Below, one piece after another: positions 1 through 64,000 of a DNA stretch of 64,000 bases; position 1 is the stretch's first letter; each line of letters opens with the position of its first letter. The position numbers were made by a program, and so were the translations under genes. Location of the stretch: positions 656,501 to 720,500 of the forward strand of contig NZ_CP110644.1 in assembly GCF_026153515.1 (NCBI RefSeq), read 5' to 3'. This DNA is from Pseudomonas sp. KU26590. GTDB lineage: Bacteria; Pseudomonadota; Gammaproteobacteria; Pseudomonadales; Pseudomonadaceae. The notes under the pieces are model-generated. The model did no database searches and was not told the DNA's origin. It saw only the letters and a program-made list of their open reading frames with translations.

Positions 1-191
1 CCCTCGATGTAAGGGGCCAGCCAGTTGAACAGGGTTTCACGCACACGATCCGGCGTCGGGCGCAGACCGGGGGCGTCAGGGAAACTCAGACGCCGACTGC
101 GCCATTCGCCGCCGATGATCCGCAGTTGGCCGAGGCCTGTGTGGATTTTGTGCCCTTTGTGGATACGCGGCGGCTTGGAAGTCGAGGTCAT
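1..191 (-). CDS. rsmD: 16S rRNA (guanine-966-N2)-methyltransferase RsmD, N-terminal part
   Basis: Only the first 63 codons are inside the window; the gene runs off the left edge. RsmD methylates G966 of 16S rRNA in the assembling 30S subunit using SAM. The visible part contains RIIGGEWRSRRLSF followed by RPTPDRVRETLFNWL, the characteristic N-terminal block of RsmD; the SAM-binding core is outside. The ATG overlaps the TGA of the preceding M16 peptidase gene (ATGA), so the three minus-strand genes are probably one transcript. The link between periplasmic peptidases and rsmD is conserved in pseudomonads but has no obvious functional meaning. Confidence 0.9.
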   Translation of the reverse strand, partial: MTSTSKPPRIHKGHKIHTGLGQLRIIGGEWRSRRLSFPDAPGLRPTPDRVRETLFNWLAPYIE

Positions 192-1687
192 CAGTGCTCC
201 GGAACGCCGAGCGGTTGCTCGGCGGGTTTGTCAGTAGGGGGTGGCAGCGGCTTCTGCGGGACGGTCGGACCTGCAGTCACGATCACCAGCTTGTCAGCGT
301 CCAGATGTTTGTTCATCACGGTCTTGATCTGCTCGACCGTCACGCTCTGGGACTGCGTCATGAAATCTTCGAGGTAGGTCAGCGGCAGATTATAGAAGCC
401 GACCGCGCCCAGTTGGCCAACGATGGCCGCATTGCTGGCAGTCGCCAGTGGAAAGCTGCCGGCCAGTTCGCGCTTGGCATCGTCGAGCTCTTTCTGGGTC
501 GGGCCGTTGGCAAGGAAGTCACGGGTGATGTCCTTGACCAGCTTGAGCGTGTTTTCGCTCAACTCGGCGCGCGTCTGCAGGCTGATCATGAACGGACCCT
601 GTGCCTGCATCGGCGTGAAGCCTGAAGACACACCGTAGGTCAGGCCGCGTTTTTCCCGCACTTCGGTCATCAGACGGCTGCCGAAGCCGCCGCCACCGAG
701 GATCGAGTTGCCCAGTGACAGGGCCGCGTAGTCATGATCGCCGCGGGTGATGCCCAGTTCAGCCAGCATCAGGTGCGTCTGCTTGGACGGAAACTCGATG
801 TGGGTTTCACTCGGCTTGGGTTCGATCGGTGCGACGGTTTGTGTCAGCGCCGGACCTTTGGGCAGCGCGACTGAAACCTGGGCCGCCACCGCTTCGGCTT
901 CAGCGCGCGTCAGGTCGCCAACCAGCGCGATGACCGCGTTGCCAGCGGCGTAGGCCTTGGCATGAAAGGCCTTGAGCTGAGCCAAGGTCAGAGGCGCGAT
1001 GCTTTTGGCCGTGCCCATGCTCGGGTGCGCGTAAGGATGATCGCCGTACAACCGCTTGAACAGCTCGTCGCCTGCCAGCTTGCCCGGGTTCTGCTTCTGA
1101 TATTCAAAGCCGGCCAGCAGCTGGTTTTTGATTCGTGCCAGCGAGTCCGCCGGGAACGTCGGTTTGCCCACCACTTCGGCAAACAGTTTCAAGGCCGGCT
1201 CACGTTTGTCGGGGGCGCTCAGGCTGCGCAGCGAGGCGATCGCCATGTCGCGATAGGAGCCGTTGCCGAAATCGGCGCCCAGTCCTTCGAAACCTTCGGC
1301 GATGGCGCTGACGTTCTTGCCTTTGACGCCCTCGTTGAGCATCGCGTTGGTGACCAGCGCAATGCCTGGAGTGGCACCGTCCTGGCTGCTGCCGGCCGCG
1401 AACAGCAGGCGCATGTCGAACATCGGCAGCTCGTGGGCTTCAACAAAGAGCACGCGAGCGCCTTCAGCCGTATTCCACGACTGGATGTTCAGCGAGCGGC
1501 GAGCAGGCGCTTTACCGTCCAGTTCTTTCAGGGATTCCAGCGTACTGGCCGCCTTGTCGATGGCTTTCGGGGCTTCGTCGGCAGTCTCTGCCATCGCCGA
1601 TCCCGCACCCAACAGGCCAAACGTCACGGCGAGTGCGAAGGAGCAGGCCCGCGTTCGCGCAAAGCGGGATTCGATGCGCTGGCTCAT
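191..1687 (-). CDS. Periplasmic M16 peptidase-like protein lacking the zinc motif
   Basis: A 498-residue M16 (pitrilysin/processing-peptidase) family protein with an N-terminal signal peptide (hydrophobic stretch ending GAGSAMA near residue 33), so periplasmic. Where the active family carries HxxEH this protein reads VTNAMLNEG (about residues 112-120), so it cannot bind the catalytic zinc. It does keep the substrate-clamping segment GGGGFGSRLMTEVREKRGL at 331-349, with the R/Y pair supplied by the non-catalytic half. Family knowledge: M16B enzymes work as heterodimers of one zinc subunit and one R/Y subunit. The upstream gene supplies the zinc subunit and overlaps this one by 4 bp (ATGA). Substrate unknown. 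Confidence 0.88.
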   Translation of the reverse strand: MSQRIESRFARTRACSFALAVTFGLLGAGSAMAETADEAPKAIDKAASTLESLKELDGKAPARRSLNIQSWNTAEGARVLFVEAHELPMFDMRLLFAAGSSQDGATPGIALVTNAMLNEGVKGKNVSAIAEGFEGLGADFGNGSYRDMAIASLRSLSAPDKREPALKLFAEVVGKPTFPADSLARIKNQLLAGFEYQKQNPGKLAGDELFKRLYGDHPYAHPSMGTAKSIAPLTLAQLKAFHAKAYAAGNAVIALVGDLTRAEAEAVAAQVSVALPKGPALTQTVAPIEPKPSETHIEFPSKQTHLMLAELGITRGDHDYAALSLGNSILGGGGFGSRLMTEVREKRGLTYGVSSGFTPMQAQGPFMISLQTRAELSENTLKLVKDITRDFLANGPTQKELDDAKRELAGSFPLATASNAAIVGQLGAVGFYNLPLTYLEDFMTQSQSVTVEQIKTVMNKHLDADKLVIVTAGPTVPQKPLPPPTDKPAEQPLGVPEH

Positions 1688-3036
1688 TGGGCTTTCTCCT
1701 CAGGCAAAACATGCGCAACGGCAAGGCGCTCGCGGGTGAAGTAAGTGCGTGCAGCTTTCAGGATGTCTTCCGGTGTCACGCTTTGCAGCGCTGCCAGTTC
1801 CTGATCGATGAGCTTCCAGGACAGCCCCACCGTTTCCAGTTCGCCAATGGTGCTGGCCTGACTGGTAATGGAATCGCGCTCGTAGACTAACCCGGCGATC
1901 ACCTGGGCCCTGACGCGTTCCAGCTCTTCCTTGGCGGGCGGCTTGGTTTTCAACTCGTCGAGCAGGCGCCAGATGCCGGCTTCGGCGTCGGCGAGGGTTT
2001 TCTTTTTCTGCTGGTTGGGCGTGGCGCTGATGGTGAACAGGCTGTCGCCGCGGGTGTAGGCGTCGTAGTCGGACGAGGCCCCGGTCACCAGCTCTTCGCC
2101 GCGCTCCAAACGGGTCGGGATGCGCGCGCTGTAGCCGCCGTCGAGCAAGGCCGAAATCAGGCGCAGTGCGTTGACTGACTGTGGATCGGTGGCGGTGGCC
2201 AGGCTCGGCACGTTGAAGCCATACATCAGGCTCGGCATCTGCGTGGCGACATGCACAGTGATCTGGCGCAGACCAGGTTCGGCAAGCTCCAGCGGCTTTT
2301 TCGAAGGCGGTACATCGCGGCGCGGAACCGGGCCGAAGAAGCGCTCAGCCAAGGCTTTCACCTCATCGGGCTTCACGTCACCGACCACCACCAGCGTGGC
2401 GTTGTTGGGCGCGTACCAGGATTCATACCAGTGGCGCAGCTCCTCGACCTTCATGCGCTCAAGGTCGGCCATCCAGCCGATAGTCGGCGTGTGGTAGCCG
2501 CTGGCGGGGTAGGCGATGGCCTTGAAGCGCTCATAGGCCTTGGCGTTCGGCTTGTCATCGGTGCGCAGGCGGCGCTCTTCCTTGATGACTTCGATCTCCC
2601 GCGCGAACTCTTCAGGGGGCAGGCGCAGGGTGGCCATGCGGTCGGCTTCCAGTTCGAAGGCAACGGCCAGTCGATCACGGGCGAGCACTTGGTAATAAGC
2701 GGTGTAGTCGTCGCTGGTGAAAGCGTTCTCTTCCGCGCCCAGATCGCGCAGGATCAGCGATGCTTCGCCGGGGCCGGCCTTGGAGCTGCCCTTGAACATC
2801 ATGTGTTCCAGCGCATGGGAAAGGCCCGTCTGGCCGGGCGTCTCGTAGCTGGAGCCGACCTTGTACCAGACCTGCGAAACCACGACCGGTGCGCGGTGAT
2901 CTTCACGCACGACGACCTTCAGGCCGTTGTCCAGCGTGAATTCGGTGGTGGGTTGAGGGTCGGCAGCCGATGCGGCGAAGGGCAAACAGATTGTGCTGAG
3001 CAGCAGGCCTGCGGCACAGCGGGCTAGAGCATTCAT
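1684..3036 (-). CDS. Periplasmic M16 zinc metallopeptidase, catalytic subunit
   Basis: A 450-residue M16 peptidase. The ATG at 3036 is chosen because it opens directly onto a signal peptide (MNALARCAAGLLLSTICLPF); the reading frame is open further upstream but that extension has no recognisable content. The inverted zinc motif HALEH lies at 74-78, and the third zinc ligand is probably the glutamate at about 154 in IEVIKEERR. It is expected to pair with the zinc-less M16 protein encoded by the next gene, which overlaps by 4 bp. The gene is divergent from ftsY across a 278-bp gap (3037-3314) that must hold both promoters; I could not assign them with confidence. Confidence 0.92.
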   Translation of the reverse strand: MNALARCAAGLLLSTICLPFAASAADPQPTTEFTLDNGLKVVVREDHRAPVVVSQVWYKVGSSYETPGQTGLSHALEHMMFKGSSKAGPGEASLILRDLGAEENAFTSDDYTAYYQVLARDRLAVAFELEADRMATLRLPPEEFAREIEVIKEERRLRTDDKPNAKAYERFKAIAYPASGYHTPTIGWMADLERMKVEELRHWYESWYAPNNATLVVVGDVKPDEVKALAERFFGPVPRRDVPPSKKPLELAEPGLRQITVHVATQMPSLMYGFNVPSLATATDPQSVNALRLISALLDGGYSARIPTRLERGEELVTGASSDYDAYTRGDSLFTISATPNQQKKKTLADAEAGIWRLLDELKTKPPAKEELERVRAQVIAGLVYERDSITSQASTIGELETVGLSWKLIDQELAALQSVTPEDILKAARTYFTRERLAVAHVLPEEKAQ

Positions 3037-3314
3037 TCGTGATTTGAACCTTGGAGACGGCCTGCTTAGCGTCAGCGGGCGCGGGGTGTTAGGATAGCGG
3101 CCAGTTTGCCTGACGACTATGGCTAAGATGTCCGAGCCGTAAACAGACCTTGTAAGACCTGGCCCGAATTCGCATGTAGGACGGTCCGGCGACGGTCCGA
3201 TTATTTGACGTGGGCAACCTATGAACAAGCGGACATAAAAGCAGTCTGTTTCGCATACAGAATTTTTCAGAGGCGCCGCTCTGGCGCGTCGTTACCGTGA
3301 GATAGCCGTCCTCC

Positions 3315-4868
3315 ATGTTTGGTTCCAACGACGACAAGAAGACCCCAGCCCCGGCTGGCGAGAAAAAAGGCCTGTTCGGATGGCTGCGCAAAAAGCCGCA
3401 GGAAGCCACTCCCGAGCCGCCTCAGAATACCCCCGCACCAGCGCCAGAATCCGTGTCCGATCAGGCCCCGGCTGTTGCTGAGCAGCACAACGCCCCGGTC
3501 ATCCCGGCCGAGCGCGCGCCGCAATCCGCGCCGCAGCCCTTGCCACAAACAGCTACGACTGAAGCGCTTTTGGCCCCGGTCGAAGATCCTTGGCTTCACC
3601 TGCCCGTTGCTGACGAGCCAGTGGCCTTCACCGATGAGCGCGAGCCTCACGTTACGCCGCCCATTCCGGTTCACACCGAGTCCAACGTGGAACCCGCAGC
3701 CGCTCTACATGCGGATGTACCTGCTCAACCGGCGATCATCGACACCGCGTCGTCCGAAGTGGCGCCGTCCATCGAGCCGACCCCGGTCGCGCTGCCTGAT
3801 CCGGTTTCTGGCAATGATCTCCCGTCGTTGACGCCGCCTTTGACCACAGCGCCGAGGGTTCCAGCCGCGGCTGCCGTGCCCGTTCTTGAAACCAGCGTGC
3901 CCCCTGTCCCGCTCGAAGGATCCGCCGAACCCAAGCAACCTGGTTTCTTCGCGCGTCTGAAACAGGGCCTGTCGAAAACCAGCGCCAGCCTGGGCGAAGG
4001 GATGGCCAGCCTGTTCCTCGGCAAGAAAGCCATCGACGACGACATGCTCGACGAGCTGGAAACCCGGCTATTGACCGCAGACGTCGGTGTGGAAGCAACG
4101 TCGACGATCGTGCGTAACTTGACGCAAAAAGTGGCGCGCAAGCAGCTCACCGACAGCGACGCGCTGTATAAGTCGCTGCAGAACGAGCTGACTGAAATGC
4201 TCAAACCAGTGGAAGCCCCGCTGGTCATTACTTCACAGCACAAGCCCTTTGTGATCCTGGTGGTAGGCGTTAACGGCGCGGGTAAAACCACTACCATCGG
4301 CAAGCTTGCCAAGAAGCTTCAGCTGGAAGGCAAAAAAGTCATGCTGGCGGCAGGCGATACTTTCCGCGCCGCAGCGGTTGAGCAGTTGCAGGTTTGGGGC
4401 GAGCGCAACAAGATCCCGGTGATCGCCCAGCACACTGGCGCTGACTCGGCTTCGGTGATTTTTGATGCCGTTCAGGCTGCCAAGGCGCGAGGTGTCGACG
4501 TGTTGATCGCAGACACCGCGGGCCGCCTGCACACCAAAGACAACCTGATGGAAGAGTTGAAGAAGGTTCGTCGCGTGATCGGCAAGCTCGACGCCGATGC
4601 GCCCCACGAAGTCCTTCTGGTGCTGGACGCTGGCACGGGCCAGAACGCGATCAATCAGGCCAAGCAGTTCCACCAGACAGTCCAGCTGACCGGCCTTGCG
4701 CTGACCAAGCTCGACGGCACGGCAAAAGGGGGCGTGATCTTCGCCCTGGCCAAACAATTCGGCCTGCCGATTCGATACATTGGTGTCGGTGAAGGCATCG
4801 ACGATCTGCGAACCTTCGAAGCCGAACCGTTCGTCCAAGCCCTATTCGCCGAGCGGGAGCGCCCATGA
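3315..4868 (+). CDS. ftsY: Signal recognition particle receptor FtsY
   Basis: A 517-residue SRP receptor GTPase that docks SRP-bound ribosomes at the inner membrane for co-translational insertion. The first ~205 residues are an acidic, Ala/Pro-rich A domain with little sequence constraint, after a basic patch (FGWLRKKPQE). The NG domain follows: N-domain helices about 210-300, G1 loop GVNGAGKTT at 318-326, DTFRAAA at 348-354, DTAGR at 400-404, TKLDG at 464-468. Start ATG at 3315. It heads ftsY-ftsE-ftsX, with a 4-bp overlap into ftsE. Confidence 0.97.
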   Translation: MFGSNDDKKTPAPAGEKKGLFGWLRKKPQEATPEPPQNTPAPAPESVSDQAPAVAEQHNAPVIPAERAPQSAPQPLPQTATTEALLAPVEDPWLHLPVADEPVAFTDEREPHVTPPIPVHTESNVEPAAALHADVPAQPAIIDTASSEVAPSIEPTPVALPDPVSGNDLPSLTPPLTTAPRVPAAAAVPVLETSVPPVPLEGSAEPKQPGFFARLKQGLSKTSASLGEGMASLFLGKKAIDDDMLDELETRLLTADVGVEATSTIVRNLTQKVARKQLTDSDALYKSLQNELTEMLKPVEAPLVITSQHKPFVILVVGVNGAGKTTTIGKLAKKLQLEGKKVMLAAGDTFRAAAVEQLQVWGERNKIPVIAQHTGADSASVIFDAVQAAKARGVDVLIADTAGRLHTKDNLMEELKKVRRVIGKLDADAPHEVLLVLDAGTGQNAINQAKQFHQTVQLTGLALTKLDGTAKGGVIFALAKQFGLPIRYIGVGEGIDDLRTFEAEPFVQALFAERERP

Positions 4869-5536
4869 TTCGTTTCGAACAGGTCGGTAAACGCTATCCG
4901 AACGGACACGTCGGCCTGCATGAGCTGAGCTTTCGAGTACGTCGTGGTGAATTTCTGTTTGTGACCGGTCACTCCGGCGCAGGCAAGAGCACCTTGCTGC
5001 GCCTGCTGCTGGCGATGGAACGTCCGACCACCGGCAAGCTTTTGCTGGCAGGTCAGGACCTGGGCCAGATCAGCACCGCGCAGATCCCGTTTTTGCGTCG
5101 GCAGATCGGCGTGGTGTTCCAGAACCACCAGTTGCTGTTTGATCGCACGGTGTTCAACAACGTCGCGCTGCCGCTGCAAATCCTCGGTCTGTCCAAAACC
5201 GAGGTAGTGAAGCGCGTCGATTCGGCCCTTGAGCGCGTTGCGTTGTCGGACAAAGCCGAGCTGTACCCGGGCGACTTGTCCACCGGTCAGCAACAGCGCG
5301 TCGGTATCGCCCGCGCCATCGTTCACCGCCCGGCCCTGCTGTTGGCGGACGAACCCACCGGTAACCTCGACCCGCGTCTGGCCGCCGAAATCATGGGTGT
5401 GTTCGAAGACATCAACCGACTGGGCACCAGCGTGCTGATTGCGAGCCACGACTTGGCGCTGATCGCGCGGATGCGTCATCGCATGCTGACGTTGCAGCGC
5501 GGCCGATTGATCGGCGACGGGGAGGCTGGCGTATGA
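4865..5536 (+). CDS. ftsE: Cell division ATP-binding protein FtsE
   Basis: A 223-residue ABC ATPase. Walker A GHSGAGKST at 35-43, the signature LSTGQQQR starting at 138 (the LSTGQ variant typical of FtsE rather than LSGGQ), and Walker B LLLADEPTGNLD from 158. FtsE dimerises and couples ATP hydrolysis to FtsX in the septal ring, activating periplasmic murein hydrolases through FtsX in organisms where this has been studied. ATGA overlaps on both sides tie it translationally to ftsY and ftsX. Confidence 0.97.
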   Translation: MIRFEQVGKRYPNGHVGLHELSFRVRRGEFLFVTGHSGAGKSTLLRLLLAMERPTTGKLLLAGQDLGQISTAQIPFLRRQIGVVFQNHQLLFDRTVFNNVALPLQILGLSKTEVVKRVDSALERVALSDKAELYPGDLSTGQQQRVGIARAIVHRPALLLADEPTGNLDPRLAAEIMGVFEDINRLGTSVLIASHDLALIARMRHRMLTLQRGRLIGDGEAGV

Positions 5537-6555
5537 GTGCCACCCGCAGCCCCAAGGTGTCCGAGCGCGTCGCGGCCAAGGCGTCAGACCCGGCGCCGCA
5601 AAAGAAGAAACACGATGACGACGATGGCCCGAGCTTCGGTGCGTTGTTCAGCGCCTGGATCGAAGCGCATCGTTCAAGCCTGCTGGACAGCCTGCGCCGT
5701 TTGGGCAAGCAGCCGATTGGCAGTTTCTTTACCTGTCTGGTGATGGCGATCGCGCTGAGCTTGCCGATGGGCCTTTCGCTGTTGCTGAGCAATGTCGAGC
5801 GCCTTGGTGGGTCGTGGCAGCGTGCGGCGCAGATATCGCTGTACCTCCAACTGGAAGCGTCGCCGAGCGAAGGCGAAGGCCTGGTCCGCCAGATCAAGGA
5901 AATGCCGGGCGTTGCCGATGCCGAGTACATCAGTCGTGATGAGGCGCTGAACGAGTTCCAGAAACAGTCCGGTCTGGGCGAGGCGTTGAAGGAACTGCCT
6001 GAAAACCCGCTGCCCGGTGTTGTGCTGGTCACGCCACTGGAGGTTGACAAAGCCGCGCTGGAGGCATTACGTACACGTCTCGCCGAGTTGCCTAAAGTGC
6101 AGCAGGCCCAACTCGATCTGGTCTGGGTCGAGCGGCTGGCAGCCATTCTCAAGCTGGGCGATCGATTCGTCTTTGGTCTGACGGTGTTGCTGGTCGCAGC
6201 GCTGCTATTGGTCATCGGCAACACCATTCGTCTGCACATCGAGAACCGTCGCACGGAAATCGAGGTCATCAAGTTGGTGGGCGGCACCGACAGCTACGTG
6301 CGTCGGCCCTTCCTTTATATGGGTGCGTTGTACGGGCTCGGTGCCGGGGTTTTGTCTTGGGGCGTACTGGCGTTCGGGCTGGACTGGCTGAACGATGCGG
6401 TGGTCAAGCTGGCCGGGTTGTACGGCAGTGATTTCGCCCTCGCGGGTGTACCGGTTTCCGATGGCTTGTCACTCTTGCTTGGGGCGGTGCTGTTGGGGTA
6501 TATCGGTGCGTGGATTGCGGTAGCACGCCATTTGAGAGAGTTGGCGCCTCGTTAG
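5533..6555 (+). CDS. ftsX: Cell division membrane protein FtsX
   Basis: A 340-residue inner-membrane protein. A charged cytoplasmic N-terminus (KKKHDDDDG about residues 24-32) precedes TM1 (SFFTCLVMAIALSLPMGLSL), then a periplasmic domain that in the family contacts amidase activators, then three more TM segments near 215-232, 265-290 and 312-332. The organisation matches FtsX, which is a type VII ABC transporter-like protein and not a transporter. Its start overlaps ftsE by 4 bp. A 142-bp gap follows before rpoH. Confidence 0.95.
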   Translation: MSATRSPKVSERVAAKASDPAPQKKKHDDDDGPSFGALFSAWIEAHRSSLLDSLRRLGKQPIGSFFTCLVMAIALSLPMGLSLLLSNVERLGGSWQRAAQISLYLQLEASPSEGEGLVRQIKEMPGVADAEYISRDEALNEFQKQSGLGEALKELPENPLPGVVLVTPLEVDKAALEALRTRLAELPKVQQAQLDLVWVERLAAILKLGDRFVFGLTVLLVAALLLVIGNTIRLHIENRRTEIEVIKLVGGTDSYVRRPFLYMGALYGLGAGVLSWGVLAFGLDWLNDAVVKLAGLYGSDFALAGVPVSDGLSLLLGAVLLGYIGAWIAVARHLRELAPR

Positions 6556-6606
6556 TGATGTGAGTGTTGTGTTGTCATGATTTCTGAGTAAATTTTGTTT
6601 CACCTA

Positions 6607-6651
6607 TTGACTTTTCAGCTGAGGGAACTTGTCTAGCGGTTCCCGGTCAAT
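6607..6651 (+). promoter_or_regulatory. Candidate promoter region of rpoH
   Basis: Two readings are possible in the 142-bp gap before rpoH. TTGACT at 6607-6612 is 17 bp from TGTCTA (6630-6635), a weak sigma-70 promoter. GAACTT at 6625-6630 is followed after 16 bp by TCAAT, resembling the GAACTT-N16-TCTGA pattern of extracytoplasmic stress sigma factors (AlgU/RpoE). GGGAAC (6623-6628) and GTTCCC (6639-6644) are also an inverted repeat. AlgU control of rpoH is known in P. aeruginosa; here it is an inference. Confidence 0.4.
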
Positions 6652-6697
6652 TTCGCAGTGCTGAACTGCACGAGTTATGTGTCGGAGGTTTTTCCGT

Positions 6698-7552
6698 ATG
6701 ACCAATTCTTTGCAACCTGCTTATGCCTTGGTTCCGGGTGCAAACCTGGAAGCCTACGTGCATACGGTAAACAGCATTCCACTGCTGACGCCTGAGCAGG
6801 AGCGTGAACTGGCCGAGAGTCTCTATTACGAGCAGGATCTAGGGGCGGCTCGGCAGATGGTGCTCGCCCACCTGCGATTTGTCGTGCATATCGCACGCAG
6901 TTATTCCGGTTACGGACTGGCTCAGGCTGACCTGATTCAGGAAGGTAACGTTGGCCTGATGAAGGCCGTCAAGCGCTTCAACCCAGAGATGGGCGTGCGC
7001 CTGGTGTCCTTTGCAGTGCACTGGATCAAGGCCGAGATTCACGAGTTCATCCTGCGCAACTGGCGCATCGTGAAGGTCGCGACCACCAAGGCTCAGCGCA
7101 AGCTTTTCTTCAACCTGCGCAGCCAGAAGAAGCGTCTGGCCTGGCTGAACAACGAAGAAGTCCATCGCGTGGCGGAGAGCCTGGGCGTCGAGCCCCGCGA
7201 AGTGCGCGAGATGGAAAGCCGTCTGACGGGCCACGACATGGCGTTCGACCCGGCAGCAGAAGCCGATGACGACAGCGCCTTCCAGTCGCCGGCCAACTAC
7301 CTGGAAGACCATCGTTACGATCCGGCGCGTCAGCTGGAAGATTCCGACTGGACTGACAGCTCCACGGCCAACCTGCACGAAGCGCTGAACGTGCTCGACG
7401 ACCGCAGCCGCGACATTCTGTATCAGCGCTGGCTGGCAGAAGAAAAGGCGACGCTGCACGACCTGGCCGAGAAGTACAACGTGTCTGCCGAGCGGATTCG
7501 TCAGCTCGAGAAGAGCGCGATGAACAAGCTGAAGCTGTCGATCGCTGCCTGA
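6698..7552 (+). CDS. rpoH: RNA polymerase heat-shock sigma factor RpoH (sigma-32)
   Basis: A 284-residue sigma factor, the usual length for RpoH. The ATG at 6698 was chosen because GGAGG (6684-6688) lies just before it and because [14 protein letters not shown] is a typical RpoH N-terminus. Region 2 includes [17 protein letters not shown], and the RpoH box QRKLFFNLR, the segment that distinguishes sigma-32 from sigma-70, follows it. Region 4 ends in a helix-turn-helix ([17 protein letters not shown]). It directs transcription of chaperone and protease genes. ftsYEX-rpoH order is conserved in gamma-proteobacteria. Confidence 0.98.
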
Positions 7553-7577
7553 TCGATTGCCCTGCTGAAACGCAAAA

Positions 7578-7604
7578 CGCCCCGAGATGATCGGGGCTTT
7601 TTTG
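7578..7604 (+). terminator. Rho-independent terminator after rpoH
   Basis: Perfect stem GCCCCGA (7579-7585) / TCGGGGC (7591-7597) with a 5-nt loop, followed by a run of T. It lies 26 bp past the rpoH stop. Confidence 0.92.
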
Positions 7605-7649
7605 TTTGTGGGTCCGACGCTAAATCTGGTTGCCCCCAACGACAATCCG

Positions 7650-7734
7650 TAGGAGCCGGCTTGCTGGCGAACCACATATGGCATTCGCTAGCTAAGTGTC
7701 TGAACGCGCGCATTCGCCAGCAAGCCGGCTCTAC
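7650..7734. repeat. REPIN (inverted REP pair, GCCGGCTTGCTGGC family)
   Basis: Left arm starts GTAGGAGCCGGCTTGCTGGC at 7650; the right arm is its reverse complement ending at 7734 with one change (CTCTAC for CTCCTAC). The 85-bp element is a REP doublet between the convergent rpoH and mtgA genes. Confidence 0.9.
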
Positions 7735-7746
7735 AGGGATCGTGGC

Positions 7747-8457
7747 TTACCACTTGCGGCTGTGATTCAGCGCGATCAAATACTCATCCCCACCCAACTG
7801 GCGCATCTGCTGGCGGATCCAGCCGGCGCGGCGTGAGACGTAGCTGCTGGGATGGCTGGCGCTCCATTCCCGCGGGTTGGGCAGGACCGCGGCCAGATAG
7901 CTCGCCTGTTGCGTGGAAAGCTGGCCTGCATTCACATGGAAGTGATGCTGCGCAGCGGCCTGGGCGCCGAAGACACCGTCGTCCCATTCCACGCTGTTCA
8001 GGTACACCTCGAGAATGCGCTGCTTGGACCAGAACACCTCGATCAGCGCGGTGAACCAGGCTTCCAGGCCTTTGCGGAAGTAACTGCGGCCCGACCACAG
8101 AAACAGGTTTTTCGACACCTGTTGGCTCAGCGTACTGGCCCCGCGCAGGGAGCCGCCGCGCTCGTTATGAACCAGTGCCGCCTGAATGGCGTCGATATCG
8201 AAACCCCAGTGCTCGGCGAACTTCTGGTCTTCGCCAGCGATGACGGCGATTTTCAGATCATCGGAGATGTTGTCCCATGACTCCCAGTCGCGCTGCAGGT
8301 CAATGGGCTGACCGTCGAACCAGGATTCGATCTTGCGTTCGACCATCAGCGCGGTAAACGGAGGAGGGACCCAACGGAAAATCAGCACCAGAACGACACT
8401 TGCCGCTGCGAAACAGAGCAGGCCTTTGGCGATACGACGGAGAAGTAATTGCAGCAT
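7747..8457 (-). CDS. mtgA: Monofunctional peptidoglycan glycosyltransferase MtgA
   Basis: A 236-residue GT51 enzyme that polymerises lipid II into glycan strands at the periplasmic face. Start ATG at 8457 is chosen because it leads into the single TM anchor (residues about 8-27, LRRIAKGLLCFAAASVVLVL). Catalytic glutamate E76 lies in AGEDQKFAEHWG, and the second family block GASTLSQQVSKNLFLW begins at 106. Length fits MtgA (no transpeptidase domain). It stands alone, convergent with rpoH and divergent from the DUF423 gene. Confidence 0.94.
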   Translation of the reverse strand: MLQLLLRRIAKGLLCFAAASVVLVLIFRWVPPPFTALMVERKIESWFDGQPIDLQRDWESWDNISDDLKIAVIAGEDQKFAEHWGFDIDAIQAALVHNERGGSLRGASTLSQQVSKNLFLWSGRSYFRKGLEAWFTALIEVFWSKQRILEVYLNSVEWDDGVFGAQAAAQHHFHVNAGQLSTQQASYLAAVLPNPREWSASHPSSYVSRRAGWIRQQMRQLGGDEYLIALNHSRKW

Positions 8458-8532
8458 AGAGATGGCTTGGCCGAACCGTTTGAGCGGGCCATTATACAGA
8501 CCACGCTTCATTGAACTTGCCTGGAGTTGTAC

Positions 8533-8916
8533 ATGTTACGAACCTTTCTGATGCTGGCCTCCTTCTTCGGATTCACTGGCGTCGCCCTCGGCGCGTTCGC
8601 GGCCCATGGCCTGAAAAACCGTTTGACGCCCGAATACCTGGCGGTCTTCCACACCGGCGTGCTCTACCAACTGATTCATGCGCTGGCGATTTTTGGCGTG
8701 GCACTGCTGGCAATGCAGATCCAGGGCCGGCTCGTCACCTACGCGGGGATCTCTTTCACACTGGGCATCATCCTGTTTTCCGGCAGTCTCTACCTGATGA
8801 CGCTGACCGGCGCGACCAAGCTGGGCATCATCACCCCCTTCGGCGGCCTGTTTTTCCTGATTGGCTGGGCGATTCTGGGCTGGACGGCATGGCGCCTGGG
8901 TCTCGACACACTCTAA
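8533..8916 (+). CDS. DUF423 family small inner-membrane protein
   Basis: A 127-residue protein with about four TM helices and the DUF423 (YgdD-like) signature near the N-terminus: GALGAFAAHGLK-type sequence (here GVALGAFAAHGLKNRL) followed by VFHTGVLYQLIHALAIF. Function is unknown; it is an inner-membrane protein in the family. ATG at 8533 after GGAG (8523-8526). No operon partner is clear, since thiS follows after 138 bp with its own likely promoter. Confidence 0.85.
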   Translation: MLRTFLMLASFFGFTGVALGAFAAHGLKNRLTPEYLAVFHTGVLYQLIHALAIFGVALLAMQIQGRLVTYAGISFTLGIILFSGSLYLMTLTGATKLGIITPFGGLFFLIGWAILGWTAWRLGLDTL

Positions 8917-8992
8917 TCCCTACTGCACGCACGCCTATCGCTAACGCGCAGCAAGCATCGGCCATGCCTGAGACGAATGGCGTGGCTTTGCC

Positions 8993-9021
8993 TTGGTCAT
9001 ACCGACCGATCGGGCTAGAAT
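8993..9021 (+). promoter_or_regulatory. Probable sigma-70 promoter of thiS-thiG-trmB
   Basis: TTGGTC (8993-8998), 17-bp spacer, TAGAAT (9016-9021), 33 bp before the thiS start. The -10 is good, the -35 weak. I saw no TPP riboswitch between it and thiS. Confidence 0.45.
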
Positions 9022-9054
9022 GCTCGCCCCCTAAAATGATGGCTGCCCCCTCGC

Positions 9055-9255
9055 ATGCGCATTCAGTTGAACGGTGAGTCCTTTGAGCTGCCCGGCGGCG
9101 AGACCGTTGCGGGATTGCTGACACGTCTGGATCTGACCGGGCGCCGAATCGCCGTCGAGCTCAATCTGGACATCGTCCCGCGCAGCCAGCATGCCGCCAC
9201 GACGCTGACCGAAGGCGATCAGGTCGAAGTCGTGCACGCCATCGGTGGCGGCTAG
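9055..9255 (+). CDS. thiS: Sulfur carrier protein ThiS
   Basis: A 66-residue ubiquitin-like protein ending in the obligatory Gly-Gly (HAIGGG). ThiF adenylates the C-terminus and the resulting thiocarboxylate donates sulfur to ThiG for the thiazole ring of thiamine. The N-terminus MRIQLNGESFELPGG is typical. The gene precedes thiG by 66 bp, as in other pseudomonads. Confidence 0.96.
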   Translation: MRIQLNGESFELPGGETVAGLLTRLDLTGRRIAVELNLDIVPRSQHAATTLTEGDQVEVVHAIGGG

Positions 9256-9321
9256 CCTTCGACGTGCCGCAGGCCTGATCCGCAAGCACTGCAAGAACCT
9301 CAACCGTAAAGAGGAATTCAG

Positions 9322-10116
9322 ATGAGCAACGTTCGCAGCGACAAGCCGTTTACCGTGGCCGGTCGTACTTTTCAGTCGCGCCTGCTGGTCGGCACTGGCA
9401 AGTACACGGACATGGAACAGACCCGACTGGCCATCGAAGCCTCGGGCGCCGAGATCGTCACCGTTGCAGTGCGCCGGACCAACCTGGGGCAGAACCCGGG
9501 CGAACCGAACCTGCTCGATGTGCTGCCGCCGGACCGCTACACCATCCTGCCGAACACGGCCGGTTGCTACGACGCCATCGAAGCCGTGCGCACCTGCCGC
9601 CTGGCTCGCGAGCTGCTCGATGGCCACAATCTGGTCAAGCTGGAAGTCCTCGCTGACCAGAAAACCCTGTTCCCCAATGTCATCGAAACCCTCAAGGCGG
9701 CCGAAACGCTAGTCCGGGACGGCTTCGACGTCATGGTCTACACCAGCGATGACCCGATCATTGCCCGCCAGCTCGCCGAAATCGGTTGCTGCGCGGTAAT
9801 GCCCCTCGCGGGCCTGATCGGTACTGGCCTGGGGATCTGCAACCCGTACAACCTGCAGATCATCCTGGAAGAATCAAAAGTCCCGGTACTGGTGGATGCC
9901 GGTGTCGGCACTGCGTCCGATGCCACCATCGCCATGGAGCTGGGCTGCGAGGCGGTGCTGATGAACTCGGCCATCGCTCACGCGCAGCACCCGGTGCTGA
10001 TGGCCGAAGCCATGAAACACGCGATTCTGGCGGGCCGCATGGCTTATCTGGCCGGTCGTATGCCCAAGAAACTCTATGCCAGCGCGTCCTCGCCGCTGGA
10101 TGGTCTGATCAAGTAA
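9322..10116 (+). CDS. thiG: Thiazole synthase ThiG
   Basis: A 264-residue (beta/alpha)8 enzyme that condenses deoxyxylulose 5-phosphate, dehydroglycine and ThiS-thiocarboxylate into the thiazole phosphate of thiamine. Family blocks visible: [12 protein letters not shown] near residue 15, [22 protein letters not shown] about 75-95, [14 protein letters not shown] about 160-175, and [21 protein letters not shown], the phosphate-binding end of the barrel. A GAGGAA ribosome site precedes the ATG at 9322. trmB begins 10 bp after its stop. Confidence 0.97.
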
Positions 10117-10126
10117 GAGCCTGTTG

Positions 10127-10885
10127 ATGATTGATTCGCAAACGCCCGACCCACTTCCGGACGATGAAGTGATGAATGACGAAAATGCCAAAACGCGAGG
10201 CGATGACAGCCATCACCGTCGCATCAAGAGCTTCGTGATGCGCGCCGGTCGCATGACCGAAGGCCAACAACGCGGTCTGGACCAAGGCAAGGAGCTGTTC
10301 GTGCTGCCGCTGGCCGACGCCCCGGTTGATTTCGATCAGGTGTTTGGCCGCTCGGCCCCGCGCACCCTCGAGATCGGTTTTGGCATGGGCCACTCGCTGC
10401 TGGAAATGGCAGCCGCCTCGCCAGAGCAGGATTTCATCGGTGTGGAAGTCCATCGTCCGGGCGTCGGCGCGTTGCTCAACGGCGTGCTGACTCAGGGGCT
10501 CACCAACCTGCGCGTTTACGATTGCGATGCGATTGAAGTGCTCAACCGCTGCGTGGCCGACAACAGCCTGGACCGGCTGATGCTGTTCTTCCCGGACCCG
10601 TGGCACAAGTCGCGCCATCACAAGCGCCGCATCGTTCAAGCCGAATTTGCCGAGCTGGTGTGCACCAAGTTGAAGCCGGGCGGCGTGCTGCACATGGCGA
10701 CCGACTGGGAACCGTATGCCGAATACATGCTGGAAGTGATGAATGTCGCGCCGGGTTACCGCAACCTGGCCGACGACGGCAAATGCGTTCCGCGCCCTGC
10801 GGAACGTCCGATCACCAAATTCGAGCGCCGTGGCGAACGCCTCGGTCACGGGGTCTGGGATCTGAAGTTCGAAAAGCTGGCCTGA
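10127..10885 (+). CDS. trmB: tRNA (guanine-46-N7)-methyltransferase TrmB
   Basis: A 252-residue SAM-dependent enzyme forming m7G46 in the tRNA variable loop. SAM motif [15 protein letters not shown], then [13 protein letters not shown] and the catalytic block [19 protein letters not shown] are diagnostic. The ATG at 10127 follows a TTG in the same frame that I treat as non-initiating. The N-terminal ~40 residues are variable and acidic; initiation at the later [10 protein letters not shown] is possible. Ten bp after thiG, so probably co-transcribed. Confidence 0.95.
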
Positions 10886-10901
10886 TCACTTTTCGACCAA
10901 T

Positions 10902-10925
10902 AGCGGCCCAATAGCGGCCGCTTTT
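10902..10925 (+). terminator. Rho-independent terminator after trmB
   Basis: Stem AGCGGCC (10902-10908) / GGCCGCT (10916-10922) with a 7-nt loop, then a short T run and a further T5 stretch nearby. Confidence 0.75.
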
Positions 10926-11091
10926 GAGTTTTTACAGCGCATTTCAGCCGCTAACTGCCTTGTATGACGAACCCTTCGATTTCTTCCTAAGAAGGCTACA
11001 AGGTCTTCGGAATCGTCCGACATCCATTTTCAGTTCTGATCTTCATAGTCCCCGCCGTTGCATATATCCATATCGATGACGAGGAATGAAG

Positions 11092-11535
11092 ATGAACAAG
11101 TTTTGGCAAATGGCTGCGATCGCCACGCTGATTGCGACCACCAGCGGCTGCGTCAGCTACAACGTCAGCCAGCCAAGTGCTTCGCTGTCCGGCGACGTGA
11201 AGACTGATCTGAAGGCTGACGTCAAAGTCGGTGAAGCAATCAGCGGCGAGTCGTCCACCAATGTTCTGTTCGGCTGGTTGAACATCGGCGGCGATACGCA
11301 GTTTGCGGACGGCGTGACCTACGGTGGCGCGAGCGGTGGCGGCGGTATCGGCCTGCCTCTGCCGGACCCGATCTCCTCCACCAAAGCAGCCGCAGCGTTC
11401 AAGGCCGTCAAATCGTCCGGTTCCGACCTGATCGTCGCGCCGCGTTACGAAGTCACCGTCAACGATTACTTCATCTTCAAGCAAGTGAACGTGAAAGTGA
11501 CCGGCAACAAAGGCAGCATCCAGAGCATTCGCTGA
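11092..11535 (+). CDS. Small putative lipoprotein, TRL-like
   Basis: A 147-residue protein with a lipoprotein signal: MNKFWQMAAIATLIATTSGC, lipobox TSG-C at Cys20. The ATG at 11092 is preferred over the ATG at 11086 because GAGGA (11081-11085) is correctly spaced only for the former. The mature part contains KVGEAISGESSTNVLFGW and a glycine-rich patch GGASGGGGIG, then ends in a beta-rich segment. The VGEA..LFG pattern recalls the small TRL-like lipoprotein family, but I cannot confirm it. Monocistronic, with its own terminator. Function unknown. Confidence 0.75.
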   Translation: MNKFWQMAAIATLIATTSGCVSYNVSQPSASLSGDVKTDLKADVKVGEAISGESSTNVLFGWLNIGGDTQFADGVTYGGASGGGGIGLPLPDPISSTKAAAAFKAVKSSGSDLIVAPRYEVTVNDYFIFKQVNVKVTGNKGSIQSIR

Positions 11536-11578
11536 TGGGCTGATCGCATTCAGCAACAGCGGAGTGTGATTTCTTGAG

Positions 11579-11616
11579 AGCGCCCTTCCCGCCATCGCGG
11601 GCAAGGGCGCTTTTTC
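11579..11616. terminator. Rho-independent terminator between convergent genes
   Basis: Long stem AGCGCCCTT plus CCCGC pairing with GCGGG plus AAGGGCGCT, ending in TTTTT at 11611-11615. It serves the lipoprotein gene, and is 13 bp before the stop of the DUF3392 gene on the other strand. Confidence 0.88.
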
Positions 11617-11628
11617 ATTCCCTTTCGA

Positions 11629-11952
11629 CTATTTCCGATCCGCCACAACCCCGATCAACACCAGCACCACCAACAACACCGGCGCCAGGCTGTAGTTGTT
11701 GAACTGGCTCAGGCCGCGCACGACCCACGGCGTGGCATAAATCAACGCAGCGCCACTGCCGACGGTGCAGAGCAGCGCCATGATCGGAATGCGCAGGGCG
11801 CCGGCGAAGCTGCCGATGCGGCCTTCGATCCAGCCCTTGATGTCGGTCCCGAACAGAATCAGCAGACAGCCCACCAATGCCAGGGCGATTTCCGACAAAT
11901 TGCTGCGACTCCAGCGCGAGACGGTGGCCAGCAAGTCGAGTACGAATTCCAT
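11629..11952 (-). CDS. DUF3392 family membrane protein
   Basis: A 107-residue inner-membrane protein with three predicted TM helices: IALALVGCLLILFG, IPIMALLCTVGSGAALIYA and LAPVLLVVLVLIGVVA. The N-terminal MEFVLDLLATVSRWSRSNLSEIA and the DIKGWIEGRIGSF loop match the DUF3392 family seen in gamma-proteobacteria. Function unknown. It follows hemW by 22 bp on the same strand and is probably the last gene of a rdgB-hemW transcript. Confidence 0.82.
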   Translation of the reverse strand: MEFVLDLLATVSRWSRSNLSEIALALVGCLLILFGTDIKGWIEGRIGSFAGALRIPIMALLCTVGSGAALIYATPWVVRGLSQFNNYSLAPVLLVVLVLIGVVADRK

Positions 11953-11974
11953 TCAGTGTCCTTAGTGTTGAGCC

Positions 11975-13189
11975 TTACAGAAGAAAGTGCTGCAGCAGGT
12001 CGTTGAGGAATAACTGGCCGCGAGCGGTTGCCACCAGCCGTGACGGATCGGTCTCCAGCAAGCCGCGTTGTTCCGCCTCAAGACGGGCACTGGCGAGCGA
12101 ATCGATGCTTAGACCGGTGCGGCGCTGGAATAATGCAGCGTCCACGCCTTTTGTCAGGCGCAGAGCGTTCATCAAAAATTCAAACGGCATCTCATCCAGC
12201 GGCAGCAGCTTTTCGCCAGCCTGATAGGCCTTGGCGGGATTCAAATAATCTTTGGGCAAGCGGGTTTTCCAGGTGCGGATAATTCGCCCGTCCGGGTGGC
12301 TGAGCTTGCCATGGGCACCTGCGCCGATCCCGATGAAATCCCCGAAGCCCCAGTAATTCAGGTTATGCCGTGCTTCGCGTCCCGGCTGGGCGTAGGCCGA
12401 CACTTCATATTGGGCGTAGCCGTTCTCCCGAAGCAGCGTCTGACCGGCCTCTTGAATGTCCCAGAGAATGTCGTCTTCCGGCAGCGTCGGCGGCTGATTC
12501 CAGAACACCGTGTTCGGCTCCAGCGTCAGCTGATACCAGGACAGGTGAGTCGGTGCGAGGGCAATCGCCTGACGCAGGTCGCCAAGCGCATCTTCCTGGG
12601 ACTGGTCCGGCAGGCCGTGCATGAGGTCCAGGTTGAAGTTATCGAACCCCGCCTGACGGGCCATGTCCGCCGCGCGCACGGCCTCATCGCCGTTGTGGAT
12701 GCGCCCGAGCGCTTTTAGTTTGGCTTCCTGAAAACTCTGGATGCCGATCGACAACCGATTGATGCCCAAGCCCCGATACGCGCTGAATTTCACCTGCTCG
12801 AAGGTGCCGGGGTTGGCTTCCAGCGTGATCTCGATGTCGGGCGCGAAGCGGATGCGCTGTTCAACGCCGCGCAGCAAGCGGCCCAACGCATCGGCGCTGA
12901 ACAGGCTGGGCGTGCCGCCGCCGAAAAAGATCGTGCTTAGCTCTCGGCCATAGACGTGGGGCAGGTCTTGATCGAGATCGGCCAGCAGCGCGTCGACGTA
13001 TTCCTGTTCCGGCAGCACCGGGCTCGCCGTGTGGGAATTGAAGTCGCAGTACGGGCATTTGCGCACGCACCACGGGATATGGATGTACAGCGACAGCGGC
13101 GCAAGCTCGGTGAGCGGAGCCCGCGGCGGCTCAGAGGAAAAACCGGCCGCGCCCAGGATCAACGGCCGGGTGGTGGAGTCCTGAGTCAT
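11975..13189 (-). CDS. hemW: Radical SAM heme chaperone HemW
   Basis: A 404-residue radical SAM protein. The 4Fe-4S cluster cysteines are C41, C45 and C48 in [14 protein letters not shown]. HemW carries heme for insertion into respiratory enzymes; it was long misannotated as an oxygen-independent coproporphyrinogen oxidase, but true HemN has an extra CxxC cysteine arrangement that is not present here. Later blocks [10 protein letters not shown] and [18 protein letters not shown] are typical. Overlaps the stop of rdgB by 4 bp. Confidence 0.95.
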
Positions 13190-13791
13190 TGCTGATCAGG
13201 GCTCAGCCCCAGGCGCTGACGCAGGATCGCCATAGCGCGGGCTCGGTGGCTGATCTGGTTCTTGTCGGCCGGGCTGAGTTCGGCGCTGGAGCAGTGGCGC
13301 TCCGGCACCCAGAACAACGGGTCATAACCGAAGCCGTGCTCTCCGCTGGCAGCCATGAGGATGCGTCCGTGCCAGAGGCCTTCGCAGAGGATCGGCAGCG
13401 GGTCGTCGGCGTGGCGCACCAGTGCCAGAACGCAGACGAACTGGGCGCCGCGTTGTTCGGCAGGGACGTCCTTGAGGGCGTCCAGCAATTTGGCGTTGTT
13501 TGCCGCATCACCCTGGCCGTCGGCGTAACGGGCGGAGTAGATGCCCGGCGCGCCACCCAGGTAATCCACTGCCAGCCCCGAGTCATCGGCCAGCGCCGGC
13601 AGACCGGAAATATGCGCGGCGTTACGCGCCTTGAGGATAGCGTTCTCGACGAACGACAGCCCGGTTTCTTCGGGCTCCACGGTGCTGAACTCCCCGATGG
13701 AGCGTAGCTGAACGCTGGCGCCGAGCATGGCCTGGAGTTCTTTGAGTTTGCCGGCGTTGTGGCTGGCCAGTACAAGCTGGGTGAGGTTCAT
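13186..13791 (-). CDS. rdgB: XTP/dITP pyrophosphatase RdgB
   Basis: A 201-residue Ham1-type nucleoside triphosphate pyrophosphatase that removes non-canonical purine NTPs (dITP, XTP) from the pool. Motifs: [12 protein letters not shown] at 8-19 (nucleotide binding), [15 protein letters not shown], and [10 protein letters not shown] with the catalytic metal-binding Asp pair at 69-70; [12 protein letters not shown] follows. The gene precedes hemW with a 4-bp overlap. The 127 bp to metW contain nothing I can name. Confidence 0.96.
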
Positions 13792-13918
13792 GATGAGTCC
13801 GTAAAAATCGGCTGCGTGAAAATCCGCTGATTGAAGCTGAGCGTGTGTCTGTCGCTGTCGCCGCTTTTACTTCGAAGCTGAAGCTGGCCGGCACGATTCT
13901 CCCGCTCCGCTGCTTAGG

Positions 13919-14539
13919 TCACACGGCAATCTGATGGTCCTGCAAGCCTGGGCTGCTGACGCGATAGATGCCGATTTCACCCAACAGATTAGGCCAGAGC
14001 TTGCTGGCCCAGCCGTGCCGGTGCTGTTGATCAACCGCCAACCGATTGATGACCTTTGCCGAGCGACCGCGGCACAGTTCTTCGAAGTCGCCGAAGGTGC
14101 AGAAGTGGATGTTCGGCGTGTTGTACCAGGTGTACGGCAGGAACTCGGAAACCGGCATCCGCCCCTTGCTCGCCAGGTACCAGCGGCAACGCCAGTGCCC
14201 GAAGTTGGGAAAGGTGATGATGCACTGGCGGCCGACGCGCAGCATTTCGTCGAGGATGCGGTCCGGGTAGTGCACGGCCTGAAGCGCCTGAGTCATGACC
14301 ACGACATCGAAACTGTTGCTGGCGAAGTTGCCCAGCCCCTTGTCCAGATCCTGTTCGATGACGTTGACGCCCCGCGCTACGCAACGGGCAATGTTGTCGG
14401 CGTCGTTTTCCAGGCCATAGCCCGTCACTTGCTTGTGCTGTTGCAGCCAGGCCAGCAATTCGCCGTCGCCGCAGCCGAGGTCGAGCACACGGCTGCCAGC
14501 CGGTATCCAGTCTTGGATGATGTCCAGGTCGGCTCTCAT
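13919..14539 (-). CDS. metW: Methionine biosynthesis protein MetW
   Basis: A 206-residue protein with a class I methyltransferase fold (SAM motif VLDLGCGDGELL at about 18-29). MetW is needed along with MetX for homoserine acylation in many proteobacteria, and its partner role is understood better than any methyltransferase activity. Start ATG at 14539 was chosen because GAGG lies five bases ahead of it and because it begins just after the metX stop (14547), avoiding an overlap. Confidence 0.93.
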   Translation of the reverse strand: MRADLDIIQDWIPAGSRVLDLGCGDGELLAWLQQHKQVTGYGLENDADNIARCVARGVNVIEQDLDKGLGNFASNSFDVVVMTQALQAVHYPDRILDEMLRVGRQCIITFPNFGHWRCRWYLASKGRMPVSEFLPYTWYNTPNIHFCTFGDFEELCRGRSAKVINRLAVDQQHRHGWASKLWPNLLGEIGIYRVSSPGLQDHQIAV

Positions 14540-14546
14540 GGTGTCC

Positions 14547-15686
14547 TCAGAGTGCAATTCGGTTCATGTAGCTGGAGAAGGCCTGCAAGTAGCGCGGGAT
14601 CGGGATCAGGAAGGCGTCGTGGCCCTGGGGCGCATCGATCTCCAGATAACAGACATCCTTTTTCGCCGCCATCAGCGCATCGACCAGTTCCCGCGAGCGG
14701 GCCGGGGAGAAGCGCCAGTCGGTGGTAAACGACATCACGCAGAACCTGGCGCTGGCATTGGCGAAGGTCGCGGCGAGGTTGTCGTTGAAGTTGGCGGCCG
14801 GATCAAAGTAGTCCAGCGCCTTGGTCATCAGCAGGTAGGTGTTGGCGTCGAAACGCCCGGAAAACTCTTCGCCCTGATAACGCAGGTAGCTTTCGACCTG
14901 AAACTCGACGCTGTGAAAGTCGTAGTTGAGGTTTTCGTTCTTCAGGCCGCGGCCGAATTTCTCACCCATCGAGTCATCGGACAGGTAAGTGATGTGCCCG
15001 ACCATGCGCGCCAGCATCAGGCCGCGCTTGGGGATCACTCCGTGTTCCTGAAACGAGCCGCCGTGGAATTCAGGGTCCGTCAGGATTGCCTGCCGTGCGA
15101 CTTCGTTGAACGCGATGTTCTGCGCCGACAGCTTGGGCGCGGAAGCAATCGCCAGGCAATGGCGCACACGTTCGGGGTAGGTGATCGTCCATTGCAGCGC
15201 CTGCATGCCGCCCAGGCTGCCGCCGACGATGGCGGCCCACTGATCGACGCCCAGTCGGTCGGCCAGACGCGCCTGGCTGTGTACCCAGTCTTCGACCGTC
15301 AATACCGGGAAGTCGGCGCCAAAGGGCCTGCCGCTTTCCGGGCTGATGCTGCTGGGGCCGGTAGAGCCGTTGCAGCCACCGAGGTTGTTCAGGCTGACGA
15401 CGAAGAATTTGTCGGTGTCGATGGGCTTGCCGGGGCCGATGCAGCTATCCCACCAGCCCGGCTTGCGGTCTTCGGCGCTGTGATAGCCCGCCGCGTGGTG
15501 ATGACCCGAAAGCGCGTGGCAAATCAGCACCGCGTTGCTCTTGGCGGCGTTGAGCTGACCGTAGGTTTCGTAGATGAGATCGTAGGCAGGCAACGAACGC
15601 CCGCAGGCCAAGGCCAGCGGCTCATTGAAATGCGCCATTTGCGGCGTGACTAGACCGACAGAATCTTTGGGAAAGACCGTGGACAT
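14547..15686 (-). CDS. metX: Homoserine O-succinyltransferase MetX (MetXS)
   Basis: A 379-residue alpha/beta-hydrolase-fold acyltransferase that acylates homoserine in the first committed step of methionine synthesis. The nucleophile is Ser157 in [12 protein letters not shown]; Asp in [10 protein letters not shown] and His in QGHDAFLIP complete the triad. In pseudomonads the MetX family member uses succinyl-CoA, so I assign the succinyl form by family knowledge. ATG at 15686 ([13 protein letters not shown]) fits the usual N-terminus; longer in-frame starts add no conserved sequence. Followed directly by metW. Confidence 0.93.
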
Positions 15687-15798
15687 CGACCTGCTCTCGC
15701 TGAAGTGAGGCGTAAGTCTAAAGATCGCGCCGGGGTGCGGCAACAAACTAAATGGCTGAATTCGCGGAGGGTGACGCTTTGGATTCTGCCCGGAGGGC

Positions 15799-15930
15799 GT
15801 AGGAGCGTGGCTTGTCCCACGATGGGTTGCGCAGCAAGCCTGAAATCACACGGCGCGGTGGTTCAGCCATACCGAATTTTCAGGTTCACGACTGCTGCGC
15901 AGCCGATCGCGGGACAAGCCACGCTCCTAC
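15799..15930. repeat. REPIN (GCGTGGCTTGTCCC family)
   Basis: Left arm GTAGGAGCGTGGCTTGTCCC at 15799; the right arm is its reverse complement, ending CTCCTAC at 15930. The internal loop is about 85 bp. It lies between metX and yggT, and accounts for most of that 314-bp gap. Confidence 0.9.
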
Positions 15931-16000
15931 GCCGTCAGCAGGCGCGATGGTCGTAAGGCAGGGAAAAGGGCGACGGCAGGTGACGCCGTCGCCCTGACTG

Positions 16001-16591
16001 TCAGATCAACCGCCACAGCTCTTGCGGCATACCGGCGTAGGCCGCCAGCGCAGGCATGACGTAGGACTGCAGCACCTGAATCGCGATAAAGGCGAAGATC
16101 GGCGAGATGTCCATACCGCCCAGATTAGGGATGATGCGACGGAATGGCGCCAGGATCGGCTCGCTGATCTGGTAGGCCAGCTCGGCGGCCGGGTTGTGGC
16201 TGCCCGGGGCAATCCAAGAAACGATGACCATGATGATCATCGCGACCCAGAAGATCTTCAGCAGCAGCGACGTGATGCCGATGATCGACCACATCAACAG
16301 GTGGGGAATATCGCCGATGGTGCCGTAGGTCATCATCAGCACGAACGCCATCAGCAGCGCCTGAATGACAATCGCCAGCAGCAGCGAAGACGTGTCGAGC
16401 CCAAAGACGCTCGGCACGATGCGCCGGATAGGCTTGAGCAACGGCTGGGTCGCACGGACGGCGAACTGGCAGAGCGGGTTATAGAAATTGGCTTTGACCA
16501 GCTGCAGCACGAAGCGCAGCAGAACGATGGTCAGGTACAGGCTGATGAGCGTCTGGATGACGAAAATCGTGGCGCCGGTGAGTGCATTCAT
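16001..16591 (-). CDS. YggT family membrane protein
   Basis: A 196-residue inner-membrane protein built from two YggT repeats. Each has paired TM helices followed by an amphipathic, Pro/Arg-rich turn: NPLCQFAVRATQPLLKPIRR near 38-57 and NPAAELAYQISEPILAPFRR near 132-151. In some bacteria YggT proteins are linked to osmotic tolerance or cell shape; the molecular role is unknown. It sits 10 bp after proC in the conserved yggS-proC-yggT order. Confidence 0.9.
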   Translation of the reverse strand: MNALTGATIFVIQTLISLYLTIVLLRFVLQLVKANFYNPLCQFAVRATQPLLKPIRRIVPSVFGLDTSSLLLAIVIQALLMAFVLMMTYGTIGDIPHLLMWSIIGITSLLLKIFWVAMIIMVIVSWIAPGSHNPAAELAYQISEPILAPFRRIIPNLGGMDISPIFAFIAIQVLQSYVMPALAAYAGMPQELWRLI

Positions 16592-16601
16592 GAGTAGTTC
16601 C

Positions 16602-17420
16602 TTATTTGCCCAGCTGTTCGGCGAGTTCGGCGGAGCGATGTGCGGCGGCGCCCAGCGCCTTCTCCACCATTACTTCGAAGCCATCGGCCTGGAACGATTT
16701 GATGGCGGCTTCGGTGGTGCCCGCAGGCGAGGTCACACGGCGACGCAGTTCGGCGGCATCGACGTCGCTGCCGGTGGCCATCAGTGCGGCGCCCAGTGCG
16801 GTTTGCAGCGTGAGCTTGCTGGCAACGTCAGCCGGCAGGCCGAGCTTGACGCCTGCGGCGGTCATGGCTTCGATCAGCAGGAAGAAATACGCCGGGCCGC
16901 TGCCTGATACTGCCGTCACCGCGTCGATCTGTGCTTCTTCATCGACCCACAGTGCAGTCCCGACCGCCGACAGCAAGGTCTCGGCCTGCTCGCGCTGTGC
17001 CTGGGTGACATCGGCGGTGGCGTACAGGCCGCTGACACCCTGGCGCAGCAGCGCGGGGGTGTTCGGCATGCAGCGCACGAGGGGTGGTTCGCCCAGCCAG
17101 GCCTTCATGCTGGCGCAGGTAATCCCGGCGGCGATGGAGACAACCAGCTGATGAGGCTTGAGCGATTGCTTCAGCGCTTCGCACACGGATTTCATCATTT
17201 GTGGCTTGACCGCCAGCAGCACCACATCGGCACCTTCAACGGCCTCTGCGTTGTCGGCGACGACCTTGATGCCGTGCACTTTTGCCACGCGCTCGCGGGT
17301 TTCTGCGCCAGGATCGCTGGCGCGAATCAGTTCAGCGTCGACGCCCTGGGCGCGCATGCCGCCAATCAGGCTGGCGGCCATGTTGCCGGCGCCGATGAAC
17401 GCGATACGGGTTTTGCTCAT
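16602..17420 (-). CDS. proC: Pyrroline-5-carboxylate reductase ProC
   Basis: A 272-residue NAD(P)H-dependent enzyme performing the last step of proline synthesis. The dinucleotide fold opens with RIAFIGAGNMAASLIGG (5-21); the C-terminal dimer domain carries VTAVSGSGPAYFFLLIEAM and the family signature LRRRVTSPAGTTEAAI. ATG at 17420 follows AGGAA by seven bases. Between yggS and yggT on the same strand. Confidence 0.96.
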   Translation of the reverse strand: MSKTRIAFIGAGNMAASLIGGMRAQGVDAELIRASDPGAETRERVAKVHGIKVVADNAEAVEGADVVLLAVKPQMMKSVCEALKQSLKPHQLVVSIAAGITCASMKAWLGEPPLVRCMPNTPALLRQGVSGLYATADVTQAQREQAETLLSAVGTALWVDEEAQIDAVTAVSGSGPAYFFLLIEAMTAAGVKLGLPADVASKLTLQTALGAALMATGSDVDAAELRRRVTSPAGTTEAAIKSFQADGFEVMVEKALGAAAHRSAELAEQLGK

Positions 17421-17444
17421 GAACGGTTTCCTGTGGGGCAAAGG

Positions 17445-18131
17445 TTAGGGCTGCCCATAATCGCGGGCGCCAAAGAGGGCAGTGCCAATCCGCACCCAAG
17501 TCGCGCCTTGTGCGATGGCGGCTTCTAGGTCGTGGCTCATGCCCATGGAGAGCGTGTCCAGCGGCAGGCCCAATTGTGCCTGCAGCGTGCTGACGGCGGC
17601 GAACGAAGCGTTCTGTTCGTCGCGGTCATCGGTGGGTTCGGGAATGGCCATCAGGCCGCGCAATTTCAGGTTAGGCAGCGCGCTTATGGCCTGGGCCAGT
17701 GCGGGCAGGTCTTCAGGGCTGCAGCCTGACTTGCTGGTCTCGCCGCTGACGTTGACCTGAATGCAGATGTTCAGGGGCGGCAGTTCCGACGGACGCTGTT
17801 CGGACAGCCGTTGTGCGATCTTCAGACGGTCCACGGAATGCACCCAGGCAAAGTGCTCGGCGATGGCGCGAGTCTTGTTGGACTGGATGGGGCCAATGAA
17901 ATGCCAGATCAAGGGCAGGTCGCTCAATTCGACCTGTTTGCCGAGGGCTTCCTGAAGGTAGTTCTCGCCAAAATCGCGAAGACCGGCGTCGTAGGCTTCG
18001 CGCAGGTCGCTCGCCGGTTTGGTCTTGCTCACCGCCAACAGGCCGACAGAGGCCGGGTCGCGCTGCACCGCTTGCGCCGCGCTACGAATTCGCTCGGCGA
18101 GCGTTGAGATGTTCTCTGCTATCGTGGACAT
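17445..18131 (-). CDS. yggS: PLP homeostasis protein YggS
   Basis: A 228-residue fold-type III PLP-binding protein (PLPBP/YggS family). The PLP Schiff-base lysine is Lys36 in LLAVSKTKPASD; FGENYLQEALGK and WHFIGPIQSNKTR are family blocks, and the phosphate-binding GMSHDLEAAIAQGATWVRIG ends the barrel. It buffers PLP and has no known catalytic activity. Divergent from pilT, the 54-bp gap must hold both promoters. Confidence 0.95.
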   Translation of the reverse strand: MSTIAENISTLAERIRSAAQAVQRDPASVGLLAVSKTKPASDLREAYDAGLRDFGENYLQEALGKQVELSDLPLIWHFIGPIQSNKTRAIAEHFAWVHSVDRLKIAQRLSEQRPSELPPLNICIQVNVSGETSKSGCSPEDLPALAQAISALPNLKLRGLMAIPEPTDDRDEQNASFAAVSTLQAQLGLPLDTLSMGMSHDLEAAIAQGATWVRIGTALFGARDYGQP

Positions 18132-18185
18132 TGATTTGCGCCAGCAGGGCTAAGGTCTGCGGCATTCTATGTGATGAGGAGCTGT

Positions 18186-19220
18186 ATGGATATTACCGAG
18201 CTGCTGGCCTTCAGTGCCAAGCAAGGCGCGTCGGACTTGCATCTCTCTGCCGGCCTGCCACCGATGATTCGCGTCGATGGCGATGTGCGGCGGATCAACC
18301 TGCCCGCACTGGACCAGAAAGAGGTTCAGGCGCTGATCTACGACATCATGAACGACAGGCAGCGCAAGGACTTCGAGGAACATCTGGAGACGGATTTTTC
18401 CTTCGAGGTGCCGGGCGTCGCGCGCTTCCGGGTCAACGCGTTCAACCAGAATCGCGGCGCGGGCGCGGTGTTCCGGACCATTCCGTCGAAGGTCCTGAGC
18501 ATGGAAGAGCTGGGCATGGGCGAAGTGTTTCGCAAGATTACCGACGTGCCCCGCGGCCTGGTTCTGGTCACCGGTCCGACCGGTTCGGGCAAATCGACCA
18601 CTCTGGCAGCCATGGTCGATTACCTGAACAGCAACAAGCATCACCACATCCTCACCATCGAAGACCCGATCGAATTCGTCCATGAGTCCAAGAAAAGCCT
18701 GATCAACCAGCGCGAAGTTCATCGCGATACTCACGGCTTCTCCGAGGCACTGCGTTCAGCGTTGCGTGAAGACCCTGACGTGATTCTGGTGGGTGAGCTG
18801 CGTGACCTGGAAACCATTCGCCTGGCGCTGACGGCAGCCGAAACCGGCCACCTGGTGTTCGGCACGCTGCACACCACGTCTGCTGCCAAGAGCATCGACC
18901 GGATCGTCGACGTGTTTCCGGCGCAGGAGAAGTCGATGATCCGCTCGATGCTCTCCGAGTCGCTCCACGCCATCGTGTCTCAGGCGCTGCTGAAGAAGGT
19001 CGGCGGGGGGCGTGTCGCGGCCCACGAGATCATGATCGGCACGTCGGCGATCCGTAACCTGATCCGCGAGGACAAGGTGGCGCAGATGTATTCGTCGATT
19101 CAGACCGGGGGATCACTGGGGATGCAGACGCTGGATATGTGCCTGAAGGATCTGATCAGCAAGGGGCTGATCACGCGCGAGAGTGCGCGGGAGAAGGCGA
19201 AGACACCGGATAATTTTTAA
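18186..19220 (+). CDS. pilT: Type IV pilus retraction ATPase PilT
   Basis: A 344-residue hexameric secretion ATPase that depolymerises type IV pili, powering twitching. Walker A GPTGSGKST at 130-138, Asp box and Walker B region ILVGELRDLETIRLALTAAETGH, and the PilT-specific AIRNLIRE motif near 288. ATG at 18186 after GAGGAG; length equals PAO1 PilT. The paralogue pilU, which follows pilT in P. aeruginosa, is not here: a REPIN and a convergent NlpC/P60 gene follow instead. Confidence 0.97.
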   Translation: MDITELLAFSAKQGASDLHLSAGLPPMIRVDGDVRRINLPALDQKEVQALIYDIMNDRQRKDFEEHLETDFSFEVPGVARFRVNAFNQNRGAGAVFRTIPSKVLSMEELGMGEVFRKITDVPRGLVLVTGPTGSGKSTTLAAMVDYLNSNKHHHILTIEDPIEFVHESKKSLINQREVHRDTHGFSEALRSALREDPDVILVGELRDLETIRLALTAAETGHLVFGTLHTTSAAKSIDRIVDVFPAQEKSMIRSMLSESLHAIVSQALLKKVGGGRVAAHEIMIGTSAIRNLIREDKVAQMYSSIQTGGSLGMQTLDMCLKDLISKGLITRESAREKAKTPDNF

Positions 19221-19233
19221 CGAGCAGCCCATT

Positions 19234-19319
19234 GTAGGAGCGCGCTTGCCCGCGATTGCGGTGTGTCAGCTGGACATCTGCAGCTGACACACCGCCATCG
19301 CGGGCAAACACCCTCCAAC
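19234..19319. repeat. REPIN (GCGCGCTTGCCCGC family) with eroded right arm
   Basis: Left arm GTAGGAGCGCGCTTGCCCGC at 19234 is intact. The right arm begins ATCGCGGGCAA but decays to ACACCCTCCAAC. The loop carries a second inverted repeat (GGTGTGTCAGCTG / CAGCTGACACACC) which would extend the hairpin. Confidence 0.88.
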
Positions 19320-19338
19320 ACTGAGTCGCGGCGAGATT

Positions 19339-20070
19339 TTATCGCTGAGCGATGCGCACGTTGCCTTTCTGGCTCGGCGGCTGCTTTGGCAGCACTCGCT
19401 TGGCGACGACGTAATGGCTGTCCCAGTACGGCTTCTTCAGCGTATCGATCGTCACGGATTTGCCACGGCGTGGCGCGTGAACGAACCGGTCGTTGCCTAG
19501 GTAGATCGCAACGTGATTCACCGTGCGGCTCTTGATGTTGAAGAACAACAAGTCGCCCGGCTTCAAGTCCTTGCGGTCAACCTTCTGCCCGTGACCTTCG
19601 GCCATGGCGTTGGACGTGCGCGGCAAATCGACTTCGCTCACGTCGTTGAAGGCATATTTCACCAGTCCGCTGCAGTCGAACCCTTTTGTTGGGCTGGTGC
19701 CGCCCCAACGATAAGGTGTACCGATGGCGTTAACGGCCCGGTTGACCACGGTGCTGCTCTGTTTGGTACCCATCTGCGCCGCGTTGGCCAGGGCGACAGT
19801 GTTTTGCGAAATCTTGCGAGTGCTGCGGGACGATTTCCCTTTAACAGCTTTGGCTCGCTTGCCAGAGGTCTCGAGTGGAGTAGCCGTCTGATCCAGTGCA
19901 GCCATTGCAGCTCGTTGAGCGGCGATGTTGCGTGAAACGGATTCCGGCGACTCGGACCTGGCGGTGAAACCGGTGAAGCTCGGTGGAAGCGTTTGCTCAC
20001 GATTGGTGGCGTGGGCGGCCAGTGGCATAAATAGACAAATAGTCAGCCATGTCTTGAAAAATGGACGCAT
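19339..20070 (-). CDS. Secreted NlpC/P60 (C40) cysteine peptidase
   Basis: A 243-residue peptidase with a signal peptide (MRPFFKTWLTICLFMPLAAHA) from the ATG at 20070. A Ser/Lys-rich linker (about 70-90) leads to the NlpC/P60 domain: catalytic Cys133 in GFDCSGLVKYAF, His186 in TVNHVAIYLG and a third polar residue, His198 in FVHAP. Such enzymes cut D-Glu-DAP type bonds in peptidoglycan stem peptides. Convergent with pilT; divergent from the TM2 gene across 250 bp (20071-20320) in which I see no clear element. Substrate not determinable. Confidence 0.9.
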   Translation of the reverse strand: MRPFFKTWLTICLFMPLAAHATNREQTLPPSFTGFTARSESPESVSRNIAAQRAAMAALDQTATPLETSGKRAKAVKGKSSRSTRKISQNTVALANAAQMGTKQSSTVVNRAVNAIGTPYRWGGTSPTKGFDCSGLVKYAFNDVSEVDLPRTSNAMAEGHGQKVDRKDLKPGDLLFFNIKSRTVNHVAIYLGNDRFVHAPRRGKSVTIDTLKKPYWDSHYVVAKRVLPKQPPSQKGNVRIAQR

Positions 20071-20320
20071 TAGGCAGGGCTCTTGTTGGTCAGCGCGCAA
20101 CTTTATAACAGCTTTTTGCGAAATTCTGAGCCCCTTTGTCGAACAATTTACTGCCCTTAAAGTCAGTTTTGGCAGCAGAATCGTCATCTCACTGTGCTGA
20201 TCACCTTGCAGAACAAGGGTTTGCACGATTGAAAAGAGGTTCAAGCCATACGTCGGACGGCATCATGAAAGTCACAAAACTTACGCATATTTTTTTCTAT
20301 TGCAGCAGGCGAGGTCAACA

Positions 20321-20737
20321 ATGAACACCTATCAACCCGACGTTCAACGTCCGGACACCCACAGCAAGGTCATGGGCTATCTGCTCTGGATTGTGGGATT
20401 CACCGGGGCTCATCGGTTTTATTACGGCAAGCCGGTGACCGGTACGATCTGGTTTTTCACGCTGGGGCTGTTTGGCATCGGCTGGCTGATCGACCTGTTC
20501 CTGATCCCGGCGATGGATCGGGAAGCAGACCTGCGATTCAATGCAGGCTCGACCGATTACAGCCTTGCCTGGATCTTGCTGACCTTTCTGGGTGTGTTCG
20601 GTGTGCACCGGATGTATCAGGGCAAATGGATCACCGGGATCATCTACCTGCTGACGGGGGGATTGGCGTTACTGGGCGTGCTGTACGATTTCTGGACGCT
20701 GAATGACCAGATCTCGGTGAAGAACGCTCGCCGGTAA
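20321..20737 (+). CDS. TM2 domain membrane protein
   Basis: A 138-residue protein with two TM2 units: GYLLWIVGFTGAHRFYYGK...GIGWLIDLFLIP and AWILLTFLGVFGVHRMYQGK...ALLGVLYDFWTLND. Each unit has two short TM helices joined by a tight turn with GxHRFY/GVHRMY. Function unknown in bacteria. ATG at 20321 after GAGG. Between the two units is a short charged stretch (DREADLRFN). No operon partner is apparent. Confidence 0.88.
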   Translation: MNTYQPDVQRPDTHSKVMGYLLWIVGFTGAHRFYYGKPVTGTIWFFTLGLFGIGWLIDLFLIPAMDREADLRFNAGSTDYSLAWILLTFLGVFGVHRMYQGKWITGIIYLLTGGLALLGVLYDFWTLNDQISVKNARR

Positions 20738-20831
20738 CTGACCGTACCGACCGCGTAATCCGCGTTGCACGCAGCACCCTGTGAATCCGTCTGCAGGGTG
20801 TCAGTTTCGTCTTCGCGGGGGCGTGAATCTT

Positions 20832-21055
20832 TTCGCGGGCAAGCGCGCTCCTACATGGGGCGTGCGTAGCCTGCAGCAAGCTGCGTCGAACGCAATACCC
20901 TTTGTAGGAGCGCGCTTGCCCGCGAATGCGTCGTGTCAGCCAACACTAATGGTCGGCCTCTGTCGCGTTCGCCAGCAAGCCGGCTCCTACGGATTTGGGG
21001 TTACCATTCCATCTTTGACGGCAGTGAGTCCTTTCGCGGGCAAGCGCGCTCCTAC
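20832..21055. repeat. Mosaic of four REP half-sites from two families
   Basis: The 337-bp gap between the TM2 gene and pyrC' holds no gene but four REP arms: reverse GCGCGC-family at 20832-20854, forward GCGCGC-family at 20904-20926, reverse GCCGGC-family at 20968-20990 and reverse GCGCGC-family at 21033-21055. The middle two form a chimeric doublet with arms from different families. Confidence 0.88.
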
Positions 21056-21074
21056 AAGGTTACGGTTGGGAATC

Positions 21075-22346
21075 TCACCCGTTATAGCTAATCCGCCCAT
21101 CCACAAACGTGTACTTCACTGCACTCGGCAGGCAATGGCCGAGGAACGGGCAGTTCTCGCCTTTCGACAGCCATTTCTCGCCCGCCACCGTCGAAGCGGC
21201 AGGGTCGAACAGCACCACGTCCGCAGGCGAGCCAGCAGTCAGTTTTCCGGCGGGCAGGCGCAGTGCAGCGGCCGGGCCTGAGCTGAGGCGTGCCAGCAGC
21301 GTCGGCAGGTCCAGCAGGCCGTCTTCAACCAGCGTCATCGCCAGTGGCAACAACAGCTCCACGCTGCTGATGCCCGGTTCGGTTGCGCCGAACGGGGCCA
21401 GCTTCGCGTCACGCTCATGGGGCTGGTGATGACTGGAGATCGCCTGCACCACACCCGACTTCACCGCCTCACGCAGCGCGTCACGGTCTGCACGTGTGCG
21501 CAGCGGCGGCTGCACGTGGTACAGGCTCGAGAAGCCCGTCAGCGCCTCGTCAGTCAGGATCAACTGATACAGCGCCACATCCGCCGTCACCGGCAGGCCT
21601 CGCGCCTGCGCCTGGGCAATCAAGGCCACGCCGCGCGCACTGGTCAGCTGCGTGAAATGCGCGCGCACACCGCTTTGCTCGACCAGCAACAGGTCCCGCG
21701 CCAAGGCCACCGTTTCGGCGGTTTCCGGAATGCCCGGCAGACCCAGGAAAGCAGCCGTCGGGCCGTCGTGGGCCAGACCGCCCTCAGCGAGATCGTGGTC
21801 CTGGGAGTTGAAAATCACGGTCAGGTCGAACGTTGCCGCGTATTCGAGGGCACGGCACAGCGTGCGATTGCTGCGGAAATTCACCATGCCGTTGGTGAAC
21901 GCCACGCAACCGGCGTCGCGCAGGGCAATCAGCTCGGCCAGTTGCTCGCCTTCCAGGCCCTTGCTCAGCGCGCCGATCGGGAACACCTTGCTGTGGCCAG
22001 CCTCACGGGCGCGGTCGAGGATCAGCTCGGCAACGGCAGACGTGTCGAGCACCGGTTTTGTACGCGGCGGGCAGCACAGGCTGGTGACGCCGCCTGCTGC
22101 TGCGGCGCGGGTTTCGCTGGCAATGTTGCCCTTGCGGCTATAACCCGGCTCGCGCAACGACACGTTCAGGTCGACCAGGCCGGGTGCGGCGATCAGGCCG
22201 GCGGCGTCAATGGTTTCCGTCGGGCTGAAGTCGGCAGGGGCCGCGCCGAGGGCGAGAACCTTGCCCGCTTCAAGATGGATGTCGGTGACTTGATCCAGAC
22301 CGCTGACAGGGTCGATGACGCGAGCGCCGAGGATGCTGAACTTCAC
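21075..22346 (-). CDS. pyrC': Non-catalytic dihydroorotase-like subunit PyrC' of aspartate transcarbamoylase
   Basis: A 423-residue amidohydrolase-fold protein. Active dihydroorotases bind zinc through a DxHxH motif; here the site reads [12 protein letters not shown], with Asn61 and Ser63 replacing both histidines, so it cannot be catalytic. In Pseudomonas this pseudo-enzyme is known to assemble with PyrB and to be needed for transcarbamoylase activity. It overlaps pyrB by 4 bp, as expected for subunits made in equal amounts. A separate active pyrC must exist elsewhere. Confidence 0.94.
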
Positions 22347-23347
22347 TGGGCGATCTCCTGCTCGAACTGACGTTGTGCGGTTTGGCCACTCATGGCCATG
22401 GACAGAACGGCCATGCGCACGGCAATGCCGTAGGTAACCTGATTGAGAATGACCGAGTGCGCGCCGTCGGCCACTGCCGACTCGATCTCCACGCCGCGGT
22501 TGATCGGGCCCGGATGCATCACGATGGCATCGGGCTTGGCGCCGGCCAGACGCGCAGTGGTCAGACCGAACAGTCGGTAGAACTCACCCTCGCTCGGCAG
22601 CAGGCCGCCCGACATGCGCTCGCGTTGCAGACGCAGCATGATCACCACGTCGACGTCCTTCAGGCCTTCGGTCAGATCGGTGTACACCTTCACGCCGTAT
22701 TGCTCGACGCCCACCGGTAGCAGGGTTTTTGGCGCGACCACGCGGATGTCCGGGCAGCCCAGCGCCTTGAGCGCGATCATGTTCGAGCGCGCGACGCGGG
22801 AATGCAGGATATCGCCGACGATCGCCACCGAGAGGTTTTCGAAATTGCCCTTGTGGCGGCGGATGGTCAGCATGTCCAGCATGCCCTGGGTCGGGTGCGC
22901 ATGACGGCCGTCGCCGCCGTTGATGATCGCGACCTGCGGGCTGACATGTTCGGCGATGAAGTGCGCTGCACCGGAGTCACCGTGGCGCACGACGAACATG
23001 TCGGCGGCCATGGCCTCAAGGTTGCGCAGCGTATCGAACAGCGTCTCGCCCTTGCTGGTCGAGGAGGTCGATACGTTCAGCGTGATGACATCCGCCGACA
23101 ACCTTTGCGCCGCCAGCTCGAACGTGGTGCGGGTGCGGGTCGAGTTTTCGAAGAACACGTTGCACACGGTCTTGCCGCGCAGCAACGGGACCTTCTTCAC
23201 CGCCCGGGCGCCGACTTCGAGGAAGGAGTCGGCGGTGTCGAGGATTTCGGTGAGCAGTTCGCGGGGCAAACCGTCGAGGGAGAGAAAGTGCTGCAGCTGG
23301 CCCTGATGGTTCAGTTGCAGCGGGCGCTTGGCGTCGAGAGGCGTCAT
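22343..23347 (-). CDS. pyrB: Aspartate carbamoyltransferase catalytic subunit PyrB
   Basis: A 334-residue enzyme joining carbamoyl phosphate and aspartate in pyrimidine synthesis. The carbamoyl phosphate loop is [16 protein letters not shown] (65-80); [12 protein letters not shown] and [11 protein letters not shown] follow and [11 protein letters not shown] closes the active site. The N-terminal ~20 residues ([20 protein letters not shown]) extend beyond the E. coli enzyme, as is usual in Pseudomonas, where they contribute to effector nucleotide binding. 12 bp after pyrR, overlapping pyrC' by 4 bp. Confidence 0.97.
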
Positions 23348-23359
23348 CGCAAAGGACTC

Positions 23360-23881
23360 TTAGAGGGCGGCGGAATCGGTGGAAAGGTCTTGCAGTTCAA
23401 GCGTCAGCGGCGTTGGCCCGGACAGCTTGACCCGCTCGTTCGGCCCCAGTGACAAGGTCGCGCCCGTCACGTTCGGCCGGATCGGCAGGTCAGCGGCGTC
23501 CAGATCCAGCAGCGACACCAGGGTCACACTGGCCGGACGGCCGTAATCGAACAGCTCGTTGAGCGCCGCACGAATGGTGCGCCCGCTCATCAGCACGTCA
23601 TCGATCAGCACCAGATGTTGGCCCTCGATCTCGAACGGCAGCTCTGACGGTCGCACTTGCGGGTGCAGGCCGTTCTGGCTGAAGTCGTCGCGATAAAAGG
23701 AGACGTCCAGCGTGCCCAGCGGCGACTCAATGTTGAGGGCATCAAGGAGCGCCTGCGCGACCCACACGCCACCGGTACGAATGCCGATGAAGCGAGGCTC
23801 CTGGATGCCGCGTTGGTTCAGGTGCGCGTTGAGATCAATCGCCATCTGGCTGATCAGTTCGGCGGGATTTGGCAGGCTCAT
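23360..23881 (-). CDS. pyrR: Bifunctional pyr operon regulator/uracil phosphoribosyltransferase PyrR
   Basis: A 173-residue phosphoribosyltransferase. The PRPP loop is [17 protein letters not shown] (91-107). PyrR proteins bind pyr mRNA in Gram-positives and may regulate pyrimidine genes in Pseudomonas; the catalytic uracil phosphoribosyltransferase site is kept. ATG at 23881 ([14 protein letters not shown]) was preferred over a much longer open frame that overlaps the ruvX gap without conserved sequence. 76 bp after ruvX, 12 bp before pyrB. Confidence 0.92.
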
Positions 23882-23957
23882 GGTTGCTCCTTCAGGTGCC
23901 CCGGCGTGCGCTGCACGAACGTCCGGGGTAAATCGAATTCGGTTCAGCGTTGATGGG

Positions 23958-24395
23958 TCAGGTTTCAAACAGGGCGGTGTTGGCTTCCAGCCAGCTTTGC
24001 AGAAGAAGCGCTGCAGCGATGGCGTCCACGGGATTGTCACGGTAGCTGCCGTGCTGGCCGCGAGAGGCGCGTTCGCCCTTGGCCTCAAAGGTGGTCAGGC
24101 GTTCGTCGTGGGTGTAGACCGGCAGGTTGAAGCGGCCATTGAGCTTGCGCGAAAACTTCTCGGCACGGGCGCTCATCTCGCTCGACGTGCCGTCCATGTT
24201 CAGGGGCAGACCCACCACGATTGCATCCGGCTTCCACTCCGTGATCAGCGCCTGAACCTTGTCCCAGTCCGGCACGCCGTTCTGCGCTTTCAATGTGCAA
24301 AGCTCGCGAGCCTGCCCGGTGATCACCTGGCCGACCGCGACGCCGATCTGTTTGGTGCCGTAGTCGAACCCCAGCAGCAGGCGCAGACCGGCCAT
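23958..24395 (-). CDS. ruvX: Holliday junction resolvase-like protein RuvX (YqgF)
   Basis: A 145-residue RNase H-fold protein. Visible blocks are [16 protein letters not shown] with the first acidic catalytic residue, [19 protein letters not shown], and the terminal [12 protein letters not shown]...[17 protein letters not shown] with further acidic ligands. Also called putative pre-16S rRNA nuclease; both activities are claimed for the family. Its ATG overlaps the algH stop by one base, as in PAO1. Confidence 0.94.
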
Positions 24396-24964
24396 CAGGC
24401 GTGGCCCGCCTGGCTGGTCAGCAGGCTAAGGTTGACGCCCAGTTTGGCGGCAGCGGCGTCGAGGCGCTCTTCGCTTTCGACCTCGAACAGTATCGCCGGG
24501 TCGAACGCGCAGTTTAGCCACGCATTGGCGGCAAACTCAGCGTCAAGCTGGCCGGCGTCCCAACCGGCATAGCCGAGGGTGATCAGATTTTGATCAGGGC
24601 CATAGCCATCTGCGATTGAGAAGAGGACGTCCTGAGAGGTCGAGAGCGAAATGCCGCCCAGGTCCACGGTCGCCTGGAACACCTGGCCGGAAGGGTGCAG
24701 GACAAAGCCGCGATCGGTTTGCACCGGCCCGCCAAGGTGAATAGGGATGTCCTTGCAGCGCGCAGGAGGCGGCAATTCGGGGCGCAGCTGTTCAAGAATG
24801 TCTGCCAGCGACAGGCTTTGCGGTCGATTGATGATCAGGCCCATGGCGCCATTGGCATTGTGCTCGACGATGTAAGTCAAGGTCTGAGCGAAGTTCTCAT
24901 CGTGCATGTGGGGCATGGCGATCAGAAACTGATGTTTGAGGTACGACGGAGAGACGTTTTTCAT
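24395..24964 (-). CDS. algH: YqgE/AlgH family protein
   Basis: A 189-residue YqgE/AlgH protein. The N-terminus MKNVSPSYLKHQFLIAMPHM from ATG 24964 matches AlgH of P. aeruginosa in position and pattern, as do GAMGLIINRPQSLSLADILEQL and LGGPVQTDRGFVLH. AlgH was named for an effect on alginate in P. aeruginosa; its biochemical function is unknown. The next gene ruvX overlaps by one base. Confidence 0.93.
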   Translation of the reverse strand: MKNVSPSYLKHQFLIAMPHMHDENFAQTLTYIVEHNANGAMGLIINRPQSLSLADILEQLRPELPPPARCKDIPIHLGGPVQTDRGFVLHPSGQVFQATVDLGGISLSTSQDVLFSIADGYGPDQNLITLGYAGWDAGQLDAEFAANAWLNCAFDPAILFEVESEERLDAAAAKLGVNLSLLTSQAGHA

Positions 24965-25030
24965 GAGCCCTAGTGTGGCGTCGCGGGGCTGTCGTGACAA
25001 CTAGGGGATGAGGCGTATGACGCAAAAACT

Positions 25031-25162
25031 GTAGGAGCGTGGCTTGTCCCGCGATCGGCGGGGAACCCGTCGCGATGTCAGTGATCGCGGGGTGTCTGAC
25101 TCAATCAGCAATGGAAGGTGCTGCCGGTGCCCGGCAGATCGCGGGACAAGCCACGCTCCTAC
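25031..25162. repeat. REPIN (GCGTGGCTTGTCCC family)
   Basis: Left arm GTAGGAGCGTGGCTTGTCCC at 25031 and its reverse complement ending at 25162, loop about 85 bp. It separates algH from the tonB stop, so co-transcription from tonB into algH would have to read through it. Confidence 0.9.
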
Positions 25163-25195
25163 AGGGTTGCGGTGCTCAGCGGACCGCGCTTGCCT

Positions 25196-26098
25196 TCAAT
25201 TACTCGACAGCTTGTCACCGCGCGCGAATTTCCAGGTGCGGATGATCTCAAGCCGGTCGATATCGGCCAGATCGCCGCTGAACGGCGCAAACGGTGCGGC
25301 CAGCCGGACGATTTTCTGCGCCGCCTGATCCAGCAGCGGCTGGCCCGATGACTCGAGAATCAGCACTTCATACAGTGAGCCGTCGCGATTGATCGACACC
25401 ATCATCCGCAGGCTGCCGTAGATCTGCTTGCGGCGCGCTTCGTCCGGGTAATTCAGGTTACCGACACGCTCGATTTTCTTGCGCCAGTCTTCCTTGTACC
25501 AGGCGCCCTTGTCGCGCATGGTCGAGGCCGCACTCAGGCGGTGGATCTTCGGACGCTTGGCGTAGGCCTGCTGCTCATCCGCCAGCTCCGCTTCAAGGCT
25601 GGCGATTTCGCTGTTCAGCTGGGTGCTGTCGATGGTTGGCGCGACTTTCTTCTGTTCTTCCGGCTTGACCTCATCGCGCTTGGCGACGGTTTTTTGCGGG
25701 GATTGGGCTTTCGTGGCGACAGCGGTCTTCGGCGCGTCCTGCTTGACCACCGGTTTGGCGGCAGGCGGCGGCGTGACCTTGTTGATCTGGTTGTCTTGAT
25801 AGGGGGCGATTTCGGTGGTCTTTGGCACCGCTTTCTTGTCGAGGGTGCCGCTGCCCTGCTGGTTTTCCTGGGCGAGGAAGTCAGCGTCCTTGGGCTTGGT
25901 GTCGCTCCTGAAGGGGGCGAGGGTGATCTCCAGGGTCTGGCTGATCTTTTCCGGTTTGACGTAGGTAAAACCGACGCCAAGGATCACCGCCAGATGCACC
26001 AGTGCGGCGATCATCAGGGTAAACCCGAGGCGATCGGCAGGGCGCACGCCGGTGCGGGTCAGGGACAGAGGGAGATCATCGTCGACCGCAGCGTTCAT
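25196..26098 (-). CDS. tonB3: Energy transducer TonB (TonB3-type)
   Basis: A 300-residue TonB. A cytoplasmic segment of about 25 residues precedes the TM anchor (GFTLMIAALVHLAVILGVGFTY, with the conserved His facing ExbD). A long Lys/Pro-rich periplasmic spacer (about 80-190, KVTPPPAAKPVVKQDAPKTA) leads to the C-terminal TonB domain (NLNYPDEARRKQIYGSLRMM). The position between gshB and algH is that of PAO1 tonB3, which is needed for twitching rather than iron uptake. No exbBD is adjacent. ATG at 26098 selected because the extra upstream residues lack conservation. Confidence 0.88.
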   Translation of the reverse strand: MNAAVDDDLPLSLTRTGVRPADRLGFTLMIAALVHLAVILGVGFTYVKPEKISQTLEITLAPFRSDTKPKDADFLAQENQQGSGTLDKKAVPKTTEIAPYQDNQINKVTPPPAAKPVVKQDAPKTAVATKAQSPQKTVAKRDEVKPEEQKKVAPTIDSTQLNSEIASLEAELADEQQAYAKRPKIHRLSAASTMRDKGAWYKEDWRKKIERVGNLNYPDEARRKQIYGSLRMMVSINRDGSLYEVLILESSGQPLLDQAAQKIVRLAAPFAPFSGDLADIDRLEIIRTWKFARGDKLSSN

Positions 26099-26233
26099 CC
26101 ACGCTCCGGCAGCACATGTGCCAGCATTACTACTCACCTAGCGCAAAAATTCAGGCCGCGCATGATAACGCAATGTCAGGACTGGCCTGGCGTTTGATGT
26201 CACCGGGCCGATTAGTGGAAGGTGCGGTCCCTT

Positions 26234-26366
26234 GTAGGAGCGTGGCTTGTCCCGCGAACGGCGGGGCACCCGTCGCAAAACCGGCAAATGGGGTACACCC
26301 GATATGCGGTATTCGCCAGATTTGCTGCCGGTTCCCGGCAGATCGTGGGACAAGCCACGCTCCTAC
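26234..26366. repeat. REPIN (GCGTGGCTTGTCCC family)
   Basis: Left arm at 26234 (GTAGGAGCGTGGCTTGTCCC) and right arm ending CTCCTAC at 26366, 10 bp before the gshB stop codon. Third member of this family in the window. Confidence 0.9.
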
Positions 26367-26376
26367 AACGTCGCGG

Positions 26377-27330
26377 CTAGACCTTCTGCAGCTTCTTCTC
26401 GATCACATCCATCAACATGCCGCCGATATCCGTCCCGAACGCGTTGTCGATCTCGCGGATGCAGGTCGGGCTGGTGACGTTGATTTCGGTCAGGTGCTCG
26501 CCAATCACGTCCAGGCCTACGAACAGCAGGCCTTTTTCCCGCAGCGTCGGGCCGATTTCGGCAGCGATCCAGCGATCACGGTCCGTCAGAGGACGGGCTT
26601 CGCCGCGACCGCCCGCAGCCAGATTGCCTCGGGTTTCACCAGCGGCCGGGATGCGCGCCAGGCAATACGGCACAGGTTCACCGTCGACCATCAGGATGCG
26701 CTTGTCGCCGTCCTTGATCGCCGGCAGATACGCCTGCGCCATGATCTGCTCGTGCCCGTGCTTGGTCAGGGTTTCCAGAATCACCGACAGGTTCGGATCA
26801 CCGACGCGGTGGCGGAAGATCGACGCGCCGCCCATGCCGTCCAGCGGTTTGAGAATCACGTCGCCGTGCTTCGCGGCGAATTCGCGAATGATGTCCGCGC
26901 GACGGCTGACCAGCGTAGGTGGCGTGCATTGCGGGAACAGGGTGGCGAACAGCTTCTCGTTGCAGTCACGCAGGCTTTGCGGCTTGTTGACCACCAGCAC
27001 GCCGGCGCGCTCGGCCTGTTCGAGCAGATAGGTGGAGTAGACAAACTCCATGTCGAACGGCGGATCCTTGCGCATCAGGATCACGTCCAGATCGTCCAGA
27101 CCGCTGTCGACTTCGGCTTCCAGCTCGAACCAGTGGGCCGGGTCGGCGAAGACTTTCAGCGGTTTCATACGGGCGCGGGCCTGGCCGGCGTCTTGGTACA
27201 GGTCGTGCTGCTCCATATAGAACAACGACCAGCCGCGGGCTTGCGCTGCCAGGAGCATGGCCAGCGAGCTGTCCTTTTTATAGGAGATGCGCTCGATGGG
27301 GTCCATGACGATTCCCAGGCGAATGCTCAT
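26377..27330 (-). CDS. gshB: Glutathione synthetase GshB
   Basis: A 317-residue ATP-grasp ligase joining glycine to gamma-glutamylcysteine. Blocks: SIRLGIVMDPIERISYKKDSS at the N-terminus (ATG 27330), DVILMRKDPPFDMEFVY, VILKPLDGMGGASIFR (ATP-grasp loop), and INVTSPTCIREID for Mg2+ binding at the end. Divergent from pilG over a 252-bp gap. In PAO1 the same gene sits between tonB3 and pilG. Confidence 0.97.
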   Translation of the reverse strand: MSIRLGIVMDPIERISYKKDSSLAMLLAAQARGWSLFYMEQHDLYQDAGQARARMKPLKVFADPAHWFELEAEVDSGLDDLDVILMRKDPPFDMEFVYSTYLLEQAERAGVLVVNKPQSLRDCNEKLFATLFPQCTPPTLVSRRADIIREFAAKHGDVILKPLDGMGGASIFRHRVGDPNLSVILETLTKHGHEQIMAQAYLPAIKDGDKRILMVDGEPVPYCLARIPAAGETRGNLAAGGRGEARPLTDRDRWIAAEIGPTLREKGLLFVGLDVIGEHLTEINVTSPTCIREIDNAFGTDIGGMLMDVIEKKLQKV

Positions 27331-27582
27331 GGGTAATATCCTCTGATCGGTAAAGGCCACGACAGGCCGAAAATAGGCGTCAGGGTGGCGCCGCGCCGGC
27401 TTTGGGTCAAGGGGCAAGGCTTTATGGATTGACCGTGGAGAGTGTGCTAAAAAGGCTCGGCATCCGGTGTCGCGCCAGCCGTGCTTTGGCACTGATTGGG
27501 GACTTCCCGATGCGCCGACCCAAAACCAGATGCCCGGCAGAAGGCAACCCATCTGATTCGCCGCGGCGATGGTAGAGCAGAT

Positions 27583-27993
27583 ATGGAACAGCATTCAGCC
27601 CCATTGAAAGTGATGGTCATCGACGACTCCCGAACGATTCGTCGCACCGCCGAGACGTTGCTGAAAAACGTCGGCTGTGAAGTGATCACCGCCATCGACG
27701 GCTTCGACGCCCTGGCCAAGATTGCCGACAATCATCCCAGAATCATTTTCGTCGACATCATGATGCCCAGGCTCGACGGGTATCAGACGTGCGCGTTGAT
27801 CAAGAACAACCGGGCGTTCAAATCCACGCCGGTGATCATGTTGTCCTCAAGGGACGGGCTGTTCGACAAGGCCAAAGGGCGCATCGTCGGTTCCGATCAG
27901 TTTTTGACCAAACCGTTCAGCAAGGAAGAACTGCTCAGTGCGATCAAGGCCCATGTGCCGGGGTTCGTTGCAGTAGAACAACAACTATCTTGA
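27583..27993 (+). CDS. pilG: Twitching response regulator PilG
   Basis: A 136-residue stand-alone receiver (CheY-like). Phospho-acceptor Asp58 in IIFVDIMMPRLDG, acidic pocket in MVIDDSRTIRR (12-22) and Lys in FLTKPFSKEEL. In the Pil-Chp system PilG promotes pilus extension and cAMP production through FimV/FimL. ATG at 27583 matches the known N-terminus MEQ..LKVMVIDDS. First gene of the operon. Confidence 0.96.
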   Translation: MEQHSAPLKVMVIDDSRTIRRTAETLLKNVGCEVITAIDGFDALAKIADNHPRIIFVDIMMPRLDGYQTCALIKNNRAFKSTPVIMLSSRDGLFDKAKGRIVGSDQFLTKPFSKEELLSAIKAHVPGFVAVEQQLS

Positions 27994-28038
27994 TGCCGGC
28001 CCCCTCGTGCGGGACGGCTGTTTCTATGGGGAAGCACC

Positions 28039-28404
28039 ATGGCTCGAATTCTGATCGTCGATGACTCGCCGACCGAAATGTACAAGCTGACCGGCATGCT
28101 GGAGAAGCATGGCCATCAGGTCCTCAAGGCCGAGAACGGTGCCGACGGCGTGGCGCTGGCCCGTCAGGAAAAGCCCGATGCCGTGCTGATGGACATCGTT
28201 ATGCCGGGCCTTAACGGTTTTCAGGCGACCCGTCAGCTGACCAAAGACGCTGACACCAGCATGATCCCCGTGATCATGATCACCACCAAGGATCAGGAAA
28301 CCGACAAGGTCTGGGGCAAACGCCAGGGCGCGCGGGATTACCTGACCAAGCCGGTGGACGAAGAAACCCTCATGAAAACCCTGAACGCGGTGCTCGCGGG
28401 CTGA
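28039..28404 (+). CDS. pilH: Twitching response regulator PilH
   Basis: A 121-residue receiver with phospho-acceptor Asp52 in AVLMDIVMPGLNG, acidic residues DD at 8-9 and Lys in YLTKPVDEE. PilH opposes PilG, favouring retraction or acting as a phosphate sink. 45 bp after pilG, with GGGGA upstream of the ATG. Confidence 0.96.
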   Translation: MARILIVDDSPTEMYKLTGMLEKHGHQVLKAENGADGVALARQEKPDAVLMDIVMPGLNGFQATRQLTKDADTSMIPVIMITTKDQETDKVWGKRQGARDYLTKPVDEETLMKTLNAVLAG

Positions 28405-28420
28405 CCCCCGGCTGACGCTC

Positions 28421-28960
28421 ATGGCTCAGTCACAAACCGCCTTCCAGCTGCTGCTCGATATCGACCAGCGCTGCCGCTCCCTCGCTGCCGGCCTGCCGCT
28501 GCAGGAAACCCGACAGCAGGGTTGGGGCGGCATTGGCTTTCGCATGGGCGAGCGTCATTACGTGGCGCCCATGGGCGAGGTCGACGAAATCCTCCACGAG
28601 CCTCGCTGCGCGGTGTTGCCGGGCGCCAAGGCGTGGGTCTGCGGCATCGCCAATCTGCGCGGCCGCCTGTTGCCGATCATGGATCTGTGCGCATTCTTCG
28701 GCCACGAGCTGTCGCCCCTGCGCAAACAGCGTCGCGTACTGGTGATCGATTTTCAGGGTGTGTTTGTCGGCTTGCTCATCGATGAAGTGTTGGGCATGCA
28801 GCATTTCAACGAGCGCAGCCTTATGCCGGAAGCGGGACACTACAGCGAACCCCGCGTCGCGCCTTACATACGAGGGTGTTTCGTGCGCGAGCAGGCCTGG
28901 CAGGTGTTCAGCCCGAGAGCACTGATCCAGTCGCCTCAGTTTATGGACGTGGCGCTTTGA
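28421..28960 (+). CDS. pilI: CheW-like adaptor PilI
   Basis: A 179-residue CheW-domain protein that couples the receptor PilJ to the kinase ChpA. The CheW fold is visible from GIGFRMGERHYVAPMGEVDEI through WVCGIANLRGRLLPIMDL and VLVIDFQGVFVGLLIDEVLGM. Its ATG is 16 bp after pilH. A REPIN follows before pilJ, unusual inside an operon. Confidence 0.95.
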   Translation: MAQSQTAFQLLLDIDQRCRSLAAGLPLQETRQQGWGGIGFRMGERHYVAPMGEVDEILHEPRCAVLPGAKAWVCGIANLRGRLLPIMDLCAFFGHELSPLRKQRRVLVIDFQGVFVGLLIDEVLGMQHFNERSLMPEAGHYSEPRVAPYIRGCFVREQAWQVFSPRALIQSPQFMDVAL

Positions 28961-28971
28961 TGCCCACCTCT

Positions 28972-29058
28972 GTAGGAGCCGGCTTGCTGGCGAATGCGGT
29001 GGGTCAATTGCAGATGCGTTGCCTGACACGGCGGGTTCGCCAGCAAGCCGGCTCCTAC
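28972..29058. repeat. REPIN inside the pil operon (GCCGGCTTGCTGGC family)
   Basis: Intact left arm GTAGGAGCCGGCTTGCTGGC at 28972 and intact right arm ending CTCCTAC at 29058. It lies in the 175-bp gap between pilI and pilJ and would form a long hairpin in the polycistronic mRNA. Confidence 0.92.
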
Positions 29059-29135
29059 AGTAGCGGGTGCATGTTCCAACCGTTGACGTTCCCGGCGATC
29101 CTTTCTAAATCGAACATCAGGCGGAGCCCTGAGCA

Positions 29136-31172
29136 ATGAGTAATACCGGCAAGTCACTGGAAGGCGCGCGCAGTCGATCGCAGATCGTCGTGCTGTTCAT
29201 CTGCCTCATCGTTTTCATCATGCTGCTGTTCGTCAACTTCGCGTACCTCAGCACGCAGTCCAACTACGATAAGCAATACATTGGCCACGCTGGCGAGCTG
29301 CGCGTGCTGTCCCAGCGCATCGCCAAAAACGCCACGGAAGCGGCGGCGGGCAAGGCGGCAGCGTTCAAGCTGCTGGCCGACGCGCGCAACGATTTCGACA
29401 CCCGCTGGCAGTATTTGAAAAAAGGCGACAAGAACACTGGCCTGCCTGCTGCGCCCGCTGCGGTGGCCGATGAGCTTAAAGCCGTGCAGGACGACTGGGA
29501 AAACCTGCGCAAAAGCACCGACGTCATTCTCGCCCGAGAGCAGACCGTGCTCTCGCTGCATCAGGTGGCGGCGACCCTTGCCGAGACCATCCCGCAATTG
29601 CAGATCGAATCGGAAAAGGTCGTCGACATTCTCCTGCAAACCCGTGCGCCCGCCAGCCAGGTGGCCCTTGCCCAGCGCCAGTCGCTACTGGCCGAGCGGA
29701 TACTGGGGGCGGTCAACACCGTGTTGGCCGGCGACGAAACGGCGGTTCAGGCAGCGGACGCGTTCGGCCGCGATGCCAGCCAGTTCGGGCGCGTGCTCAA
29801 TGGCATGCTCGAAGGCAACGCAACGCTGAAAATCGTCCAGGTTGAAGACCGCGACGCACGGGCGCGGCTGGCCGAGATCGCCGAGCTGTTCCAGTTTGTC
29901 TCCGGGTCGGTTGATGAAATCCTCGAAACCTCGCCGGAGCTGCTGGAAGTCCGCGAAGCGTCGGGCAGCATCTTTAACCTTTCGCAGACACTCCTCGACG
30001 AAGCCTCAGTGCTGGCCAACAGTTTCGAGCACATGGCCGGTGGCCGCGCGGTGTACAGCTATGGCGGCTACATCCTGGGCCTGCTGGCCTTGGCGTCGAT
30101 CATCCTGATTGGCCTGGTAATGGTGCGCGAAACCAACCGGCAACTGCGCGAAACCGCCGAGAAGAACGAGCGCAACCAGAACGCAATCATGCGCCTGCTC
30201 GACGAGATCGAAGACCTGGCGGACGGTAATCTGACCGTGGCCGCTTCGGTCACAGAGGATTTCACCGGCGCGATTGCCGATTCGATCAACTACTCCATCG
30301 ACCAGCTGCGCGAATTGGTGTCGACCATCAACCTCACCGCTGAGCAGGTGTTCGGCGCCGTGAAAGACACCCAGACCACTGCCACACAACTGGCCGCCGC
30401 GTCCGAACATCAGGCGCTGCAAATCGCGGCGGCGTCCAACGCCATCAATGACATGGCCACTTCCATCGATCAGGTCTCGGCCAATGCGTCCGAATCTGTC
30501 GCGGTGGCCGAGCGGTCCGTGACGATTGCCAACAAGGGCAACGAGGTGGTGCACAACACCATCACCGGCATGGACAACATCCGCGAGCAGATTCAGGACA
30601 CATCTAAGCGCATCAAGCGCCTGGGCGAGTCGTCCCAGGAGATTGGCGACATCGTCAGCCTCATCGACGACATCGCCGACCAGACCAACATTCTTGCGCT
30701 CAATGCCGCGATTCAAGCGTCGATGGCCGGCGATGCCGGGCGCGGATTTGCGGTGGTGGCCGATGAAGTCCAGCGGCTGGCCGAGCGCTCGTCGTCGGCG
30801 ACCAAGCAGATCGAGACGCTGGTGCGCGCCATTCAGAACGACACCAACGAAGCGGTGATCTCGATGGAGCAGACCACCGCGGAAGTGGTGCGGGGTGCGC
30901 GGCTGGCGCAGGATGCCGGTGTCGCGCTTGAAGAAATCGAAGGCGTCTCGAAAATCCTCGCCGCGCTGGTTGAAAGCATCACTAACGCAGCGCAGCAGCA
31001 GGCGGCATTGGGTCAGCAGATTTCCTCGACCATGCTGGTTATTCAGCAGACCACCACGCAGACCACCTCAGGCACTGCGGCCACCGCCCGGAGCATGGGC
31101 AACCTGGCGAAGATGGCCAGCGAGATGCGCCGCTCTGTGTCCGGCTTCAAACTGCCGACATCGCGGCATTGA
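29136..31172 (+). CDS. pilJ: Twitching chemoreceptor PilJ
   Basis: A 678-residue methyl-accepting protein, close to the 682 of PAO1. TM1 at about 16-38 ([22 protein letters not shown]), periplasmic PilJ-type ligand domain to about 305 with helical repeats ([13 protein letters not shown]...), TM2 about 309-331 ([20 protein letters not shown]), HAMP, then the signalling tip [19 protein letters not shown] near residue 510. PilJ senses surface contact or type IV pilus subunits and feeds ChpA through PilI. The methyltransferase gene pilK that follows pilJ in P. aeruginosa is absent: chpA starts 102 bp later. Confidence 0.96.
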
Positions 31173-31274
31173 TGGCCGGTTTGATGACTGTGTTGAAAGC
31201 CCGTTTGATAGCCCCGTTAACGCAACCTTTAATGCACATGAAGCAGCGTCAAGGCACAGGCAACCGGAGTCACC

Positions 31275-34200
31275 ATGGCTGACCGTCACGATTACGTGGC
31301 CCTGGAGTGGGTCAAAGGCGAAATAGCCGAAACCCTCACACACGCCCGACAAGCACTGGACACCTTCGTCGCCCGGCCCCACGACGCCGCGGCAATGGAC
31401 GAGTGCCTTGAGCTCATCCATCAGGTTCACGGCAGCCTGCAGATGATCGAGTTCTACGGCGCCGCGCTGTTCGCCGAAGAAATCGAACAGCTGGCCCTGG
31501 CGCTCAAACAGGGCCACGTTGCCCAGGAAAGCGAAGCGATTCAGCTGCTGAATCTGGCGATGACGCAATTGCCGGTCTACCTGGAACGTGTTCATTCCGC
31601 CCGCCGTGATCTGCCGCTGGTGGTGCTGCCGCTGCTCAACGATTTGCGCAGCGCCCGGGGCGAAAGTCTGCTGTCCGAGACCAGCCTGTTTTCACCGCAA
31701 TTACTCTCTATCCCCGCCCTCGATGCCGAGGCCCTGGCCGAGCGCGACAGCCTGGAGCTGCCCGCGAAACTGCGCAAGCTGCGGCAGACGCTGCAAACCG
31801 CGCTGGTCGGGCTGCTTCGCGATCAGGACGTACAGACCCAACTCGGTTACATGGGCAAAGTGTTCGCCCGGCTTGAGGTGTTGTGCGAAGACGCGCCGCT
31901 TGAACCGCTGTGGCGCATCGCGTCCGCACTGGTCGAAACCATGCTCAGCGGCAACTTCACCAACAGCCCGGCGCTGCGCAGCCTGTTCAAGGACGCCGAC
32001 AAAGAACTCAAACGTCTGCTGGATCAAGGCATCGAAGGCATCAATCAGCCTGCGCCCGACGAACTGCTGAAAAGCCTGTTGTTTTACATCGCCAAGTCCG
32101 ACAGCGAGGCGCAGAAGATGACGGACTTGAAGGACCAGTACGCGCTCGCCGATGCGCTGCCCCACAGCGCCCTGGTCGCTGAGGAACGTGCGCGCATGGC
32201 CGGGCCGGATCGCGACGCCATGCGCTCGGTGATCATCGCCCTGTGCGATGAGTTGGTGCGGACCAAGGAGCGGCTCGACGTTTTTGTTCGCGGAGATCGT
32301 CAGCACGTCAGCGAGCTAAGTGCGTTGCTGCCGCCGCTGCGGCAGATCGCCGACACTCTGGCGGTGCTGGGCTTTGGTCAGCCGCGCAAAGTCATCATCG
32401 ATCAGATGACCGTGGTGCAGGGCATGGCTCAAGGGCAGCGCGCACCCGATGACGCCACCTTGATGGACGTCGCCGGGGCACTGCTGTACGTCGAATCCAC
32501 CCTTGCGGGCATGGCCGGAACGGTCAACCAGAGCAGCCCCGAAGAGAGCCGTCTGCCGACGACCGACCTCAGCCAGATCCACCAATTGGTCATCAAGGAA
32601 GCGCGCATCGTCCTGCAGCAGGCCAAGGACGTGATCGACGCCTACGTCGACGGCGAGCTGGACCGCGCGCGTCTGCAGCCGCTGTCGGAGCAATTGATTC
32701 AGGTGCGCGGCGCGCTGGCGATGATCCCGCTGGCGCGGGCATCCGGCTTGCTGGCCGCCTGCAACGACTACATCACCGAGCACTTGCTGGTCGACACCGA
32801 AAGCCCGGCCGGGTCGCAGCTCGATCACCTGGCTGACGTGATCATCGGCGTCGAGTATTACCTCGAACGCATGGCCGAAGACCCGGAAGCGCCGGGTGAA
32901 CATGTGCTGGATCTGGCCCAGGAAAGTCTCGCCCGGCTTGGTTACTCGCCGGTCCCCGACGCGCTGGATGTGCCGGTGCTCGAAGAAGTCATCAGCGAAG
33001 AAGAACTGCAAGATCTGCATGAGCGGCAGGCATTGGTCAGCCCGACTCGGACCCTCGCCGAAGTGCTGGCCAGCCCGCTGTCGGCGGTCAACCCGCCGGC
33101 GCGCAACATGCCGGCCAGCCTGTTGCCGCCGCCGAAGGGCGAGCAGGGCATCGATGACGAGCTGCGCGAAGTCTTCCTCGAAGAAACCGACGAGATGCTC
33201 GAAGCACTGCGCGAGTACGTGCCGCGCTGGCGTGCCGATCCCGGCAATCTTTCGGCGCTGGGCGAGATCCGTCGTGCGTTTCACACGCTCAAGGGCAGCG
33301 GCCGTATGGTGCGTGCGCTGATTCTGGGCGAACTGGCGTGGTCGGTGGAGAACCTGCTGAACCGCGTGCTGGAGCACAGCGTCGAGCCGGACGTGCGAGT
33401 GCAGCAGTTACTCACAGACGTACAGGCCTTGCTGCCGGACGTGATCCGTGATTTCGCCGAGGACGTTCAGCGTCAGCGTGACGATGTTGACCAACTGGCC
33501 GCCCAGGCCCACGCGTTGGCCCAGGGCGAAGCGGGTGACGTCGAGCCTGCGCAGCGGCTGGATGACGAAGAGGGTTTCGATCCGCAGTTGCTGGAGATTT
33601 TCCGTCAGGAAGCCCACACCCACCTGAACACGGTGAGCCGTTATCTCGACGCTGCTCAGGGTGCCGATGCGCCGGTGTTCAGCAACGATTTGCTGCGCGC
33701 GCTGCACACCCTCAAAGGCAGCGCGTACATGGCCGGCGTCTTGCCGATCGCCGAGCTGGCGAGCCCGCTGGATCAACTGGTCCGCGAATTCAAGACCAAC
33801 CTGATCGCGGTCGGCCAGGACGAAATCGACCTGCTGCGTGCTGCCGAACCCTTGTTTCATCAGGGCCTGGCCCAGCTGAATGCCGACCCGCTGATGCCCA
33901 TCGAAGGCGCTGCGGCATTGATTCAACAGGCGCAGGAGCTGCTCGATGCGCGGCTGGCCGATGCCTTGAGCGACGACAGTAATGGCCTGCGCACGCGGCG
34001 CAATCCGCAGTTGATCGCGAGCTTCCTCGCTGAAGGCATGGACATCCTGCTGGACGCCGACAACCTGCTCAAAGACTGGCGCCAGCACCCTGGCCACCGC
34101 CAGGAACTGAACGCGCTGCTCGACGAACTGACCATGCTCGGCCACGGCGCGCACATGGCCGATCTGCCTCAGGTCGACGAACTGTGCGAAGCGCTGCTCG

Positions 34201-37200
34201 ACCTGTATGGCGCGGTGGAGGAGAGCAGCCTTGCCGTCAGCGAACGGTTCTTCGATGAAGCCGAAAAGGCCCACGAAGCGCTGATCAACATGCTCGATCA
34301 GGTCGCCGCCGGACAGGAAGTTCAGCCTTGTCCCGAACGGGTGAGCGCCTTGCGCGGTCTGCTCGCCGAAGCGCTGGACCCCGGCGCAATGGGCGTTATC
34401 AAACGTGATGGCGATGGGGCAACCCGCATCACGGAGATGGAAGAGGTCAGCGAACGCCTCGCCAAGCCTGTCCAGCCTGCGAGTGATGATTTCGATCAGG
34501 AAATCGTCGAGATCTTCCTCGAAGAGGCGATGGACATTCTCGATATCGCCGGTCCTGCGCTGCAACGCTGGCTCGACGACCCGCAAAACCCGTCGCCGTT
34601 GTCATCGTTGCAACGTGACCTGCACACCCTCAAAGGGGGCGCGCGCATGGCCGAAATCGGGCCCGTGGGCGACCTCGGTCACGAGCTGGAGTCGCTCTAC
34701 GAAGGCCTGCTTGACCGACGTTGCGGTTATTCGCCGCAACTGGCCGAGCTGCTGGTGCACAGCCACGATCACCTGTCGCTGATGCTTGAGCAGTTGCAGC
34801 ACCGTTCGGCGCTGGCCAGTCCCGCGCCGCTGATCGAGAAGATTCGCGAGTTTCGGCAGCGCAACTGCTACCTGCTGCCCAACGACGGTGCGACTCGCAA
34901 CGTCAGGACGATGATTCACTCGCTGGACGAGCGCGATCCGGAACTGCTGGAAATCTTCCTCGAAGAAGCCGACGACATCATCGAGAGCAGCAGCGCAGCA
35001 TTGGTGCGCTGGCAGGCCGATCCGCACAACACGCTGGAAGTCGAAAACCTGCTGCGTGACCTGCACACGCTCAAGGGCGGCGCGCGCATGGTGGAAATCG
35101 TGCCGATCGGCGATCTGGCTCACGAGCTGGAATCGCTGTACGAAGGGTTGTCCACAGGCGCGCTGAAAAACAGCGCACTGCTCAACGGCCTGCTGCAGAG
35201 CGGCCACGACATGCTCGCCGACATGGTCGATGCCGTTCGCGGTTACGAGCCGTTGCCCAACCCGGCGCTGCTGATCGAGAGCATCGCTCACTACACCGCG
35301 TCCGGGGCCGCCCGCGAACCTGTCGAAAAACCTGAGGAAGTGCCAGCGCTGCTGCCAGCGCCCGCTGTTGATCCGGCGGCTGCACAGGCCGAGGCCGATG
35401 GCGAGCGCACCGGCCCGGAGATGATTAAGGTCCCGGCCGAGCAGCTGGAAGACCTGGCGAATCTGGCGGGCGAAACCTCGATATTCCGGGGACGTGTCGA
35501 GCAGCAAGTCAGCGACGCGCAGGTCACGCTGGTGGAAATGGAAACCACCATCGAGCGGATGCGCGATCAACTGCGCCGACTCGATATCGAAACCCAGGGC
35601 CGCATTCTCAGTCGCGACCATCATGTTGATCAGCGCGGTTATGAAGCATTCGACCCGCTGGAAATGGACCGTCATTCGCAGCTGCAGCAGTTGTCCCGGG
35701 CGCTGTTCGAGTCCGCGTCCGACCTCATGGACCTCAAGGAAACCCTCGACACCCGCGCCCACGAGGCAGAAACCCTGCTGCTGCAACAGGCGCGGGTGAA
35801 CACCGAGCTTCAGGAAAGCCTGATGCGCACGCGCATGGTGCCGTTCGAACGCATGGTGCCGCGTCTGCGCCGGATCGTTCGTCAGGTGTCGGGCGAGCTG
35901 AACAAGAAGGTCAAGTTCGACGTGATCAACGCCGAGGGCGAGATGGACCGCAACGTGCTTGAACGCATGGTCGCGCCGCTGGAGCACATGCTGCGCAACG
36001 CCGTCGATCATGGCCTGGAGAGCATCGAGGAACGCCTGGCCGCCGGCAAGTCCGAGTGGGGGCATATCACGCTGAGTCTGGCCCACGAAGGTGGTGACAT
36101 CGTTATCGAGATGCGCGACGACGGCGCCGGTGTCGACTTCGAGGCGGTGCGGCGCAAGGCGATCAAGCGCGGCATCATCAGCCCCGACGCCGAGCTGAGC
36201 GAACACGACATTCTGCAGTTCATCCTGCGCGCAGGCTTTTCCACCGCCGAGACCATCACCCAGATTTCCGGGCGCGGCGTCGGCATGGACGTGGTGCACG
36301 CCGAGGTCAAGGACCTGGGCGGTTCGATGGTCATTGATTCCAAGGCGGGTGAGGGCGCGCGTTTCCGTGTCCGCTTGCCGTTCTCGGTGTCGGTCAACCG
36401 CGCGCTGATGGTGCAGTGCGGCGAAGAACAGTATGCCGTGCCGCTGAACAGCATCGAGGGCATCGTGCGCGTGATGCCAAGCGAGCTGGAGACGTGTTAT
36501 CAATCCGTGCCGCCGCGCTATGAGTACAGCGGGCGGACCTACGAATTGCGTTATCTGGGCGAACTGCTCAATAACGGTCATCCGCCGAAATTGAGCGGCC
36601 AGACACAAACCCAGCCGCTGCCGGTGCTTTTGGTCCACGTACACGATCAGTGGGTCGCGGTGCAGGTGGATGCGCTGGCCGGCTCGCGGGAAATCGTGGT
36701 GAAAAACCTGGGCCCGCAGTTTTCCGCGATACCCGGCATTGCCGGCGCGACCATCCTGGGCGACGGCCGCGTGGTGCTGATCCTCGACCTGTTTGCGCAC
36801 ATCCGGCGCTTTCACGCCAAGCTGCTCGCGCTGCAAGTCGCCGGTCACGCGCCGGTGCGTTACGTCGAACCGGAACAGGCGCGGCCGTTGCTGGTGATGG
36901 TGGTGGATGACTCGGTGACCGTGCGCAAGGTCACTGGCCGCCTGCTGGAACGCAACGGCATGAACGTGCTGACGGCCAAGGATGGGGTCGATGCCATGGC
37001 GCTGCTGCAGGAGCACACCCCGGACATCATGCTGCTGGACATCGAGATGCCGCGCATGGACGGCTTTGAGGTGGTCAGCAAGCTTCGTGGGGATGACGCC
37101 TGGAAACACCTTCCAATCATCATGATCACGTCGCGATCGGGGCAGAAGCACCGCGACCACGCCATGGCGCTGGGGGTGAACGAATACATGAGCAAGCCGT

Positions 37201-37256
37201 ATCAGGAAGCCGCACTGCTGGAAAGCATCGCCCACTGGAGCCACGCCCATGTCTGA
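31275..37256 (+). CDS. chpA: Pil-Chp hybrid histidine kinase ChpA
   Basis: A 1993-residue CheA-type kinase, shorter than the ~2470 of PAO1 ChpA. Candidate phosphotransfer sites in order: degenerate N-terminal Hpt with His49 (IHQVHGSLQM), a second fold without a usable residue (LIQVRGALAM), His670 (FHTLKGSGRM), His811 (LHTLKGSAYM), a threonine site about Thr953 (TMLGHGAHM), His1117 and His1264 (both LHTLKGGARM). The dimerisation and ATPase core follows, N box HMLRNAVDHGLE near 1575 and RDDGAGVDF, then a CheW domain and a receiver with Asp1922. Overlaps chpC by 8 bp. The kinase phosphorylates PilG and PilH. Confidence 0.96.
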   Translation: MADRHDYVALEWVKGEIAETLTHARQALDTFVARPHDAAAMDECLELIHQVHGSLQMIEFYGAALFAEEIEQLALALKQGHVAQESEAIQLLNLAMTQLPVYLERVHSARRDLPLVVLPLLNDLRSARGESLLSETSLFSPQLLSIPALDAEALAERDSLELPAKLRKLRQTLQTALVGLLRDQDVQTQLGYMGKVFARLEVLCEDAPLEPLWRIASALVETMLSGNFTNSPALRSLFKDADKELKRLLDQGIEGINQPAPDELLKSLLFYIAKSDSEAQKMTDLKDQYALADALPHSALVAEERARMAGPDRDAMRSVIIALCDELVRTKERLDVFVRGDRQHVSELSALLPPLRQIADTLAVLGFGQPRKVIIDQMTVVQGMAQGQRAPDDATLMDVAGALLYVESTLAGMAGTVNQSSPEESRLPTTDLSQIHQLVIKEARIVLQQAKDVIDAYVDGELDRARLQPLSEQLIQVRGALAMIPLARASGLLAACNDYITEHLLVDTESPAGSQLDHLADVIIGVEYYLERMAEDPEAPGEHVLDLAQESLARLGYSPVPDALDVPVLEEVISEEELQDLHERQALVSPTRTLAEVLASPLSAVNPPARNMPASLLPPPKGEQGIDDELREVFLEETDEMLEALREYVPRWRADPGNLSALGEIRRAFHTLKGSGRMVRALILGELAWSVENLLNRVLEHSVEPDVRVQQLLTDVQALLPDVIRDFAEDVQRQRDDVDQLAAQAHALAQGEAGDVEPAQRLDDEEGFDPQLLEIFRQEAHTHLNTVSRYLDAAQGADAPVFSNDLLRALHTLKGSAYMAGVLPIAELASPLDQLVREFKTNLIAVGQDEIDLLRAAEPLFHQGLAQLNADPLMPIEGAAALIQQAQELLDARLADALSDDSNGLRTRRNPQLIASFLAEGMDILLDADNLLKDWRQHPGHRQELNALLDELTMLGHGAHMADLPQVDELCEALLDLYGAVEESSLAVSERFFDEAEKAHEALINMLDQVAAGQEVQPCPERVSALRGLLAEALDPGAMGVIKRDGDGATRITEMEEVSERLAKPVQPASDDFDQEIVEIFLEEAMDILDIAGPALQRWLDDPQNPSPLSSLQRDLHTLKGGARMAEIGPVGDLGHELESLYEGLLDRRCGYSPQLAELLVHSHDHLSLMLEQLQHRSALASPAPLIEKIREFRQRNCYLLPNDGATRNVRTMIHSLDERDPELLEIFLEEADDIIESSSAALVRWQADPHNTLEVENLLRDLHTLKGGARMVEIVPIGDLAHELESLYEGLSTGALKNSALLNGLLQSGHDMLADMVDAVRGYEPLPNPALLIESIAHYTASGAAREPVEKPEEVPALLPAPAVDPAAAQAEADGERTGPEMIKVPAEQLEDLANLAGETSIFRGRVEQQVSDAQVTLVEMETTIERMRDQLRRLDIETQGRILSRDHHVDQRGYEAFDPLEMDRHSQLQQLSRALFESASDLMDLKETLDTRAHEAETLLLQQARVNTELQESLMRTRMVPFERMVPRLRRIVRQVSGELNKKVKFDVINAEGEMDRNVLERMVAPLEHMLRNAVDHGLESIEERLAAGKSEWGHITLSLAHEGGDIVIEMRDDGAGVDFEAVRRKAIKRGIISPDAELSEHDILQFILRAGFSTAETITQISGRGVGMDVVHAEVKDLGGSMVIDSKAGEGARFRVRLPFSVSVNRALMVQCGEEQYAVPLNSIEGIVRVMPSELETCYQSVPPRYEYSGRTYELRYLGELLNNGHPPKLSGQTQTQPLPVLLVHVHDQWVAVQVDALAGSREIVVKNLGPQFSAIPGIAGATILGDGRVVLILDLFAHIRRFHAKLLALQVAGHAPVRYVEPEQARPLLVMVVDDSVTVRKVTGRLLERNGMNVLTAKDGVDAMALLQEHTPDIMLLDIEMPRMDGFEVVSKLRGDDAWKHLPIIMITSRSGQKHRDHAMALGVNEYMSKPYQEAALLESIAHWSHAHV

Positions 37257-37740
37257 CACCACCACGCAAACGGCGCGTCTGACCAGCTTGACCGGATTGC
37301 TCATCCCCTTGAGTGACCGGCATCTGTTGCTGCCCAACGTCGCTGTCGCGGAATTGATCGACTATCAGGACAGCGTCGCCGACCCCGCCGCACCGCAGTG
37401 GTACCTGGGCCCGATCAACTGGCGCAACCGCAGCCTGCCGCTGCTCAGCTTCGAAGCCGCCTGCGGCAGCCGCGCCCGTGTCGGAGGCCGCGCCCGCATC
37501 GTCGTGCTCAACGCCCTCGGCGGCCGGCCCGACCTCAAATTTATCGCCCTGCTGACCCAAGGCATTCCGCGCTCTTGCAAGCTGGATAGCCAGCTTAGCT
37601 ACGTCGACGTGCCGCTGGCCGAGCTGGAACTGGCCGCGGTGCAAGTGGGCGAGACCGTGGCGAAGATCCCGGACCTTGTGGCGCTGGAAGAGTGGTTGGT
37701 GGATGCGGGGTTGGTGCAGGTAAGTGGCGCGGGGATTTGA
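37249..37740 (+). CDS. chpC: CheW-like adaptor ChpC
   Basis: A 163-residue CheW-like protein (SLTGLLIPLSDRHLLLPNVAVAELIDYQ at the start, WYLGPINWRNRSLPLLSFEAACG mid-protein). In P. aeruginosa ChpC is an additional adaptor, probably linking other receptors to ChpA. ATG overlaps the end of chpA by 8 bp. The methylesterase chpB, located between chpA and chpC in PAO1, is not present, so with pilK also absent the system lacks its local adaptation pair. Confidence 0.9.
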   Translation: MSDTTTQTARLTSLTGLLIPLSDRHLLLPNVAVAELIDYQDSVADPAAPQWYLGPINWRNRSLPLLSFEAACGSRARVGGRARIVVLNALGGRPDLKFIALLTQGIPRSCKLDSQLSYVDVPLAELELAAVQVGETVAKIPDLVALEEWLVDAGLVQVSGAGI

Positions 37741-37806
37741 CGCTTCACTTGAACCATATTCGCCATTATTGAGGTTCACCGCAGACTTAACGCCTACCCC
37801 TACATC

Positions 37807-37890
37807 TGAGCCGGCTTGCTGGCGAACTAGGTGGGTCAGTGCTACCAATATCGACTGACCCACCGCCTTCGCCAGCAAGCCGGCTCCCAC
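37807..37890. repeat. REPIN with decayed ends (GCCGGCTTGCTGGC family)
   Basis: Left arm TGAGCCGGCTTGCTGGCGAA at 37807 has lost the GTAGG end; right arm ends CTCCCAC at 37890. The loop contains a further inverted repeat, GTGGGTCAGT / ACTGACCCAC. The rest of the 324-bp gap before the Fic gene is plain sequence to 37982, followed by the operator palindromes. Confidence 0.88.
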
Positions 37891-37982
37891 AATTTGATCT
37901 ACGGCACAGGCTCAACTGTGGCAGGCCAAAGAGATGATGGAGCTGCCGGCAATCGACTTCTTCCCAAATCCCGCCTAGACGA

Positions 37983-38045
37983 TGAGCCGAATAAACCGCA
38001 TATTCGGCTCACCCTGTGAGCCGAATAGAATAGCTAATCGGCTCA
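37983..38045. promoter_or_regulatory. Two tandem palindromes, probable operator of the Fic gene
   Basis: Palindrome 1: TGAGCCGAATA (37983-37993), 7-bp spacer, TATTCGGCTCA (38001-38011), a perfect 11-bp inverted repeat. Palindrome 2: TGAGCCGAATA (38017-38027), 7-bp spacer, TAATCGGCTCA (38035-38045), one mismatch. The two copies are 34 bp apart, close to three helical turns. TAGAAT (38026-38031), a good -10, lies within the second copy, so occupancy would block transcription. The Fic GTG start is 19 bp downstream. The obvious candidate binder is the winged helix at the C-terminus of the Fic protein. Confidence 0.8.
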
Positions 38046-38064
38046 CACTCCTCCGAGGCGTCAG

Positions 38065-39213
38065 GTGAAACAGTCAGCAAAATGGATTTGGCAACACCCC
38101 AAATGGCCTTCCTTCTCCTGGGACGTTGAGCCGTTGGCGCCGCTGTTGCGGGCGTGCACCCAGGCGCAGGGGCAGTTGTTGGGGATGATTGGCGCGTCAG
38201 GCACCCACGCGAATGTCGAGCGCGAACTGGACGCCCTGCTGCAAAACGTCCTCACCTCATCGGCCATTGAAGGTGAGCAGCTGAATGTGGAGTCGGTGCG
38301 TTCGTCTCTGGCAAAGCGGCTCGGGCTCGCCAGCGATGAACGTGTGACGGCGCGCAGTGAAGGTCTGGCGGAACTGATGCTGGATGCCACCCAACAATAC
38401 GACGCGCCGCTGACGTCTGAACGGCTGATGCATTGGCATCAGTTGTTGTTCCCCGAGCCGAGCGCGCTGCTGGCAAACCCTATCCAGGTCGGGACGCTCA
38501 GAGGGCCTGAGCCCATGCAGGTCGTGTCCGGTCGCATCGACCAGCCCGTGGTGCATTTCGAGGCACCTGCGCACGAAGGTCTGGAGAAAAAGCTCGATGA
38601 CTTTTTCTACTGGTTCAACAGCAGCCGCGCCGATCCTACCCTTGACCCACTGATCCGCGCGGGCATCGCGCATTTCTGGTTCGTGACGCTGCACCCGTTC
38701 GACGATGGCAACGGACGTTTGACCCGCGCGATCACTGACCTTGCCATGGCCCAGGGCGAACACCAGGCCATACGCTTTTACGCCATGTCCGCCAGCATCC
38801 TTGCCCACCGTCAGCACTATTACCGGATTCTGGAGGCGACCCAGCGCGGCGGCCTGAACATCACTGAATGGCTCGTGTGGTTTTTACAGACCTTGCTCCA
38901 CACCCTGGAGCAGGCCATGCAGCGTATCCACCGGGTCTTGGCGAAGGCCAGGTTCTGGCAAGCCCACCGGGATGACGGCCTGTCTGCGGAGCAGATCAAG
39001 GTGCTCAACCGGTTGCTGAATGGCGACCTGCTGTCGGGGAAACCTGACGCGGGTTTTACCAATGGCGTCAGCGCCGCCCAATACCAGGCAGTCGCCAAAG
39101 TCAGTAAAGCCACCGCCACCCGGCATCTTCAGGACCTGTTGGAAAAGGACTGCCTGGTAAAGCTGCCTGGCGGCGGGCGCAGCACCCGCTATCAGATCAA
39201 CTGGGCGGACTAA
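38065..39213 (+). CDS. Fic/DOC family protein with DUF4172 N-terminus and C-terminal winged helix
   Basis: A 382-residue Fic protein. The N-terminal DUF4172-type block is KWIWQHPKWPSFSWDVEPL. The inhibitory motif (S/T)xxxE(G/N) occurs as SSAIEG at 65-70, N-terminal to the Fic core, so this is a class II enzyme that restrains itself. The catalytic loop is HPFDDGNGR at 210-218, complete, so AMP transfer from ATP to a target hydroxyl is expected. The C-terminal part from about 310 (GVSAAQYQAVAKVSKATATRH) looks like a winged helix. Start is GTG at 38065 after GAGG. No antitoxin gene is adjacent. Target unknown. Confidence 0.9.
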   Translation: MKQSAKWIWQHPKWPSFSWDVEPLAPLLRACTQAQGQLLGMIGASGTHANVERELDALLQNVLTSSAIEGEQLNVESVRSSLAKRLGLASDERVTARSEGLAELMLDATQQYDAPLTSERLMHWHQLLFPEPSALLANPIQVGTLRGPEPMQVVSGRIDQPVVHFEAPAHEGLEKKLDDFFYWFNSSRADPTLDPLIRAGIAHFWFVTLHPFDDGNGRLTRAITDLAMAQGEHQAIRFYAMSASILAHRQHYYRILEATQRGGLNITEWLVWFLQTLLHTLEQAMQRIHRVLAKARFWQAHRDDGLSAEQIKVLNRLLNGDLLSGKPDAGFTNGVSAAQYQAVAKVSKATATRHLQDLLEKDCLVKLPGGGRSTRYQINWAD

Positions 39214-39236
39214 TCATTACTCTCACGGTAATGATT
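39212..39236. promoter_or_regulatory. Perfect inverted repeat, candidate MdcR (LysR-type) binding site
   Basis: AATCATTAC (39212-39220), 7-bp spacer, GTAATGATT (39228-39236). The core fits the T-N11-A pattern of LysR-type regulators. Its centre is about 64 bp before the transcription start predicted from the promoter at 39252-39281, where LysR activators usually hold their recognition site. It begins inside the Fic stop codon. There is no T run, so it is not a terminator. Confidence 0.65.
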
Positions 39237-39251
39237 CATGCATTTGCTTGA

Positions 39252-39281
39252 TTGATGCCGCACCTGAACCCCTCCTAATCT
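39252..39281 (+). promoter_or_regulatory. Probable sigma-70 promoter of the mdc operon
   Basis: TTGATG (39252-39257), 18-bp spacer, TAATCT (39276-39281), 30 bp before the mdcA ATG. The fit to consensus is moderate, consistent with need for an activator. Confidence 0.5.
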
Positions 39282-39311
39282 GCCCCACGACAGCGAACTC
39301 GTGGAGTCAGC

Positions 39312-40988
39312 ATGACCACAACAACTAAACTTGACCCGCGCTGGTCGCGTCGTCGCACTGAAAAGCTGCGGCGGCTCGACCTGGTGCGTTCCTTCGCCGA
39401 TGGCGTTGTACTGCCGACTGACAAGATTGTTGCGGCGCTTGAGGCGTTGATTGCGCCGGGCGATCGCGTGGTGCTTGAAGGCAATAACCAGAAGCAGGCG
39501 GATTTCCTTTCCCGCTCACTGGTGAAGGCCGATCCCGCCAAGTTGCATGACCTGCACATGATCATGCCCAGCGTCGGCCGGGCCGAGCATCTGGACCTAT
39601 TCGAACGCGGCATTGCCCGCAAGCTGGACTTCTCTTTCGCCGGTACGCAAAGCCTGCGCATCAGCCAGTTGCTGGAAGACGGTCTGCTGGAAATCGGCGC
39701 GATTCATACCTATATCGAGCTGTATTCCCGCCTGTTGGTCGACCTGATTCCCAACGTCGTGCTCTCGGCCGGTTTCATGGCTGACCGGGCCGGCAACATC
39801 TACACCGGCGCCAGCACCGAAGACACCCCCGCCCTGATCGAACCGGCCGCCTTCAGCGATGGCATCGTCATCGTGCAGGTCAACCAGTTGGTGGATGACG
39901 TCAGCGACCTGCCGCGCGTGGACATCCCGGCGTCATGGGTCGACTTCGTGGTCGTCGCCGACAAGCCGTTCTACATCGAGCCGCTGTTCACTCGCGACCC
40001 GCGCCACATCAAGCCGGTGCACGTGCTGATGGCGATGATGGCGATTCGCGGGATCTACGAGAAACACAACGTTCAGTCCCTCAACCACGGCATCGGTTTC
40101 AACACCGCCGCGATAGAACTAATCCTGCCGACCTACGGCGAATCCCTGGGCCTGAAGGGCAAGATCTGCCGCAACTGGACGCTCAATCCGCACCCAACGC
40201 TGATCCCCGCCATCGAAAGCGGCTGGGTCGAAAGCGTGCATTGCTTCGGCACCGAACTGGGCATGGAAAACTACATTGCGGCGCGGCCCGACGTGTTCTT
40301 CACCGGCCACGATGGTTCCATGCGCTCCAACCGAATGATGTGCCAGCTGGCCGGGCAGTACGCCGTGGACCTGTTCATCGGCGCCACGCTGCAAGTGGAC
40401 GGCGACGGTCATTCCTCCACCGTCACGCGCGGACGCCTTGCCGGTTTTGGCGGCGCGCCAAATATGGGCCATGACCCGCGCGGCCGGCGTCACGCTACAC
40501 CCGCCTGGCTGGACATGCGCCAGCACAGTGGCGACGGCCCCGATGCCTATCTTGAACGCGGCAAAAAGCTCGTCGTGCAAATGGTCGAGACCTTCCAGGA
40601 AGGCGGCAAACCCACTTTCGTCGAGACGCTGGACGCCGTGGAAGTCGCGAAGAAAAGCGGCATGCCCTTGGCGCCGATCATGATCTACGGCGACGACGTC
40701 ACTCATCTGCTGACCGAAGAAGGCATCGCCTATCTGTACAAGGCGCGAACGCTGGAAGAGCGTCAGGCGCTGATCGCCGCCGTGGCGGGCGTGACCTCGA
40801 TTGGCATGCGCCACAACCCGAAAGACACCGCCCGTATGCGCCGTGAAGGGCTGATTGCGCTGCCTGAGGATTTGGGCATTCGTCGCACCGATGCCAGCCG
40901 CGAACTGCTTGCCGCCAAGAGCGTCGCCGAGCTGGTGGAATGGTCTGGCGGTTTGTACAACCCGCCTGCGAAATTCAGGAGCTGGTGA
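39312..40988 (+). CDS. mdcA: Malonate decarboxylase alpha subunit MdcA
   Basis: A 558-residue acyl carrier protein transferase. It moves malonate onto the thiol of the MdcC prosthetic group in exchange for acetate. The sequence is the full MdcA length, with the CoA-transferase-like fold visible in [44 protein letters not shown], and the C-terminal [20 protein letters not shown] plus [20 protein letters not shown]. First gene of mdcABCDEGH; its TGA overlaps the mdcB ATG by one base. Confidence 0.97.
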
Positions 40989-41896
40989 TGCGCGCATTCA
41001 ACGTAGCTTTCGAGGCTTTCGATGCAACGCCGAGTTCGGCCTCAGTGGCTGAGCGCCTGGCCGATCTGGCCGTGGATGCGCTGATCGACGAAGCCGACCT
41101 GTCGCCAAAACCGGCGCTGGTCGATCGTCGCAGCAGTGGCGCTCACACCGATCTGCATCTGGGTCTGATGCACGCATCAGCGATCTCGCTGTGGCCCGCG
41201 TTCAAGCAGATGGCCGACGCCGCCATTACCATCGGCGAGATCAACCCGCTGTTGCGGGAAACCATTGGCCGACTCGGTCGCGAGGGCGAAGTCGCGATGA
41301 TGCGCACCACCAACGGAGTGAACACTCACCGTGGTGCGATCTGGGCTTTGGGTTTGCTGGTCACTGCTGCAGCGCTGAATCCCGATGATTTTTCTCCAGA
41401 AGGACTCTGCCAGCGCGCAGGGCGCCTGGCATTGATCGAGGATCGTCATCAGGCCGCCAACCAGCGAAACAGCCAGAGCCATGGCCAGACCGTCGCTCAG
41501 AAATACGGCGTAACGGGTGCCCGGGAACAAGCGCAAGCGGGTTTCCCTGCCGTGACTCAAACCGGCTTGCCGCAACTCATTCGCAGCCGCGCCGCCGGCC
41601 ATGGCGAGCAGAACGCGCGACTTGATGCGCTGCTGGCGATCATGACCACGCTGTCCGACACCTGCGTGCTGTATCGCGCGGGCGAAGCAGGCCTGCACGC
41701 CATGCAACACGGCGCGCAGCGGGTGCTGGATGCTGGCGGCAGCGCGACCCTCAGCGGCCGTCGCGCGCTGAATCAGCTGGATCAGCAACTGTTGAGCCTG
41801 AACGCCTCCCCCGGCGGCGCTGCCGATCTGCTCGCCGCTTGCCTGTTTATTGATCGCCTGGAGCCTGCGCTCGGCGATGCAACGAGGAACGTCTGA
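40988..41896 (+). CDS. mdcB: Triphosphoribosyl-dephospho-CoA synthase MdcB
   Basis: A 302-residue CitG-like enzyme that makes 2'-(5''-triphosphoribosyl)-3'-dephospho-CoA, the precursor of the MdcC prosthetic group. Blocks: [20 protein letters not shown] at about 36-55, [32 protein letters not shown] with the His/Arg motif for ATP, and [18 protein letters not shown]. The ATG at 40988 overlaps the mdcA stop. Confidence 0.95.
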
Positions 41897-41898
41897 TC

Positions 41899-42198
41899 AT
41901 GGAAACCCTGTCTTTTGAATTCCCTGCCGGTCAGCCGCCATTGGGTCGCGCGCTGGTAGGTTGCGTCGGTTCGGGTGATCTGGAAGTACTGCTCGAGCCG
42001 GGTCAGCCGGGCAAGCTGACGATCCAGGTGCTGACGTCGGTCAACGGCAGTTCGGCGCGCTGGGAAAACCTCTTCCAGCGCATGTTTGACGGCCAGACGC
42101 CACCGGCCATGAGCATCGACATCCACGACTTCGGCGCGACACCGGGCGTCGTTCGGCTGCGTCTGGAGCAAGGTTTCGAGGAGGTCGGTCATGACTGA
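41899..42198 (+). CDS. mdcC: Malonate decarboxylase acyl carrier protein MdcC (delta)
   Basis: A 99-residue carrier. The prosthetic group is expected on Ser25 in VGCVGSGDLEVLLEP, the conserved site in the family. Unlike fatty acid ACP it lacks a DSL motif. It holds the malonyl/acetyl group during decarboxylation by MdcD-MdcE. Two bases after mdcB, overlapping mdcD by 8 bp. Confidence 0.96.
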   Translation: METLSFEFPAGQPPLGRALVGCVGSGDLEVLLEPGQPGKLTIQVLTSVNGSSARWENLFQRMFDGQTPPAMSIDIHDFGATPGVVRLRLEQGFEEVGHD

Positions 42199-43042
42199 CA
42201 GCACGCGGCTTCTGCAGCAACACAGCTTCGTCGAACTCGGTGCCCGGCAGCGCGCGCGCGCACTGCTCGACGATGGCAGTTTTCGTGAGCTGATCGACCC
42301 CTTCGAACGCCTGGTTTCTCCTTGGTTGGTCAAGCAAGGCGTGGTGCCGCAGGCGGATGATGGCGTGGTGATCGCCAAAGGCACCGTCGATGGCAAACCG
42401 GTGGTGATCTGCGCCATCGAAGGCGGTTTTCAAGGCGGCAGCATGGGCGAAGTCGGCGGCGCCAAAATGGCCGGCGCGCTGGAACTGGCGGCAGAAGACA
42501 ACCGCAAGGGCATCCCCACCGCCGCCATCCTGCTGCTGGAAACCGGGGGCGTGCGCTTGCAGGAAGCCAACCTCGGGCTGGCGGCTATCGCCGACATCCA
42601 CGCGGCCATCGTTGATTTACGTCGTTATCAGCCGGTGATCGGCGTGGTGGCGGGCAGCGTTGGCTGCTTTGGCGGCATGTCCATTGCGGCGGCGTTGTGC
42701 AGTTATCTGGTCGTCACCCAGGAAGCGCGTCTCGGGCTGAATGGCCCGCAAGTCATCGAGCAGGAAGCCGGCATCGAAGAATACGATTCCCGCGACCGGC
42801 CCTTCATCTGGAGCCTGACCGGGGGCGAGCAACGGTTCGCCAGCGGCCTAGTGGACGCGTTTGTCGCCGATGACATCAACGCTATTCAGCAACAGGTGCA
42901 CGCGTTGTTGCACAAGGGCAAGCCCGAGCAGGAGCGCAGCAGTCGATACGCCTGGTTCCTCGAGCGGTTGTCGCAAGTGGACACGGCCCGGCAGATAGAG
43001 CCCGCTGCCGTGCGCAGCGCGTATCAAGGAGATCGGACATGA
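42191..43042 (+). CDS. mdcD: Malonyl-S-ACP decarboxylase beta subunit MdcD
   Basis: A 283-residue carboxyltransferase-fold subunit. Signature regions include GVVIAKGTVDGKPVVICAIE, GGSMGEVGGAKMAGALELA and VAGSVGCFGGMSIAAALCSY with oxyanion-hole glycines. With MdcE it decarboxylates malonyl-S-MdcC, releasing CO2. Overlaps mdcC by 8 bp and mdcE by 4 bp. Confidence 0.96.
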   Translation: MTDSTRLLQQHSFVELGARQRARALLDDGSFRELIDPFERLVSPWLVKQGVVPQADDGVVIAKGTVDGKPVVICAIEGGFQGGSMGEVGGAKMAGALELAAEDNRKGIPTAAILLLETGGVRLQEANLGLAAIADIHAAIVDLRRYQPVIGVVAGSVGCFGGMSIAAALCSYLVVTQEARLGLNGPQVIEQEAGIEEYDSRDRPFIWSLTGGEQRFASGLVDAFVADDINAIQQQVHALLHKGKPEQERSSRYAWFLERLSQVDTARQIEPAAVRSAYQGDRT

Positions 43043-43842
43043 GTGCTTACTCTCTGCGTGGATTGAACTGGTTCAATTCGCTCGCCGCGAACGCCACTGA
43101 AGTGGCGGGGCTGCCGGCGTCGGTGAAAGCAGCGGACGGCGCACTGGGTGATCGTCCGGCGCGATTCCTGGCGGTGGTCGCCGATCCAGATAACCGTTTT
43201 CCTCGTGCACAGAACGGTGAAGTCGGCCTGCTTGAAGGGTGGGGTCTGGCCCAAGCGGTGGACGGCGCCATCGAGCTGGATCGGCACAGCGATATCAAGC
43301 GCACGCTGATTGCGATCATCGACGTGCCGAGTCAGGCCTATGGCCGCCGGGAAGAAGCGCTGGGCATCCATCAAGCGCTTGCCGGTGCGGTTGACGCTTA
43401 TGCCCGGGCGCGTCTGGCCGGGCACCCGGTGATCGGGCTGCTGGTGGGCAAGGCGATGTCCGGCGCGTTTCTCGCACACGGCTATCAGGCCAATCGGCTG
43501 ATTGCCCTGCGCGATCCGGGCGTCATGGTTCACGCCATGGGCAAGGCCTCTGCGGCGCGGGTGACACTGCGCAGCGTCGAAGAACTGGAAAAGCTCGCCG
43601 CCAGCGTGCCGCCGATGGCCTATGACATCGACAGCTACGCCAGCCTCGGTTTGCTGTGGGAAACCCTGTCGGTCAGTCAGATCGAGCAGCCCACCGCGTC
43701 GGATCTCACCCTGGTGCAGGACTGTTTGATTGCCGCGATCAAAGACACCCTCGCCGGCGGCAATGACCTGAGCTCACGCCTCGGGGCGCCGAACCGCGCC
43801 GCGTCGTCGAAAGTCCGCGAGCTGTTGCGGGCGCAGTGGTAA
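43039..43842 (+). CDS. mdcE: Malonyl-S-ACP decarboxylase gamma subunit MdcE
   Basis: A 267-residue partner of MdcD, also of carboxyltransferase type: GLNWFNSLAANATEVAGLP at the N-terminus, VDVPSQAYGRREEALGIHQALAG-like block (here IDVPSQAYGRREEALGIHQA), and GHPVIGLLVGKAMSGAFLAHG. ATGA overlap with mdcD; its TAA shares bases with the mdcG ATG. Confidence 0.96.
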   Translation: MSAYSLRGLNWFNSLAANATEVAGLPASVKAADGALGDRPARFLAVVADPDNRFPRAQNGEVGLLEGWGLAQAVDGAIELDRHSDIKRTLIAIIDVPSQAYGRREEALGIHQALAGAVDAYARARLAGHPVIGLLVGKAMSGAFLAHGYQANRLIALRDPGVMVHAMGKASAARVTLRSVEELEKLAASVPPMAYDIDSYASLGLLWETLSVSQIEQPTASDLTLVQDCLIAAIKDTLAGGNDLSSRLGAPNRAASSKVRELLRAQW

Positions 43843-44468
43843 TGAGTACTTTCCAGCCGGTGCTGCCCCACGATTTGTTGTGGGGTTTTTCGGCGGCTGC
43901 GTTGCCGATCGACGCACCGGCTTGGGCGTTTGAAGCCGTTGGCCTGGGTCATCCGGTGGTGGTGCGCCGCGCCCGTGTCGCGGCTGGCCTGGTGGCGGTG
44001 GGTGTGCGGGGGCGCTCGCGGGATCAGCGCTACGCCACCCACATGAAGCTCGACGATGTGCAACGGCGCGTGCGGCCTGAAGAGTTGATCGCCATGACGC
44101 CTGACGCTGATTGGCCGGCGTTGCGCGCCTTGCAGCAGATCCGTCCCGTGATGAACGCGCTCGGCCTGCCGTGGGGCGTGGCGGGTGGCGCCGGTTTCGA
44201 GCTGGCCAGTGGCGTGCAGGTGCTGCACGCGGGTAGCGACCTCGATCTGATACTGCGCACCCCGGATTTCTTTGATCGTCAGCATGCCGCTCGTTTGGTC
44301 GAGCAGTTGGCCGGCGCGGTGTGCCGCATCGATCTTCAGCTGCAAACGCCGTTTGGCGCCGTGGCGCTGCGCGAATGGGCAGGACCGTCACGTCAGGTAC
44401 TGCTCAAAGCCGAAGACGGCGCGCGGCTTGTGGATAACCCTTGGCTGGCGCAGGCGGTCGCGGCATGA
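43842..44468 (+). CDS. mdcG: Phosphoribosyl-dephospho-CoA transferase MdcG
   Basis: A 208-residue nucleotidyltransferase-like enzyme that attaches the prosthetic group made by MdcB to Ser25 of MdcC. Family features: LPHDLLWGF near the N-terminus, WGVAGGAGFELASGVQVLHAGSD with the nucleotidyltransferase Gly-rich motif, and SDLDLILRTPDF supplying metal-binding aspartates. ATG at 43842 overlaps the mdcE stop; overlaps mdcH by 4 bp. Confidence 0.94.
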   Translation: MSTFQPVLPHDLLWGFSAAALPIDAPAWAFEAVGLGHPVVVRRARVAAGLVAVGVRGRSRDQRYATHMKLDDVQRRVRPEELIAMTPDADWPALRALQQIRPVMNALGLPWGVAGGAGFELASGVQVLHAGSDLDLILRTPDFFDRQHAARLVEQLAGAVCRIDLQLQTPFGAVALREWAGPSRQVLLKAEDGARLVDNPWLAQAVAA

Positions 44469-45400
44469 GCAGTTTCTGGGCGTTTCCCGGCCAGGGCGCG
44501 CAGCAGCCGGGCATGCTCCACGGGCTGCCGGAGCATCCCTTGGTTGAACAGTGCCTGGCGGAAGCGAGCGCTGCGCTGAACGAGGACGTCCTGACGCTGG
44601 ACACCGCCGCGGCCCTGCAATCGACGCGAGCCGTTCAGCTGTGTTTGTTGATCGCCGGCGTCGCCTGTGCGCGGGTGTTGATGGCGGATGAAAACACCCC
44701 TGACATGGTTGCGGGTTTGTCCATCGGTGCTTATCCCGCGGCGGTGATCGCGGAGGCTCTGGATTTTTCGGATGCCGTGCGTCTGGTGGCACTGCGGGGC
44801 GAGCTGATGCAAAGCGCTTATCCACAGGGCTACGGCATGACTGCGCTGATCGGGCTCGACCAACCCACGGTTGAAGGCCTGATCGCACGCATTCACAGCG
44901 TTGAGCTGCCGGTCTATCTGGCCAACATCAACGCCGATAACCAGTTCGTCATTGCCGGGCGAGACGAGGCCATGGCGGCTGTCGCTGCGCTTGCAAAAGA
45001 GCAGGGCGCTGCGGCGGCCAAGCGGCTGGCGGTCAGCGTGCCGTCCCATTGCGAGCTGCTGGCTGAGCCTGCGCGGGCGCTCGCTGATGCGTTTGCCCAT
45101 GTGGGCGTGAAAGCGCCAACGCTCAAATACCTCAGCGGCAGCACCGCGCGGCCGATGCTCAGCGCGGACAAGGTGCGCGACGATCTGGCGTTCAACATGT
45201 GCCGTGTCATCGACTGGCGCAGCACGGTGCAAACCGCGTACGAGCGCGGCGCACGCCTGCACATCGAACTGCCGCCGGGCACCGTGCTTACGGGCCTGGC
45301 GCGCCGCGTTTTCGAACAAGGATCGGCCGTCGCCTTTCAGGGCGCCCGGCTGGATACGCTCAGCGCGCTGTCGCGAGAGGAGGAACGCCGCCACTCATAA
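44465..45400 (+). CDS. mdcH: Malonyl-CoA:ACP transacylase MdcH (epsilon)
   Basis: A 311-residue FabD-like acyltransferase that primes MdcC with malonyl from malonyl-CoA. Start MSSFWAFPGQGAQQPGML. The nucleophile motif is GLSIGAYPAA (GxSxG, Ser near 84), with the His in VPSHCELLAEPARAL. Last of the enzymatic mdc genes; a 67-bp gap precedes madL. Confidence 0.94.
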   Translation: MSSFWAFPGQGAQQPGMLHGLPEHPLVEQCLAEASAALNEDVLTLDTAAALQSTRAVQLCLLIAGVACARVLMADENTPDMVAGLSIGAYPAAVIAEALDFSDAVRLVALRGELMQSAYPQGYGMTALIGLDQPTVEGLIARIHSVELPVYLANINADNQFVIAGRDEAMAAVAALAKEQGAAAAKRLAVSVPSHCELLAEPARALADAFAHVGVKAPTLKYLSGSTARPMLSADKVRDDLAFNMCRVIDWRSTVQTAYERGARLHIELPPGTVLTGLARRVFEQGSAVAFQGARLDTLSALSREEERRHS

Positions 45401-45467
45401 ACCGACTGCTGCTTTCGAAGGAACACAAAAACAACAACTTCGACGATGCAATTTGAGGATTAGAACA

Positions 45468-45902
45468 ATGGTGATTTATGGCGTGGCGTTACTCGCAATC
45501 TGCACCCTCGCGGGGGTGATTCTAGGTGATCTGCTTGGCGTGCTGCTGGGCGTCAAATCCAACGTAGGCGGCGTCGGGATTGCGATGATCCTGTTGATCT
45601 GCGCACGGCTGTTCATGCAAAAGCGCGGCGGCATGAGCGAAGGCTGTGAAATGGGCGTCGGCTTCTGGGGCGCCATGTACATCCCGGTCGTCGTGGCCAT
45701 GGCCGCTCAGCAAAACGTGGTGACGGCGCTCAAGGGCGGGCCGATCGCGGTCATCGCAGCGGTGGTGTCGGTGGTGGTCTGTGGCTGCACGATTGCGGTC
45801 ATCAGCCGGATCAACAAGGGCGAGCCACTGCCCAAAGAGGACGAACTCGCGAACCCGCTTCCGGTGATCGCGCCGACTGTTTCCCCAGCAGGAGGCCGCT
45901 GA
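45468..45902 (+). CDS. madL: Malonate transporter subunit MadL
   Basis: A 144-residue membrane protein with four TM helices. MadL and MadM together form a sodium-dependent malonate importer, first described in Malonomonas rubra. Visible: MVIYGVALLAICTLAGVILG (TM1), LLGVKSNVGGVGIAMILLIC (TM2), YIPVVVAMAAQQNVVTALKG and IAVIAAVVSVVVCGCTIAVI (TM3-4). A GAGGATTAG stretch precedes the ATG. madM follows one base after the stop. Confidence 0.93.
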   Translation: MVIYGVALLAICTLAGVILGDLLGVLLGVKSNVGGVGIAMILLICARLFMQKRGGMSEGCEMGVGFWGAMYIPVVVAMAAQQNVVTALKGGPIAVIAAVVSVVVCGCTIAVISRINKGEPLPKEDELANPLPVIAPTVSPAGGR

Positions 45903-45903
45903 T

Positions 45904-46668
45904 ATGTGGGAGCTCATTCAGAAAGACCTGATCAGCCAGGGCCTGGTCACCGCGTTTGCGGTCGTGGGCGTGGTGATGTGGATTTCCGTGGTGCTGTCCA
46001 AGCGCCTGACGTTCGGGCGCATTCATGGTTCGGCCATTGCGATCGTAATTGGCCTGGTGCTGGCGTGGGTAGGCGGCACGATGACCGGCGGCCAGAAAGG
46101 GCTGGCGGACCTGGCGTTGTTCTCCGGGATCGGCCTGATGGGCGGGTCGATGCTGCGTGATTTCGCCATCGTCGCCACGGCCTTCGAAGTGCAGGCCACC
46201 GAAGCGAAAAAGGCTGGCTGGGTCGGCGCGTTCTCGCTGCTGCTCGGCACATTGCTGCCGTTCATCGTCGGTTGCTGCGTGGCGTATGCCTTCGGCTATC
46301 GCGACGCCGTGAGCATCACCACCATTGGCGCGGGCGCGGTGACGTACATCGTCGGGCCGGTGACCGGTGCAGCGCTGGGCGCGAGCTCGGATGTGATGGC
46401 GCTGTCGATTGCGACTGGTTTGATCAAGGCCATTCTGGTCATGGTTGGCACCCCGATGGCCGCGCGCTGGATGGGGCTGGATAACCCGCGTTCGGCAATG
46501 GTGTTCGGCGGTCTGGCCGGCACCGTGAGCGGCGTGACGGCCGGGTTGGCGGCGACGGATCGACGGCTGGTGCCTTACGGCGCACTGACGGCGACGTTCC
46601 ACACCGGACTGGGCTGCCTGCTGGGGCCGTCGCTGCTGTACTTCATCGTGCGCGGAATTTTGGGCTGA
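45904..46668 (+). CDS. madM: Malonate transporter subunit MadM
   Basis: A 254-residue membrane protein with seven or so TM segments, MadL's partner. Conserved glycine-rich loops: KRLTFGRIHGSAIAIVIGLVLAW-type N-terminal region (KRLTFGRIHGSAIAI), LADLALFSGIGLMGGSMLRD, TTIGAGAVTYIVGPVTGAAL and FGGLAGTVSGVTAGLAATD. Ends the operon; the REPIN array starts 57 bp later. No terminator other than the REPIN hairpins is visible. Confidence 0.94.
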   Translation: MWELIQKDLISQGLVTAFAVVGVVMWISVVLSKRLTFGRIHGSAIAIVIGLVLAWVGGTMTGGQKGLADLALFSGIGLMGGSMLRDFAIVATAFEVQATEAKKAGWVGAFSLLLGTLLPFIVGCCVAYAFGYRDAVSITTIGAGAVTYIVGPVTGAALGASSDVMALSIATGLIKAILVMVGTPMAARWMGLDNPRSAMVFGGLAGTVSGVTAGLAATDRRLVPYGALTATFHTGLGCLLGPSLLYFIVRGILG

Positions 46669-46724
46669 GGCTTCTGAGTGCGCGGCGTGTTTTCGCCGCA
46701 ATTCCTAAGGTCAAACCCGGACGA

Positions 46725-48358
46725 TTGTCCGCCGCAAAACCTGTAGGAGCGCGCTTGCCCGCGAAGACTTGAGTTCGGACGACGGAGATACGTCGGCTGT
46801 ACCGGCCCGTTCGCGGGCAAGCGCGCTCCTACGCCTTCGGCAGAAGCGGGTTTAGCGCAGCCTTGGCAGTGCACATCAACGAGCAAATCTGGATACGACG
46901 TTATTCACGCGGGCAGTCGTGAATTTGGCGTCCGCCGCAAAACCTGTAGGAGCGCGCTTGCCCGCGAAGACTTTGGTTCAGACGATAGAGATGCTTGGGC
47001 TCCACTGGCCCGTTCGCGGGCAAGCGCGCTCCTACGCCTTCGGCAGAAGCCGGTTCGGCGCAGCATTGGCAGTGCACCTCAATGAGCAAATCTGGATGCG
47101 GCGTTATTCGCGCGGGCAGTCGTGAATTTGGCGTTTGCCGCAAACCTGTAGGAGCACGCTTGCCCGCGAAGACTTTGGTTCAGACGATAGAGATGCTTGG
47201 GCTGCACTGGCCTGTTCGCGGGCAAGCGCGCTCCTACGCCTTCGGCAGAAGCGGGTTTAGCGCAGCCTTGGCAGTGCGCCTCAACGAGCAAATCTGGATG
47301 CGACGTTATTCACGCGGGCAGACGTGGATTTGGCGTTCGCCGCAAAACCTGTAGGAGCGCGCTTGCCCGCGAAGGCTTCGGTTCGGACGATAGAGATGCG
47401 TCGGCTGTACCGGCCTGTTCGCGGGCAAGCGCGCTCCTACGCCTTCGGCAGAAGCCGGTTCGGCGCAGCATTGGCAGTGCACCTCAACGAGCAAATCTGG
47501 AAGCGGCGTTATTCACGCGGGCAGTCGTGAATTTGGCGTCCGCCGCAAAACCTGTAGGAGCGCGCTTGCCCGCGAAAAAATCTCACAGCCACACAGCATC
47601 CCAGAGCGGATAATCGCCCACGCGTTTCACCAGACCGGCCCGCAACGGATTGGCTACGATGTAACGCGCAACGGCCTGCAAATCTTCCTCCCGCCGGACC
47701 GCCCGGTCGTGATAACCCTTCTGCCATACCCGAAACGGTGTGTGGCCCGCCCGCATGATCGCCAGCGCGCTGCCGGATTTAACCCGGCGCACCAGCATTC
47801 CCAAGGTTCCCTCTCTCAACACCACGAGCCAGTGAAAATGGTCCGGCATGACAACCCACGCCAGAGACTCTGCAATCCCGGCCTGCTGGGCTCGTCGAAA
47901 CTCCTCGACTACCAACCGACCTGTGCGCCAGTTGAAGAAAAGAGGTTGTCGGCCATGCACCACGGAGGTCAGAAGATAAATCTGCCCTACTCCCGAGTAA
48001 CGGCCTAGCCGCAGATCAGCGCTTCTTTGTGACATTGGCATTCCTTCGCGCAGTGAAGTGTGCGGAATCAGGCTAGTGCACGGACGATCATCCCTGCGGC
48101 AAACAAATATTCCGGATGTGTCCGTGATGACGCGTTCGCGGGCAAGCGCGCTCCTACGCCTTCGGCAGAAGCGGGTTCGGCGCAGCATTGGCAGTGCACC
48201 TCAACGAGGAAATCTGGATGCGGCGTTATTCTCGGGGGCAGACGTGAATTTGGCGTCTGCCGCAAAACCTGTAGGAGCGCGCTTGCCCGCGAAGGCTTTG
48301 GTTCGGACGATAGAGATATTTGGGCTGCACCGGCCTCTTCGCGGGCAAGCGCGCTCCC
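46725..48358. repeat. Tandem array of ~203-bp units, each containing a REPIN, interrupted by a RAYT gene
   Basis: Unit starts (CCTGTAGG) are at 46740, 46943, 47145, 47348, 47551 and 48268, with spacings 203, 202, 203, 203 and 717 bp. Each unit holds an inverted REP pair of the GCGCGCTTGCCCGC family (for example arms 46743-46765 and 46810-46832, 44-nt loop) and a ~110-bp spacer that is repeated too, carrying GCAGCATTGGCAGTGCACCT-like sequence and a small hairpin (ATTCACG/CGTGAAT, partly decayed in some copies). In the fifth unit the loop is replaced by the RAYT gene. The last copy is truncated near 48358. The 914 bp from madM to RAYT hold nothing else. Confidence 0.93.
47583..48035 (-). CDS. 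REP-associated tyrosine transposase (RAYT, Y1 family)
   Basis: A 150-residue Y1-type transposase, domesticated IS200-like. The HUH metal motif is HFH at 66-68 (VVMPDHFHWLVVL), and the likely nucleophile is Tyr125 in ARYIVANPLRAGL; WQKGYHDRA lies between. All catalytic positions look intact. ATG at 48035 was chosen because AAGGA is correctly spaced for it; the ATG at 48041 is too close. The gene sits between REP arms at 47554-47576 and 48135-48157, so it should recognise the GCGCGC family. Its stop codon is six bases from the left arm. Confidence 0.92.
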   Translation of the reverse strand: MSQRSADLRLGRYSGVGQIYLLTSVVHGRQPLFFNWRTGRLVVEEFRRAQQAGIAESLAWVVMPDHFHWLVVLREGTLGMLVRRVKSGSALAIMRAGHTPFRVWQKGYHDRAVRREEDLQAVARYIVANPLRAGLVKRVGDYPLWDAVWL

Positions 48359-48371
48359 AGAGAGGGGCGGC

Positions 48372-49292
48372 TCAGGCCTGGGCCAGCCGGTTCGAGTACA
48401 TCCGGCACTCCGCAAGCAGCGCGAGCAAATTGGGGTCCCGTTCGCGGGATTTGAGGAAGACCAGACCGATGTGCTGCTGCATGCGATAACGCTGTTGCAA
48501 TGGAATCAGCCGCACACGGTTTTCATACACCGCCGCAATCCTCCCCGGCAGCAGCGCGTAACCCACACCCGAGCTGACCATGCTCAGCAGCGTGAAGATG
48601 TCGTTGACCTGCATCGCCACTTTCGGCTCGAAGCCTGCCTGTTGAAACACCATCGCCCCATCACGATGGGTCGCGAAACCTTGCGTCAGGGTAATGAACG
48701 TCGCTTCGCGCAGATCGCCCAGGTTCACTTCGCTTTGCTGGGCGAAGGGGGAATCCACCGGGGCCGCGAGGAAGATGTCGTCTGAGAACAGTGGCAAATG
48801 CTCGCAATCCGGATCACTCACGGATTCGTTCAGCGACACCAGAATCGCATCCACTTCCATGTTCTTCAGCTTGTAGAAGAGGTCGATGTTCGAGCCCAGA
48901 ATCAGGTCGATGTTGAGTTCGCTGCGGCGGATCTTCAGGCCCATGATCAGCTGCGGCACGGTTTTGACCGTCAGGGAGTACAGCGCCCCCAGCTTGAACC
49001 GCGCCGCTGAAAACCCGGCCGCCTGCCGCGTTTGCTCAATGGTACTGAGCACGTCCTGCACCAGCTTCTGCGCGCGCTCCTCCAGCACGTAAGCGCCTTC
49101 GAGCGGCGTAAGGTTGCGGCCCTCATGCTTGAACAGCGGGCAACGCAAGGCGCTCTCCAGCGAATGAATCGCCCGATGCACACTGACCGTACTCGTCTGC
49201 AGCTCCGCCGCCGCCCTGGCCAGATTGCCGGTGCGCATGAACGCCAGAAAAATTTCCAGCTTCTTGAGGGTCAGCTCTTCGTCGATCTGCAT
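48372..49292 (-). CDS. mdcR: LysR-type regulator of malonate utilisation MdcR
   Basis: A 306-residue LysR regulator. N-terminal winged HTH: LTLKKLEIFLAFMRTGNLAR then AAELQTSTVSVHRAIHSLE. The effector domain follows from about 90. The start MQIDEELTLKKLEIFLAF and HEGRNLTPLEGAYVLEERAQ resemble MdcR as I recall it. The location just beyond mdc-madLM supports this, although it is on the opposite strand and separated by the REPIN array. It probably activates mdcA in response to malonate. ATG at 49292. Confidence 0.82.
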   Translation of the reverse strand: MQIDEELTLKKLEIFLAFMRTGNLARAAAELQTSTVSVHRAIHSLESALRCPLFKHEGRNLTPLEGAYVLEERAQKLVQDVLSTIEQTRQAAGFSAARFKLGALYSLTVKTVPQLIMGLKIRRSELNIDLILGSNIDLFYKLKNMEVDAILVSLNESVSDPDCEHLPLFSDDIFLAAPVDSPFAQQSEVNLGDLREATFITLTQGFATHRDGAMVFQQAGFEPKVAMQVNDIFTLLSMVSSGVGYALLPGRIAAVYENRVRLIPLQQRYRMQQHIGLVFLKSRERDPNLLALLAECRMYSNRLAQA

Positions 49293-49458
49293 CGTGGGGG
49301 CCCGCGCCGGGTTCTTGTTTTGAGAGCGCCCGATTGTGCCGAAGAGATCGGCGGCTGGCTGCATTAAATTCTCGATAACACGACACAATGCGTTGTCATT
49401 GCGGTTCAGAAGCAGGACCCTTGACGCGTGTCATGCCATTCAGAGAGGTCGTTTGCGG

Positions 49459-50076
49459 ATGTACTACGGAGAAAAATTCAACGCCTGGACCCATTTGGTC
49501 GGCGCGATTCTGGCGACGATCGGTGCGGTGTGGATGCTGGTTGTCGCGACGATGACCGGGGATATCTGGAAGATCGTCAGCGTCGCGGTCTACGGTGTGG
49601 CGCTGGTGATGCTGTACAGCGCGTCCACGGTCTATCACAGCGTTCGCGGCCGGGCGAAAGTGATCATGCAAAAGGTTGATCACTTTTCGATCTATTTGCT
49701 CATCGCCGGCAGCTACACGCCGTTTTGCCTGGTGACGCTGCACGGGACGTGGGGCTGGACATTGTTCGGCATCGTCTGGGCGCTGGCGATCATCGGCATT
49801 TTGCAGGAGATCAAGCCTCGTTCCGAAGCGCGGGTGATGTCCATTGTCATTTACGCCGTGATGGGCTGGATCGTACTGGTTGCGGTCAAGCCGCTGATCG
49901 CTGCGCTGGGTATGGCCGGATTCATCTGGCTGGCGCTGGGCGGGTTGTTCTACACCGTAGGGATCATCTTCTTCGCGTTCGACACCAAGGTCCGACACTT
50001 TCATGGGGTCTGGCACCTGTTCGTCATCGCTGGCAGCTTGCTGCACTTTGTCGCGATCACGCGTTATGTGTTGTGA
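49459..50076 (+). CDS. Hemolysin III/YqfA family (PAQR-like) membrane protein
   Basis: A 205-residue protein with seven TM helices. N-terminal MYYGEKFNAWTHLVGAILA, the SASTVYHSV motif (His of the putative metal site), DHFSIYLLIAGSYTPFC and the C-terminal HGVWHLFVIAGSLLHFVAI are the hallmarks of the family, in which three His coordinate zinc. Named for a Bacillus cereus hemolysin, but a physiological hydrolase or sensor role is more likely. Divergent from mdcR across 166 bp. Confidence 0.92.
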   Translation: MYYGEKFNAWTHLVGAILATIGAVWMLVVATMTGDIWKIVSVAVYGVALVMLYSASTVYHSVRGRAKVIMQKVDHFSIYLLIAGSYTPFCLVTLHGTWGWTLFGIVWALAIIGILQEIKPRSEARVMSIVIYAVMGWIVLVAVKPLIAALGMAGFIWLALGGLFYTVGIIFFAFDTKVRHFHGVWHLFVIAGSLLHFVAITRYVL

Positions 50077-50156
50077 GGCTATAGCGGTAGACCGCTGAAA
50101 CCCCGGTTCCTACGGATTCTGCGCCAGCCATTGCCTCTGGATTCGACGACGAACGT

Positions 50157-50246
50157 GTAGGAGCGCGCTTGCCCGCGAAGGCATTGGTTAGGACGACAGA
50201 GATGTGTCGCCTGTACCGACCTCTTCGCGGGCAAGCGCGCTCCTAC
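50157..50246. repeat. REPIN (GCGCGCTTGCCCGC family)
   Basis: Left arm GTAGGAGCGCGCTTGCCCGC at 50157, right arm its reverse complement ending at 50246. The loop (ACGACAGAGATGTGTCGCCT region) is similar to loops of the 46.7-48.4 kb array. A decayed GCCGGC-family arm (TCGCCAGCAAGCCGGC) follows at 50297-50312; both are in the 499-bp gap before the ABC operon. Confidence 0.9.
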
Positions 50247-50476
50247 ACTGGGTTACGGCAGACACACAATCTGCGGCGTACACATCCGGCGCCGGCTCGC
50301 CAGCAAGCCGGCCGCAAATGATGTATGCGAGCAATCCATGCGCCGCTTCGGTGCATGGGTCCTTTCAAATCACTGATCATTTTCTGTACACCCACAGCCT
50401 TGCGCGCTTTCACTTCTGCACCAATGCGGATAACTTCCGCACCCGATTGAAGCATTTAATTCATTTATTTTATTTG

Positions 50477-50505
50477 TTGAATTATTTGATTCGTCATCCT
50501 AGTCT
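50477..50505 (+). promoter_or_regulatory. Probable sigma-70 promoter of the ABC/hydrolase cluster
   Basis: TTGAAT (50477-50482), 17-bp spacer, TAGTCT (50500-50505), in a markedly AT-rich stretch. An inverted repeat TAATTCA (50457-50463) / TGAATTA (50478-50484) overlaps the -35 and could be an operator. Confidence 0.5.
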
Positions 50506-50575
50506 GATCCTCGAAACGCCCCCTCTCGTGGTAAGGCGGCCTTCTTGAACTGACTGATCAATCGGGGAGCAAGAC

Positions 50576-51352
50576 ATGAATGTGAAAGTACTCTTGAGCA
50601 TGGCCGTGGCAACCGCCTTTTCCGCATCCACCTGGGCCGCTGACTGGACCGTCGGCGCGAACGTGGGCAACGTGCCGTGGGAGTTTCAGGACGCCAAAGG
50701 CGAGATTGTCGGCTTTGAAGTCGACGTGGTGAAAGAAGTCGCCAAACGCGCCGGCAAGACCGTGGAATTCGTCAACATCCCGTTTAACGGCCTGTTCAGC
50801 GCCGTGCAGTCCAAGCGCGCTGACATCGCCATCTCCTCGATCACCATCACGCCCAAACGCCTTGAATCGGTCGGCTTCGCCCAGCCGTATTACGACAGCG
50901 ACCAATCCCTGTCCGTGCTCGCCAAATCCGGCATCAACGGCCTGAAAGACATGGACGGCAAAGTGGTCGGCGTCGACACCGGCTCCACCGGCGACATGTG
51001 GGTAAACGCCCATCAGGCCGAATACAAATTTAAGGAAGTCTCACGCTACGAAGGGCTGTCGCCTGCGATGCTCGACCTCGCGTCCGGCCGCATGGACGGC
51101 TACGTCAGCGATATCCCGGCGGTCCTGTACTACATCAAGGACAAGCCGCAATACAAAGTCGTCGCGAAAATTCCTACCGGTGAGAAGTACTCGTTGATGC
51201 ACGCCAAGGGCTGGGCATCGGCAGGCCAGGTCAACGACATCATCAGCACGATGAAGAAAGAAGGCGTGATCGCCGACCTGCACAGGAAGTGGTTCGGTGC
51301 CGACGCTGATCCGGAGTCCAGCACCGTCAAAGTGGTCGATGTGCTCAAGTAA
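50576..51352 (+). CDS. ABC transporter periplasmic binding protein, amino-acid type
   Basis: A 258-residue family 3 (polar amino acid) solute-binding protein with a signal peptide (MNVKVLLSMAVATAFSASTWA). Family pattern: GFEVDVVKEVAKRAGKTVEFV near 40-60 and ISSITITPKRLESVGFAQPY, then MDGKVVGVDTGSTGDMW. Ligand cannot be read from the sequence. With permease and ATPase genes following, it forms an importer; the catabolic genes downstream suggest a small N-containing compound. Confidence 0.9.
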   Translation: MNVKVLLSMAVATAFSASTWAADWTVGANVGNVPWEFQDAKGEIVGFEVDVVKEVAKRAGKTVEFVNIPFNGLFSAVQSKRADIAISSITITPKRLESVGFAQPYYDSDQSLSVLAKSGINGLKDMDGKVVGVDTGSTGDMWVNAHQAEYKFKEVSRYEGLSPAMLDLASGRMDGYVSDIPAVLYYIKDKPQYKVVAKIPTGEKYSLMHAKGWASAGQVNDIISTMKKEGVIADLHRKWFGADADPESSTVKVVDVLK

Positions 51353-51404
51353 TCCCTGACCGCTCACGCCCGCGCCCGTCACTGCTCGCCACCAAGGAAT
51401 CGCA

Positions 51405-52082
51405 ATGGAGTTGTTAGAAACGTTCTTCAACTGGAGCGTGTTCGTCGATGCGCTGCCACTGATGCTCCGCGGCCTGGGCGTGACAGTGATGCTTGGCGTG
51501 GTCAGCATCATTCTCGGCCTGGTGGGCGGGCTGGTGCTGGCGATGCTGCGGTTGTACGGGTACGCGCCGGTGCGGTTTCTGGCGCGGGTGTACATCGACG
51601 TGCTGCGCTCGATTCCATTGCTGGTGCTGTTGGTGTTGATCTATTACGCGCTGCCGTTTGTGGGCATTCGCCTGTCGTCGTTCGCGGCGGCCACGGCGGC
51701 GCTGTCACTGGTGTCGTGCGCATATTCAGCGGAGATTTTCCGCTCCGGCATCGAAGCCATTCCACGCGGGCAATTCGAAGCCTCGGCGTCCCAGGGCATG
51801 AGCTTTTTCAACACCATGCGCGACATCATCCTGCCCCAGGCCATGCGCATCGTCATGCCGCCGATGACCAGCAACTGCATCAACGTCATGAAAGACACCG
51901 CGCTGGCGTCCGTCGTGGCGATGCCCGATCTGCTCAAACAAGCCACTCAGGCGCAAGCGCTGTCAGCCAACCCGACACCGCTGGTGGGCGCGGCGGTCAT
52001 GTACCTGTTGCTGCTCTTACCGCTCGTGCAACTGGTGAGCTGGATCGAGCGGCGTAACGGCGCCGGGAGGAAGAGTTCATGA
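51405..52082 (+). CDS. ABC transporter permease, HisM/GlnP type
   Basis: A 225-residue permease of the amino-acid family, five TM segments, with the EAA loop [20 protein letters not shown]. Only one permease gene is present, so it probably works as a homodimer. ATG at 51405 after AAGGA. Overlaps the ATPase gene by 4 bp. Confidence 0.92.
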
Positions 52083-52813
52083 GCACCGTCATCGAAATGG
52101 AAGGCGTGGCCAAATTCTACGGGCCATTTCAGGCCCTGACCGACATCAACCTCACCGTCGATCAAGGCGAAGTGGTGGTCATTCTCGGGCCGTCGGGCTC
52201 GGGCAAATCGACACTGATCCGCTGCATCAACCTGCTGGAGGAATATCAGCAGGGCGACATCCGCGTCGGCAGCCAACGCGTTGAAACGGGCCCGAAGCTG
52301 GCCGGCATCCGTTGCGAAGTCGGCATGGTCTTCCAGAATTTCAATCTGTACCCGCACCTCACCGTGCTCGCCAATGTGGCGCTGGCACCGGTGCGTGTGC
52401 GCGGCATGTCGCGCCGTGACGCCAACGAACGCGCGCGCTTGCTGCTGGAGAAAGTCGGCATGGGCGCCCACGCGGCGAAATACCCCAGCCAGTTGTCCGG
52501 CGGTCAGCAGCAGCGTGTGGCCATCGCACGGACCATGGCTATGGAGCCGCGAGTGATTCTGTTCGACGAACCCACATCGGCACTCGACCCGGAGATGGTC
52601 GGCGAAGTGCTGGACGTCATGCAGAACCTCGCCCGCTCCGGCGTGACCATGGTCGTCGTGACCCACGAAATGGGCTTTGCGCGCAAGGTCGCCGACCGGG
52701 TGATCTTCATGGAAAACGGCCGAATCATCGAACAGAACAACCCGCACGATTTCTTCACGGCCCCGCAAGAGCCGAGAACCCGCGCGTTTTTGCAGGCCAT
52801 CCTGCATCACTGA
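52079..52813 (+). CDS. ABC transporter ATP-binding protein, polar amino acid type
   Basis: A 244-residue ABC ATPase. Walker [10 protein letters not shown] near 37-45, signature [12 protein letters not shown], Walker [15 protein letters not shown] and the switch His in [12 protein letters not shown]. These are the standard GlnQ/HisP features. Overlaps the permease gene by 4 bp; the next gene starts 21 bp later. Confidence 0.94.
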
Positions 52814-52834
52814 TCAGACTCTGGAGCTCATCCC

Positions 52835-54082
52835 TTGAATGCCTTGGACATCGATTACGTACGCAGCCAGTTTCCCGCGCTCGGCAGCGGCTATGCCTAC
52901 CTGGACAACGCTGGCGGCTCGGCCGTGCTCAAACCGGTCGCCGAGCGCATCACCGATTACTTGCTCAACAGCGCCGTGCAGTTGGGCGCGTCCTACAGCG
53001 AGTCGGTGGACGCTGGCGCGCGGGTGATGAAGGCGCGGGAATCGGTCGCGCAACTGATCAACGCGCGCTTCCCGGAAGAGTGCGTGATGGGCGGCTCGAC
53101 CACTCATTTGCTGCAAATCCTCTGCCGCGCCATCGCCCCTTCGATCAAGGCCGGCGACGAAATCATCGTCACCAACTGCGACCACGAAGCCAACATCGGG
53201 CCGTGGGTGCGGCTGTGTGAGGAACGCGGCGCGACGTTGCGCGTCTGGGCCGTCAACGCGCAGAGCATGGACCTGGAATTGGCTGATCTGGATGCGCTGC
53301 TCAGCGACAAGACCCGCTACGTGGCCATGACCCATGCGTCGAACATCCTCGGCAGCGTCAACCCGGTCGCCGAAGTGGCGCGTCGGGTGCACGCGGTGGG
53401 CGGCAAGCTGTGCGTCGATGCCGTGGCCTACGCGCCCCATCGGCTGGTCGATGTGCAGGCCAGCGGCGCCGATTATTACGTGTTCAGTTTCTACAAGACC
53501 TTCGGCCCGCACTTCGCTGTGATGTGGGGCAAGCGCGAGGCCTTGCTGGAACTGCCGAGCCTGAACCACTTTTTCATCGGCCAGGAGGTCATTCCCTACA
53601 AGCTGCAGCCCGGCAACTTGAACTACGAGCTGTCCTACGGCTGCATCGGCATCAGCGATTACCTGATCGACATCGGCCAACGCCTCGGTGCCAACGGCAG
53701 CGAACGCCAGTTGATGCAGGCCGCGTTCGATGCCTTCGAAGTGCAGGAAGACCTGCTGGCCGAGACGCTGCTGGCGTTTCTGCGGGAGACGCCGGGCGTA
53801 CGAATCATCGGAAAGTCGCGTGTGACCGACGGCGATCGCGTGCCGACCATTAGCTTTGTGGTGGAAGGCATTCAGTCCGAAGCCATCGTGCGCCGCGTGG
53901 ACAATCACCGCATGGGCATCCGTTTTGGTGACTTCTATGCGCGCCGCCTGATCGAACAGTTGGGTCTGACCCCTTACGGCGGCGTGGTCCGTGTGTCGAT
54001 CGCGCACTACAACAGCGTCGATGAGTTGAATCGTCTGGTGGAGCATCTGGCTCAGGCGATCACAGAACTGCGTCCATCCTGA
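52835..54082 (+). CDS. Class V PLP-dependent enzyme (cysteine desulfurase-like)
   Basis: A 415-residue fold-type I PLP enzyme of aminotransferase class V. Blocks: YAYLDNAGGSAVLKPVAERI at about 20-39, THASNILGSVNPV, and the Schiff-base lysine in YVFSFYKTFGPH. It resembles desulfurase-like proteins that lack partner iron-sulfur genes, so a lyase or transaminase acting on a pathway intermediate is more likely than cluster assembly. The start is TTG at 52835, with GGAG eight bases before; no ATG in frame is nearby. Its place between the transporter and regulator supports a catabolic role. Confidence 0.78.
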   Translation: MNALDIDYVRSQFPALGSGYAYLDNAGGSAVLKPVAERITDYLLNSAVQLGASYSESVDAGARVMKARESVAQLINARFPEECVMGGSTTHLLQILCRAIAPSIKAGDEIIVTNCDHEANIGPWVRLCEERGATLRVWAVNAQSMDLELADLDALLSDKTRYVAMTHASNILGSVNPVAEVARRVHAVGGKLCVDAVAYAPHRLVDVQASGADYYVFSFYKTFGPHFAVMWGKREALLELPSLNHFFIGQEVIPYKLQPGNLNYELSYGCIGISDYLIDIGQRLGANGSERQLMQAAFDAFEVQEDLLAETLLAFLRETPGVRIIGKSRVTDGDRVPTISFVVEGIQSEAIVRRVDNHRMGIRFGDFYARRLIEQLGLTPYGGVVRVSIAHYNSVDELNRLVEHLAQAITELRPS

Positions 54083-54100
54083 CTTCTATCGAGCCTTTTT

Positions 54101-54973
54101 ATGCCTGTACCCCAAACCCTGGCCGAGCTGCGTGCCGCCATCGTCGAACATCAGGAACGCCTGACCGCGCGGCAGCGTGACGCCGCGCATTACCTGAACG
54201 AGCACCCCCACGACGTGGCGCTGAACACGGTCGCGGCGCTGGCGAAAATCTCCGGCATCCCGTCGTCAGCGTTCATTCGGCTGGCCCAGGCGTTGGGCTT
54301 CGGCGGATTCAGCGATCTGCAACGCTTGTTCAAACAACCGTTGCAGCAGGCCGGGCAGGGCAGTTTCAAAGAGCGCATTCGGCACTATCGCGGCGAGCAA
54401 TTGCTCGATGATCCCACCGATGTGGGCGCCATGCTCTCGGCGTTCAGCCGCGCGAATATTGTCTCGCTGGAACACTTGGCCGAAGGCGAGCAAGTCGAGG
54501 CCATCGAGCGCGCCATCGAGCTGTTGGAGCAGGCGAGAACTACCTTCGTGGTCGGCATGCGCCGTTCGTTTCCCATGGCGTCCTACCTGAGTTACGCGCT
54601 CAGCCGCGTAGGGCGTCGTGCCGTACACATCAGCGGTCTGGGCGGCAGCCTGCGTGAACAGGTCGGCGCCCTGCACGGCGATGACGTGCTGGTGGCGGTG
54701 AGTTTTCCGCCGTACGCGCAAGAAACCATTGATGCCTGCGAGCAAGCCGTCGCAGCGGGGACGCCTATCGTGGCGATCACTGACAGCATTCTCAGCCCCA
54801 TCGGACAAACCGCGTCGGTGATGATCGAGGTCAACGACGCCGAGCTGCTGGGCTTCCGTTCCCTGACCGCCGCGTTCTGCATTGCGCAGACCCTGGCCAT
54901 GGGCCTGGCCTTTCGCACCGGTCAGAACCTTGATGGTCCCGACCACGATGCACTGAAAACCATTGACTGCTAA
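54101..54973 (+). CDS. RpiR family transcriptional regulator
   Basis: A 290-residue MurR/RpiR regulator. N-terminal HTH_6 domain (ERLTARQRDAAHYLNEHPHD followed by AALAKISGIPSSAFIRLAQ), C-terminal SIS domain from about 125 (TFVVGMRRSFPMASYLSYAL...AVAAGTPIVAITDSILSPIG). SIS domains bind phosphosugars, but in RpiR regulators near amino-acid genes other ligands are likely. Probably controls the surrounding cluster. ATG 18 bp after the PLP gene. Confidence 0.9.
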   Translation: MPVPQTLAELRAAIVEHQERLTARQRDAAHYLNEHPHDVALNTVAALAKISGIPSSAFIRLAQALGFGGFSDLQRLFKQPLQQAGQGSFKERIRHYRGEQLLDDPTDVGAMLSAFSRANIVSLEHLAEGEQVEAIERAIELLEQARTTFVVGMRRSFPMASYLSYALSRVGRRAVHISGLGGSLREQVGALHGDDVLVAVSFPPYAQETIDACEQAVAAGTPIVAITDSILSPIGQTASVMIEVNDAELLGFRSLTAAFCIAQTLAMGLAFRTGQNLDGPDHDALKTIDC

Positions 54974-55025
54974 GCCCCGGCTTGGCGGTCTGCCGACTGT
55001 TCGAACGTTGCAGGAGTAGGCTTTT

Positions 55026-55922
55026 ATGGCGTCACCCATTCGAGATCTGGTCGGCTATGGCCGGCAGCGCCCCCAAGGCACCTGGCCCAATGGCGCGCGC
55101 CTGGCCGTCAACTTTGTCATCAATTACGAAGAAGGCTCGGAGCGGTCCCTGGCCATGGGCGACCCTGACCAGGAGAGCATGACCGAGTGGGGCAGCTATC
55201 AGTTTCCCGACGGTGTGCGCAATCTGGCGATGGAGTCGATGTACGAATACGGCGCTCGCGTCGGCATCTGGCGGATTCTCGACATCCTGCAACAGGCCAA
55301 CGTCTCGGCGACGTTTCATGCCTGCGCAGTGGCCTTCGAGCAGAACCCGGAGGTCGCCAAAGCGGCGGTCGAGCTGGGCCATGAAATCTGCAGCCACGGT
55401 TATCGCTGGGAAGAGGTGTTCCGCCTGACCGAAGCCGAGGAGCGCGAGCACATTCGCCTGGCGATCGAGTCATTCGAGCGCACCTGCGGCAAGCGTCCGG
55501 TGGGTTGGTATTGCCGCTACGGCGCCAGCGTTCATACGCGGCGGCTGGTGGCGGAAGAGGGCGGGTTTCTCTATGACTCCGACGCCTACAACGACGACGT
55601 GCCGTATTTCGTCGACGTCGAGGGCAAGCAGCATCTGGTGGTGCCGTACACCAGCGACGTCAACGACTTCCGTTACTGGAACTCGCCGGGCCTGTCCCAA
55701 GCGTCCGATTTCCTCGAGTACATGAAGGAAAGCTTCGACGTGCTGTACGAAGAGTCCGCCGACGGCTTGCGAATGATGTCCATCGGGCTGCACCCGCGTA
55801 TGGTCGGGCGCCCTGGCCGTGTCCGCGCGATCAAGCACTTCATCGAGTACGCCCAGGCCCGCGAAGGTGTCTGGTTCACCACCCGCGAAGAGATCGCCAA
55901 GGCCTGGCTGACCCGCGCCTGA
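55026..55922 (+). CDS. Polysaccharide deacetylase-fold hydrolase, PuuE-like
   Basis: A 298-residue NodB-fold protein close in pattern to PuuE allantoinase of P. fluorescens: LVGYGRQRPQGTWPNGARLA at the N-terminus, INYEEGSE where the NodB motif normally has Asp-Asp, ATFHACAVAFEQNPE and HEICSHGYRWEEV. PuuE hydrolyses the ring of allantoin without the typical metal; this relative may open a cyclic amide or ureide. The neighbouring dihydropyrimidinase-like enzyme suggests two ring-opening or amide-hydrolysis steps. ATG at 55026. Confidence 0.78.
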   Translation: MASPIRDLVGYGRQRPQGTWPNGARLAVNFVINYEEGSERSLAMGDPDQESMTEWGSYQFPDGVRNLAMESMYEYGARVGIWRILDILQQANVSATFHACAVAFEQNPEVAKAAVELGHEICSHGYRWEEVFRLTEAEEREHIRLAIESFERTCGKRPVGWYCRYGASVHTRRLVAEEGGFLYDSDAYNDDVPYFVDVEGKQHLVVPYTSDVNDFRYWNSPGLSQASDFLEYMKESFDVLYEESADGLRMMSIGLHPRMVGRPGRVRAIKHFIEYAQAREGVWFTTREEIAKAWLTRA

Positions 55923-55935
55923 CGGAGTGAACGAC

Positions 55936-57372
55936 ATGCAGGCTTTTGATCTGATCATCCGCAACGCCAATGTGGTGACGGCGGCGGACGGTTTCCTGTG
56001 CGACATCGGCGTGCGCGACGGCCAAATTGTCGCGCTGGGCCTTGGCCTGCAAGGTGCGGCGCAGGAGGTTGATGCACGAGGGCGAACCGTGACGCCCGGC
56101 GGGATCGACAGCCATGTGCATCTGGATCAGCCGACCGGCGACGGCTCGGTCATGGCCGATGACTTCGAGAGCGGCACCCGCTCGGCGGCGTGTGGCGGGA
56201 CGACAACCGTGATTCCTTTTGCCTGCCAGCAGAAGGGCCAGACCTTGCGCGCGGCGGTGGAGGATTACCATCGGCGCGCGGACGGTCGCGCGCTGATCGA
56301 TTACGCGTTTCACCTCATCGTCACCGACCCCACCGAAGACGTGCTGCGCCGCGAGCTGCCCGAGCTGATTGCCGAGGGCTACACCTCGTTCAAGATCTAC
56401 ATGACCTACGACGCCCTGAAGCTCAACGACCGCGAGATTCTGGAAACCCTGTCGGTGGCGCGGGCCGAAGGCGCGATGGTGATGCTCCATGCCGAAAACA
56501 GCGACTGCATCGCCTGGCTGACCGAGCGCTTGCTCGCCGCCGGCCATAGCGCGCCGCGTTATCACGCGACGTCCCGGCCGATGCTGGTTGAGCGCGAAGC
56601 CACTCACCGAGCCATCGCGCTGGCCGAGCTGGTCGATGTGCCGATTCTCATCGTCCATGTGTCCGGACGCGAGGCCATCGAGCAGATTCGCTGGGCGCAG
56701 AGCCACGGCCTGAAGGTCTACGGCGAAACCTGCCCGCAGTATCTGTTTCTGACCGCGGACTCGCTGGGTTGCGATGACAGTTTTGAAGGCGCGAAATGCA
56801 TCTGCAGCCCGCCGCCGAGAGACGCCGGCAATCAGCAAGTGGTCTGGGACGGCCTGCAGAATGGCTCGTTCGAAGTGTTCTCATCGGATCACGCGCCGTT
56901 TCGCTATGGCGGTCCGGACGGCAAGCGTGCCCACGGCGAGACGGCGCCGTTTTCCGAAGTCGCCAATGGCATACCGGGCGTGGAGACGCGCATGGCGCTG
57001 CTCTGGTCGGAAGGCGTGCGCAAGGGGCGAATCACGCCGCAGGCGTTTGTCGCGCTGACGGCCACCAATGCGGCGCGGTTGTACGGTTTGTATCCGCGCA
57101 AAGGCAGCATCGCCATTGGGTCGGATGCGGATCTGGTGATCTGGGATGAGGACCTGGACATCGAGCTGACCAACGAAATGCTGCACCACAACGTCGATTA
57201 CACCCCGTATGAGGGGATGCGCTTGAGTGCCTGGCCGGCGATGACGTTTGCCAGAGGGGCGCTAGTATGGGACGGCAGTCCGTTGGGTGAACCTGGGCGC
57301 GGAGAGTTTCTGCCCTGCGCCCGGCCAGAACCCGCAAAGGCACGGCGACGGGCGTCGGAATTGCCGGAGTAA
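55936..57372 (+). CDS. Dihydropyrimidinase/hydantoinase-like amidohydrolase
   Basis: A 478-residue amidohydrolase. Metal ligands: GGIDSHVHLDQPTGDGS (HxH), the carboxylated Lys in TSFKIYMTYDAL, then His in VMLHAENSD and VHVSGREA, and Asp in SSDHAPFRYGG. This is the cyclic amidase group that contains dihydropyrimidinase and D-hydantoinase; substrate unknown. ATG at 55936 was preferred over the GTG at 55927 because CGGAG (55923-55927) is eight bases before it. Last gene of the cluster. Confidence 0.85.
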   Translation: MQAFDLIIRNANVVTAADGFLCDIGVRDGQIVALGLGLQGAAQEVDARGRTVTPGGIDSHVHLDQPTGDGSVMADDFESGTRSAACGGTTTVIPFACQQKGQTLRAAVEDYHRRADGRALIDYAFHLIVTDPTEDVLRRELPELIAEGYTSFKIYMTYDALKLNDREILETLSVARAEGAMVMLHAENSDCIAWLTERLLAAGHSAPRYHATSRPMLVEREATHRAIALAELVDVPILIVHVSGREAIEQIRWAQSHGLKVYGETCPQYLFLTADSLGCDDSFEGAKCICSPPPRDAGNQQVVWDGLQNGSFEVFSSDHAPFRYGGPDGKRAHGETAPFSEVANGIPGVETRMALLWSEGVRKGRITPQAFVALTATNAARLYGLYPRKGSIAIGSDADLVIWDEDLDIELTNEMLHHNVDYTPYEGMRLSAWPAMTFARGALVWDGSPLGEPGRGEFLPCARPEPAKARRRASELPE

Positions 57373-57424
57373 ATTCTCACCGCGCATTGGGATCAATCAT
57401 CCGTAACGCGACCCACTCATGATT

Positions 57425-57590
57425 GTAGGAGCGCGCTTGCCCGCGAACGCGTCGGTGCGGGCGACGGAAATGTGGTGGTTACACCGGCCTCTTCGCTGTA
57501 GGACCGGCTTCAGCCGGGAAGAGGCCGGTGTGTGCGCCATCAATCTCGCAGCGTAACGCCTGACGCCTTCCCGGCTGAAGCCGGTCCTAC
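57425..57590. repeat. REPIN inserted in a REPIN
   Basis: A GCGCGC-family left arm is at 57425-57447; its right arm is cut off after TTCGC at 57496. There a second element starts: GTAGGACCGGCTTCAGCCGG at 57498 with its inverted partner ending CTAC at 57590. A 13-bp inverted repeat ACACCGGCCTCTT / AAGAGGCCGGTGT spans the junction. The last bases CTA (57587-57589) are the rsmE stop codon on the minus strand. Confidence 0.88.
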
Positions 57591-58306
57591 AAATCCCCCC
57601 ACAACTGTTGCGCGATGCTCAGCGCCACCACTGGCGCGGTTTCGGTGCGCAGCACGCGGGGGCCGAGGCGGGCGGCGTGGAAACCGGCGTCCTGCGCCTG
57701 AGCCACTTCCGCATCATTCAGCCCGCCTTCCGGACCAATCAAAAACGCCAGGCTGCCGGGTTTTTCATGACTGGTCAGCGGCGCCGCCACCGGGTGCAGC
57801 ACCAGCTTCAGGTCCGCTTCCGTTTGCTTGAGCCAGTCGACCAATGTCACCGGCGCATGGATCACCGGCACCACCGAGCGACCGCACTGTTCACAGGCGC
57901 TGACCGCGATCTGCTGCCAGTGCGCCTGACGCTTCTCCGCACGCTCATCTTTCAGCCGCACTTCGCAGCGCTCGCTGATGATCGGGGTAATCTGCGTCAC
58001 GCCCAGCTCGGTGGCTTTCTGAATCGCCCAGTCCATGCGTTCGCCCCGGGAGAGGCCCTGGCCGAGATGGATCTGCAGCGGCGATTCCGGCTGACCGGTG
58101 AAGCGTTCGGTCACCTGCACCCGCACCTGCTTTTTGCCGACCTCCGCCAGCGTGGCGCGGAACTCATGGCCCGAACCATCGAACAGCTGCACCGCGTCGC
58201 CTTCGGACATGCGCAACACGCGGCTGATGTAATGGGCTTGGGCCTCTGGCAGTTCGTGCTCACCGATGCTAAGGGCGGCATCGACGAAAAAACGGGACAG
58301 TCTCAT
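57587..58306 (-). CDS. rsmE: 16S rRNA (uracil-1498-N3)-methyltransferase RsmE
   Basis: A 239-residue SPOUT methyltransferase that makes m3U1498 in the 30S subunit. PUA-like N-terminal domain with HYISRVLRMSEGDAVQLFDG; the SPOUT knot contains ELGVTQITPIISERCEV, FLIGPEGGLNDAEVAQAQDAG and LGPRVLRTETAPVVAL. Stop is TAG, formed by the end of the REPIN at 57498-57590. Same strand as bioA, 150 bp downstream, with a REPIN between. Confidence 0.95.
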   Translation of the reverse strand: MRLSRFFVDAALSIGEHELPEAQAHYISRVLRMSEGDAVQLFDGSGHEFRATLAEVGKKQVRVQVTERFTGQPESPLQIHLGQGLSRGERMDWAIQKATELGVTQITPIISERCEVRLKDERAEKRQAHWQQIAVSACEQCGRSVVPVIHAPVTLVDWLKQTEADLKLVLHPVAAPLTSHEKPGSLAFLIGPEGGLNDAEVAQAQDAGFHAARLGPRVLRTETAPVVALSIAQQLWGDL

Positions 58307-58348
58307 GGTTGCTTCTCTAAATATTGTGTTGAATCCGCGCGGTCTCGT

Positions 58349-58435
58349 GTAGGAGCGCGCTTGCCCGCGATGGCGTTTTGTCAGACAGCATCAGGTTGTC
58401 TGACGGTACGCATTCGCGGGCAAGCGCGCTCCTAC
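58349..58435. repeat. REPIN (GCGCGCTTGCCCGC family)
   Basis: Left arm GTAGGAGCGCGCTTGCCCGC at 58349, right arm its reverse complement ending at 58435. The loop has its own inverted repeat (GTCAGACA / TGTCTGAC). Between bioA and rsmE. Confidence 0.92.
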
Positions 58436-58455
58436 AGTTTAGAAAGTCGTCGCTT

Positions 58456-59862
58456 CTACCCCGGATCACGGAAATCCGGATGGAAGTTCTCTCTCACCGC
58501 CACGCTCACGCTGCTGCGCGTCGCGATATCGATCCCCTCGGTCGCCACTTCTGCCAGAAAGTCGATCTGCTCCGGCGTGATCACATACGGCGGCAGGAAG
58601 TACACCACGCTGCCCAGCGGACGCAGCAAAGCGCCTCGGGTCAGCGCGTGCTCGAACACCTTCAGCCCGCGCCGTTCCTGCCACGGATACGGCGTTTTGC
58701 TGGCCTTGTCCTGCACCATCTCGATGGCGATCGCCATCCCGGTCTGCCGCACTTCAGCGACGTTCGGGTGATCGACCAGATGGGCCGTCGCGGTCTTCAT
58801 GCGCTGAGCCAGCGCCTTGTTGTTTTCGATGACGTTGTCCTGCTCGAAAATATCCAGCGTGGCCAACGCCGCCGCGCACGCCAGTGGGTTGCCGGTGTAA
58901 CTGTGGGAGTGCAGAAACGCGCGCAGGGTCGGGTAATCGTCGTAAAAGGCGTCGTACACATCATCGGTGGTGATGCACGCCGCCAACGGCAAATAACCGC
59001 CGGTCAGCGCCTTCGACAGGCACAGGAAATCTGGACGGATGCCAGCTTGCTCGCAGGCGAACATGGTCCCGGTGCGGCCGAAGCCCACGGCGATCTCGTC
59101 ATGAATCAGGTGCACGCCATACCGGTCGCAGGCCTCGCGCAGCAGCTTGAGGTAAATAGGGTCGTACATGCGCATGCCGCCCGCGCCTTGAATCAGCGGC
59201 TCGATGATCACCGCCGCGACGCTGTCGTGATGCTCGGCCAGGGTTTGCTCCATCACCGCGAACATCGTGCGGGTGTGGTCTTCCCAGCTCACGCCTTCGG
59301 GGCGGTGGTAGCAGTCCGGGCTCGGCACCTTGATGGTTTCCATCAGCAGCGCTTTGTAGGTTTCGGTGAACAGCGGCACGTCACCGACCGCCATCGCCGC
59401 CATGGTCTCGCCGTGGTAGCTGTTGGTCAGGGTGACGAAGCGTTTCTTGTCCGGCTTGCCGCGATTGAGCCAGTAATGAAAGCTCATCTTCAGCGCGACT
59501 TCGATGCAGGACGAACCGTTATCGGCGTAGAAGCAGCGCGTCAGGCCTTCAGGCGTCATCGCCACCAGACGCTCGGACAGTTCGATGACCGGCTGATGGC
59601 TGAAGCCCGCCAGAATCACGTGCTCAAGCTGATCGACCTGATCCTTGATGCGCTGATTGATGCGCGGGTTGGCGTGGCCGAATACGTTGACCCACCACGA
59701 GCTGACCGCGTCGAGGTAGCGCTTGCCTTCGAAGTCTTCCAGCCAGACGCCTTCGCCGCGCTTGATCGGAATCAGCGGCAGTTTTTCGTGGTCTTTCATC
59801 TGGGTGCAGGGGTGCCAAAGGACCTTCAGGTCGCGCTGCATCCACTGGTCGTTAAGGCCCAT
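58456..59862 (-). CDS. bioA: Adenosylmethionine-8-amino-7-oxononanoate aminotransferase BioA
   Basis: A 468-residue class III PLP aminotransferase that converts KAPA to DAPA in biotin synthesis with SAM as amino donor. Visible: VLWHPCTQMKDHE and DAVSSWWVNVFGHANP at the N-terminus (typical of BioA), IHDEIAVGFGRTGTMFACE, and the Schiff-base Lys in LCLSKALTGGYLPLA. ATG at 59862 (MGLNDQWMQRDLKVLW) fits the family. Separate from the other bio genes. Confidence 0.96.
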   Translation of the reverse strand: MGLNDQWMQRDLKVLWHPCTQMKDHEKLPLIPIKRGEGVWLEDFEGKRYLDAVSSWWVNVFGHANPRINQRIKDQVDQLEHVILAGFSHQPVIELSERLVAMTPEGLTRCFYADNGSSCIEVALKMSFHYWLNRGKPDKKRFVTLTNSYHGETMAAMAVGDVPLFTETYKALLMETIKVPSPDCYHRPEGVSWEDHTRTMFAVMEQTLAEHHDSVAAVIIEPLIQGAGGMRMYDPIYLKLLREACDRYGVHLIHDEIAVGFGRTGTMFACEQAGIRPDFLCLSKALTGGYLPLAACITTDDVYDAFYDDYPTLRAFLHSHSYTGNPLACAAALATLDIFEQDNVIENNKALAQRMKTATAHLVDHPNVAEVRQTGMAIAIEMVQDKASKTPYPWQERRGLKVFEHALTRGALLRPLGSVVYFLPPYVITPEQIDFLAEVATEGIDIATRSSVSVAVRENFHPDFRDPG

Positions 59863-60096
59863 TACTCTTCTCCACATAGCGGCTCGCATGACGCGAGGGC
59901 AAACAATCGCGCAAGCCTATGCAATGCATGCCAGCGGGACAACCTTTAGCGCGTAGTTTCAGTCGCCGCGCGCGCGAAAACCAGGCTCGCCGACATTGCT
60001 GGCGGGCGTTTGGCGGCTCGCGTATCCTTCGCGCTCTTCGAAAAATCGGACAATAAAATCCGACAATTCACCCCGTTTTTCTCCGGAGTTCGCTGA

Positions 60097-61905
60097 ATGC
60101 TTTCTGGTTGGCTGCGCGCCTGTGCGCTGGTGATGGTTGGGCTGGTCAGCGCTTCAGCGCTTGCCGTGGATAAACCGCATACGGTGATCGTCGTCGGCGG
60201 CGGTCTGGCGGGACTCACGACGGCTTACGAGCTGCAGAGCAAAGGCTGGCAAGTCACCTTGCTGGAAGCCAAACCCACCGTCGGTGGCCGCTCCGGGCTG
60301 GCCGGCAGCGAGTGGATCGGCAACGCCAAGGCCCAGCCGGTCCTGAATCAATACCTCGATCGCTTCAAGATCAAAGCGGTGCCCGCGCCGGAGTTCGTGC
60401 GGACCCCGAGCTACCTGATCGAAGGCGAGTACTTCACCGGCGCCGACCTGGCGACCAAACAGCCGGCAACCGCTGAAGCCATCAAGCGCTACGAAGCGGC
60501 GGTGGATGACCTGGCCCGCTCGATCACTGACCCGGACAACCCGGCTGCCAACAGCACGCTGTTTGCGCTGGACCAGATCACCGTCGCCAACTGGCTGGAC
60601 CGTCTGAGCCTGCCACCGACCGCGCGCCAGCTGATCAATCAGCAGATTCGTACGCGCTATGACGAGCCTTCGCGTTTGTCGCTGCTGTACCTCGCACAGC
60701 AGACACGGGTCAATCGCAACGTCGATGACCGCGACCGTCGTGCCGCTCGCCTGCCGGGTGGCAGCGCGGTGCTGGCCGAGGAGTTCGTCAAACAGTTGAA
60801 AGTCATCAAGACCAATTCGCCGGTGTCGGCCATCAACCAGGACAAGGACGGCGTGACCGTCAAGGTCGGTTCGCTGGGCTACCAAGCTGAATATGTCGTG
60901 TTGGCCGTGCCCCTGCGCGCGCTCAGCAAGATCCAGATGACGCCGGCGCTGGACGCCCAGCGTCTGGGCGCGATCAAGAGCACCAACTACGGCTGGCACG
61001 ACCAGATCATGCTCAAGTTCAAGACCCCGGTCTGGGACAGCAAGGCGCGCATGTCCGGCGAGATTTACAGCAACACTGGCCTCGGCATGTTGTGGGTCGA
61101 GCCTGCGTTGAAGGGCGGCGCCAACGTCGTCATCAACTTGTCCGGCGACAACGCTCGCATCATGCAGGCGTTCGGCGACAAGCAGTTGGTGGATCAGGTG
61201 CTGATCCGCATGCAGGCGTTCTATCCACAGGCGCGCGGTGCGTTCACCGGCTATGAACTGCGTCGTTCCAGCATCGACCCGTCCAGCGGTGGCGCGTACC
61301 TGGCGTTCGGCCCGGGCCAGATCAGCAAGTACTGGCGCCTGTGGGAACGACCGCTGCAGCGCGTAGCCTTTGCCGGCGAACATACCGACACTTTGTACCC
61401 GGGCACCTTGGAAGGCGCATTGCGTTCGGGGCAGCGCGCGGCCATTCAGGTGCAGGGACTGTCTGAAGGCAAGTCGTACGAACCGGTCAAAGCGCCGCCA
61501 CCGAAGGCCCCTGAACCGGCCAAAGAAAGCAGCGGCGGCATTGGCGGCTTCTTCTCGAACATGTTCGGCGGTTCCAAGCCTGAGCCGAAACCGGCCGAGA
61601 AAGCGCCAGTGCCTGCTCCGGCCCCTGCTCCAGCGCCTGCTCCAGTAACCCCGCCAGCACCGGCGGTTGAACCCGCCAAGCCTGAGGTCGTGGAACCTGC
61701 GAAAAAGGCACCGGCCAAGAAAGAACCTGCCAAAAAAGAGCCGGCGAAGAAGGAGCCCGTCAAAAAGGCCCCGGCCAAACCAGCCGCCACCCACAAAGCC
61801 CCTGCAAAAACCGACGCTGCGAAAAAAGCGCCGACCAAGGCCATGGAAGACAAGGCCGCTCCGGCAGCCACTCCGGTAGCACCCGCGACCGACAGTAAAA
61901 ACTGA
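60097..61905 (+). CDS. Exported FAD-dependent amine oxidase with Lys/Pro/Ala-rich C-terminal tail
   Basis: A 602-residue flavoprotein. Signal-like N-terminus (MLSGWLRACALVMVGLVSASALA), FAD-binding VIVVGGGLAGLTTAYELQ (30-47) and LLEAKPTVGGRSGLAG, and the C-terminal FAD contact AFAGEHTDTLYPGTLEGALRSGQRA near 425-450. From about residue 465 to the end the protein is low-complexity: APAPAPAPAP followed by repeated PAKKEPAKKEP, a strongly basic tail of ~135 residues. The catalytic body alone equals a normal amine oxidase in length. Substrate unknown. Monocistronic, followed by a terminator. Confidence 0.85.
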   Translation: MLSGWLRACALVMVGLVSASALAVDKPHTVIVVGGGLAGLTTAYELQSKGWQVTLLEAKPTVGGRSGLAGSEWIGNAKAQPVLNQYLDRFKIKAVPAPEFVRTPSYLIEGEYFTGADLATKQPATAEAIKRYEAAVDDLARSITDPDNPAANSTLFALDQITVANWLDRLSLPPTARQLINQQIRTRYDEPSRLSLLYLAQQTRVNRNVDDRDRRAARLPGGSAVLAEEFVKQLKVIKTNSPVSAINQDKDGVTVKVGSLGYQAEYVVLAVPLRALSKIQMTPALDAQRLGAIKSTNYGWHDQIMLKFKTPVWDSKARMSGEIYSNTGLGMLWVEPALKGGANVVINLSGDNARIMQAFGDKQLVDQVLIRMQAFYPQARGAFTGYELRRSSIDPSSGGAYLAFGPGQISKYWRLWERPLQRVAFAGEHTDTLYPGTLEGALRSGQRAAIQVQGLSEGKSYEPVKAPPPKAPEPAKESSGGIGGFFSNMFGGSKPEPKPAEKAPVPAPAPAPAPAPVTPPAPAVEPAKPEVVEPAKKAPAKKEPAKKEPAKKEPVKKAPAKPAATHKAPAKTDAAKKAPTKAMEDKAAPAATPVAPATDSKN

Positions 61906-61923
61906 TCGATAGCGGCTGAAAAC

Positions 61924-61955
61924 AAAGGCGCGGCTTGATACCGCGCCTTTTTTTC
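61924..61955 (+). terminator. Rho-independent terminator after the amine oxidase gene
   Basis: Stem AAAGGCGCGG / CCGCGCCTTT with a short loop, then a run of T. 18 bp after the stop codon. Confidence 0.9.
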
Positions 61956-61986
61956 GTTTGGAAGAGCCGTAACGCTGGCTTAATCT

Positions 61987-62076
61987 TTTTCGTACGAAAA
62001 TATGTCTGGAGATTTCAATCGGATTTCCTGATTCCTCAGAGCAACATTTTGCGCTTTCTTTCGATAGATAAAGCGC
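61987..62076. promoter_or_regulatory. Palindromes before the cytochrome b561-yceI genes
   Basis: TTTTCGTACGAAAA at 61987-62000 is a perfect 14-bp palindrome. GCGCTTT (62051-62057) and AAAGCGC (62070-62076) form a second inverted repeat with a 12-bp spacer. Both are within 125 bp of the cytochrome b561 start and are candidates for operators; no promoter could be assigned firmly. Confidence 0.45.
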
Positions 62077-62110
62077 TAGTCTCTCCCCCGGCACTCACAG
62101 GATATTCAGC

Positions 62111-62662
62111 ATGCAGCTACGCAACTCTTCTTCTCGCTATGGCTGGGTCAGCATCGTTTTGCATTGGGGGGTCGCGCTGACGGTGTTTGGCATGTTTGCG
62201 CTAGGGTTGTGGATGGTAGGGCTGGGCTATTACGACACGTGGCGCAAGGCTGGCCCGGACCTGCACAAGAGCATCGGCATCACGCTGTTCCTGTTCATGC
62301 TGATCCGGGTGATCTGGCGCTTTGTCAGCCCGCCGCCACCAGCGCCTGCCACGCACAGCCGGTTTGTGAAAACGGCTGCAAAGCTGGGGCACGCGTTTCT
62401 GTACCTGGACCTGTTTTTGGTGATGTTCGCCGGTTACCTGATTTCCACCGCAGACGGTGTCGGGATTCCGGTGTTTGGATTGTTCGAAGTGCCTGCACTG
62501 ATCAGCGGACTGCCAGACCAGGCAGACGTGGCGGGCACCGTGCACTTGTACCTGGCCTGGACCCTGGTGATATTCGCAGGACTCCACGGGCTGGCCGCTT
62601 TGAAGCATCACTTCGTTGATCGTGATGCCACGCTTGTGCGTATGCTTGGCCGCAAGGCCTGA
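62111..62662 (+). CDS. Cytochrome b561 family protein
   Basis: A 183-residue four-helix diheme b561 of the bacterial CybB type. Heme-ligand histidines are expected in YGWVSIVLHWGVALTVF, DLHKSIGITLFLFMLIRVIW, and the C-terminal VAGTVHLYLAWTLVIFAGLHG. It shuttles electrons across the inner membrane, in E. coli from superoxide or quinol. Followed after 31 bp by the yceI-type gene; this pairing is common and suggests a shared quinone or isoprenoid chemistry. Confidence 0.93.
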   Translation: MQLRNSSSRYGWVSIVLHWGVALTVFGMFALGLWMVGLGYYDTWRKAGPDLHKSIGITLFLFMLIRVIWRFVSPPPPAPATHSRFVKTAAKLGHAFLYLDLFLVMFAGYLISTADGVGIPVFGLFEVPALISGLPDQADVAGTVHLYLAWTLVIFAGLHGLAALKHHFVDRDATLVRMLGRKA

Positions 62663-62693
62663 TACTCAATTCAACTAGAAAGGAAGATGACGT

Positions 62694-63290
62694 ATGTTGA
62701 AAAAGACACTTGCTGCACTGGCTCTCGGTACCGCTTTGCTGACAGCCGGTCAGGCGATGGCTGCTGATTACACAATCGACAAGGAAGGCCAGCACGCCTT
62801 CATCAACTTCAAGATCAGCCACCTGGGCTACAGCTTCATCTACGGCACGTTCAAGGACTGGACCGGCACGTTCAGCTTCGACGCCGCCAAGCCTGAAGAC
62901 AGCAAGATCAGCATCGACCTCAAGACCGCCAGCGTCTTCACCAACCACGCTGAACGTGACAAGCACATCAGCAGCAAGGACTTCCTCGACGTCGCGACCT
63001 ATCCTGACGCCAAGTTCGTGTCCACCAAGGTCACCAACGTCGGCAAGAATGCTGACGGCAAGACCACTGCTGACGTGATCGGCGACCTGACCCTGCACGG
63101 CGTGACCAAGCCGGTCACCGTCAAGACGACTTTCCTGGGTGAAGGCAAGGATCCATGGGGCGGCTACCGTGCCGGCTTCGAGGGCACTACCTCGATCAAG
63201 CGTTCTGATTTCGGCAAGATGATGGACCTGGGTCCACAGTCTGACACCATGGACCTGATCATCTCGTTCGAAGGCGTCAAAGCCAAGTAA
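62694..63290 (+). CDS. YceI family periplasmic protein
   Basis: A 198-residue lipocalin-like protein with signal peptide ([23 protein letters not shown]). Mature start [40 protein letters not shown] and [15 protein letters not shown] are YceI hallmarks. The fold binds polyisoprenoids such as ubiquinone precursors. In PAO1 the equivalent is PA0423, reported as a secreted protease (PasP); I do not claim that activity. A GGAAGATGA ribosome site precedes the ATG. Terminator follows. Confidence 0.94.
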
Positions 63291-63312
63291 GACGCGTTGT
63301 TGTGGTGATAAA

Positions 63313-63338
63313 GCGCCGACCTTTGGGTCGGCGTTTTT
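63313..63338 (+). terminator. Rho-independent terminator after the YceI gene
   Basis: Stem CGCCGAC / GTCGGCG with a short loop and TTTTT. 23 bp past the stop. Confidence 0.88.
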
Positions 63339-63344
63339 GTGTCA

Positions 63345-63437
63345 GTGGGACCGGCTTCAGCCGGGAAGAGGCCGGTGCATCCGCCATCACTTTTACAGTG
63401 AGACGATTGACGTCTTCCCGGCTAAAGCCAGTCCTAC
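63345..63437. repeat. REPIN (ACCGGCTTCAGCCGG family), partly decayed
   Basis: Left arm GGGACCGGCTTCAGCCGGGA near 63347; right arm CTTCCCGGCTAAAGCCAGTC ending near 63437, with two changes. Same family as the inner element at 57498-57590, including the AAGAGGCCGGTG segment after the left arm. Confidence 0.85.
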
Positions 63438-63463
63438 TGGTGCAGGCGATCCAGGCAGAAACT

Positions 63464-63492
63464 AAAACGCCCCGAACCAGTCGGGGCGTTTT
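63464..63492. terminator. Bidirectional terminator
   Basis: AAAACGCCCCGA / TCGGGGCGTTTT with a 5-nt loop, T run on both strands. Lies between the convergent yceI and helicase genes. Confidence 0.9.
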
Positions 63493-63518
63493 AGTTGCTG
63501 CAGAACAACCGGCGCTGC

Positions 63519-64000
63519 TTAACCTTCGCGGTTGCGGGTCAGCAGGGCTGGTTTTTCACCGCGTGGGCGGCTAGGCAGCTGATCAAGTTGTTCAGCTGAA
63601 GGGAAACGATCGCCCTTGGACTCTTTGTGCATGATCTTCGGTGCTGGCTGACCGTCGCGAGGCCCGCGAACTGCTGGCTCCTGACGCGCTGGCTGCTGCT
63701 CTTCGCGAGCCGGACGACGGGCACGTGGCGACTCTTCGCGGCGAGCCTGACCGTCACGGCCGGAGCCGTTGCGAGGACCGCTGCGTTTGGCCGGCGCGGC
63801 GGCGGTGTCGGTGCTGGCGGGGGCGCCAGTGGCCGAACCGCTGCCTGAACCGCCGCGCGGACCGCTACGGCCTGGCGCCTGACCACGCGGTGCCGGTGCG
63901 GCGCCAGTGGCAGGAGCGCCCGGACGACGGCCGCGGCTCTGGGTCTTGTTCGGATAAGGGCTGACGTAGTCGGCGCGGTTGCCGAAGTTGTCCACTTCAT
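63519..64000 (-). CDS. rhlE: DEAD-box RNA helicase RhlE-type, C-terminal tail (partial)
   Basis: Reading continues past the right edge (codons ..E-V-D-N-F-G-N-R), so only the last ~160 residues are seen. They form a disordered basic tail rich in Arg, Gly, Pro and Ala (QSRGRRPGAP, RGQAPGRSGPRGGS, ARREESPRARRPAREEQQ) ending LTRNREG. Such tails occur on RhlE helicases, and the position after bioA-amine oxidase-yceI is that of RhlE2 in PAO1. No helicase motif is in view, so the family call is by tail type and gene order. Confidence 0.65.
   Translation of the reverse strand, partial: EVDNFGNRADYVSPYPNKTQSRGRRPGAPATGAAPAPRGQAPGRSGPRGGSGSGSATGAPASTDTAAAPAKRSGPRNGSGRDGQARREESPRARRPAREEQQPARQEPAVRGPRDGQPAPKIMHKESKGDRFPSAEQLDQLPSRPRGEKPALLTRNREG

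Follow-up and report, generated by a model that had tools for sequence, protein, structure and literature searches.

Does a RAYT gene that sits inside a REPIN array mark the place where REPINs are born, or did it come there from elsewhere? The question is raised by a locus in Pseudomonas sp. KU26590, within a stretch of 64,000 nucleotides (the window) of a 6.18-Mb genome that is assembled as a single contig. The sections of the literature cited here describe RAYTs as genes that occur singly and seem unable to mobilise themselves (PMC3116915), and as single copy, vertically inherited and not copying themselves (PMC8049555). In the same sections they adjoin REPIN clusters or BIMEs in about a third of cases (PMC2817692), and SBW25 has clusters beside each of its three RAYTs (PMC3116915). 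The best explanation of the present locus is that it holds a relocated RAYT, rather than being a birthplace of REPINs.

A RAYT gene in the loop position of a REPIN

Between madM, which encodes a malonate transporter subunit (45904..46668, plus strand), and a LysR-type regulator gene, lysR (48372..49388, minus strand), lies a tandem array of six REPIN units with a period of ~203 bp (46743..48360, no strand assigned). The left arms of the six units begin at 46743, 46946, 47148, 47351, 47554 and 48271, and the five spacers between units measure 113, 112, 113, 113 and 113 bp. Unit 1 (46743..46832, no strand assigned) and units 2, 3, 4 and 6 (46946-47035, 47148-47237, 47351-47440 and 48271-48360) are plain REPINs of 90 bp each with 44-nt loops, and their only arm mismatches are one in one arm of unit 3 and two in one arm of unit 6. 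These five units have the two inverted REPs and the short loop of a REPIN, and such elements are present in many copies, with 121 exact REPINs genome-wide whose loops span 35-55 nt. Within the window, the 23-bp arm occurs 21 times at three or fewer mismatches, against 0 in 100 shuffles.

The remaining unit is the fifth of six from madM and the second from the lysR end. The sequence-only reading had claimed that its arms are intact, with the loop replaced by 558 bp carrying the transposase, and that the flanking units continue in register on both sides, and our analysis bears this out. The left REP arm (47554..47576, plus strand, downstream of the RAYT gene) and the right REP arm (48135..48157, minus strand, upstream of it) are 100% complementary across 23 bp and stand 558 nt apart, and the flanking array spacers on the madM side (47441..47553) and the lysR side (48158..48270), neither with an assigned strand, are both 113 bp. 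The RAYT segment (47577..48134, minus strand) is where the 44-nt loop would be, and the RAYT ORF alone fills it. With an inverted REP on each side of the gene, the unit has the arrangement of a RAYT locus.

The gene, RAYT-A (47583..48038 including the stop, minus strand, 151 aa), is assigned from Pfam, NCBIfam and an alignment to 4er8. Its protein matches NCBIfam NF047646 (REP-associated tyrosine transposase; 149.3 bits, cut-off 80) and Pfam PF01797 Y1_Tnp (E 1.8e-5; 25.3 bits, cut-off 23), and its sole solved relative at E up to 0.1 is the TnpA-REP structure 4er8_A. The HxH motif of RAYT-A (H67, H69) and its Tyr126 align with H59, H61 and Y115 of 4er8, which we take to be the catalytic residues of that protein. 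We predict that the relocated RAYT-A gene still functions and maintains the REPIN population of the GCGCGC class. Members of the IS200/IS605 family likewise have a Y1_Tnp domain with HxH and Tyr, but autonomous elements of that family occur in many near-identical copies per genome, whereas RAYT-A is present once in the window's genome (the next match among those listed is 62%), substitutes a repeat unit rather than interrupting a target, and has no TnpB gene in its 558-bp segment. The window's genome has five Y1_Tnp matches, one of them with an internal stop; this fifth Y1_Tnp gene (G000:C1:1069321-1069644, L001) is interrupted by a TAA codon.

RAYT-A at two addresses among relatives

The window's genome groups with Pseudomonas graminis, P. 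petrae and the genome G020, with 88-96% nucleotide identity in ilvD, an rlmI-like gene, madM and lysR. We placed the closest RAYT relatives in named genomes (the best 80 of at least 585 confirmed loci) by their neighbour genes. RAYT-A adjoins lysR at the madM address in P. graminis WP_8 (L071), P. graminis DSM 11363 (L090; here the array is joined to lysR and the contig stops before madM) and P. petrae P2653 (L073), and it lies in the gap between ilvD and the rlmI-like gene in P. petrae (L072), P. abietaniphila (L074), Pseudomonas sp. NFR16 (L075) and P. cichorii (L076). The ilvD assignment is above its curated cut-off, and the methyltransferase is RlmI-like yet below cut-offs. The two addresses are ~60 kb apart in the window's genome. 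P. petrae carries RAYT-A at both, in copies that are 98.0% alike in amino acids and 94.1% in nucleotides, so that the single copy and fixed position that are described for RAYTs, though not part of their definition, do not hold here: one species has two copies, and the clade has two addresses.

Comparison shows the ilvD-rlmI-like gap to be the older home of RAYT-A. This gap is a recurrent RAYT address, and holds a RAYT in 26 of the 80 best named loci as tabulated, with 16 of the genes directed toward the rlmI-like gene and 10 in the opposite direction. When 199 genomes of the genus were compared with RAYT-A, 184 gave a match; ilvD-rlmI placements apply to the matches listed and do not amount to a genus-wide fraction. 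Among 42 home-locus pieces (30 loci and 12 fetched), in which RAYTs were called by tblastn with RAYT-A, B and C at E-values up to 1e-8, 13 reach the start of ilvD; a RAYT is present in 7 of these and absent from 6. One further piece, L177, extends to it in part, and 28 fall short of it.

The madM gap holds neither array nor RAYT in G020, NFR16 (~115 bp) and P. cichorii (~115 bp); P. abietaniphila is left out of these empty scores, its best MadM being a distant homologue (68% aa). None of the relatives compared has a plain REPIN at precisely this unit of the array, and we therefore infer the state of the array before the exchange.

The tree places all five RAYT-A copies of the graminis/petrae group in a single clade (100/100), which excludes the home copies of the outgroups, and the divergence of RAYT-A inside this clade (90-94% nt) resembles that of host genes. 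Within the clade the four madM copies join with weak support (58/65), and a topology with the P. petrae copies as sisters is not rejected (AU p 0.27), so the tree fits either a single origin of the madM copies followed by conversion or two separate origins. The species branching order is likewise unsettled in the tree, which leaves room for G020 to be a basal lineage or one from which the array was lost.

Homology ends and junctions at REPs

The block common to the window and the home copies is REP-RAYT-REP (47552..48157, minus strand), and its homology ends at the REPs. The P. petrae home copy is 92.8% identical to the window in a 608-bp alignment (47552-48157), outside of which only REPIN-sized DNA matches, and the NFR16 home copy is 75.0% identical in a 609-bp alignment over the same range, 47552-48157. 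On the 5' side of the gene, all four madM-address copies read from array spacer to REP to RAYT. An array-type spacer follows on the 3' side in the window, WP_8 and DSM 11363, whereas the P. petrae madM copy instead continues with 62 bp of home-type spacer, followed by a REP and then by an array REPIN loop. These 62 bp score 69.0 against the home spacer, where the maximum in 200 shuffles is 24.0, and score no better than shuffled against the array spacers. The array spacer at the corresponding place in the window (47441..47553) is confined to the madM array in four of the six genomes searched, and is absent from G020 and NFR16. We regard the 3' junction of P. petrae as the best evidence that home-site DNA became linked with the array through REPs. 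The home spacer is no longer present in the window, WP_8 and DSM 11363, and hence a second exchange, or separate events, would be needed to account for them.

The home-site spacer itself contains a 9-bp microsatellite (GGACAACGC), and measures 161 bp in P. petrae and 125 bp in P. graminis WP_8 (L072 6483-6643, L217). The home-site spacer of P. abietaniphila has a similar microsatellite with another sequence.

The home site in close relatives

As comparison shows, a REP-ended block now takes the place of one REPIN at madM, and close relatives have since lost or replaced the home copy. In WP_8 the RAYT is gone from the home site, and the scar lacks exactly one REP-to-REP interval. At the P. petrae home site, two REPs of the same orientation, each within a 39-bp exact repeat, flank the RAYT 713 bp apart; the WP_8 scar retains one copy of the REP and 39-bp repeat, with the P. 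petrae-type left flank on its left and the right flank on its right. The WP_8 gap is 749 bp shorter than that of P. petrae, which equals the 713-bp repeat interval plus a 36-bp difference in the microsatellite.

In other relatives the home site holds a different RAYT. DSM 11363 and G020 have RAYT-B with GTAGGAGTGAGCTTGCTCGCGA REPs, and their RAYT-B proteins are 93% identical to each other and 59-61% identical to RAYT-A. The window's genome has RAYT-C, which is 61% identical in amino acids to RAYT-A, has GTAGGAGCGTGGCTTGTCCCGCGA REPs on one side, and is oriented opposite to the home copies of RAYT-A. Rapid evolution of RAYTs has been reported, in the part of PMC2817692 cited here, so divergence in place has to be weighed against replacement. 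Replacement of the home-site RAYT-A by a different RAYT appears to be the better reading, because ilvD and the rlmI-like gene of these home-site genomes are 93-96% identical to those of the window's genome, because RAYT-A is 96-98% identical in amino acids between the window and P. petrae, and because DSM 11363 carries both RAYT-A and RAYT-B.

Beside the rlmI-like gene, the home site of DSM 11363 and G020 also has a hybrid REPIN, in which one arm belongs to the GTGAGC class, and the loop and second arm to the GTGGCTTGTCCC class. At that REPIN, both arms are of the GTGGCTTGTCCC class in the window's genome (L066 7120-8080, G000:C1 ~643.1-644.1k; with L216, L070).

How the RAYT may have changed its address

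We consider it probable that a REP-bounded RAYT changed its chromosomal address by REP-to-REP recombination into the REPIN array. In this account, gene conversion, a non-reciprocal recombination, between identical REPs would carry the block into the array, and exchanges inside the 23-25 bp REP arms would substitute one REPIN unit in register. Later recombination between REPs of the same orientation would have removed RAYT-A from the WP_8 home site, and nicking of REPs by the RAYT is a putative step that may initiate the exchanges. The event is expected to have been non-reciprocal, since RAYT-A in P. petrae has opposite orientations at its two addresses, and P. petrae is collinear with the window's genome in the stretches compared (the whole window plus 14 kb surrounding the home site). 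At 23-25 bp, the shared homology lies close to the lower limit for ordinary homologous exchange, and this counts against our account.

What favors recombination between REPs over insertion is that the 44-nt loop of unit 5 is missing, not split, with the unit staying in register, that the P. petrae tract does not stop at the REP of the RAYT but continues as far as the following one, and that the WP_8 loss spans direct, not inverted, REPs. The same three observations speak against transposition catalyzed by the RAYT itself, in which the protein would act on the REPs beside its gene in single-stranded form, cut them and join REP-RAYT-REP to an array REP in the manner of IS200/IS605. We think this unlikely, although the ends of the moved block are REPs, the presumed substrates, the HxH and Tyr residues are kept in RAYT-A, and a REP-specific nuclease activity is recorded for E. 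coli TnpA-REP in the passages of PMC3686654 and PMC6006769 cited here. The proposal of the sequence-only reading that the RAYT was mobilised as the cargo of its own REPIN survives insofar as the gene appears to have moved together with its REPs, to which the home copies, the double-copy state of P. petrae and the WP_8 loss all point; insertion into a loop is the less likely part, because the recipient loop was replaced rather than interrupted.

REP-to-REP recombination within one genome also has to be set against horizontal exchange, in which the madM region or the RAYT would have come from a related strain by transformation and recombined at REPs or at the flanks. The species are close and their branching is unsettled, P. 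petrae lysR is 87.8% like that of the window as against 93.3% for madM, and for one of the two RAYTs of strain Q8r1-96 a lateral origin has been proposed (in the part of PMC3390384 cited here). We nevertheless judge this quite improbable, given the single, fully supported clade of the five graminis/petrae copies with its host-like divergence, and given that REP junctions inside the array would still be required.

Array loops compared with the RAYT segment

A converse model, also raised in the sequence-only reading, makes the RAYT-REP locus at madM the parent from which the array REPINs arose by loop deletion. Three of the five plain array units were used for loop alignment, the two with arm mismatches being left out, and their loops score 18, 17 and 16 against the RAYT segment, where shuffled sequences average 16.1 and reach 26. 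We therefore reject the RAYT ends as the source of the array REPIN loops, whose alignment to the segment is no better than that of shuffled loops. The sequence-only reading had named a lack of relation between loop ends and the ends of the 558-bp segment as evidence against such an origin, and for the array loops this is what we find. A loop of the array family is also present in a lone REPIN at 50157, and RAYT-A sits at ilvD-rlmI in outgroups, the older of its two addresses. The model keeps some appeal in the identity of the arms and in the ends of REPIN loops more generally. When 20 loops of the window's genome (5 from the window and 15 fetched, out of the 121 exact REPINs) were compared in both orientations, their mean match to the RAYT 5' end was 3.55 over 10 nt (shuffled 2.57) and 6.15 over 15 nt (shuffled 3.76), an excess to which we attach no probability because the loops are related to each other. 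At the 3' end there is no mean excess (3.15 against 3.6), but one loop matches at 11 of 15 positions, where the maximum in 300 shuffles is 8. These figures would be compatible with RAYT ends and REPIN loops at large being distantly connected; the birth of the array REPINs at this locus is scarcely credible.

An assembly artefact is extremely improbable as well: REP arrays are hard to assemble and three of the relatives are draft genomes, but the window lies in a single-contig genome, RAYT-A stands within REPINs beside lysR in four genomes, and the two P. petrae copies are on one 450-kb contig and differ by ~6%.

Relation to known RAYT systems

The elements of this locus are all known; what is new is that a move between addresses is documented, together with its REP joints. 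Like the Pseudomonas RAYT loci already described, this one has a gene of the same family between inverted REPs, and such loci are often found by REPIN clusters or BIMEs. Those loci are described as single copy and stable in position, whereas here the gene replaces one unit of a REPIN array and demonstrably derives from another locus, and P. petrae has two copies at once that are 98% alike. Orthoswitches, for which the cited portion of PMC3686654 leaves the mechanism open, are reported there along with three strains that have a RAYT at a novel site. The orthogroups and orthoswitch of that study (Nunvar 2013, PMC3686654) resemble our case in having different REP classes at one RAYT address, but in the same portion the change is put down to mutation of REPs beside the same RAYT, whereas here whole RAYT-plus-REP cassettes differ and the junctions are visible. 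The E. coli TnpA-REP REPtron (PMC6006769) similarly joins a RAYT gene with several REP pairs; in the part of that paper cited here, no change of address such as that of RAYT-A is described, and the class that includes TnpA-REP is said to occur in few copies, which resemble one another little within a genome. Our literature search, which covered titles and the openings of abstracts and had subscription papers largely outside its reach, returned no description of REP-joined RAYT relocation or of the ilvD address.

The move of RAYT-A contradicts the published view, as far as the cited parts of those papers state it, of RAYTs as domesticated, single-copy, vertically inherited genes that are unable to copy themselves. 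The donor site, the double-copy state, the recipient array and the scar each survive in one or another genome of this clade; REPs mark the joints, and together these states form a record of the process at the level of sequence. Both the arrival of RAYTs at new sites and the change of REP class at a locus thereby become testable in living strains.

A broader reading, which we offer tentatively as possible rather than probable, is that REP-RAYT-REP is a mobile cassette whose REPs serve as exchange sites, possibly opened by the RAYT. Such cassettes would be copied into arrays, deleted down to a one-REP scar, and swapped at the ilvD-rlmI-like gap, a docking site occupied by different RAYT lineages in both orientations. 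If true, this would provide a mechanism for orthoswitches. Pseudomonas sp. LS-2 has two RAYTs (L082, L083) that are 89.7% alike and lie at different sites, one of them beside a tandem REP array. We considered this pair as a second recent duplication and set it aside as support, since the 552-bp block that they share is not clearly bounded by REPs.

REP populations

High REP counts mostly go with RAYT-A. Exact copies of GTAGGAGCGCGCTTGCCCGCGA number 516 in the window's genome, 506 in WP_8, 423 in P. petrae, 343 in DSM 11363, 284 in P. abietaniphila and 80 in NFR16, which are the genomes with RAYT-A at 84% amino acid identity or more, and there are 5 in P. cichorii, whose RAYT-A is 74% identical, and 4 in G020, which lacks RAYT-A. 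Counts in six other genomes are 272 (G181), 54 (G026), 29 (G115), 20 (G126), 0 (G011) and 0 (G016). G181, with 272 REPs and a 68% RAYT, and P. cichorii, with its 5, sit poorly with a simple pairing of REPs with RAYT-A. In WP_8, DSM 11363 and the window's genome, the only RAYT-A copy among the matches listed is the one at the madM address, and for this reason that copy is likely the keeper of the REP populations in these three genomes.

Most REPIN sites differ among the window, G020 and P. petrae (12 intergenic sites, 7.6-63.4 kb) despite surroundings that are ~92-96% identical, and several of the 12 window gaps are filled, from one species to another, by unrelated REPINs that differ in class. 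Switching of arms on shared loops was considered as a general process in the same 12 gap sites, 11 of which were compared with G020 and 8 with P. petrae; it was rejected by eye, without statistics, as no swapped GCGCGC arms were seen on a shared loop. The REPIN at 29.0 kb is common to the window and P. petrae and has the same arm class in both, and the same is true of the REP at 20.8 kb.
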